Shown piece by piece: positions 1 through 32,646 of a stretch of DNA of 32,646 nt. Every line of letters begins with the position of its first letter. Within the stretch, counting starts at the first letter, position 1. The notes beneath the pieces are model-generated. The model was given only the letters and a program-made list of their open reading frames with translations. It had not been told where the DNA came from and did no database searches. The stretch comes from an uncultured Lachnospiraceae bacterium. GTDB taxonomy: Bacteria; Bacillota; Clostridia; Lachnospirales; Lachnospiraceae. The stretch lies in NCBI GenBank assembly GCA_947627245.1, contig CANQVH010000042.1:1-32646 (forward strand), in the 5' to 3' direction. The position numbers and the translations under genes were made by a program.

Positions 1-1589
1 CGGCAAAGCACACGGATATCCACGGCGTGCTTTTTGCCGTCCGCAAAGCCGTGCTCCACGATATTGCCTGCCATTTCCTCTATAGCCAAGGCCGAGAATA
101 TAGACGTGCGCTGATTCAGCCCGTGTTCCTTACAAAATCCCTCCACGAACTGCGAGATACCGATCACATCCTCCATGCTGTACAGGGTCGTGTCCAGACG
201 GTCCGTTCCCGGCACGTCAAAGCTGTGTCCGAACTGAATCAGTTCCTGCAAGGTAAACTTCGGCCTTTTCAGCTTGATCGCCGTCAGGATCAGGATTACC
301 GCCAAGGTGGACGCCTCCGCCAGAATCAGCGCAAACCATGCGCCGTCCGCTCCCATGCCCGGAGCCAGAAGAATGCCCCATGCCACTGGGAATACGAAAT
401 AATCCAGCACATTCAGCACCGACACCAGTTTTCCGTAACCCAGCGCCTGATAAAAACGCACGGTAATCATGACCATTACATTCAGCGTCAGACCGATCGC
501 CAGACAACGGCATGCCCTGACGGCCAGCGCCAGCACCTCGCTGTCGCCGCCGCAAAACGGGCGCACCAGCGTTTTCGCAAACACAAAGAACAAAGCGAAG
601 ACCACAACAAAGATCAGCAGACTGTATTTATAAACAACCTTCGCAAATCGGTTCAGAGACGCGCCGTCCTCCTCCCCGGCGATCACGCTGCCCACCGTGA
701 GGGTCAGACTGCCGACGCCGCCGCAGAACGATCCGAAAAAGGACGCCAGCGTCCCCTCCGCCGCATAGGCGGCTACCGCCAGAACACCCGCACAGCGCAG
801 CAGGATACGGTTGAAAAATACCGGCCGCAGGAAATGGCACAGCTCCATGGAAGCCACCGGCAGACCGACGCGGATGATCTCCGGCAAATCCTTCCAGCAG
901 ATCAGTTTCCGGTCCAGATGGATCGGGACGGTCTTTTTTCTGAAATAAGACAGGTTATAAAGATCTGCGCAGTAATAGCTCACACCGGACGCAAGGCCCA
1001 GACCAAACATCCCCATGCCGAATACCTTCGCAAACAGCACGTCGCACACCACATTCATTACCACCATGATGCCCATAGAAACAAAGGTCATTTTCTTCTG
1101 ATTATCAAACAGCAGAAATGAATTGAGCGGTCCGGACAGGGCAATCCCCGCCGCGCTGATCGCAAGCCCCAGTATGTAAGCCTCGGCCATGGGCGCAAGC
1201 TCCTCCGTCGCGCCGAGAAGCCGGGCGACCGGCCCGTGGAACAGGCCAAGCAAAACCCCGAGCGTCACGCCTCCCGCCGTCAGAAGTGTCAGGCACATCG
1301 TGAAAGCTCCATTCAGCCGATCCATATCGCCCCTGCCCAGACACCGTCCGGAGAAAACGGTCGCTCCGTTTGAAATCACATTGATAAACACCCAGAAAAA
1401 GCTCATCAGCGGACTCACAATTCCCAGCGCCGCCATAGCGCGGGCGCCCAGCAGCCGGCTGACGATAAAGCTGTCCACAAGCGTAGCCTGACAGGCAAGA
1501 AGAACATTCAATATCGTCATGGGAATGAGCATAAGATACATTTTCCGCAGAATTCCCTCATTATAATCGTTCAATTTCTTTTCTTTCAT
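1..1589 (-). CDS. MATE-family efflux transporter fused to a C-terminal HATPase (RsbW-like) domain; partial, 3' end outside window
   Basis: The frame opens at ATG 1589 and stays open through position 1, giving at least 529 codons with no stop. The first ~430 residues are a polytopic membrane protein with MATE features: QATLVDSFIVSRLLGAR near the N-terminus, matching the family's VDxxFVGRLLG-type helix 1, then about twelve hydrophobic segments. A MATE protein normally ends near 450 residues. This one continues into a soluble segment whose sequence EEMAGNIVEHGFADGKK (from about residue 502) resembles the N-box of anti-sigma/histidine-kinase ATPases (E-x-x-x-N-xx-EH). MATE proteins expel cationic drugs or metabolites using an ion gradient; the role of the ATPase domain is unknown. 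It starts 47 bp after the preceding GTPase gene and may be cotranscribed. MATE is confident, the ATPase domain good but truncated. Confidence 0.88.
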   Translation of the reverse strand, partial: MKEKKLNDYNEGILRKMYLMLIPMTILNVLLACQATLVDSFIVSRLLGARAMAALGIVSPLMSFFWVFINVISNGATVFSGRCLGRGDMDRLNGAFTMCLTLLTAGGVTLGVLLGLFHGPVARLLGATEELAPMAEAYILGLAISAAGIALSGPLNSFLLFDNQKKMTFVSMGIMVVMNVVCDVLFAKVFGMGMFGLGLASGVSYYCADLYNLSYFRKKTVPIHLDRKLICWKDLPEIIRVGLPVASMELCHFLRPVFFNRILLRCAGVLAVAAYAAEGTLASFFGSFCGGVGSLTLTVGSVIAGEEDGASLNRFAKVVYKYSLLIFVVVFALFFVFAKTLVRPFCGGDSEVLALAVRACRCLAIGLTLNVMVMITVRFYQALGYGKLVSVLNVLDYFVFPVAWGILLAPGMGADGAWFALILAEASTLAVILILTAIKLKRPKFTLQELIQFGHSFDVPGTDRLDTTLYSMEDVIGISQFVEGFCKEHGLNQRTSIFSALAIEEMAGNIVEHGFADGKKHAVDIRVLC

Positions 1590-1636
1590 ATCCGCCTTGC
1601 CCCCTGTTTTAAAATTTGTTGCCGGATTTCCCGATT

Positions 1637-2581
1637 TTAATTGAAGTACACCAGATCCTCCTCGGGCGGCCCGGTCAGCTCGAAGTTTTCCGCGTAGAGC
1701 ACCGGTCCCTCTTCGCCGTACTCCTTGGAGTATTCATAGCGCACCTTCGCCGTCAGATAGATCCACTGTCTGGATTTGAGCTGGTCGGTGAACGCAGCCT
1801 TGCAGACGCAGCCCACGAAACGGATATCGTCTGCACAGCAGGTCATCGCGTTGCGGCCCGGCACAAACACGCCGTCCGGAAAATGCCGCGACTTCATCAC
1901 CTTCGCGCGGAAACGAACCTTCTTGTTTTCGTAGCGATCCTTCGACTCGAACACGTCCAGATACCACAGCCCGTAATCAATGTCCTCAATCTGGATCACC
2001 GGCGCGTTCAGATCGTACGGCGGCTGATCCATGCCCGGATCGATCGGGTTCCCCTGATCGTCCTCAAAGTAGACCATTGCCCGCGGATTCAGGCCGCGCA
2101 CTGTGCGGCGGAACGAATGCAGATCCATGTCCTCTGTGCAGCGATTGAACAGCGCCATCTCCGTATTCAGGAACAGATTGCTCAGAATGCTGCGCATATT
2201 CGTCAGATACGTCGGAAACGTGCTGCCGTCTATGATCGTAATGACCTGCGCAATATCCATGCTGAACGGCATTTCCGGCCCGAACAGCCATTTCGGATCC
2301 CACATCCCGTTCATCTCGACGAAAATACGCTTCGGCCGGTAATGCTTCTCGCAGGTCTTTAGAAATTCCGCATTGAACTCCGCTTCGTCTTCCACGGAAA
2401 TCACGGAAATATTCATCTTCGCCAGCGCTTTCTCGTCGTACTCCTCCTCACCCTCTTCGCAGAGGATCAAAAGACCGCGCCTTCCGTCGTCAAAATCGCC
2501 CCCGGCAAGCACATCGCGCAGGAACGACGTCTTGCCGCTCTCCAGAAAACCGGTAATCAGATAAATTGGAATTCGCTCCAT
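1637..2581 (-). CDS. CobW/COG0523-like GTPase with C-terminal DUF1980/YcgQ-like domain
   Basis: 314 residues. The N-terminus has the G3E GTPase P-loop GFLESGKTS (residues 11-19) and a Walker-B-like strand RIFVEMNGMWDP where the family usually has IIE(T/P)SG. The metal-binding CxCC motif expected between them is absent; only a lone Cys lies in LILCEEGEEEYDE. From about residue 220 the sequence turns into a beta-rich domain with FRAKVMKSRHF, FVPGRNAMTCCADD and a second Cys pair GCVCK. This resembles the C-terminal part of the YcgQ/DUF1980 (TIGR03943) family, which is often encoded beside COG0523 proteins and a YcgR permease. The likely role is cytoplasmic metal, probably zinc, homeostasis, inferred from family and the neighbouring CobW gene. 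The domain fusion is the unusual point. Start ATG 2581 is the only start before the P-loop. Confidence 0.8.
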   Translation of the reverse strand: MERIPIYLITGFLESGKTSFLRDVLAGGDFDDGRRGLLILCEEGEEEYDEKALAKMNISVISVEDEAEFNAEFLKTCEKHYRPKRIFVEMNGMWDPKWLFGPEMPFSMDIAQVITIIDGSTFPTYLTNMRSILSNLFLNTEMALFNRCTEDMDLHSFRRTVRGLNPRAMVYFEDDQGNPIDPGMDQPPYDLNAPVIQIEDIDYGLWYLDVFESKDRYENKKVRFRAKVMKSRHFPDGVFVPGRNAMTCCADDIRFVGCVCKAAFTDQLKSRQWIYLTAKVRYEYSKEYGEEGPVLYAENFELTGPPEEDLVYFN

Positions 2582-2640
2582 GTCTACTCACTCTTTTCCT
2601 ACTATAGATTACTCTGCTCTTTATTTTTGTTCACAAACAA

Positions 2641-2677
2641 CGAGCCGTGTCATAAAGTATCGTATTTGCACGGCTCG
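2641..2677 (-). terminator. hairpin between the two GTPase genes, possible terminator
   Basis: A 9-bp perfect stem, CGAGCCGTG (2641-2649) with CACGGCTCG (2669-2677), lies just past the stop of the His-rich GTPase. On the minus strand it is followed by TTGTTTGTG, a poor T-tract, so it may only partly terminate and let some transcripts continue into the 314-aa gene. Confidence 0.5.
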
Positions 2678-2692
2678 CTGCTTTCGCGAACC

Positions 2693-3916
2693 TTACAGTC
2701 CGAACAGCTCCTCAAGCGCATGCTCATCCAACTGCGAACCGATCACACAAAGTCTGCCCGTATAGTCCGCCGCGCCCTCGCGGATCTCGTACTCGCCCGG
2801 CACAAAATCAAAGTGGAGCCACTTGCCCTCCGGACTCGGCAGCATTCCCTTCGCGCGAAGCACTACGCCGAACTTCTCCGACTCGTCAATCGTCTTCAGA
2901 ATCTCCCCAATCTCATCCTTCGTATATTTCTTCGGTGTCTCACGTCCCCATGACGTGAACACCTCATCCGCGTCGTGATGATGGTGGTGATGCCCGTCGT
3001 GATCATGATGATGCCCGCAGCCGCACTCCCCGTCATGGTCGTGATGGTGATGCTCGTGATCGTGTTCATCATGCTCCTCATGCTCGTGATGATACCCGCA
3101 GCCGCACTCCTCATCGTGCTCATGATGATGATGCTCGTGCTCGTCGTGCTCCTCATGATCGTGGTGATGCCCGCAGCCGCACTCCTCGTCATGGTCGTGA
3201 TGGTGATGCTCATGATCGTGCTCGTCATGATCGTGATGGTGCCCGCAGCCGCACTCCTCGTCGTGCTCATGATGATGATGGTGCTCATGCTCCTCCTCGA
3301 GCAGCATCTGCGCCAGCACGTCGCTCTCCTCCATCGCGCCCAGCATCTGCGCGCCGGTCAGCTCGTCCCACGGCGTCGTGACGATGACCGCCTTCGGATT
3401 CTTCTCGCGGATCATCTCCGCCGCCTGAAGCTGCTTCTCCTCGGAAAGCTTCTGCGTGCGGCTCAAAATGATCGTCGCGGCGCTTTCGATCTGGTTGTTA
3501 TAAAATTCGCCGAAATTCTTCATATACATTTTGATCTTCGATGCATCGGCGACGGTCGTAAGCGCATTCAGCACAAGTCCGGCCTCATCTGCCGCGTCCT
3601 CGACCGCTCTCCGGACATCAGACAGCTTGCCGACCCCAGACGGCTCGATGATAATGCGATCCGGCGCGAATTTCTCCGTGACCTCCTTGAGCGCCTTGCC
3701 GAAATCTCCGACCAGTGAACAGCAGATACAGCCGGAATTCATCTCCGTGATATTGATGCCGGCGTCCTTCAGAAATCCGCCGTCGATCCCGATCTCACCG
3801 AACTCGTTCTCGATCAGCACGATCTTCTGCCCCGCAAACACATCCTGAATCAGCTTCTTAATCAGCGTCGTCTTGCCTGCTCCCAGAAATCCTGAAATAA
3901 TGTCTACCTTTGTCAT
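2693..3916 (-). CDS. CobW/COG0523 metallochaperone GTPase with His/Cys-rich metal-binding insert
   Basis: 407 residues. The G3E GTPase core has P-loop GFLGAGKTT (9-17), the metal-binding CxCC motif GCICC (62-66) and Walker-B-like IIIEPSGVGKLSD. These proteins use GTP hydrolysis to deliver zinc, cobalt or another metal to client proteins. Between the G domain and the CobW C-terminal domain (about 325-407) lies a ~105-residue insert (about 208-315) made of His, Asp and Glu runs. It holds four copies of an ECGCG(H/Y)HH(D/E)H core spaced about 25 residues apart, so each unit offers two Cys and several His ligands. Many COG0523 proteins have a short His stretch; a four-unit Cys-His array is long and suggests metal storage as well as transfer. 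ATG 3916 has an upstream AGAAAGAAGGA. The family call is firm; the metal is inferred. Confidence 0.93.
   Translation of the reverse strand: MTKVDIISGFLGAGKTTLIKKLIQDVFAGQKIVLIENEFGEIGIDGGFLKDAGINITEMNSGCICCSLVGDFGKALKEVTEKFAPDRIIIEPSGVGKLSDVRRAVEDAADEAGLVLNALTTVADASKIKMYMKNFGEFYNNQIESAATIILSRTQKLSEEKQLQAAEMIREKNPKAVIVTTPWDELTGAQMLGAMEESDVLAQMLLEEEHEHHHHHEHDEECGCGHHHDHDEHDHEHHHHDHDEECGCGHHHDHEEHDEHEHHHHEHDEECGCGYHHEHEEHDEHDHEHHHHDHDGECGCGHHHDHDGHHHHHHDADEVFTSWGRETPKKYTKDEIGEILKTIDESEKFGVVLRAKGMLPSPEGKWLHFDFVPGEYEIREGAADYTGRLCVIGSQLDEHALEELFGL
2985..3290 (-). repeat. in-gene imperfect tandem repeats coding the ECGCG-His units
   Basis: The DNA shows four CCGCAGCCGCACTC cores (coding ECGCG on the minus strand), each flanked by GATGATG/CATGATC-type His and Asp codons, at intervals of about 75 bp. 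The array is in frame throughout and lies within the GTPase gene. Such repeats can expand or contract by slippage without breaking the frame. Confidence 0.8.
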
Positions 3917-3954
3917 CGTAATCCTTCTTTCTCTTATATTATTAGCTAAACACG

Positions 3955-3996
3955 ATAGTACACCAATTTCCCAAAGTTTGCAAATTTTTTTGCAAA
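3955..3996 (-). promoter_or_regulatory. promoter of the His-rich GTPase gene with two TTTGCAAA boxes
   Basis: Reading the minus strand, TTGCAA (3978-3983) and TACTAT (3955-3960) are separated by 17 bp and lie about 40 bp upstream of ATG 3916. Two copies of the self-complementary octamer TTTGCAAA (3977-3984 and 3989-3996) sit 12 bp apart, the first covering the -35 box. The octamers could be an operator for a metal-responsive repressor, but they do not match the Bacillus Zur consensus. Confidence 0.5.
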
Positions 3997-4011
3997 AGAA
4001 GGTTCATGCGC

Positions 4012-4039
4012 AAAAAACAGATGGTCCGTCAACCATCTG
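4012..4039 (-). terminator. Rho-independent terminator after the 57-aa gene
   Basis: On the minus strand CAGATGGT, loop TGACGG, ACCATCTG is followed directly by six T. This is a textbook intrinsic terminator closing the 4.1-4.9 kb genes before the GTPase promoter begins. Confidence 0.88.
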
Positions 4040-4094
4040 CCTGTAAGCGTTCTCAAACCATTCGCACCGTGCCGATCCGTCTGGTCTCCGCTCT

Positions 4095-4268
4095 CTACTC
4101 TTCCTTTTTCCCCATCGTGACCGCGCTGTCCATCAGCCGGATCAGCTCCAATGCGCTTCGAAACTGCTGGGTGATGTTCTTCTCCGTCCACAGGATCGTC
4201 CCCTGCCATGTCGCGTTCTCGCATCGGTCGATCTGGATCACAAATTTTCCTGCCGCTTTCTTTTCCAT
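4095..4268 (-). CDS. small conserved-looking 57-aa protein
   Basis: ATG 4268 to TAG 4095 encodes 57 residues, beginning MEKKAAGKFVIQIDRCENAT and including WQGTILWTEKNITQQF and RSALELIRLMDSA. I recall similar short proteins (FVIQIDRCENATWQG type) in clostridial genomes, of unknown function. It has no signal peptide or membrane segment. The fold is probably a small beta-hairpin followed by a helix. It starts 27 bp after the stop of the secreted-protein gene, is preceded by AGAGGGTGACAGG as a weak ribosome site, and is followed by a strong terminator, so it is likely the last gene of a two-gene unit. It overlaps a longer 92-codon frame (3946-4224) that runs through the terminator and is rejected. 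Confidence 0.72.
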   Translation of the reverse strand: MEKKAAGKFVIQIDRCENATWQGTILWTEKNITQQFRSALELIRLMDSAVTMGKKEE

Positions 4269-4295
4269 CCTGTCACCCTCTGTCTGTCGTCTGAA

Positions 4296-4946
4296 TTACA
4301 TTGCGAAGTTTACGGAGCTCATGTTGCTGCCTTCTTCGGTCTGTGCCGTTACGTTGTTCACACCCGCCTCGTCGATGCTCAGGATTTCCTGCGTCTCTAC
4401 CGTGCTGTCGATCTGGACCGTCTTGAACTCTACCTGTACGTATACGCTTCCGTCTGCAAGCTCTACTTCGTTTCCGTCTACCGTGAAGGTCACATCGTAG
4501 AAGCTGTACTGTGCATCCTCGCCTGCCTCGGTGTTCGCCGCCGCCGCTGCCTTCGCTGCCTCGTACTCCTCGCTGCCTTCCTCGAGCTTTCTTACCTGCA
4601 TCTCGATGTTCTCCGGAAGCTCTGCCGCTGCCTGTGCGCTGATAACCACTTCGTCATTCTCGAAGGTGAAGCTCTGCGCCTCGGCGTTCTCCTCGGTCTG
4701 CGCTACTGCGTTTGCCTCGGTCTCGGCTGCCTCTGCCATCTGCGCTGCCTCTTCCGGAACCTCTGCCGTCGCGATCGTCTCAAGGCCAAGAACCTCGATC
4801 TCGATTGCCGGTGCTGCCGTCTCTTCTGCTGCTTCGAAGGACTCCTCGATGATGACGTCCGCTTCTTCTGCCATTGCCGGTGCGTATACCATGAATGCTG
4901 CCATTGCTGCGGTAAGGATCATTTTCTTTACGTTCGCCTTCATCAT
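4296..4946 (-). CDS. secreted Ala/Glu-rich protein with a surface-protein-type beta domain
   Basis: 216 residues. A signal peptide is clear: MMKANVKKM, then a hydrophobic core ending APAMA, with cleavage expected before EEA. Residues ~27-100 are low-complexity Ala/Glu. The C-terminal half, from SFTFENDEVVISAQAAAELP through YSFYDVTFTVDGNEVEL to VYVQVEF, has the pattern of a beta-sandwich module I know from large clostridial surface proteins: a pseudo-Ig-like unit where a LP-x-x-(I/V)-E-(M/L)-x-V strand leads to YD(V/I)xFxxDGxEVE. There is no cell-wall sorting signal, so it is probably released or held by protein contact. ATG 4946 has an excellent AAGGAGGA site 9 bp upstream. It may work with the giant adhesin encoded next door; that link rests on proximity only. 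Confidence 0.7.
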   Translation of the reverse strand: MMKANVKKMILTAAMAAFMVYAPAMAEEADVIIEESFEAAEETAAPAIEIEVLGLETIATAEVPEEAAQMAEAAETEANAVAQTEENAEAQSFTFENDEVVISAQAAAELPENIEMQVRKLEEGSEEYEAAKAAAAANTEAGEDAQYSFYDVTFTVDGNEVELADGSVYVQVEFKTVQIDSTVETQEILSIDEAGVNNVTAQTEEGSNMSSVNFAM

Positions 4947-5010
4947 TTTGTTGTCCTCCTTTTTTATTTCTATCTATGTTTTCGAAATCGTTTTCCCTTT
5001 TGTTGATTTG

Positions 5011-5019
5011 AGTATAGCA
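5011..5019 (-). promoter_or_regulatory. extended -10 promoter of the secreted-protein gene
   Basis: The minus strand reads TGCTATACT about 65 bp upstream of ATG 4946. This is an extended -10 (TGnTATACT). No good -35 sits 17 bp upstream; TTGACG is 27 bp away. Confidence 0.45.
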
Positions 5020-5109
5020 TGCAAACTCTTTCGCAAATTATTTCGTCAACAACTTTTTCTGTATTTTTTGATGGAAAACGAAATTTTTTCCTCTCGCGGG
5101 TCTGCGCAT

Positions 5110-5146
5110 AAAAAAGAGGATGCTGCCGGATCTCCGCACAGCATCC
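5110..5146 (-). terminator. Rho-independent terminator of the giant adhesin gene
   Basis: GGATGCTG (5118-5125) pairs perfectly with CAGCATCC (5139-5146). On the minus strand the stem is followed by TCTTTTTTATG. It lies 26 bp beyond the stop codon of the adhesin gene. Confidence 0.9.
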
Positions 5147-5171
5147 CCGAGTTGCTTTATGTGCTATTTTC

Positions 5172-8100
5172 CTACTTCTTTACGCGATTCCGCCTCCTGC
5201 GCTTCTCTCCTGCGGCCGCCGCAAACAGCCCCGCCGAGAGCATCATATAGAAAAGGTACAGCAGAAGGTTTGTCTCATCGCCTGTCTTCGACGCTGACGT
5301 ACCGGAGCCCGGAGCCGTCCCCGGTTCATCCGGAAGATCCGTTTCCGTCTCCGTCTCATCCTCTTCCTCAATAAAGTCGTTCGTGATCGTGACCTCCTGA
5401 TTCGAGTTTTCCGCATTCAGCACGATCCCGCTCTTATCAATGGAGATCCGGTATTCCGTGACCGCGTCCGGATCCAGCGGCGTTCCGTTCTTATCCGTCT
5501 CCGCCACGTAGTACGTCGCGCTGCTTTCAAGCGTCTCGCCGATTGGCAGGTCATACACGGTCACGCTCGCCGTGCTCCCGCCGTTCATCGCAAGCGCCAC
5601 TACATCGCTGTTCGGTGAAGTCAGCGCGGCATCCGAGAATACCCTCGCATAGAAGGTGTCCTCCGACGTAGCCTCCGTCCCATTCAGCAGCACCTTCTTC
5701 GTGATCGTCAGCCGTCCCGACAGGTAGAAGCCCTCCTCCGGAACCTCCACGTATACATTGGTAAGCTCCGACGTAGCCTCTCCTTTTCTGCCCTCAAATT
5801 CGACCTTTGCGTTTTCGCCGTATTGCGCGTAGTAGATTACGCGGTCATTGACTACTTCCGATTCCTTCAGAACGCCGTTCTCATCCGTCTCGCCCAAATA
5901 ATAGGTGCCCTTGCCCAGATTCTCAAACTCCGCCGTGCTGATCGCAGAATCCTTGAAGGTCAGGGCCTTCACGTCGCTGACACGATGCGTCTTTGCCTCG
6001 TCGTCGAACAGCGCCACATAGAACACCGCATCATGGATCCCGATATCGCAGGTGATCCCGTCCAGTTGGAGATGCTTCATCACCGTGAGCTTATTGTTAT
6101 CCCTCTCCGGGATCTTCGTATCGGTCATCTGTACCTCGACCGGCTGCGTCTCATTTCCGGTGATCTCAAACGGGACGTCCTCGGACACATGGTATCCGGC
6201 CGGCGCCTCTACCTCGCTCATCACGTAATGCCCTCTCGCCAGACCCCTTGTCACATGCGGCGTGCCGTCCGATACCCAGTTGTCCACGGCCGTGCCGGTG
6301 GCATCCTCGATCACCAGATGCGCGCCCGGAAGCGGCTGTCCTGCCTCATCAAGCTTCAGGAGGCTGATCGTATTTTTCGTGTCCTTCATCACAACGGTAT
6401 CTGTGATCTGGCCGCCAACTACGATCTCGCCCTTTTCATTCATTGTAAAGTCAGCCGGGCCTGTCGGCATATAGCCGTCCGGCGCGCTCACCTCTTCCAG
6501 CGCATAAGAGCCGTTCTTGCTCAGCTTTCCGAGGACCTCATGCGGCTTCCCGTCCGACGTCCATTCCTCGACGACCGCGCCATTGCTCTTATCCACGATC
6601 CGCAGCACCGCGCCCGGAATGCCCGCGCCCGTTTCCGCATCCTGCTTGTCGAGGTACGCTTTCGTGGAGGTGTTCGTGAAGGTCACTTTGTCCGGCGACA
6701 CCGCCGTCGCGACCAGCTTCGCATCCACGTCCTTTACCGTAACAGTCACAGTGTAGACTGCCGCATCGTAGGCTAGCACGGTCGGATCGTTGCCCGCGGT
6801 CTCGCTGATCTGGTAATAATAGGTTCCTTCCTTATCATACGGGATCGGGTCAAACAGGACACTGCCGTCCTTGCCGTTTACAGCCTCGCGCGAGATGCCG
6901 CCCTCGACCGCATGACCGTTCTGATCCACTTCCCGGAGCGCGAACGTGAACTCGTTGCCCTCCAGCTCCCGGTCAAACGCTTTCGTCGCCCCGAGCCGGA
7001 TGCTCGTATCCTCTGCATCGTAAACATTCTCAAAAGCAACATCTGCCGCGGCCACTTCCTTGCCGTCCTTGCTGTACTTCACATCCGCATGCAGATTTCC
7101 AAGACCGTCGTCCGTCACGCTCACCGTCACCGTGTAGACCGACGGATCCTTCGTAATGCCGGCCTCAGCCGTATTCTCCTCCTTCAGCTCGTATGTGTAC
7201 GTACCGGCCTGCGTATAAGTCAGCTTCTCAAATGTCACGTTGCCGTTACCGTCGTTCGACGCCGTCAGCATCCCGCCCGGATTCGTCTCCGCGTCCGTGT
7301 TCGGATCCGTGATCTCTGTCTTTCCGTCCGCAGCCACCGCGCTCACCGGTGTCAGGCTGAAGCTAAACTCCTTATCCTGCAGTCCATTCGCACGCCCGGT
7401 CAGCTTCTTCGTCGCGCTTACCGTTGCCGTGCCTATCGCGGTATACTGGTTCGTAAAGATAACATCTTCCGCAGATACTTCCGCATCACCTTTCTTATAC
7501 GTTACCGTCTGGGTCAGATGGCCTTCATCATTGTCCTCCATTTCCACTATCACTGTGTACACCGTCGGATCTTTCTTGATGCCGCCCTTGTCCGTTTCTT
7601 CCTCTTTCAGTGTATATGTGTAGGTTCCGGCTTGCGTGTAATTCAGGGTGTCAAAGTTTATTGCCTCACCCTTATTCGTCTTCGTCTGATCCGCATTCGA
7701 ATCTGTAATAGGCTTATTATCTTTGTCTAACGCGCTCACTTTCGTCAGGCTGAAACTAAACTCACCGTCCTCCAACGCTTTCGCACGTCCGTTCAGCTTC
7801 TTCGTCGCGCTCACTGTCGCCGTGCCTGTCGCAGTATACTGGTTCGTAAAGACTACTTCTGCCGCAGATACTTCCTTGTCACCCTTCTTATACGTTACCG
7901 TCGGGGTCAGATGCCCTGCATCGTCATCCTCCATTTCCACCGTCACCGTATACACCGTCGAGTCCTTTGTGATACCGCCCTTGTCCGTTTCCTCCTCTTT
8001 CAATGTATACGTGTAGGTTCCAACCTGCGTATAATTCAGGGTGTCAAAGTTTATTGCCTCGCCTTTATTTGTCTTCGTCTGGTCCGCATTCGAATCTGTA

Positions 8101-11100
8101 ATCGGCTTATTATCTTTGTCTAACGCGCTCACTTTCGTCAGGCTGAAGCTGAACTCACCATCCTCCAGCGCTTTCGCACGTCCGTTCAGTTTCTTCGTCA
8201 CGCTCACCGTCGCCGTGCCTGTCGCGGTATACTGGTTCGTAAAGACTACTTCTGCCGCAGATACTTCCTTGTCACCCTTCTTATACGTTACCGTCGGGGT
8301 CAGATGCCCTGCATCGTCATCCTCCATTTTCACTGTCACCGTGTACACCGTCGGATCTTTCTTGATGCCGCCTTTGTCTGTTTCTTCCTCTTTCAGCGTA
8401 TACGTATAGGTTCCGGCCTGCGTATAATTCAAAGTGTCAAAGTTTACTGCTTCGCCTGTATTCGTCTTCGTCTGGTTCGCATTCGGATCCGTGATAGACT
8501 TATCATCTTTATCTACAGCACTCACCTTCGTCAAGCTGAAGCTGAACTCACCATTCTCCAGCGTTTTCGCACGTCCGTTCAGTTTCTTCGTCGCGCTCAC
8601 TGTCGCCGTGCCTGTCGCAGTATACTGATTCGTGAAGACCACCTCTGCCGCTGGTACTTCATCGTTACCCTTCTTATACGTTACCGTCGGAATCAGGTGC
8701 CCTGCATCGTCATCCTCCATTTTCACCGTCACCGTATACACCGTCGAGTCCTTTGTGATACCGCCCTTGTCCGTTTCCTCCTCTTTCAATGTGTACGTAT
8801 AGGTTCCGGCCTGCGTATAATTCAAAGTGTCAAAGTTTACTGCTTCGCCTGTATTCGTCTTCGTCTGATCCGCATTCGAATCTGTAATCGGCTTATTATC
8901 TTTGTCTAACGCGCTCACTTTCGTCAGGCTGAAACTAAACTCATCGTCCTCCAACGCTTTCGCACGTCCGGTCAGCTTTTTTGTCGCGCTCACTGTCGCC
9001 GTGCCTGTTGGAGTATAAGTATTTGTGATAACCCAATTGTTATCACTTTCCGCTTCCGTATCTGCCGCTACTGTAACCTTATATACGTCGCTCAAATTAG
9101 ACGTATCTTCCTTTACCGTATACTCATAATCTACTTCATTCAAAGACGTCGGCTGGTCTGCAAAAGTAACACTTCCCCAGTTTCCTTCTGCGTCCGGTTT
9201 CAGGGATTCCACAGCGACACGCTCATATGCGCTGTCATCCGCACCCTTCGGCTTACGAAGCAACCAGACCTCAATCTGAGCCGGTCTCTCGATCTTCTCT
9301 TCAGCCCGACCTTTTTCATCCCAAACCTTGCGAGCAGTGACGGTGATGCTCGTCGGAGAGTTTCCAATAATAACCGTTCCGTTCGTGCCGATACCGCCGC
9401 CCTTTGTATCGGATTCGTTGTTTTCTATATAAACTGCAGCCTTACTTGTATCTTTCGGACTTGCTTCTGTATGAAGACTAATTCCTAATTTATGTTCCAA
9501 CTGCGCTTTTGCAAAAAGATAGTTCTTTGTATTTTTATTGAGTTCATTCATCATTACATAATTTCCGTCTTTATCCTTCCATTGATAGGGAGTCCCATCG
9601 GACATGTAATGTGAAATAAATACATCTGCAAATACACCCTTTATGGATGATCCGTCAAGCTCCGTCGCGATATAAATATCATCACTTTCTTTGTTTTTTC
9701 CCGTATTTCCATAGACAGCAGCACCATCCACCGGCAAAATTTTTACACTTGACGTTGGGCAACCGGCAATACCTCCTCCTTCGGAAGCGGTATTATTTCT
9801 TATAACGGCATTTGTTAATGTAAGGACTCCATTCTCATAACCCGATCTTTCTCCCGTCATAGTCTGTCCGCCATACATTACACCATTCTTGCCACCGTTT
9901 ACATAGATTCCTCCTCCTCCATACGCACCCAAATTGACAATATTCGATGAAATTTTTCCACCTGATATATTTGCTTTTGCATTACACTGTACAAAGATTC
10001 CGCCACCATATTGCTTTGCAACATTCCCCTGAACCGTACCGCCCGTCATTGTTAATGTAGGAGAAACATTTACCGTATCCGCATAATAGCCGCCGACCGC
10101 GATTCCTCCTCCATAACCTTCTCCTTCATTTTCTCTAGCAGAATTATATGAAATTACCGCTTCACCACTCAGGGTCATATGCGCTCCGTTCGCAAGCATG
10201 ACAGCGCCACCCGAACCTTTTGCGCTGTTGGCATCCGACAGTGTTGAACCTCCAAGCAGACCGCCACTCATGGCAAAATCACCGCCCTCACAATAGACAG
10301 CTCCACCGTTAGTCGCTTCACAATTCTTAATTGTTCCGCCGGTCATTTCCAAAGATCCGCCCTTATTATAGACAGCTCCGCCGTTAGTTGCTTTACAGTT
10401 TTCAATTAATCCGCCGGTTATTTTTACGTTGCCGCCGTTGTTATAGACAGCTCCGCCATTAGAACTGTGATAGTTACCGCTTAATACCACACTTTCTTCT
10501 ATGAAGAGATTTCCTCCACTTTCCACTTGAATGAGAGGATAATTCGAGGGCGTTTTAATCCCTGCACCCTTCAATTCAATGCTCTTGAGAGTAAGGTTCC
10601 CTCCCGTCTCCACTATAGCAAGCGGTTTTTTACCGACACAAGCTTCATAGTTGAAAGAAAAATCTGCTGGCAGATACCATGTTTGATTCGCTGTTACATG
10701 AACCGTACCGACAAGATAAATCTTTTTCCCTACATCTTGCGCCAACTCAATCGCTTTTTCCATTGATGCAACAGGAGAACCCTTGGTATATCCCGAATTT
10801 TCATCATTCGCATTTTCACCGCCAAGATATATCGTCCCTTCGGTTCTAAGCAAAATCAAGGCTTTTTTATCTTCTGATGCAGTTAGCACAGCCTTTCCAG
10901 TAATAGCCGAATCAAGTGATATAGTGGTTATATCTACTAAATCTTCTATCTTTGTTCCCTCGATCAATTTAAGTGAATTGCTGACACCGTCTCCTTCCAG
11001 CCATTTTGCAAAAAGGGTTTCCCCAAACGAAAGTCTTTCCGACGCAGAAAGCCCAATATTTATCTTAGCATCTTTTTGTATTTCAAATTTCTTTCCCGTT

Positions 11101-13730
11101 TTCAACCATGTAGTATTTTCATAAGTCGATTCGTCTAGCGATTTACTATTATATGTAGCAAAATCCAGTACAACTTCTAAAGGACTTTTCAATACCGTGT
11201 CAAGTGTAAAAGTACCGGAAAATTGTGCAATCTGGTCCACCTGAGCATTTTGTTCCAGTTTAACGGTTCCATAATTTTTCACACCTTTTATATGTGCCCC
11301 ACCTGTAATTGTAAGAGACGCTTCGCTGTCCTTTTTAGTTCCTACACTTATTGTCTCATTCAATTCGGTCGAAAAATTATCATACCCTCCAATCATCTCC
11401 CCGGATCCTGTTACCGTGAGGGATTTTTCATCTGGTATTCTGATAGTTGCTCTATGAGCAGAATCAGTATATTCCGTTGACAATTTCAACGTCTGATTAT
11501 TCAAATCAATCGTAACGGATGCAATTAAATCAATCGGATCTTTTACTTCAATAGTTCTGTTTACTGGCGCACCTGTTAATGTATCAGGAAGTAATTGAAT
11601 AACATCTCCATCTATAGACGCAGCTACTGCATTAGCAAGTGTTTTAAAGCTCTTAGGTGTCTCTTTATCTCTTATAATCTGAGCTTCATATGACAATACC
11701 TCGCCTGCTTTATACTGATATTTTTTATCTGCCTTTTCAAAGTTCAACATTCCACTCTGATTAGCCATCTCCTCTGTATGTCCAATCCATGCATTATATT
11801 CAATTTTTTCCTCTTCCGGAAATTCCATTTCCGATACTGCGAGAATATTTGCAGTCGCCCCTTGTTCAATCGTAACATCGATATCGTCCACACTTCCCTT
11901 ACCACTTCCATACAATGCACCGCTCGTCATAGTGGCTTTTCCGCCGTTTGCGATGTAAAGTCCATTGGAAATGGTTTCACCCTTTATGGTCGTGCCTGTA
12001 ATCGTAATCGTTCCCTTATCGCCAACATATACTGACCCTAGTCCGGAATGATTATTTGACAAAGTGCTACCGGACAAATTCACATTTGAACCATTCAACG
12101 CGCAAATTACTGCATTGGCACTTCTAATATCTGTAAATTTCGAGTTTTTAATCGAAACATCTCCACACTTATCAAACCGCAAAACAGCATCTTTGTTTTC
12201 ATTAGAATCATAATCTCCTCCTGTTCCACCTTCAAAATTTAATCCTGTTATCTCAACTTCCGTGCAACTCGTAAAATAAGCCGCAGAATATTTTTTTGAA
12301 CCCGATGCCCCTTGCCCGGTAACTTTTACAGTATTCATAGACACTCTATCGCAATCATCAACATACATGAACCACGCTCCCCCATCATCACAAGCGGATA
12401 TCTGTATTGGGGTTCCATTCACGCTCACGTCATTCATCGTAAGAGTGCCGCCGTTTTGATAAATAATACCGCCGCCATTTCCCTTACGCTTACCACTACT
12501 AAATGCTACATTCTCCAAAACAATGTCTGCATTTTTAGCATGAATACATGCAGCGCTATATCCAGCCTGACTATTGGTATATCTGGTATTGGAAAAGCTA
12601 CCATTTTGTATTGTAAGGCTTCCTTCTCCTGTTACAGTAATATTTGGTTTACCTGATTCAGAATACAACGATAGATCATTTAAATCCAAGGTAATGCTCT
12701 TTCCTCCAAGTTCAATATTATAATTTCCATAAGCACCACCCCAATAATCTAAATCATCAAAAAGTTTAATCGTCTGCCCATTATCGACTTTCTCCACTGC
12801 ATGATGAAGATAGTGCCACCCCAGAGGATTTCCTTCAGAATCAAAAATCTGCACCTCTGGATAATATATATCTTCTTCTATACCTTCCGCTTCATTAACA
12901 TAATCAATATACTCTTCTTTGCACTCATCGCACGTAACATCATTCCACTGTAGAAATCCCTCTGGCAATTCCGGCAACTCACCATCCGTCGCCGTCAACA
13001 TAATCTCATCGTCAAGCCCCATCGCCATGACTTCAGCCTCGTACTCTGCTTCCGTCTCGGCCTCGTCTTCTACCGGCTCCAGAGTATCCGCTCCCTGCTC
13101 AAGCGTCTGCGGCTCTGTCTCTTCCTCTACGATGATATCCGAATCGGATTCCACGTCAACAGCAGGCCCGGACTCCTCGTCCGCGCCCGTCCCGTCTTCT
13201 GTTGCGGATCCGGAAAGAGTCTCCTGCCCGGCTTCCGGTTCAGACCCGGACGGAGCTGTCTGTTCGTTCTCCGGTTCTGATATGGATGGATCTGCCTGTC
13301 CGATTTCCGGCTCTGCGTCCGCCGGCTGCTCTGTCTTGCTCTCCGGCTCAGGTTCGAGTTCCTGTGTTCCCGCGACGTTCTCACCGGCATTTTCCTGTCC
13401 TGTCGAGGAATCGTCCCCTTGTCCGGATGTAGAATCAGACCCCGGTACGCTCTCTTCGTCAAGGACAAGATCGCCTCCCTGCGCCGCTTCCGGCTGTGTC
13501 ACGGATTCGGCAGGATCGCCTGCCGCTTCGCCGTCCGGTATCACCACAGTGTTGTCATCTATGATCTCCTGCTCGCCTTCCGTCCCGGAAAGCGGCGTGA
13601 CTTCGCTGCCTGCGATTTCCGTAACGGGCTCTCCCTCCATAGCCAGCAATGCTGTCGCCTGACTATTGAAGATCAGCGTAAACACCAGTAACAACGCAAA
13701 AATTCTGTCCAGTTTTTTTCTTGCTTTCAT
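5172..13730 (-). CDS. giant surface adhesin: beta-helix, CnaB, FctA/SpaA-type repeats, atypical sorting signal
   Basis: 2852 residues. Residues 1-31 are a signal peptide (MKARKKLDRI, then a hydrophobic core to ALLAME). About 32-250 is a disordered Glu/Ser/Pro/Gly stalk. About 290-1440 is right-handed beta-helix sequence with GGAVYNNGG, ITGG and GGGIYV motifs as in Pmp/pectate-lyase-like adhesins. About 1459-1573 is a CnaB-type domain (TVTARKVWDEKGRAEE). Residues 1576-2099 are four 131-aa pilin isopeptide-type repeats (GTATVSATKKL...FTNQYTAT), followed by two diverged ones to ~2350. Two SpaA-like domains (about 2356 and 2452) and two more beta domains lead to the C-terminus. It ends SASKTGDETN, a hydrophobic span and GEKRRRRNRVKK: a sorting-signal layout with KTGDE but no LPXTG. 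It is likely covalently wall-bound and used in adhesion or aggregation. The start has a poor ribosome site (GTGATGG). Confidence 0.93.
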   Translation of the reverse strand: MKARKKLDRIFALLLVFTLIFNSQATALLAMEGEPVTEIAGSEVTPLSGTEGEQEIIDDNTVVIPDGEAAGDPAESVTQPEAAQGGDLVLDEESVPGSDSTSGQGDDSSTGQENAGENVAGTQELEPEPESKTEQPADAEPEIGQADPSISEPENEQTAPSGSEPEAGQETLSGSATEDGTGADEESGPAVDVESDSDIIVEEETEPQTLEQGADTLEPVEDEAETEAEYEAEVMAMGLDDEIMLTATDGELPELPEGFLQWNDVTCDECKEEYIDYVNEAEGIEEDIYYPEVQIFDSEGNPLGWHYLHHAVEKVDNGQTIKLFDDLDYWGGAYGNYNIELGGKSITLDLNDLSLYSESGKPNITVTGEGSLTIQNGSFSNTRYTNSQAGYSAACIHAKNADIVLENVAFSSGKRKGNGGGIIYQNGGTLTMNDVSVNGTPIQISACDDGGAWFMYVDDCDRVSMNTVKVTGQGASGSKKYSAAYFTSCTEVEITGLNFEGGTGGDYDSNENKDAVLRFDKCGDVSIKNSKFTDIRSANAVICALNGSNVNLSGSTLSNNHSGLGSVYVGDKGTITITGTTIKGETISNGLYIANGGKATMTSGALYGSGKGSVDDIDVTIEQGATANILAVSEMEFPEEEKIEYNAWIGHTEEMANQSGMLNFEKADKKYQYKAGEVLSYEAQIIRDKETPKSFKTLANAVAASIDGDVIQLLPDTLTGAPVNRTIEVKDPIDLIASVTIDLNNQTLKLSTEYTDSAHRATIRIPDEKSLTVTGSGEMIGGYDNFSTELNETISVGTKKDSEASLTITGGAHIKGVKNYGTVKLEQNAQVDQIAQFSGTFTLDTVLKSPLEVVLDFATYNSKSLDESTYENTTWLKTGKKFEIQKDAKINIGLSASERLSFGETLFAKWLEGDGVSNSLKLIEGTKIEDLVDITTISLDSAITGKAVLTASEDKKALILLRTEGTIYLGGENANDENSGYTKGSPVASMEKAIELAQDVGKKIYLVGTVHVTANQTWYLPADFSFNYEACVGKKPLAIVETGGNLTLKSIELKGAGIKTPSNYPLIQVESGGNLFIEESVVLSGNYHSSNGGAVYNNGGNVKITGGLIENCKATNGGAVYNKGGSLEMTGGTIKNCEATNGGAVYCEGGDFAMSGGLLGGSTLSDANSAKGSGGAVMLANGAHMTLSGEAVISYNSARENEGEGYGGGIAVGGYYADTVNVSPTLTMTGGTVQGNVAKQYGGGIFVQCNAKANISGGKISSNIVNLGAYGGGGIYVNGGKNGVMYGGQTMTGERSGYENGVLTLTNAVIRNNTASEGGGIAGCPTSSVKILPVDGAAVYGNTGKNKESDDIYIATELDGSSIKGVFADVFISHYMSDGTPYQWKDKDGNYVMMNELNKNTKNYLFAKAQLEHKLGISLHTEASPKDTSKAAVYIENNESDTKGGGIGTNGTVIIGNSPTSITVTARKVWDEKGRAEEKIERPAQIEVWLLRKPKGADDSAYERVAVESLKPDAEGNWGSVTFADQPTSLNEVDYEYTVKEDTSNLSDVYKVTVAADTEAESDNNWVITNTYTPTGTATVSATKKLTGRAKALEDDEFSFSLTKVSALDKDNKPITDSNADQTKTNTGEAVNFDTLNYTQAGTYTYTLKEEETDKGGITKDSTVYTVTVKMEDDDAGHLIPTVTYKKGNDEVPAAEVVFTNQYTATGTATVSATKKLNGRAKTLENGEFSFSLTKVSAVDKDDKSITDPNANQTKTNTGEAVNFDTLNYTQAGTYTYTLKEEETDKGGIKKDPTVYTVTVKMEDDDAGHLTPTVTYKKGDKEVSAAEVVFTNQYTATGTATVSVTKKLNGRAKALEDGEFSFSLTKVSALDKDNKPITDSNADQTKTNKGEAINFDTLNYTQVGTYTYTLKEEETDKGGITKDSTVYTVTVEMEDDDAGHLTPTVTYKKGDKEVSAAEVVFTNQYTATGTATVSATKKLNGRAKALEDGEFSFSLTKVSALDKDNKPITDSNADQTKTNKGEAINFDTLNYTQAGTYTYTLKEEETDKGGIKKDPTVYTVIVEMEDNDEGHLTQTVTYKKGDAEVSAEDVIFTNQYTAIGTATVSATKKLTGRANGLQDKEFSFSLTPVSAVAADGKTEITDPNTDAETNPGGMLTASNDGNGNVTFEKLTYTQAGTYTYELKEENTAEAGITKDPSVYTVTVSVTDDGLGNLHADVKYSKDGKEVAAADVAFENVYDAEDTSIRLGATKAFDRELEGNEFTFALREVDQNGHAVEGGISREAVNGKDGSVLFDPIPYDKEGTYYYQISETAGNDPTVLAYDAAVYTVTVTVKDVDAKLVATAVSPDKVTFTNTSTKAYLDKQDAETGAGIPGAVLRIVDKSNGAVVEEWTSDGKPHEVLGKLSKNGSYALEEVSAPDGYMPTGPADFTMNEKGEIVVGGQITDTVVMKDTKNTISLLKLDEAGQPLPGAHLVIEDATGTAVDNWVSDGTPHVTRGLARGHYVMSEVEAPAGYHVSEDVPFEITGNETQPVEVQMTDTKIPERDNNKLTVMKHLQLDGITCDIGIHDAVFYVALFDDEAKTHRVSDVKALTFKDSAISTAEFENLGKGTYYLGETDENGVLKESEVVNDRVIYYAQYGENAKVEFEGRKGEATSELTNVYVEVPEEGFYLSGRLTITKKVLLNGTEATSEDTFYARVFSDAALTSPNSDVVALAMNGGSTASVTVYDLPIGETLESSATYYVAETDKNGTPLDPDAVTEYRISIDKSGIVLNAENSNQEVTITNDFIEEEDETETETDLPDEPGTAPGSGTSASKTGDETNLLLYLFYMMLSAGLFAAAAGEKRRRRNRVKK
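7434..9005 (-). repeat. four tandem 393-bp repeats within the adhesin gene
   Basis: The codons for GTATVS recur at minus-strand positions 9005, 8612, 8219, 7826 and 7433. That is exactly 393 bp (131 codons) apart, so four full units fill 7434-9005 and a diverged fifth begins at 7433. The units are nearly identical over long stretches, including silent positions. They differ mainly in a few codons such as ALDKDNKPITDSNAD versus AVDKDDKSITDPNAN. This implies recent duplication or homogenisation and scope for length change. Confidence 0.95.
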
Positions 13731-13817
13731 GACAATCCATCACTTTTGAAACACGCTGCGTCTGCAAACTGTCTCTTTGCGGTCACAGCAGATGACACAA
13801 TGTACCCAGTTTGTTAT

Positions 13818-13846
13818 ATTTTATGACTTTTCGTTAAATTATTCAA
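13818..13846 (-). promoter_or_regulatory. promoter of the giant adhesin gene
   Basis: On the minus strand TTGAAT (13841-13846) and TAAAAT (13818-13823) are 17 bp apart. The 5' untranslated region would be about 80 nt before ATG 13730. Confidence 0.6.
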
Positions 13847-13872
13847 TATGTTGGGAAGAATTTTTCTAAAAT

Positions 13873-13889
13873 TTGTAAATTATTTACAA
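13873..13889. promoter_or_regulatory. 17-bp perfect palindrome TTGTAAATTATTTACAA upstream of the adhesin promoter
   Basis: Arms TTGTAAAT and ATTTACAA flank a single T. The centre is about 35 bp upstream of the -35 box. The inner TGTAAAT-T-ATTTACA has the 7-1-7 layout of Fur-family boxes, but the bases differ from the Fur and PerR consensus. It is one base shorter than a Rex site. The regulator is unknown. Confidence 0.55.
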
Positions 13890-13911
13890 TGACAGACTGG
13901 AAAAATTATGC

Positions 13912-13948
13912 AAAAATCCGCAAACCTTTTCGTATCGATTTGCGGATT
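13912..13948 (-). terminator. terminator of the amino acid ABC operon
   Basis: AATCCGCAAA (13915-13924) and TTTGCGGATT (13939-13948) form a 10-bp stem. On the minus strand it is followed by TTTGCATAATTTTT. It sits between the ABC ATPase stop (14037) and the adhesin promoter. Confidence 0.75.
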
Positions 13949-13964
13949 CATCAACCTGATTATT

Positions 13965-13993
13965 CATGCAAAAGTCAACTAAAAATTTGCATG
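13965..13993. repeat. inverted repeat CATGCAAA-N13-TTTGCATG
   Basis: Perfect 8-bp arms at 13965-13972 and 13986-13993 lie between the ABC ATPase stop and its terminator. It has no T-tract of its own. It may be a second 3'-end hairpin protecting the message, or a protein site. Confidence 0.45.
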
Positions 13994-14036
13994 TTTTGAC
14001 ACTGAAGCACACGAATATCTTTCGATCAAACCAATT

Positions 14037-14795
14037 TCACTGCTTAAATTTCCCGAGGAATTCCTTGATCCGCGCGTGATCCGCGCCGAAGACCTCATCC
14101 GGCTTTCCTTCAAGCGCCACGACGCCTTTATCCATGAAGATCACGCGGTCGGAAATGTCATGCGCGAACGACATCTCGTGTGTGACGATCACCATTGTGA
14201 TCTTCAGCTCGGCCAGCGACCGGATTACCTTGAGCACTTCGCCGGTCAGCTCCGGGTCAAGCGCCGAGGTCGGCTCATCGAAAAACAGGATCTTCGGATT
14301 CAGGGCAAGCGCCCGCGCGATCGCCACCCTCTGGCACTGACCGCCGGAGAGCTGGCACGGGTAGGCGTTTTCCTTGTCGGAGAGCCCCATCTTCGCGAGG
14401 AGATTTCTCGCCTCCTGATAGACCTCCGCCTTGTCGCGCTTCTGGATCTTGATCGGCGCGTCCGTGATGTTTTTCATCACGGAGTAGTGCGGGAACAGGT
14501 TGAAATTCTGGAACACCAGCCCGAAATACGAGTGGATCTTCTTCGCCTCCTCGCCCTTCGGATACACCCGGCGTCCGTCCTCCCCGACATACGCGGCGCG
14601 CTCTCCCATATAGATGATCTCGCCCGCGTCGATCTTTTCCAGCATCGTCGCGCAGCGCAGCAGCGTCGACTTGCCCGAGCCGGACGGCCCGATGATCGAG
14701 AGCACTTCGCCCTCGTCCACCGAGAAGGATATGTCTTTGATGACCTCCAGCCCGTCGAATTCTTTTCGTATATGATTCATTTCCAGCAGCTTCAT
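14037..14795 (-). CDS. polar amino acid ABC transporter, ATP-binding protein
   Basis: 252 residues, normal for the GlnQ/HisP family. Walker A is GPSGSGKST (36-44), the Q-loop [10 protein letters not shown], the signature LSGGQCQR (about 149), Walker [13 protein letters not shown] and the H-loop VIVTHE. The protein hydrolyses ATP at the inner face of the membrane to drive import by the permease encoded just upstream. It is the third gene of a binding protein, permease, ATPase operon, 97 bp after the permease. The signature has Cys where Gln is usual (LSGGQQQR), a tolerated position. Substrate within the polar amino acid class cannot be read from this subunit. Confidence 0.95.
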
Positions 14796-14892
14796 ATATG
14801 ATTTCCTCGCTTCTGCCTGATTTCACAAGGCCGCCTCCGGCGCCGAATATCCGAACCGAGGCCGCCGACCGTCCGCTCTTTTGCGCCGGGCG

Positions 14893-15546
14893 CTACGCGT
14901 CGTAATAGCTCAGTCTTTTCTCGATCTTTTCCATCACGACCGCGACCACAAGATTGAACACAAAGTAGAACACGCCCGCAATCACAAACGGCATAAACGT
15001 CGTCTGCGAGGCCGCGATCTGCTTCGCGATCGTGAACATTTCCGCATACGCGAGCGAAAAGCTGAGCGACGTGTCCTTAACCAGCGTGATGACCTCGTTC
15101 GTGACCGCCGGCAGGATCCTTTTTACGACCTGCGGGAAGATGATACGGAAAAAGCACTGCACCTTGCTGTAGCCCAGCACGGTAGCCGCCTCGTACTGTC
15201 CGACCGGCATGGATTCGATTCCCGACCGGTAAATTTCCGCAAAATAGGCCGCATAGTTGATCGAAAATCCGATGATGATCGACAGGAAACGGTACATGCC
15301 CCCGATCCGCATTCCGAACAGGTAGTAAGGTCCGAAATACACGACCAGAAGCTGCAGCATCAGCGGCGTCCCGCGCATGATCGAGATATAAATCTTCGTA
15401 ATTCCCTGCAGCAGCCGGTTCTTCGACATCCTGCCGAACGAGACAAGTAGTCCGAGCGGCAGGGAAAACACCAGCGTCAGCACAAAGATACCCAGCGACT
15501 TGAGCATACCGCTGCTCAGTTGTTCCAGCATTACCGAAAAACTCAT
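14893..15546 (-). CDS. polar amino acid ABC transporter, permease
   Basis: 217 residues from ATG 15546, which has GGAGG 5 bp upstream. A longer reading from GTG 15597 exists but would place 17 polar residues ahead of the usual MSFSVMLEQLSSGMLKSLG start. Several membrane helices are visible. The EAA loop EAATVLGYSKVQCFFRIIFP contacts the ATPase. This is the HisM/GlnP (HisMQ) type, which forms homo- or heterodimers in the membrane; only one permease gene is present, so a homodimer is likely. It lies between the binding-protein gene (153 bp upstream) and the ATPase gene. Confidence 0.93.
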   Translation of the reverse strand: MSFSVMLEQLSSGMLKSLGIFVLTLVFSLPLGLLVSFGRMSKNRLLQGITKIYISIMRGTPLMLQLLVVYFGPYYLFGMRIGGMYRFLSIIIGFSINYAAYFAEIYRSGIESMPVGQYEAATVLGYSKVQCFFRIIFPQVVKRILPAVTNEVITLVKDTSLSFSLAYAEMFTIAKQIAASQTTFMPFVIAGVFYFVFNLVVAVVMEKIEKRLSYYDA

Positions 15547-15698
15547 GATCTCCTCCATACGCGCAATGAGGGCATCCCGTTCCTGAGACACCCTCACATA
15601 ATTTTTCGTAAATCAATCCCGAATCCGGCAATCACGCTCCGGATTCAAAGCCCGTCTGACAGGAACGGCTCCGTCCTGCCCGCCGTCAAAGCCGCGCG

Positions 15699-16553
15699 TT
15701 ACTCAGCTTCCGTCTCCGCTGCGGTCAGCTCGACCTCCGTGTCGGCCTCGGTCATCGCCTCGTTCGCCGAATCCGTCAGACATACCATATCCGCCAGCTC
15801 ATACTTCTCAGCCAGCTCGTCAACCGTGCCGTCATCGGCCAGAGAAATCAACGCCTCGTTCACCTGATCGCGCAGCTCCTCGTTGTCGAGCGCGAATCCG
15901 ATGCCGTACTGCTCCGCGTTGAGCATCTCGTCCAGAATGCTGAAGCCTTCCTTGTCCTTGATCTGCGCCTGCGCAACGCCGATGTCCATCGCAACTGCGT
16001 CCACGCTGCCGGCCTGCAGCTCAGCGAACGCCGTATTGTAGTCCGGGAACTCCTGAATCGTTCCGAAGGTAGCTCCGAGATCCGCCTGATCGCCGCCCTC
16101 GGACAGCAGCTCGAGCGCCGCGGAAGCAGCCTGCGCCGCCACCGTCTTGCCTGCAAGACCTGCGAGATCCGTGATGCCGGAAGCATCCGCCACAACGATT
16201 ACCTGACTGTTGTTCACATACGGAAGCGACCACGCATACTCGTCCTCACGTCCGTTGATCGTGAATCCGCTCCAGATGCAGTCGATCGCGCCGGACTCAA
16301 GCTCCATATCCTTGGAATCCCAAGCGATCGGGGTCTTCACCAGCTCCCAGCCATAGTAATCGGCAACCGCCTGCGCCAGCTCCAGATCGAAGCCCGTGTA
16401 TTCTCCGTCGTCGTCCATATATCCATACGGCGGATACTCTGCGTCGAAGCCTACCGTAAATGTCGTTCTCTCGTCCGCCATAGCTGCCGTGCCGAATACC
16501 ATAGATACCGTCATCGCAACAGCCGCCGCCAGACATGCCATTCTCTTTTTCAT
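15699..16553 (-). CDS. amino acid ABC transporter substrate-binding protein (no lipobox)
   Basis: 284 residues from ATG 16553, chosen because GGAGGAGG lies 7 bp upstream; an in-frame ATG at 16574 lies before that site. MKKRMACLAAAVAMTVSMVF then GTAAMA-DER is a signal peptide. The mature part has the family-3 binding-protein sequence VGFDAEYPPYGYMDDDGEY, FDLELAQAVADYYGWEL, the IDCIWSGFTINGRED segment and YVNNSQVIVV. It captures an amino acid outside the membrane for the permease. Gram-positive binding proteins are normally lipoproteins. Here there is no L-x-x-C lipobox at the cleavage site; the only early Cys, at residue 7, precedes the hydrophobic core. It ends in an unusual Glu/Ala/Thr tail (TEADTEVELTAAETEAE). 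Confidence 0.93.
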   Translation of the reverse strand: MKKRMACLAAAVAMTVSMVFGTAAMADERTTFTVGFDAEYPPYGYMDDDGEYTGFDLELAQAVADYYGWELVKTPIAWDSKDMELESGAIDCIWSGFTINGREDEYAWSLPYVNNSQVIVVADASGITDLAGLAGKTVAAQAASAALELLSEGGDQADLGATFGTIQEFPDYNTAFAELQAGSVDAVAMDIGVAQAQIKDKEGFSILDEMLNAEQYGIGFALDNEELRDQVNEALISLADDGTVDELAEKYELADMVCLTDSANEAMTEADTEVELTAAETEAE

Positions 16554-16664
16554 AATATCCTCCTCCATCATCATCGGGCCGCTTTCGGCCCCGTCTTTGA
16601 GTCGCCGACCGTCGCCTTTTTTTCCTATTCAAACAGCGATCCGTCCGCGCGTTCTTTGCCGTGG

Positions 16665-16682
16665 TAGCACTCTACTGTGCTA
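16665..16682. promoter_or_regulatory. operator-like palindrome TAGCAC-N6-GTGCTA
   Basis: Perfect 6-bp arms at 16665-16670 and 16677-16682 lie immediately downstream of the -10 box of the ABC operon, spanning about +6 to +23. That position suits a repressor site or a 5' hairpin. The regulator is unknown. Confidence 0.5.
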
Positions 16683-16694
16683 AACTGCACGTCT

Positions 16695-16723
16695 ATACTA
16701 ACAAAAATCACAGCCCCTGTCAA
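16695..16723 (-). promoter_or_regulatory. promoter of the amino acid ABC operon
   Basis: Minus strand TTGACA (16718-16723), 17-bp spacer, TAGTAT (16695-16700). The -35 is a perfect consensus. Its -35 lies inside the terminator hairpin of the gene upstream. Confidence 0.8.
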
Positions 16724-16743
16724 GAAAGAAAACACAGAGGCTG
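16703..16743 (-). terminator. terminator of the zinc-ribbon membrane protein gene
   Basis: On the minus strand CAGCCTCTGT pairs with ACAGGGGCTG (one G-U pair, 10-bp stem), followed by TGATTTTTGTT. The hairpin is 30 bp past the stop at 16773. Its loop and 3' arm contain the TTGACA of the next promoter. Confidence 0.7.
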
Positions 16744-16772
16744 CGATTAATTTCGGAATTAATCTTTTATTT

Positions 16773-18320
16773 TCAGTCTTCAAATTCGCTCATTTTGCTT
16801 CTGTACCGGAAGATCCACACCGCAAAGAGAATCATCCAGCCCATCTCCGCTATGGAACCGACGATATTGGAGATCTCCACATTCACGATTCCGGAAAGCA
16901 GACCCACAATCCCGGGCAACGCGAGTATAATGAGCAGCACCGCAAGATATGCGGACGGCTTCCCGTAGCTCTCGCCCTCGTCGCCGTTCACTCTGCATGT
17001 CTTCAGCGTCCCGAGATATGAGAAGTAATACATAATGATCACCATAACAACGATGATCGCAATTACCAGCATGATCACAGCCGCGATAATGACCGGCGTC
17101 TGCCCGGATACCCACGCGCCGACGACGACCGTCACGAAAACGATCAGCACCATCAGCATAATGATGCACGCCGCCACCATGCGAATGATGACCGCCGCTT
17201 TCGCAAAACCGAATCCGACGCCCGACATCCGCTCCTTCGCGGTAATGGCCGTGATAAAGATCAGCCACAGACCGAGGCAGAACAGGATCGACGGAACATG
17301 CAGCAGAATATTTTGGACGATCATTCCGGAGTCCAGCTTCTGCAGAAGCGATGTCGCCGTTTTCACATAACCGGCCGCCTGCTGCGGAAGCTCCGCGTCG
17401 TTCAACAGCCGGACGATCTGCGAATAGTTCAGCTCGCCCAAGAAAATCGCCGCGATCGAGGCCGCCACACGTATCGTATTCAAAATCACGATCAGGAAGA
17501 AGAGCGGGGATCTCATCGCCCTCCGCGCCGTCTCCATCACACGCCGCGTATGCGGATCCTTTCCGGCAGAACGGCCTGCGCCTCCCGCCAGTTGGCCGAT
17601 CGGACGACCGGAGCCTCCTGCCATCGGACCTGTCGGACGGCCCGCGCCTGTCGGCGTCTGACCCATCGGACGGCCGGTACCCGTGGTCCTCGGCGGAACA
17701 TTCCTGCGGATCGCTCCCTGATTCGCATACAGCTCGGGATTGGGATTCATTCCCTCTGCCTGCCCGTAGATCTGAGGGCCGCTCCTCGTCCTGCGCGGCG
17801 GACGTCCGCCCGGCGTCTGTCTCGGAGCTCCGGCCACTGACGGCTCTGCCAACCCGGCGGCATTCCCCTGCGGGATCCCTTCGGCTGCCCGACTCGGCTC
17901 TGCCGATCCGGCGGTGTTCCCCTGCGGAATCCTTTCGGCTGCCCGCCTCGGCTCCGCCGATCCGGCGGCGTTCCCCTGCGGAATCCTTTCGGCTGCCTGC
18001 TTCGGCTCCTCCGCTTTCTCTACTCCCGGCTGCTGCGGCTCTTCTGTCTCCGCCTGCCGCGATTCTTCCGCCTCCGCCTGCTGCGATTCTTCCACTTCCG
18101 CCTGAGCCTCTTCATCGACCGCTTGCTTTGTCTCCGCCTGCGGTTCCTCCGGCTCCTTTACTTCCTCCGGCACGGCATCCTGCGACTCCTCCGGCTGCTC
18201 TGTCTGTCCCCCGTCCACATCTGAAGCCTGCGTTCCCATATCTATATAAGGATTTCCGCAAGTACTGCAAACTGTACTGTTGTCATCATCCACATTTCCG
18301 CAAATAATGCACCGCTTCAT
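16773..18320 (-). CDS. zinc-ribbon, proline/glutamate-rich polytopic membrane protein
   Basis: 515 residues from ATG 18320; an earlier in-frame start at 18374 would put 18 residues ahead of the zinc ribbon and has no better ribosome site. The N-terminus MKRCIICGNVDDDNSTVCS carries two CxxC knuckles (C4/C7, C18/C21), a one-zinc ribbon. Residues ~25-165 are acidic low complexity, including three 18-aa repeats. About 166-255 is Gly/Arg/Pro-rich (GRPTGPMAGG type). The C-terminal ~260 residues hold about six membrane helices, e.g. LFFLIVILNTIRVAASIAAI and AAVIIRMVAACIIMLMVLIV. Such zinc-ribbon membrane proteins are common in clostridia and have no assigned function. The gene is monocistronic, with its own promoter and terminator. 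Confidence 0.8.
   Translation of the reverse strand: MKRCIICGNVDDDNSTVCSTCGNPYIDMGTQASDVDGGQTEQPEESQDAVPEEVKEPEEPQAETKQAVDEEAQAEVEESQQAEAEESRQAETEEPQQPGVEKAEEPKQAAERIPQGNAAGSAEPRRAAERIPQGNTAGSAEPSRAAEGIPQGNAAGLAEPSVAGAPRQTPGGRPPRRTRSGPQIYGQAEGMNPNPELYANQGAIRRNVPPRTTGTGRPMGQTPTGAGRPTGPMAGGSGRPIGQLAGGAGRSAGKDPHTRRVMETARRAMRSPLFFLIVILNTIRVAASIAAIFLGELNYSQIVRLLNDAELPQQAAGYVKTATSLLQKLDSGMIVQNILLHVPSILFCLGLWLIFITAITAKERMSGVGFGFAKAAVIIRMVAACIIMLMVLIVFVTVVVGAWVSGQTPVIIAAVIMLVIAIIVVMVIIMYYFSYLGTLKTCRVNGDEGESYGKPSAYLAVLLIILALPGIVGLLSGIVNVEISNIVGSIAEMGWMILFAVWIFRYRSKMSEFED
17844..18005 (-). repeat. three 54-bp tandem repeats in the zinc-ribbon protein gene
   Basis: Units of 18 codons read PKQAAERIPQGNAAGSAE, PRRAAERIPQGNTAGSAE and PSRAAEGIPQGNAAGLAE. 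The CCCCTGCGG core recurs at 17865, 17919 and 17973, exactly 54 bp apart. Confidence 0.9.
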
Positions 18321-18385
18321 TTTATAATTCGCTCCTTTTGCTTTTCCTCTTTCACAGAATTTGGTAAAAAACACACTACATAGCT

Positions 18386-18414
18386 ATCATACCATGTCCG
18401 CCGAGAGAGGGCAA
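18386..18414 (-). promoter_or_regulatory. promoter of the zinc-ribbon membrane protein gene
   Basis: Minus strand TTGCCC (18409-18414), 17-bp spacer, TATGAT (18386-18391), with an upstream TG giving an extended -10 (TGGTATGAT). The untranslated leader is about 60 nt. Confidence 0.55.
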
Positions 18415-18422
18415 GCAAAAAA

Positions 18423-19706
18423 TCAAGCCAAGAACTTTTCAATACTTACGAGCTTCACGCTCAGAACAAAAATCTCCGCGGCCGCTTTCAGCTCGTCCGG
18501 CTCCGGGAACGACGGCGCGATGCGGATGTTGCTGTCCTTCGGATCCTTGCCGTACGGGAAGGTCGCGCCCGCGCCCGTCATGACGACGCCGGCCTCCTTG
18601 CACTTTGCCACGATCTTCTTCGCGCAGCCCTCGAGAGAGTCAAACGCGATGAAATATCCGCCCTTCGGCTTTACCCATGTACCGATCTCCAGACCGCCCA
18701 GCTCCTGCTCCAACGTATCGAGCACCGCCTCAAACTTCGGGCGCAGGATCGCCGCATGCTTCCTCATGTGCGCATGCACACCGTCCATATCCTTGAAAAA
18801 GCGCACATGCCGCAACTGGTTCAGCTTGTCGTGACCGATCGTCTGGTAGAACATGGCCTTTCTCGCGTCCGCAAGGTTCGCCTCCGAGGCAGCCATCGCC
18901 GCGATGCCCGAGCCCGGAAAGCTCACCTTCGAGGTGGAGATGAACTTGTATACCATATCCGGATTTCCGGCCTTCTCACACTCGGTCAGAAGCTCAAGAA
19001 TCACGTCCTGATCGTCGTCGTAGAGATGGTGGATCGAGTATGCGTTATCCCAGAAAATACGGAAGTCCGGAGCCGCCGGCTTCAGATGCGCGAACCTCAG
19101 CACTGTCTCGTCCGAATAGGAAATGCCCGTTGGATTGGAGTACTTCGGCACACACCAGATTCCCTTGATCGAATCGTCCTCGGATACCAGCTTTTCTACC
19201 AGATCCATATCCGGGCCGGTCTCAAGAAGCGGCACGTTGATCATCTCGATACCGAAAAACTCCGTGATCCCGAAATGCCTGTCGTATCCGGGCACCGGGC
19301 AGAGAAATTTCACCTTGTCGAGCTTGCCCCACGGCGTATGTCCGCAGACGCCCATCGACATCGCGCGCGCCACCGTATCGAACATCACGTTCAGGCTTGA
19401 ATTTCCGTAGATCAGTATATTTTTCTCCGGCACCTCGGACATATCCGCGAGCAGACGCCGCGCCTCCGGGATACCGTCCATGATCCCGTAGTTCCTGCAG
19501 TCAACCCCCGCCTCGCATTTCATGTCGGAATCGCTGTTCAGCACATCCATCATGCCGTTTGCCAGATCGAGCTGCGCCTTCGACGGCTTGCCCCTCGACA
19601 TGTCGAGCTTCAAGCCCTTTGCCTTGATCTCCTGATATTTGGCCTCCAGCGCGGCCTGCTCCTTCAGAAGCTCCTCTCTCGTCATTTCCCTGTACGCCTT
19701 TTTCAT
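18423..19706 (-). CDS. PLP-dependent class I/II aminotransferase, aspartate aminotransferase-like subgroup
   Basis: 427 residues from ATG 19706, with GAGGAGGAG upstream. The fold-type I aminotransferase core is visible: LDMSRGKPSKAQLDLANG near residue 35 (substrate-binding segment), NYGIMDGIPEARRLLAD, YGNSSLNVMFDTVARAM, a PNPTG-like KYSNPTGISYS, IFWDNAYSIHHLY, and the PLP lysine K260 in STSKVSFPGSGIAAMA. It transfers an amino group between an amino acid and a 2-oxo acid in the cytoplasm. The length and N-terminal motif fit the PF12897 aspartate aminotransferase subgroup rather than classic AspC; aspartate/2-oxoglutarate is the likely pair but unproven. It has its own promoter and a leader palindrome. 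Confidence 0.92.
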   Translation of the reverse strand: MKKAYREMTREELLKEQAALEAKYQEIKAKGLKLDMSRGKPSKAQLDLANGMMDVLNSDSDMKCEAGVDCRNYGIMDGIPEARRLLADMSEVPEKNILIYGNSSLNVMFDTVARAMSMGVCGHTPWGKLDKVKFLCPVPGYDRHFGITEFFGIEMINVPLLETGPDMDLVEKLVSEDDSIKGIWCVPKYSNPTGISYSDETVLRFAHLKPAAPDFRIFWDNAYSIHHLYDDDQDVILELLTECEKAGNPDMVYKFISTSKVSFPGSGIAAMAASEANLADARKAMFYQTIGHDKLNQLRHVRFFKDMDGVHAHMRKHAAILRPKFEAVLDTLEQELGGLEIGTWVKPKGGYFIAFDSLEGCAKKIVAKCKEAGVVMTGAGATFPYGKDPKDSNIRIAPSFPEPDELKAAAEIFVLSVKLVSIEKFLA

Positions 19707-19736
19707 AATGTCTCCTCCTCGTTATGTCTTCATCAC

Positions 19737-19752
19737 GCGGACATTTGTCCGC
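19737..19752. promoter_or_regulatory. leader palindrome GCGGACA-TT-TGTCCGC before the aminotransferase gene
   Basis: A 7-2-7 perfect palindrome lies between the promoter (19774-19802) and ATG 19706, about 15-30 nt into the transcript. It lacks a T-tract, so an operator or a leader hairpin is more likely than a terminator. Confidence 0.45.
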
Positions 19753-19773
19753 ATGTAAAAACTCACTTTCTCT

Positions 19774-19802
19774 ATTCTATCGCCCGTCCCCTGTTCCGTC
19801 AA
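19774..19802 (-). promoter_or_regulatory. promoter of the aminotransferase gene
   Basis: Minus strand TTGACG (19797-19802), 17-bp spacer, TAGAAT (19774-19779). It overlaps the last codons of the zincin gene upstream, so the aminotransferase can be transcribed separately. Confidence 0.65.
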
Positions 19803-20223
19803 GTTTTTTATGAAAAATGCCCTGCCTTTTGCGGCCGGCGTCGTCCGACGGCATGACGTTTTTCCTTTCGAGATACCGGGACAGCTCTACGGCGTCCTCG
19901 ATCTCCAAATCGCGCTCGCCCGCAAGCGATTCCAGATGATGCCGGAATTCGTGCAGGAGCACCTTTCGGATCCGTTCCAGCAGAAATTCCCCGGAGCAAT
20001 GTCCGAAGCACTGCATGAAGGAACCGTAGTACAGCACCACGAACCGCCCCAGATAACGATCGCAGTGATACTCGCCCATAACAAAAAGGTCATGATCCGC
20101 GGCCGCCGGATGTATCCGACAGTCTTCTCTGACCATAACCCCTCCGCTCAGTTCCCGGAAAAAATCCTCCGGGAACGTGTCTGCAATTTCGTATGCCGCC
20201 GTCTCAAACTCTTCAAATGTCAT
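19777..20223 (-). CDS. small zincin-like metallopeptidase
   Basis: 148 residues. HEFRHHLESL (91-100) is an HExxH zinc-binding motif in a helix. It is followed by GERDLEIEDA, which may supply a further acidic ligand. The upstream strand RFVVLYYGSFMQCFG fits the edge strand of a mini-zincin. The length and the LLHEFRHHLE context agree with the short bacterial metallopeptidase families of the PF06262 kind. No signal peptide is present, so it is probably cytoplasmic. The substrate is unknown. It starts about 107 bp after the 39-aa membrane peptide gene and may share its transcript. Start ATG 20223 is the only plausible one. Confidence 0.75.
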   Translation of the reverse strand: MTFEEFETAAYEIADTFPEDFFRELSGGVMVREDCRIHPAAADHDLFVMGEYHCDRYLGRFVVLYYGSFMQCFGHCSGEFLLERIRKVLLHEFRHHLESLAGERDLEIEDAVELSRYLERKNVMPSDDAGRKRQGIFHKKLDGTGDGR

Positions 20224-20329
20224 AGCGTCTCGATCCCTTCACAGCTACTGTCCATTCCTGCGAACGCCGCCGAAACAGGACGTCGGCTCATTGACATTCG
20301 TCCGATGTGAACCGAATCAAACCCGATGC

Positions 20330-20449
20330 TTATTCGTCGTCATCCTCTTCCTCCGCGATCACGCCGGACACCGAACTCACGGTGCTCACGGCCACGATCA
20401 CCGCGACGATCACAACAAATAAGATTAATACTGCGAGAAAAACTTCCAT
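20330..20449 (-). CDS. 39-aa single-pass membrane peptide
   Basis: ATG 20449 to TAA 20330. The sequence is MEVFLAVLILFVVIVAVIVA, then VSTVSSVSGVIAEEEDDDE. This is one hydrophobic helix from residue 3 to about 20 and a strongly acidic tail. AAAGGAG sits 7 bp before the start, a strong ribosome site, which is the main reason to call it a gene. The helix probably spans the membrane with the acidic tail on one side. Function is unknown. It precedes the zincin gene on the same strand. Confidence 0.65.
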   Translation of the reverse strand: MEVFLAVLILFVVIVAVIVAVSTVSSVSGVIAEEEDDDE

Positions 20450-20563
20450 GACTTTCTCCTTTCGAGGTTCCCTGCTTTCTCTATATTATCCACCCAGACA
20501 ACCCGCGCACCCAAACAATCTATGCACCGGACGCCTGTGCGCGCGAGTACAGCCGCGCAGCTC

Positions 20564-21778
20564 TTACGCCTTAATCTCAAGCAGCTTGTTCTTCAGCTCG
20601 AACTCCATCCGGTTCAGCTCGTCCTCCGCGGCGCGGCGCTTCTGCCGTCCCTCTTCCTGAATCTTGATAACCTCATCGAAGGTGGAGATCAGGGCCGCGT
20701 TCGTCGTCTTGAGCGTCTCCAGATCCACGATGCCGCGCTCGGATGCCTTCGCGCTCTCTACGGTCGCCATCTTGAGCTTCTCCGCGTTCTTCTTCAGGAG
20801 CTCGTTCGTCATGTCGGTGACTTCCCTCTGCGCCTCGGCCGCCTGATTCGCGTGCTCCACGCCGAGCGCGATCACCATCTGGCTCTTCCACAGCGGGATC
20901 GTGTTCACGATCGTCGTCTGGATTTTCTCGATCATCAGCGTGTCGCTCGATTGCACGAGACGGATCTGCGGCGCAGTCTGGATCGAGATCATTCTTGTCA
21001 GCTCGAGATCATGGAGCTTCTTTTCGAAGCGTATGCAGAGCTCTTCCATATCCTTCGCCGCCTGCGCATCCTCCGGCTGGCTGCTCTTCTGCGCCTTGTC
21101 GATGAGCTCCTTCAGCTCCGTCGCGCGCACTTCCTCAAGGCGCTTCTTCCCCGCGAGGATATACATCGACAGCTCCTTGAAATATACAAGGTTCAGCTCG
21201 TACATCTTGTCCAGCATCGCGACGTCCTTCATGAGCTGCATCTGATGCCCCTCAAGCACATCGCAGATCTTTTCGACGTTTCCCTCCGCCTTGTCATATT
21301 TTGCTTTCATCGCGCTGAGTTTATTCCCCTGCTTTTTGAAAAAGCCGAGGATTCCTTTTTCATTCTCATCTACGTCAAAGCTCTTGAGCTCTGTCACGAG
21401 GCCAGAAATCATATCTCCCACCTCGCCGAGATCCTTCGTCTTCACGGTCTTGAGCGCGCTCTCCGAGAAATCGGCCATCTTCTTCTGCGTGCCGACGCCG
21501 TACTGGATGATCCCGTTGGAATCGTGCAGGTCGATCTGCTTGCTGAATTCATCCACCATCCTGCGCTCTTCTTCCGTAAGGATATCCTCCGTCAACTGCG
21601 GATCGACCGGGGGCTGCTTCTGCTCCTGCGCTGCCTGCTCTGCGGGCTTCGTCTGCACATCTGCGGCTGCCGTCTGCACGTCCTGCGCGGCGGGCAGCTC
21701 CGGCTCCTGCGGTACGCTCGCCCCGAACGTCAATACCGGCGTCGGCGCTTCGGCAAAGTTTTTCAGTTCGTCACTCAT
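20564..21778 (-). CDS. telA: TelA/KlaC-family protein (toxic anion resistance family)
   Basis: 404 residues from ATG 21778, with AGGAGGG 6 bp upstream. After a Pro/Gln-rich N-terminal ~65 residues, it is almost all alpha-helical with TelA signatures: LTEEERRMVDEFSKQIDLHD, GVGTQKKMADFSESAL, KKQGNKLSAMKAKYDKAE, MLDKMYELNLVYFKELSMYI and IQTAPQIRLVQSSDTLMIEKIQTTI. The family was named for tellurite resistance on plasmids, but chromosomal members are widespread and their biochemical role is not known; envelope stress is often suggested. It is the second gene after the xpaC-like gene, 102 bp apart, a pairing common in Firmicutes. Confidence 0.93.
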   Translation of the reverse strand: MSDELKNFAEAPTPVLTFGASVPQEPELPAAQDVQTAAADVQTKPAEQAAQEQKQPPVDPQLTEDILTEEERRMVDEFSKQIDLHDSNGIIQYGVGTQKKMADFSESALKTVKTKDLGEVGDMISGLVTELKSFDVDENEKGILGFFKKQGNKLSAMKAKYDKAEGNVEKICDVLEGHQMQLMKDVAMLDKMYELNLVYFKELSMYILAGKKRLEEVRATELKELIDKAQKSSQPEDAQAAKDMEELCIRFEKKLHDLELTRMISIQTAPQIRLVQSSDTLMIEKIQTTIVNTIPLWKSQMVIALGVEHANQAAEAQREVTDMTNELLKKNAEKLKMATVESAKASERGIVDLETLKTTNAALISTFDEVIKIQEEGRQKRRAAEDELNRMEFELKNKLLEIKA

Positions 21779-21880
21779 CTTTTTCCCTCCTGCTCTTCTG
21801 ATGCGGTTTCGTGCTCTTATTTCCCTGATTCTTCTGTTCCTGTTTTTCCCAATCCTGTCGTTCTGACAGCGCCCCGTCGA

Positions 21881-23227
21881 TCATGCCTTTGAATTATTTG
21901 AATCGCTGCGCTCAAACGCTTTCCCGGTCAGGCCCTCCTGTGCAAGCATCGTGTTCAGCACCGTGATGTCCGAGGAAATATCCCATGCCTGATCCTTGAA
22001 AAAGCTGTCCAGCAGATTTTCAAACGCCGCATTGATTGTATCGAGAGCGTTCTCGATCTCCTTGCGCGTGCTCTTGATATTCTGCCCTTGGATCGGCTGC
22101 TCGTCCATCTCGCAGTATGCATCGAGCAGCTTTTTCGTCGTCGGGAGATAATAGCTCATCATCTTCTTCAGATCGCCGACCACGTCAGGATTCTGCTCCG
22201 CCACGCGGAAGATCCTCGTGATCACCAGCTCCAGCCGATCCAGCTTGGCCGACATATCCGGATCCTCAATCTTGTCATTGCACTCGTGAACATGCCGGAT
22301 ATATTTCTTGCCCTCCGCGATCAGCTCCCGGCACTCCGGCGTGAGCTTCGCTGCGGCTTTCTCCGCACCCACAGTTCCGTCCTTCTGCCCGGCGCCCTCG
22401 TTTCCTGATTCGGCTTCCGTCCGTCCGCCTGCCGTCCCTGACCCGGCTTCGCTCTTCGCTTTGCCCTCCAGCTTTTTGCTCTCATACTCTGTCTGGGTCG
22501 TCAGGTACTGCTGATAGGTAGTTCTGTCCATAATCAGCATTTTCTGCTCACGATCCATGTAGCCCTCTTTGAAAAAGCCCTTTTCAATCATGCGGTGCAG
22601 GTCTTTGCGGACAAATTTGTCGCTCTTGCCGGTCGCCGACGCCAGCTCTTCGATCAGGCAGAACTTCCGCTCCCCGATCAGCTCCCTGTATCTGCGAAAG
22701 CGCTGCGCCATGCCGATCTGATTTCTTCCCTTTGCGCCGATCCCATAGCTTACAAAGGTCAGAAAAGCCAGAAGCGCCGTCGGGACGATCAGATTCACTT
22801 CCGCGGTAGCCCACACAAGGATAACCATCCCCAACGCAATGCCCATGATCCCGCTCATCCCATAGCCGAACCACTTCGTCAGCTTCGCGGTGAACTCGCC
22901 CGGCACGCTCACGGCTGCCTTTACCGGAACGACCGCTTCCTTCGCCCGCTCGGCCTCCTGCTGCCTGCGCTTCTTCTCGATATTGCGCCGGATCTGCTCA
23001 GCGGCGGCGCGGTTCGTGTACTCGTAGGCATTGCGCACCGTCTCCTGTACGCTGTCCTGCGCCGTCCCGCCTATGTTCACCTTCAGCGCCGACTGGAACT
23101 CGTTCACCGTGTCGTTCACCACATTGGAAATCGTAGCGCCAAGCTGCGAAAAATCCTTGCTGTCAACGGCATCCTGCACCAGCTTAACGATCTGTTCTCC
23201 GGCCTCGTACCAGTCATTCCTCTCCAT
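21881..23227 (-). CDS. XpaC-like 5-bromo-4-chloroindolyl phosphate hydrolysis family protein
   Basis: 448 residues from ATG 23227 (GGAG upstream). The N-terminal ~115 residues are helical and charged. Two membrane segments follow (WFGYGMSGIMGIALGMVILV and VPTALLAFLTFVSYGIG). Residues ~180-245 look like a winged-helix or DHH-like small domain: FCLIEELASATGKSDKFVRK through DLHRMIEKGFFKEGYMD. A low-complexity Gly/Glu linker leads to the XpaC domain with RIFRVAEQNPDVVGDLKKMM and the signature YYLPTTKKLLDAYCEMDEQP. XpaC was named from indolyl phosphate hydrolysis in Bacillus, and its true function is unknown. It heads the operon with telA. Confidence 0.87.
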   Translation of the reverse strand: MERNDWYEAGEQIVKLVQDAVDSKDFSQLGATISNVVNDTVNEFQSALKVNIGGTAQDSVQETVRNAYEYTNRAAAEQIRRNIEKKRRQQEAERAKEAVVPVKAAVSVPGEFTAKLTKWFGYGMSGIMGIALGMVILVWATAEVNLIVPTALLAFLTFVSYGIGAKGRNQIGMAQRFRRYRELIGERKFCLIEELASATGKSDKFVRKDLHRMIEKGFFKEGYMDREQKMLIMDRTTYQQYLTTQTEYESKKLEGKAKSEAGSGTAGGRTEAESGNEGAGQKDGTVGAEKAAAKLTPECRELIAEGKKYIRHVHECNDKIEDPDMSAKLDRLELVITRIFRVAEQNPDVVGDLKKMMSYYLPTTKKLLDAYCEMDEQPIQGQNIKSTRKEIENALDTINAAFENLLDSFFKDQAWDISSDITVLNTMLAQEGLTGKAFERSDSNNSKA

Positions 23228-23256
23228 AGCATGTTCTCCTCAAATCATTTGGATTC

Positions 23257-23285
23257 AGTATACCACCTTCACCCATTCGGCGCAA
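23257..23285 (-). promoter_or_regulatory. promoter of the xpaC-telA operon
   Basis: Minus strand TTGCGC (23280-23285), 17-bp spacer, TATACT (23257-23262), 30 bp upstream of ATG 23227. Confidence 0.55.
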
Positions 23286-23350
23286 GAAAATTTAAAAGAG
23301 AGCGGCTCCCTTCTCCAATCAGGTCGAAGCACAACACGACTATGGAGATG

Positions 23351-23407
23351 AAAAATGCGCTTCTCATAATTTTTCCATTTTCAACAAGACTCAAGAAGCG
23401 CATTTTT
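23351..23407. repeat. 14-bp perfect inverted repeat, 29-bp loop
   Basis: AAAAATGCGCTTCT (23351-23364) and AGAAGCGCATTTTT (23394-23407). With A-runs outside one arm and T-runs outside the other it could act as a bidirectional terminator, but the loop is long. It is the first part of a 342-bp gene-free region rich in structure. Confidence 0.7.
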
Positions 23408-23472
23408 CTGCGCGCGAGCAGGCTGCAAAGCAGCATTTTCCTTTCTGCGAGCTGCGCATCCCCCCGTGGAAC

Positions 23473-23540
23473 GGCTCCCTTCCTGTGTGCGTTCCGCACA
23501 CAGGAAGGGAGCCCACTGTTTCCAGTGGACTCCCGTTTTT
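23473..23540 (+). ncRNA. two overlapping hairpins ending in a plus-strand terminator; possible small RNA or mobile palindromic element
   Basis: Hairpin A has an 18-bp perfect stem, GGCTCCCTTCCTGTGTGC (23473-23490) with its complement at 23496-23513, and a 5-nt loop GTTCC. Hairpin B pairs 23507-23518 with 23523-23534 (12 bp, one mismatch, loop TTTC) and is followed by TTTTT at 23536-23540, so on the plus strand it is terminator-shaped. A and B share 23507-23513 and cannot both form. No plus-strand gene follows; the NlpC/P60 gene ends head-on at 23570. I see no convincing plus promoter, so the small-RNA reading is a guess. Confidence 0.4.
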
Positions 23541-23569
23541 ACCTTTTATTCAGTTTCGTTTTCCGATCC

Positions 23570-25135
23570 TTACACGAATCTTCTCGCGCAAACCGGTGTG
23601 CGGTATCCGATATCGGAAATGATGATGCCTGTCGTCGAGCTGCTTGCGTGTACGACCTGTCCGCCGCCCATGTAGATCGATACGTGTCCGATTCCGCCGC
23701 CGCTGCTGTAGAACAGGAGGTCGCCCGGCTGGATTTCGCTCAGATCGACCGGTGTGCCGCAGCCGGACTGTGCCGCCGCGTTGTGCGGAAGGCCGATACC
23801 GAAGTTCGCCATTACGGACATTGTAAATCCGGAACAGTCAGCTCCGTCCGTCAGGCTGGAACCGCCCCATACATACGGATTGCCGACAAACTGTGTCGCA
23901 TAGTTTACGATTTGCTGTCCGACAGAGGAGGACGTAGAATAGTTCGCGTCCGTCGCCTGCGCCGCTGTCTGAGCTGCTACCGCTTCCGCCTGTGCCGCCG
24001 CATCCGCCTCGGCCTGTGTAGCCGCGTCTGCCGCTGCCTGTGCCTGATACTGCGCATCTGCTTCGGCCTGCGCCTGCGCGTCTGCCGTCGCCTGTGCGTT
24101 CAAAAATTCCTGATAAGCCGCCTCAGCCTGCGCCGCCGCATCGATCACTGCCTGCTCGTCCGCCTGCTGTGTAGCCGCGTCCGCCGCCGCCTGTGCGTCT
24201 AAGTATTCCTGATACTGAATATCTGCCGCTGCCTGTGCGTCCGCAGTCGCCTGTGCCGCTGCCTGCGCCTGATACTCGGCATCCCATGCCGCCTGCTGCG
24301 CTGCCGCCTGCTCTGCCGCGATCGCATCCAGATAAGCCTGCTCCGCCGCTGCCTGCTCTGCTTCCTGCTGCGCTAAGTAGTCCAGCCACTCCTGATCCAG
24401 TCTCTCCTGCTCTTCCTCAAGCGTCTCGCCGGTCGCATAATAGGTGTCATATCCTACATAATAGGCATTTACGTATCCGTATACGTCTCCGCCCAGCGCA
24501 ACCTTCATCCAATCGCCATCGTACTCCACAACCTCGAGCTCATCCGTGCTGTAGACCGTACCGATCTCCGCCGCGTCCTCACTCGGCTCCGCGCGAACTA
24601 TAAGCGCGTCCGCATATACCGTAGCAACATTGTAGGCCACCTCCTCGGCAATCTCCTGCGCCGCCTGACCTGTCGCAAAATACTCCGCCTTCACGTAGCC
24701 CGTCGCATTACCGGACTGTATTTCAAACCAATCGCCGACCTGACTCAGAATCGTAACAGAATTGTTGTTATAGACCTTACCGACTACTTCACTGTCAGCG
24801 TTGGCTCCGCTTCTGATATTGATATAATCGTCGCACTGCGCAAAAGCCATCTCCCCGCTCATGCTCATATCGACGACCGGTTCAGTCTCCGGCTCCGGAG
24901 CTTCCGTCTCCACCGCCTCGCTCTCTTCGGGCGCCGCTGTCTCCGGTTCTGTGTAAGTCTCTTCCGTCTCTGCAGAAACAGCCGTCATCGGATCGTCAGT
25001 CTCCGCTTCCACCTTAACCGTCGTGCTGCCAAAGCCTTCCAGCGCTACATCCGCCAAAACAACCGAGCTCGTCCCCGAGATCATCATTCCGGCTGTCAAC
25101 GCGCAGGCTGTGACTTTCCATACTCCTTTTTTCAT
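23570..25135 (-). CDS. secreted SH3b-SH3b-NlpC/P60 peptidoglycan hydrolase
   Basis: 521 residues. Signal peptide MKKGVWKVTACALTAGMMIS, with cleavage expected near VLA-DVA. Two bacterial SH3 domains follow: ~100-160 with YINIRSGANADSEVVGKVY and ~170-225 with ALIVRAEPSEDAAEIGTVYS; these bind wall peptides. About 235-400 is an Ala/Gln/Glu/Asp-rich helical linker. The C-terminal ~120 residues are an NlpC/P60 cysteine peptidase: YVWGGSSLTDGADCSGF with catalytic Cys434, then PGDLLFYSSGGGIGHVSIYM (His) and VVHASSS (second His). It cuts stem peptides of the cell wall, outside the membrane, for growth or separation. A strong promoter and a WalR-like box precede it. Confidence 0.94.
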   Translation of the reverse strand: MKKGVWKVTACALTAGMMISGTSSVVLADVALEGFGSTTVKVEAETDDPMTAVSAETEETYTEPETAAPEESEAVETEAPEPETEPVVDMSMSGEMAFAQCDDYINIRSGANADSEVVGKVYNNNSVTILSQVGDWFEIQSGNATGYVKAEYFATGQAAQEIAEEVAYNVATVYADALIVRAEPSEDAAEIGTVYSTDELEVVEYDGDWMKVALGGDVYGYVNAYYVGYDTYYATGETLEEEQERLDQEWLDYLAQQEAEQAAAEQAYLDAIAAEQAAAQQAAWDAEYQAQAAAQATADAQAAADIQYQEYLDAQAAADAATQQADEQAVIDAAAQAEAAYQEFLNAQATADAQAQAEADAQYQAQAAADAATQAEADAAAQAEAVAAQTAAQATDANYSTSSSVGQQIVNYATQFVGNPYVWGGSSLTDGADCSGFTMSVMANFGIGLPHNAAAQSGCGTPVDLSEIQPGDLLFYSSGGGIGHVSIYMGGGQVVHASSSTTGIIISDIGYRTPVCARRFV

Positions 25136-25171
25136 TACTTATCCCTTCCTCCAAAACATTTCTTCGTATTT

Positions 25172-25188
25172 ATTACGAATTTGTTACA
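25172..25188 (-). promoter_or_regulatory. WalR-like direct repeat TGTAAC-N5-CGTAAT in the nlpC/P60 leader
   Basis: The minus strand reads TGTAAC, AAATT, CGTAAT. It matches the WalR (YycF) box TGTWAH-N5-TGTWAH except for one base. It starts about 8 nt downstream of the predicted transcription start, where WalR boxes repress in Bacillus. A second CGTAATAAAT copy lies adjacent, making further direct repeats. Confidence 0.45.
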
Positions 25189-25202
25189 TTTATTACGCCC
25201 AT

Positions 25203-25231
25203 ATCATAGCAAATGTAAACTGTTCTGTCAA
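25203..25231 (-). promoter_or_regulatory. promoter of the SH3b-NlpC/P60 gene
   Basis: Minus strand TTGACA (25226-25231), 17-bp spacer, TATGAT (25203-25208). The leader is about 60 nt and GGAGG precedes ATG 25135. Confidence 0.82.
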
Positions 25232-25298
25232 GCATTTTAAATAATTTTTTAATTTTTTTGCAAGGAATAAATAATGAATTGTAAAAAATCGCCTTTTT

Positions 25299-26219
25299 TT
25301 ACAGGGTATTCAGGTACGCCTGAACCGACGTAATTGCGTTGGCTCCGTCGGATGCTGCTGTCACAATTTGCCGTAATTGCTTTGTTCTTACATCTCCCGC
25401 CGCGAATATTCCCGGAACATTTGTCTTCCCGTCCTCGCCTGCGACAATATATCCGTTTTCATCAAGCTGTAACAAGTTTGTAATGAATGCCGTGTTGGGT
25501 ACTGTCCCAACCGCGATGAACAGCCCGTCCGCATCCAGCATCCGTTCCTCTCCGGTCTGCTTGTCCACAAGCCGCAGGCATTCCAGATGGTCGTCGCCCT
25601 CGATCCCGGATATCTCGGAGTTCCAGATGAACTCAACATTTTCGCATTTCTTCAACTGCTCCTGCAGCGCGGCCGCCGCCCTCAGCTCGTCTCTCCGATG
25701 GATCAGATATACCTTCGCACAGCCGCGCGCCAGAAACAGCGCGTCCTCCACCGCGACGTCGCCGCCGCCGACTACCGCCGTCGTTCTTCCTTTAAAAAAC
25801 GCGCCGTCGCAGGTCGCGCAGTAGGAGACGCCCATTCCGGCCAGACGCTTCTCCCCGGGCAGGCCGAGCATCCGGTGCTTCGCTCCCATCGCAAGCACCA
25901 GCGCGCGGGCGCGGTACTCCTCGCGATCGGTGTAGATCACCTTGATCCGGCCCTCGTCCTCCAGTCCGATGTGTCTCACTTCTATATTAAGGAATTTCGC
26001 TCCCAGCTTCTCCGCGTGCTCCCTGAACTTCATCCCCAGCTCGAATCCGCCGATCTCCGGCAGACCCGGATAATTGTCCACCTCGTACGTATTTACGACC
26101 TGCCCTCCGCTCATGTACTCCTTTTCAAGCACAAGCGTGGACAGTCTCGCCCTCTGCGCATAGATCGCAGCCGCCAGCCCGGCAGGCCCGGAACCAACGA
26201 TAATCAGATCATAGATCAT
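25299..26219 (-). CDS. trxB: thioredoxin-disulfide reductase
   Basis: 306 residues, typical for bacterial TrxB. FAD site VGSGPAGLAAAIYAQRA at the N-terminus, redox centre CATC (134-137) in SYCATCDGAFF, NADPH site VVGGGDVAVEDALFLA, and the C-terminal FAD motif GIFAAGDVRTKQLRQIVTAA. It transfers electrons from NADPH to thioredoxin in the cytoplasm. ATG 26219 has a strong AAAGGAGG site. It is divergent from perR, an arrangement that makes sense for redox control. The close pair of A/T stems around the stop (GTAAAAAA...TTTTTTAC) may help end transcription, but weakly. Confidence 0.95.
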   Translation of the reverse strand: MIYDLIIVGSGPAGLAAAIYAQRARLSTLVLEKEYMSGGQVVNTYEVDNYPGLPEIGGFELGMKFREHAEKLGAKFLNIEVRHIGLEDEGRIKVIYTDREEYRARALVLAMGAKHRMLGLPGEKRLAGMGVSYCATCDGAFFKGRTTAVVGGGDVAVEDALFLARGCAKVYLIHRRDELRAAAALQEQLKKCENVEFIWNSEISGIEGDDHLECLRLVDKQTGEERMLDADGLFIAVGTVPNTAFITNLLQLDENGYIVAGEDGKTNVPGIFAAGDVRTKQLRQIVTAASDGANAITSVQAYLNTL

Positions 26220-26248
26220 ACCATGCCTCCTTTAATATTGATGAAATA

Positions 26249-26287
26249 AGTATATCAAAAAATATTTTATTTGAAAAGGTTTGACAA
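26249..26287 (-). promoter_or_regulatory. trxB promoter region
   Basis: Two candidate minus-strand promoters overlap: TTTTCA (26272-26277)-N17-TATACT (26249-26254), and TTGTCA (26282-26287)-N17-TATTTT (26259-26264). The first has the better -10. The second shares bases with the perR -35 on the other strand. Confidence 0.5.
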
Positions 26288-26309
26288 CCTCTATTTTGTC
26301 TGGTATAGT
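26281..26309 (+). promoter_or_regulatory. perR-rubrerythrin promoter
   Basis: TTGACA (26281-26286), 17-bp spacer, TATAGT (26304-26309), a near-perfect vegetative promoter about 40 bp upstream of the perR ribosome site AAGGAGG. No clear PerR box (TTATAATNATTATAA) is seen; ATAACGATTAC at about 26322-26332 is a weak partial match. Confidence 0.8.
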
Positions 26310-26357
26310 GATAGAAACAATAACGATTACTGATTTTGTTTTTGTAAGGAGGCCGCC

Positions 26358-26759
26358 ATGCCTGCACTCAAATACAGCAGACAACGCGAGGCTGTTAAGC
26401 ACTTTCTGATGACACGAAGAGACCATCCCACCGCGGATACGGTCTACCACTGTCTGCGCGAGGAATTTCCGAATATCAGTCTGGGTACTGTTTATCGCAA
26501 CCTCACGCTTCTCTCAGAGCTCGGCGAAATCAACAGGATATCGACCGGAAGCGGCGCGGAGCATTTTGACGGGGATCTCTCTCCGCATCAGCATTTTATC
26601 TGCTCGCGCTGTCACAGAATCTACGATATCCGGATGAATCGGGTCGATGCGCTGCTTGACGACGTGCAGAAAGCCGCCCCCGGCAGGATCGAATCGTGCC
26701 GTCTGAATTTTTACGGCGTGTGCGATGAGTGCGCTTCGAATGATTTTAATGAAAATTAA
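26358..26759 (+). CDS. perR: Fur-family peroxide-responsive regulator, PerR type
   Basis: 133 residues. An N-terminal winged helix (HPTADTVYHCLREEFPNISL then GTVYRNLTLLSELGEI) binds DNA. The structural zinc site is two CxxC pairs, C82/C85 (ICSRCHRIYD) and C122/C125 (VCDECAS). All five regulatory metal ligands of Bacillus PerR have counterparts: H23 (HPTAD), D71 (HFDG), H77 and H79 (PHQHF) and D90 (IYDIRM); an Asp in the last position favours PerR over Fur. Such proteins repress oxidative stress genes until peroxide oxidises the iron site. The reverse rubrerythrin gene follows at 32 bp, a likely target. Alternative: another Fur paralogue. Confidence 0.87.
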   Translation: MPALKYSRQREAVKHFLMTRRDHPTADTVYHCLREEFPNISLGTVYRNLTLLSELGEINRISTGSGAEHFDGDLSPHQHFICSRCHRIYDIRMNRVDALLDDVQKAAPGRIESCRLNFYGVCDECASNDFNEN

Positions 26760-26791
26760 AATAAATATATTTAAGAAAGGGAGATTTCATT

Positions 26792-27334
26792 ATGGCAAAG
26801 TATGTATGTAAGGTTTGTGGCTACGTTCACGAGGGAGACTCCGCACCGGAGCAGTGCCCGGTCTGTAAGGCACCGGCGGAAAAGTTCGAGCTGATGCAGG
26901 AGGGCATCACTTGGGCTTGCGAGCATGAGGTCGGCATCACCGCCGGCGTCAGCGACGAGATCCTTTCCGGCCTGAGAGCAAACTTCGAGGGCGAGTGCAC
27001 AGAGGTTGGCATGTATCTGGCTATGGCAAGAGTTGCGCACAGAGAGGGTTATCCGGAGATCGGCATGTACTGGGAGAAGGCTGCTTACGAAGAGGCTGAG
27101 CACGCTGCGAAGTTCGCTGAGATCCTCGGTGAAGTCGTTACCCCGAGCACCAAGAAGAATCTTGAGATGCGCGTGGCCGCTGAGAACGGCGCTACCGCAG
27201 GCAAGCTTGAGCTGGCTAAGATGGCGAAGGCTGCGAACCTCGACGCAATCCACGACACCGTTCACGAGATGGCAAAGGACGAGGCCCGACACGGCAAGGC
27301 ATTCAAGGGTCTGCTTGAGAGATACTTTGGTTAA
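26792..27334 (+). CDS. reverse rubrerythrin (rubredoxin domain first), peroxide reductase
   Basis: 180 residues. The N-terminal rubredoxin-like domain has C6/C9 (YVCKVCGY) and C22/C25 (QCPVCKAP), binding one iron. The ferritin-like four-helix domain follows, with di-iron Glu/His motifs [34 protein letters not shown] and [18 protein letters not shown]. The rubredoxin domain precedes the ferritin domain, the reverse of classic rubrerythrin. Reverse rubrerythrins of clostridia act as NADH-dependent peroxide reductases with partner electron carriers. Strong codon bias suggests high expression. GGGAG precedes ATG 26792, and the gene is cotranscribed with perR. Confidence 0.94.
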
Positions 27335-27366
27335 GAAAATTGCCTGATTTAAAGGATTTTTGAAAC

Positions 27367-27404
27367 AACAGGGAGCAGATCAGAAATGGTTTGCTCCCTG
27401 TTTG
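27367..27404 (+). terminator. terminator of the perR-rubrerythrin operon
   Basis: AACAGGGAGCA (27367-27377) pairs with TGCTCCCTGTT (27392-27402), an 11-bp perfect stem with a 14-nt loop, followed by TG and pyrimidines. The T-run is short but the stem is strong. Confidence 0.7.
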
Positions 27405-27405
27405 A

Positions 27406-27479
27406 TTGTCCTTTTGTTGTCCCTTTTTTATTTAGGATAGTCTAACAACAGCTAAAGTTGTCCTTCTTAGAAGTTGTCC
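27406..27479 (+). repeat. four TTGTCC direct repeats at the junction to AT-rich DNA
   Basis: TTGTCC occurs at 27406, 27417, 27458 and 27474, each followed by pyrimidines (CTTTTG, CTTTTT, TTCTTA, TTTGTT type). Spacing is irregular (11, 41 and 16 bp). They sit just after the host terminator, where base composition falls. They could be iterons, integrase arm sites or simple pyrimidine bias. From 27480 to 27670 I see no gene or further structure. Confidence 0.4.
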
Positions 27480-27686
27480 TTTGTTACTACCTCATTCTAC
27501 TTCAAAACTACCCTTTTTTCAAGCTATTTTATATCGTATTCAAAACAAACAAAACCGTATACTTCACTCTTCCAGACAAATTAATATCATCCACTTCTTA
27601 ATATATAACGATTGCAAAATATTTTTTAAGTCAAGTTGCCAAAACCCCGATCTCATTCGTATGATAATAGGGAAAGGAGGATAACT

Positions 27687-28028
27687 ATGGCAAAGAAAAA
27701 AACTGCGGATTTTCTAGTTTATGGTAAGCCTGATTTAATAACAGAGATAACAGATGACTTTGCCGGTCAAATTTCTAGGACAACCGTGAAAAAGGTAATT
27801 AACGCTTTTGAGGACGCAATTAAAAGGCATCTACTTGAAGCAAAACCGAATATGGCAATCTCTATTCGTCCTTTTCTTGGTTTACGGCTACAAGCATTTA
27901 TAGACCCTGAAAAAACAACCGACACGGTTTTCGGAAAAAATGTACTTGTACCTGAACGAATACGCTGCAAGGCAAAATCAACACGTTATTTTTCAAGATG
28001 CCTGAATGATCTACGAAAAGATATGTAG
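27687..28028 (+). CDS. HU/IHF-like DNA-binding protein (tentative)
   Basis: 113 residues from ATG 27687, chosen for AAAGGAGG 7 bp upstream; an earlier in-frame ATG at 27636 lacks such a site. The sequence follows the HU plan: an N-terminal helical part (ISRTTVKKVINAFEDAIKRH), then PNMAISIRPFLGLRLQAFID in place of the HU GxxVxLxGFGxFxxR strand, PEKTTDTVFGKNVLVPERI as the arm (HU: NPxTGExIxIP), and KSTRYFSRCLNDL as the C-terminal helix (HU: FKPGKxLKdal). It is longer and more diverged than housekeeping HU. It is the first gene of the AT-rich segment and precedes the 600-aa gene by 57 bp. It may organise the element's origin or recombination site; this is inference. Confidence 0.6.
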   Translation: MAKKKTADFLVYGKPDLITEITDDFAGQISRTTVKKVINAFEDAIKRHLLEAKPNMAISIRPFLGLRLQAFIDPEKTTDTVFGKNVLVPERIRCKAKSTRYFSRCLNDLRKDM

Positions 28029-28084
28029 ACCTTTAGTTCCTATGCAGATTCCAAAATGAAAAATTGATACGAGAGGGGAATTTT

Positions 28085-29887
28085 ATGAAACCTGAAAAAC
28101 ACAATGAAATTGGTTTAGCTATAAAAAATAACATTGATGAAATGAAGGCTGCGGAAGAACGGTTTAGTGATGATATTCAAGAAATACTTCACTTGCATAA
28201 AAAAGAATTAAATGAATTAATAAAAAAAATGGAAGGAACTCCGGAGTCTGAGCAAACATTCATTATTGGAAAGAAACTATTTGATACTTTTATATATGAG
28301 AAACTATTTTTATATGAGCGTACAGATAATAACCGAATAGGCATTATTATGTCCATAGAAAACGATTATGGTGCTGCTTTCCGTATGATGAAAGAATATG
28401 ATTTCCAAGATGAATTTATAGAAAAAATCCAGTTGTATTTTAGTAAGTTTAGTATACCTGTATTTGGGGATGAAAGAGACAAGCAGATTCAGGAAATAAA
28501 AAAACAGGGTGCAGAAAACAAGTATAATAAGATATTGAATCAAATCATAATGTATTCATTAATGGAAGGAATTGATAATTGGAAAACTACTCAATTAATT
28601 AACGCTTTATTAAATAAATTCTATTTTGAAGTAACCATGCCAGCCGAAGATAATAAAATTGCTCATGAACGCTACCGAATTAAAAATGATATTCCTGATT
28701 TTTCTGATGTCTATTTGGGGCAAGAATGGCAAGGAAAGAATAGAATAGCACAGTTTATCTATGCGCTTCATCTTCAGCCAAAACCAGCCGGAAAAAACAC
28801 ACGCAAAGCGCAAGAGAAAAGTATATTGCGAAGTTGCGCATTTGCGGATGATAAATCAAATAAAAAATTAACTCTTCTGGAAATTTATGCGGAACGACGC
28901 CCTAAGTTTCGGAAAGAGAGAGAAAAGAAGTATGAGCCGTATATTACGGTCTTGTTGCTAAAGCGTTTATTAACAATAGAAAATGGAATAATAAAGACAA
29001 CAAGAAATAACTTTTTAGAAACGATAGGAGCTATACCACATACATATAAAAAAATTCCTGTTCAATTTTATATAGAGATGATGCCTGATATATTAGTATC
29101 TGGTGACTTGAATAAAGACTTAAAAAGATTTCATGAAATTACAAGTCGAAGATTTAAGGAAATCGTTAATCCAATACTTGAAAGCTTAGAGGAAAAATCT
29201 TTAATAAAGTATCGGATATATCCAGTTGTAGTTACTGTCGATCCTGACGGAAAAGAAATTCAAACCTCTGTTTTTAATTCTGAGAGTTTAGGACTAGAAA
29301 AAGGAAAACTTGCTAAGATGATGATGGCAGCAGAACAATATGCAGCAAGTCAAATTGAAGTAAATTATTTTGATAGTCAAGAACGGAAAATAAAAACAAT
29401 AAAGCTAAAAAATGTTTCAGATGTTATGAAGTATTGGAAATATCAAGACTATAAGCAAATCTATGACAATTACATTGCAGAAGAATATGGTTGGAAATAT
29501 ACCTATGAGCAACTAGAGATTGTTTCAACTGGAAATATTGAATTAGTACAAGCAGCTATACGGGACACAGAAAAAGCAATCGAAAATATTAATCAACTTC
29601 TAGTGAAATCTCTTCAAACTACTATTGAAAAAAAGGTAAGCAACGCAGAAGCAAAATATCAATACGAATATGAGCAAATAAAGCAAAAGTACATTGCACA
29701 GTCAGATACCAAATTCTTATTAGATAATGGTATAATTAGTTTAGAAGATATACATAAAAAAACGAATACCTTCAGATATAACAGTAATTTTCCAGAGAGA
29801 ACAAATTATTTTATTCAACACGAAATAAAATTTGATACGCAGACTCAGGAAAAAGTAAATGAATGGATACGGGAAAATAAAAAATGA
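28085..29887 (+). CDS. unrecognised 600-aa Lys/Glu-rich protein of the accessory element
   Basis: 600 residues from ATG 28085 (AGAGGGG 8 bp upstream); an in-frame TTG at 28064 is less likely. I do not recognise a family. It is hydrophilic and mostly helical, with no signal peptide or membrane span. A segment at about 348-385 (RFHEITSRRFKEIVNPILES then LEEKSLIKYRIYPVVV) reads like a winged-helix unit. Residues ~500-550 (AAIRDTEKAIENINQLLVKS and EAKYQYEYEQIKQKY) look like a coiled coil. Size, winged-helix-like part and an adjacent HU-like gene, with a large hairpin just downstream, would suit a plasmid replication or partition protein. No catalytic motif supports a specific role. Its codon use is far more AT-rich than the host genes. 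Confidence 0.8.
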   Translation: MKPEKHNEIGLAIKNNIDEMKAAEERFSDDIQEILHLHKKELNELIKKMEGTPESEQTFIIGKKLFDTFIYEKLFLYERTDNNRIGIIMSIENDYGAAFRMMKEYDFQDEFIEKIQLYFSKFSIPVFGDERDKQIQEIKKQGAENKYNKILNQIIMYSLMEGIDNWKTTQLINALLNKFYFEVTMPAEDNKIAHERYRIKNDIPDFSDVYLGQEWQGKNRIAQFIYALHLQPKPAGKNTRKAQEKSILRSCAFADDKSNKKLTLLEIYAERRPKFRKEREKKYEPYITVLLLKRLLTIENGIIKTTRNNFLETIGAIPHTYKKIPVQFYIEMMPDILVSGDLNKDLKRFHEITSRRFKEIVNPILESLEEKSLIKYRIYPVVVTVDPDGKEIQTSVFNSESLGLEKGKLAKMMMAAEQYAASQIEVNYFDSQERKIKTIKLKNVSDVMKYWKYQDYKQIYDNYIAEEYGWKYTYEQLEIVSTGNIELVQAAIRDTEKAIENINQLLVKSLQTTIEKKVSNAEAKYQYEYEQIKQKYIAQSDTKFLLDNGIISLEDIHKKTNTFRYNSNFPERTNYFIQHEIKFDTQTQEKVNEWIRENKK

Positions 29888-29896
29888 AAGAATATC

Positions 29897-29958
29897 ACCC
29901 CCCCCCAATAAAATCTCTATAATATAAAAAATAAATTATAGAGAAAATAAATGGGGGT
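29897..29958. repeat. poly-C tract and nested hairpin after the 600-aa gene
   Basis: Nine C in a row (29898-29906) face GGGGG (29953-29957), forming an outer ACCCC/GGGGT stem. Inside, TCTCTATAAT (29914-29923) pairs with ATTATAGAGA (29935-29944). The structure begins ten bases past the stop codon. It could be a terminator, a replication origin hairpin, or a slippage-prone tract. From 29,960 to 30,143 I see only AT-rich DNA. Confidence 0.55.
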
Positions 29959-30143
29959 ACAATATATAATATCCTAAAAGATTACTTTGTTACCTCATCC
30001 TCTTTATATAAAAGTTCGTTTGATGAACAGCTATTCTCATTTGCCCGTTCCCGTAAAAAAATATTTTTTTTATACTTTTTCAGACAAAATATGTGTCCGA
30101 ATCATATATTTTTCCGTAAATTTTCCGTTCGCTTTTTACAAAG

Positions 30144-30611
30144 TTAAAACTTAATTTTCATTTTTTCCGCTTCATCAATCGCCTTTTGAATCCGTTCATG
30201 TTTTTCCATATAGCTCTCTCTTCTGACAAGCCGATAGAGCTTTTCATATTCATCATTAATCCGTTGGTGTTCCATTTCCAGTTCTTCAGGCTTCAGATTG
30301 TATTTGCCTTGCTGCGCCCATCTAAACGCTTGTGCTGCCCCATAAATAGATTTATCCTGATTATACAACTCACAATTTTCTATAAGAATACTTCCATCTA
30401 TATATCTGTGTGGTTCGGGATAATTCTTTTTTTCATAGAGTCCAGCATCAGCTTTTTTCATACGTTGCTCGTGATGCATACCAGCTAATACATCTTGACG
30501 GTATGCATCAAAATCAGATATAGGATTATGCACCACTTTATTCTCCCTGTATTCTCTGGTTGTGTCATTTATTGTCAATACACCAACCCAAAAAGTTAAA
30601 ACGTTCAGCAT
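30144..30611 (-). CDS. uncharacterised 155-aa protein coupled to the serine recombinase
   Basis: 155 residues. ATG 30611 follows GGGAGGG by 8 bp. Apart from MLNVLTFWVGVLTI at the N-terminus it is polar and helical, with charged stretches such as DEYEKLYRLVRRESYMEK and a Lys-rich end. No known motif or Cys pair is seen. The recombinase stop codon (TGA at 30615-30617) overlaps the ribosome site of this gene, leaving 3 bp between the two, so they are almost certainly cotranscribed and translationally coupled. It could be an accessory protein of the recombinase or a cargo gene; function is unknown. Confidence 0.75.
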   Translation of the reverse strand: MLNVLTFWVGVLTINDTTREYRENKVVHNPISDFDAYRQDVLAGMHHEQRMKKADAGLYEKKNYPEPHRYIDGSILIENCELYNQDKSIYGAAQAFRWAQQGKYNLKPEELEMEHQRINDEYEKLYRLVRRESYMEKHERIQKAIDEAEKMKIKF

Positions 30612-30614
30612 AAA

Positions 30615-31337
30615 TCAACCCTCCCTTTTCATTTCCTCTTGAAGCTCCTTCTTATATTTGTAAAAAGTCATCTTGGAAATTCCGATCAACTTCCATGTAT
30701 CTTCATTATTGAGGCTGCCGCCAAAGTCTTTGTTGTGTTTCTTTATTTTTTCCTTTGCCATCAGCGATTTTTTGGTAGTTAATCTCCGTCCTGCCACGCC
30801 ACCAATCTGTTTTCCCTTCAAACGTGCTGTCTCTATTCCTTCTTTCGTCCGCTGGTGTAAATCAGCCACTTCTTTTTCTGACTGTTCAAACGCAAGCCTA
30901 ATTTGTTGTTTGGCTAAATCAACAGCATATTCGTTCAGGGCATCAAGAATAGTATTCAGTAGCTTATCTGTTGCCTGATTTCCTGTACTAAGTCGAACCT
31001 CGATCTGTTTTTGAATTGCCGTTTTATATACTTCAGTATTAATGTGTGGTTCTTTCAGAAAAACCAAATTGATGCCTTGATTAAAAAGTTTCTCGTAAAG
31101 CTCGCACCCCTCATCAGCATTACGGCTCATTCTGGAAACTGAATCAAATATAATAGTATCATCCTTTTTTATTTTTTTCAAAAGGTTATCAAGTTCTTTC
31201 CTTCCCTGAAATTTTGTTCCTGTAAAAACTTCTTGTACTATTATTGCCTGCGGATATTTTGCTTTTATGTTTCTTATCTGCCGATCTATTGACTGTTTTA
31301 CTGTACTTATCCTGCCATAGCCATATTCTTTTCCCAC
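30615..31337 (-). CDS. small serine recombinase (resolvase/invertase family)
   Basis: 240 residues starting at GTG 31337, with AAAGGAGGGG 5 bp upstream. YGYGRISTVKQSIDRQIRNI holds the catalytic serine (Ser11 in RIST). The family residues continue in FTGTKFQGRKELDNLLKKIK, DTIIFDSVSRMSRNADEG (the SRxSR segment) and a long helix ALNEYAVDLAKQQIRLAFEQ. The C-terminal ~60 residues, TWKLIGISKMTFYKYKKEL, form the helix-turn-helix that reads the crossover site. The enzyme cuts and rejoins DNA for resolution of multimers or inversion. It heads a two-gene operon and its promoter overlaps a dyad that looks like its own target site. Confidence 0.93.
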   Translation of the reverse strand: MGKEYGYGRISTVKQSIDRQIRNIKAKYPQAIIVQEVFTGTKFQGRKELDNLLKKIKKDDTIIFDSVSRMSRNADEGCELYEKLFNQGINLVFLKEPHINTEVYKTAIQKQIEVRLSTGNQATDKLLNTILDALNEYAVDLAKQQIRLAFEQSEKEVADLHQRTKEGIETARLKGKQIGGVAGRRLTTKKSLMAKEKIKKHNKDFGGSLNNEDTWKLIGISKMTFYKYKKELQEEMKREG

Positions 31338-31354
31338 TGTAACCCCTCCTTTTA

Positions 31355-31459
31355 GTATTGCAACGAACGTTCCTTCGTTTTAATACTTTTATGATAACAC
31401 ATATACATCCTTATATCAAGAGTTTTTAGTACTTTTTCTGATTACGTTCGTTTTATTAC
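31355..31459. promoter_or_regulatory. res-like recombinase site: 32-bp dyad plus a half-site
   Basis: GTATTGCAACGAA (31355-31367) and TTCGTTTTAATAC (31374-31386) form an imperfect dyad (GTATTnnAACGAA arms) around CGTTCC. A third copy of the right arm, TTCGTTTTATTAC, lies at 31447-31459, in the same orientation. This matches the layout of a resolvase site with a crossover subsite and accessory half-site. The dyad also covers the recombinase transcription start. Confidence 0.6.
31391..31419 (-). promoter_or_regulatory. promoter of the serine recombinase operon
   Basis: Minus strand TTGATA (31414-31419), 17-bp spacer, TATCAT (31391-31396). The start would fall inside the adjacent dyad at about 31384, which points to autorepression. 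Confidence 0.65.
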
Positions 31460-31511
31460 TTCTTCCTCCCTATTAAATCCTGATCGGAGTCATTCTCCAC
31501 TAGATAAATCA

Positions 31512-31561
31512 AAAAAGCACTTACAGACTTTCCTATTTAGGGTTATCTATCAGTGCTTTTT
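31512..31561 (-). terminator. terminator of the ribbon-helix-helix gene
   Basis: AAAAAGCACT (31512-31521) pairs with AGTGCTTTTT (31552-31561). The minus strand ends the stem with six T. The loop is 30 nt. It is 18 bp past the stop at 31579. Confidence 0.65.
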
Positions 31562-31578
31562 ATATGTGGTTTTAATAA

Positions 31579-31809
31579 TTAATTATCCATATTATTTAGT
31601 TCTGCGCCCACTGGTATAAAATCAGGAATCGCTTCAGCCAACAGCTTATTGACAAGACTATTAACGCTTTCTCCCTGATTAGCAGCAAATGACTTTATAC
31701 GCTCTCGTTCTCCCTTGTTGACCTGAATCGCAATTCTATCATAGTTTCTCGCGTTATATGCATTTTTAGCAACTGTCTGTGAATTTTTACCATCTTCTCT
31801 TTTCTTCAA
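31579..31809 (-). CDS. ribbon-helix-helix (CopG/Arc-like) DNA-binding protein
   Basis: 76 residues from TTG 31809, chosen because GAGGTGG ends 5 bp upstream; a GTG at 31818 would overlap that site. After a Lys-rich start, NYDRIAIQVNKGERERIKSF is the beta strand and first helix, and GESVNSLVNKLLAEAI the second helix of an RHH fold. These dimerise and insert the strand into DNA, usually as autorepressors of plasmid, partition or toxin-antitoxin genes. No toxin gene is adjacent. Three promoters in this segment share a 12-bp motif over their -35 boxes, including its own, so this protein is the natural candidate to bind it (inference). Confidence 0.75.
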   Translation of the reverse strand: MKKREDGKNSQTVAKNAYNARNYDRIAIQVNKGERERIKSFAANQGESVNSLVNKLLAEAIPDFIPVGAELNNMDN

Positions 31810-31845
31810 CGCACCCACCTCTTTTCAATACATTTTGTTATACAC

Positions 31846-31877
31846 ATAATATCATAGTTTTTGTTCGTGTGCAAGTA
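31846..31877 (-). promoter_or_regulatory. promoter and operator of the ribbon-helix-helix gene
   Basis: Minus strand TTGCAC (31869-31874), 17-bp spacer, TATTAT (31846-31851). The -35 lies inside TACTTGCACACG (31866-31877), the motif found again at 32438-32449 and 32504-32515. Confidence 0.7.
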
Positions 31878-31911
31878 TATGTTGTTTACATTAAAGGAAT
31901 CTGTTCTTGAA

Positions 31912-31938
31912 AAAAACCGCCATATTCAGGCGGTTTTT
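31912..31938 (-). terminator. terminator of the 92-aa gene
   Basis: AAAAACCGCC (31912-31921) and GGCGGTTTTT (31929-31938), 10-bp stem with a 7-nt loop. T-runs exist on both strands, so it can act in both directions. It separates the 92-aa gene from the ribbon-helix-helix promoter. Confidence 0.85.
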
Positions 31939-31985
31939 CAGGTACTTTTTTATATCACAGCTTTGTATCTAATTTTCATTTTTCG

Positions 31986-32264
31986 CTATTTTATATATAA
32001 TCGTCTGTACTGTGTTACCCTTTGATAATCTATAAGGCTACCCAAGTCTGCTTCAAGTCGCTTTGTATCAATCGTGCGCCGCTCTGCTGTGGCAACCTTA
32101 ACTGTGAAATCACTTCCTGTCTCTGTTATCTTTTCGTTTATATCCATATAAGAAATAATTTCTCGCTCTGCATCCTTTAACTGCTCTTCAAGCTCTTCTT
32201 TCAATGCCTTTAACCCTCTGTAGTCATTTACGATTGCCTCAAGCTCTTTCATAGTTCTACACAT
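31986..32264 (-). CDS. 92-aa coiled-coil protein of mobile-element type
   Basis: 92 residues from ATG 32264; an in-frame ATG lies 4 codons on. MKELEAIVNDYRGLKALKEE continues as a charged helix to about residue 45. A C-terminal strand-rich part follows with SDFTVKVATAERRTIDTKRL and YQRVTQYRRLYIK. The helix followed by a (S/T)(R/Q)RR(L/F)xxK end resembles short phage and conjugative-element proteins of the Gp157-like or substrate-unknown type. Function is not known. AAGGGAAGG lies 8 bp upstream. It has a consensus promoter, a ~150-nt leader and a good terminator, so it is a separate unit. Confidence 0.75.
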   Translation of the reverse strand: MCRTMKELEAIVNDYRGLKALKEELEEQLKDAEREIISYMDINEKITETGSDFTVKVATAERRTIDTKRLEADLGSLIDYQRVTQYRRLYIK

Positions 32265-32269
32265 ATTTT

Positions 32270-32335
32270 TTACCTTCCCTTCTCTTTTGGTTGGGGTAGC
32301 CTCAAAATCATCTTCGTGTCTATTGCCGCCGTCAT
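32270..32335 (-). CDS. possible 21-aa leader peptide before the 92-aa gene
   Basis: ATG 32335 to TAA 32270 reads MTAAIDTKMILRLPQPKEKG-R. Its last codons AAGGGAAGG are also the ribosome site of the 92-aa gene, and only 5 bp separate stop and start. That geometry would suit translational coupling. No ribosome site precedes the leader's own ATG, so it may be chance. Confidence 0.3.
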   Translation of the reverse strand: MTAAIDTKMILRLPQPKEKGR

Positions 32336-32417
32336 CGTTGGCTCACAGGTATATGGCTTTTGATTTATTGAGAGGCTTTCGGCTCTCTCGGCTGCTCCCT
32401 TGTTTGATTATGATTGA

Positions 32418-32449
32418 ATTATAGCACAGTATTTATACGTGTGCAAGTA
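32418..32449 (-). promoter_or_regulatory. promoter and operator of the 92-aa gene
   Basis: Minus strand TTGCAC (32441-32446), 17-bp spacer, TATAAT (32418-32423), a perfect -10. The -35 is inside the shared motif TACTTGCACACG (32438-32449). Confidence 0.75.
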
Positions 32450-32503
32450 GTAATAGTAAACAAATTTATTTCCCTTCAGATAGATATTTCTGTGAATTAT
32501 TTA

Positions 32504-32535
32504 TACTTGTACACGTATATATAAAAGTATATAAT
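32504..32535 (+). promoter_or_regulatory. divergent plus-strand promoter with the same operator
   Basis: TTGTAC (32507-32512), 17-bp spacer, TATAAT (32530-32535). The -35 is inside TACTTGTACACG (32504-32515), inverted relative to the copy at 32438. It faces the right edge of the window, so the gene it drives lies mostly outside. Confidence 0.7.
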
Positions 32536-32590
32536 ATGTTTATCAATAAAGTTTGAACATTAATATTTAAAAGGTAGTGTCAAGTAGTCT

Positions 32591-32632
32591 ATGAAAATCT
32601 GGAGCCAGCAAAAAGGCTCCGAAGAACCTTGA
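32591..32632 (+). other. hairpin and 13-codon ORF in the leader of the rightward transcript
   Basis: GGAGCC (32601-32606) and GGCTCC (32615-32620) form a 6-bp stem with loop AGCAAAAA. The same stretch is a short frame, MKIWSQQKGSEEP, from ATG 32591 to TGA 32632, without a good ribosome site. It may be a leader structure for a gene beyond the window. Confidence 0.3.
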
Positions 32633-32646
32633 AAATTGCAGATATA

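Follow-up and report, generated by a model that had tools for sequence, protein, structure and literature searches.

The window analysed here is the whole of contig C42, 32,646 nucleotides from the assembly of an uncultured Lachnospiraceae bacterium, which is 96.97% complete with 7.01% contamination, so that the contig could in principle be foreign. Its G+C content is mostly 51-62% per kilobase, with a stretch of 39-49% at about 8-13 kb, and is 29-37% from 28 kb on. One reading frame, at 2,852 aa very long and with a mid-part of lower G+C, occupies 5172-13730 on the minus strand. Near the sites described below are genes for a serine recombinase (PF00239, 1.2e-20), for a ribbon-helix-helix (RHH) protein and for a 92-aa protein, p92 (Table 1). 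The remainder of the element appears to lie on contig C30, which carries a tyrosine integrase (PF00589, 1.2e-13; L064 6091-7311). A similar stretch of about 140 bp is found at both outer element ends, in the window at 27270-27440, at the end of a rubrerythrin gene, and in L064 at 5730-5910; these stretches are probable attachment sites of the integrase. By arithmetic from the outer ends, a size of about 11 kb without an insertion sequence (see below) fits. L064 also encodes, at 8637-10571 and next to sprT, a 644-aa protein with choline-binding-type repeats (PF19127, 6.7e-11).

The open-reading-frame listing starts the RHH gene at GTG 31818 (79 aa); the ribosome site read by eye and the related locus L007 suggest that TTG 31809 is probably the start instead. 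The protein matched phrog_13890 (1.7e-14) and the Arc-like repressors of phrog_582 (9e-4), and its family profile A7 matched AmrZ (2.7e-5) and Arc (2.9e-4) in the PDB. An AF2 monomer model built from 5 sequences had a mean pLDDT of 77.6, with helices at 32-44 and 49-60 and no assigned strand of the RHH fold. Every Pfam match of this protein fell under its gathering score, leaving no curated family assignment, and the NCBIfam RelB match was weak (15.5 bits where the cut-off is 50; E 0.016). Membership of the RHH (MetJ/Arc) superfamily is thus supported at the level of fold, by phrog_582, the profile matches and the AF2 helices. phrog_13890 is common to the RHH proteins of the window and of L007, L040, L063, L067, L118 and L132 at 1.3e-9 or below. 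No toxin family was matched next to the RHH gene, whose neighbours are p92 (RecE-C-like) and the serine recombinase, so the adjacent toxin gene that marks a type II antitoxin was not found. A tblastn search with the RHH protein gave no match in plasmids and phages; among viral contigs, single-sequence scans found none and an alignment-based scan found one, L040.

Table 1. Features at the right-hand end of the window (sites are candidates; positions are those of the window).
Feature	Position	Strand	Description
RHH protein gene, proposed repressor	31579..31809	-	76 aa from TTG 31809
Operator O1 (candidate), TACTTGCACACGAA	31864..31877	-	Covers -35 31869-31874 of the RHH promoter; -10 TATTAT 31846-31851
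p92, 92-aa protein gene	31986..32264	-	Similar to C-terminal part of RecE-like exonucleases; phrog_434 3.6e-9
Untranslated leader of p92	32265..32420	-	Kept in L006 and L063 though L063 operators differ
Operator O2 (candidate), TACTTGCACACGTA	32436..32449	-	Covers -35 32441-32446 of the leftward promoter of the 92-aa gene; -10 TATAAT 32418-32423
Operator O3 (candidate), TACTTGTACACGTA	32504..32517	+	Covers -35 32507-32512 of the rightward promoter; -10 TATAAT 32530-32535
Insertion sequence end, probable	32573..32646	+	Starts GGTAGTGTCAA; at contig end, between rightward promoter and sprT

The first-pass annotation had reported three copies of a 12-bp site, each holding a -35 box with a -10 box exactly 17 bp away, at two divergent promoters and at the RHH gene's own. 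This was borne out in every particular. Exact copies of TACTTGYACACG occupy 31866-31877 (-), 32438-32449 (-) and 32504-32515 (+), the -35 boxes read TTGCAC, TTGCAC and TTGTAC with spacers of 17, 17 and 17 bp, and the arrangement of the promoters, read from the sequence, is as described. A simple promoter scanner recovered all three, though in a shifted register that reads TGYACA with a spacer of 16; it called 8 sites in total, against a shuffle mean of 5.1. The scan for additional copies that the annotation had proposed yielded zero further exact matches in the genome: the whole 3,844,432-base assembly holds 3, against 1 for the reversed-pattern control. A host-wide regulon acting through the 12-mer is therefore ruled out, all three copies lying at these promoters. 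A looser motif, TACNTGYACANG, with at most 1 mismatch, was uninformative (345 places, versus 410 for its reversed control).

Exact matches to TACTTGYACACG expected by chance in the last 1,047 bp, on both strands, amount to 1.9e-4. Shuffling this AT-rich stretch nevertheless produced some 12-mer with three near copies (at most 1 mismatch) in 8 of 100 cases, which makes the repeat count alone weak evidence; the weight rests on the identical offset to three -10 boxes and on conservation. The full site is longer than the 12-mer, a 14-bp imperfect palindrome with two-fold related halves, TACTTGYACACGTA, of which 12 of 14 positions are self-complementary at 32504, 10 of 14 at 32436 and 8 of 14 at 31864.

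Scanning genome contigs with the RHH protein led to two loci, L006, in a Lachnospiraceae MAG (RHH 97-99% identical), and L007, a 4,235-bp contig of Roseburia sp. 1XD42-69 (RHH 79-80% identical). L006 keeps all three sites and promoters at corresponding places, O2 being conserved and O3 differing by one base, and its rightward gene encodes a 216-aa SprT-like protein (PF10263, 1.4e-8). In L007 a single exact site is found, at the RHH promoter, whose boxes read TTGCAC-17-TATACT; neither p92 nor SprT was found in this contig by profiles. In the three-way alignment of the RHH promoters, 58 of 132 columns are invariant, and the longest unbroken invariant run is the 13-base block ATACTTGCACACG, the form in which O1 is present in both relatives. 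An extra copy of the motif in the L006 genome (L008) lies inside a 321-aa reading frame and was taken as chance.

In the L006 genome, the same cargo has TniQ, TniB and Mu-type transposase genes for neighbours, with a GMP synthase gene adjoining them (L038 1-4309, Tn7-like). Next to the serine recombinase gene, a segment that holds a 600-aa gene and one for an HU-like protein is inverted between the window (27686-29964) and L006 (6878-9298); a search for flanking repeats gave nothing clear, with one 12-bp A/T-rich inverted match in the window and none in L006. The L006 counterpart of the 644-aa protein measures 511 aa, by eye.

Homologues of p92 adjoin SprT or RHH genes in other loci. The p92 leader is strongly conserved where operators differ, between the window, L006 (4395-4558), L063 (6352-6514) and L132, and may possibly be a structured RNA absent from Rfam. 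As a known RNA it was rejected, the four Rfam matches listed all scoring far under the gathering score. A leader pattern with at most 1 mismatch was met in 3 of 397 genomes, the match in G334 lying inside a reading frame, and part of the leader recurs beside an RHH gene in G154; a longer exact pattern had no match in viral contigs. Just downstream of p92 in L063, at 6792-6848, there is a type-P5 twister ribozyme (RF02684, 61.1 bits).

The rightward promoter had been proposed to serve an operon outside the window. The SprT-like gene of L006 fits this proposal, with the qualification that in the window strain an insertion sequence probably stands between promoter and gene. The terminal 74 bp of the contig match 12 places in the genome, counting their own, and no fewer than 6 of these lie 5 bases or less from the end of a contig. 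Contig C30 stops 99 bp past the start of a SprT gene 93% identical to that of L006, and its end carries the same GGTAGTGTCAA, reading inward. Moreover, ATTTAAAA is present on both flanks (C42 and C30) where L006 runs continuous. An insertion sequence is likely because GGTAGTGTCAA ends both contigs and ATTTAAAA flanks the place of interruption, the link between C42 and C30 being inferred rather than assembled. The rightward branch may accordingly be cut from sprT in this strain.

Relatives of SprT were found in 12 of 397 family genomes at 1e-30 and in 15 of 392 order genomes at 1e-45, the own genome being included in both, and at 32 loci in viral contigs. With the short flanks that were fetched, an RHH match accompanied SprT at 1 of the 32 loci in viral contigs, at 2 of 13 in family genomes and at 3 of 16 in order genomes, L117 duplicating L067 in these counts; the two own-genome SprT loci score no RHH, since the contig break and the limited flanks keep it out of reach. 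RHH profile A1, built from the window, L006 and L007 alone, matches the RHH proteins of L063, L067 and L118 and not that of L065. Matches of L063, L065 and L067 to profile A3 arise by construction, since A3 contained them.

Different repeated sites stand before these same genes in other loci. L065 has a palindrome of about 20 bp, imperfect and approximately ATTTATATGN4CATATAA, shared by its RHH, p92 and sprT promoters; equally good sharing arose in 0 (RHH-p92), 2 (RHH-sprT) and 0 (p92-sprT) of 500 shuffles. The p92 of this locus matches phrog_434 at 1.1e-10. Its RHH gene is weakly assigned, with 22% identity, a phrog_13890 match at 0.0016, a leave-one-out match at 8.2e-5 (on an arbitrary scale) and no match in a Pfam search. 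In L067 and L118, which come from one genus, the RHH gene and the sprT operon are each preceded by three ACTATGCACAWAGT-type sites (0 of 500 shuffles as good in either locus). L040, in a viral contig, encodes an RHH relative 44% identical, whose gene is preceded by three TGTACA-centred sites, one of them, by reading, over TTGTAC-17-TATGCT; in 5000 shuffles of this upstream region, two perfect palindromes of at least 16 arose in 0 and one in 14. Before the p92 operon of L115 is a four-fold repeated site, and no RHH relative was found by profiles in this 12-kb locus. The window host itself carries two such loci with different operators. The second, on contig C16 (L063), has SprT, p92 and an RHH relative 35% identical over 52 residues, together with a TnsB relative (72%) and a TniB protein (1.3e-14). 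Its sprT/p92 region holds CATGGGTACATG three times, and the rest of the genome has none, the L063 RHH promoter included; another regulator may therefore act there.

Between RHH and partner promoters, operator sharing as good was reached by 1 of 500 shuffles for the window and 0 of 500 for L006. In four loci no shared operator was detected, the shuffles that equalled the observed sharing numbering 252 of 500 in L063, 53 in L040 (RHH against p92), 264 in L101 and 491 in L030. Of the 8 loci whose partner promoters stand apart from the RHH promoter (the window and L006 being treated as one), 4 share an operator and 4 do not. L007, where no partner was seen, L123, whose RHH gene lies at the edge of the locus, and L013, L035 and L132, each with a single divergent region, fall outside this count. 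Within single regions, repeats were matched by 0 of 500 shuffles for L013, 3 for L035, 0 for L115 and 0 for the L040 RHH promoter; L132 failed this test (245 of 500). A scan of viral contigs for the motif plus a -10 box returned 19 stretches, which were taken as chance because none has an RHH, SprT or p92 profile match at 1e-3.

Upstream of RHH relatives, repeats or palindromes are commoner in the real promoters than in shuffled ones. Among 30 upstream regions, each comprising the 200 bp that precede the listed start or the profile match and thus partly coding for many, 8 had repeats (binomial 8.5e-5) and 5 had palindromes at p <= 0.05; the window, L006, L007, L063 and L065 were not significant in these tests. 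In an overlapping set of 33 regions, 8 had a TGYRCA-centred palindrome at p <= 0.05, where 1.65 were expected (binomial 1.8e-4, for a pattern picked after seeing the window and L040), the window reaching p = 0.07 and L007 p = 0.12. An association of TGYRCA with R as the first residue of the strand (6 of 18 versus 1 of 15) was discarded: the script had assigned no strand in four of the 15, three of which look R-type, and this makes the split unreliable.

Based on these data, we propose, with a probability of roughly three in four, that an RHH repressor encoded by the element uses the three sites as its operators in an autoregulated three-promoter regulon, one site being common to the promoter of the regulator and to further promoters of the element. 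RHH dimers would bind two inverted half-sites (about TACKTGY) of the 14-bp palindrome covering the -35 box and would thereby block RNA polymerase at the promoters of the RHH gene and p92 and at the divergent rightward promoter, which in L006 is predicted to drive the SprT-like zinc protease gene. Repression rather than activation is expected because the site overlaps the -35 box. By repressing its own promoter as well, the protein would switch all three together and hold its own level steady, until some signal presumably relieves the repression. Autoregulation is favoured because L007 keeps the site before its RHH gene and because other RHH genes share different operators with their partner promoters. 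The autoregulatory master switch of the first-pass annotation, probably the RHH protein, is thus supported as to autoregulation, by L007 and related loci, and narrowed as to reach: with no further exact copy in the genome and none before the integrase, the regulon would comprise three promoters and not the whole element.

The same sites could be bound by another regulator, encoded by the element or the host, with the RHH gene merely one target. The L063 operator shared by sprT and p92 and missing from the RHH promoter would suit such a regulator, as would the four-fold site of L115, in a locus where no RHH relative was found. We nevertheless consider it unlikely, as the site stays with the RHH gene in L007, where no p92 or SprT was found, three exact genome copies do not make a host regulon, and where RHH genes have diverged, in L065, L067/L118 and L040, the operators are different too. 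It would take still more to read the 12-mer as a shared promoter element, a favoured -35 context and not an operator. Every copy does contain a -35 box, and three near copies of some 12-mer arise in a part of the shuffles given above; yet conservation extends past the -35 box and is palindromic, the repeated sites of L063, L065 and L115 lie, by reading, in the promoter spacer or upstream, and L067 and L118 have three sites per promoter, so that this explanation seems highly improbable.

Binding by the RHH protein could also serve DNA architecture, the sites doubling as, or mainly being, a partition or transfer site like parS of pSM19035, where omega uses promoter-overlapping repeats both as parS and for expression control (PMC9499535). 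Weak matches to PHROG "partition protein ATPase" by the RHH proteins of L063 (2.6e-5) and L040 (6.2e-4) point the same way. Each promoter has one site, however, with no contiguous arrays, and no ParA or relaxase Pfam match was obtained among the scanned element proteins, several of which match nothing; an architectural role seems very improbable.

If the sites are operators of the RHH repressor, a regulator-operator pair becomes testable, with named target genes, for little-studied small elements of gut bacteria. More interesting is that nature supplies a series of at least four clearly different repeated sites in front of one set of genes, from which RHH specificity change and the insulation of co-resident elements could be studied. 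One could speculate, against considerable odds, that RHH and the SprT-like zinc protease form a two-part switch in which the protease inactivates the repressor, and that lineages rewrote operator and RHH reading strand into immunity-like specificity groups, letting several elements share a genome without cross-talk. What links the SprT-like gene to RHH is co-location and a shared operator. Our literature searches found nothing pairing SprT with ribbon-helix-helix and a mobile genetic element, nothing on SprT-like proteins together with integrative and Lachnospiraceae or together with plasmid, operator and repressor, and nothing for the CopG and the Tn7-like/guaA combinations.

Arc of phage P22 and AmrZ are the nearest solved relatives of the RHH protein by profile, at superfamily level, and differ from it in hosts, operators and targets; an S-V-N-S stretch of the protein recurs in Arc. 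A repressor accompanied by a metalloprotease is also seen in ImmR/ImmA, where ImmA cleaves ImmR. This pair of ICEBs1 and its kin likewise belongs to mobile elements, with a cI-like HTH repressor (PMC10233336), whereas the repressor here is RHH and the protease SprT-like. E. coli RelB (relBE) is an RHH autorepressor acting on inverted hexads [A/T]TGT[A/C]A in its own promoter (PMC2812701); the window site has similar TTGT/ACA halves, but its RHH gene stands without a recognised adjacent toxin and its sites serve three promoters. The autoregulated RHH repressor of a mobile element, omega-like, is a kind already known. In pSM19035, omega (ParB) serves partition and binds 7-10 consecutive 7-bp repeats (WATCACW) that overlap three promoters, those of copS, delta and its own gene omega (PMC9499535). 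Unlike that arrangement, the window has a single 14-bp inverted site per promoter in place of consecutive 7-bp arrays, and different target genes. No ParA Pfam match was seen among the scanned element proteins on either side of the gap between the contigs, several of which match nothing. What the two systems have in common is a small RHH protein of a mobile element with sites at three promoters, its own among them.
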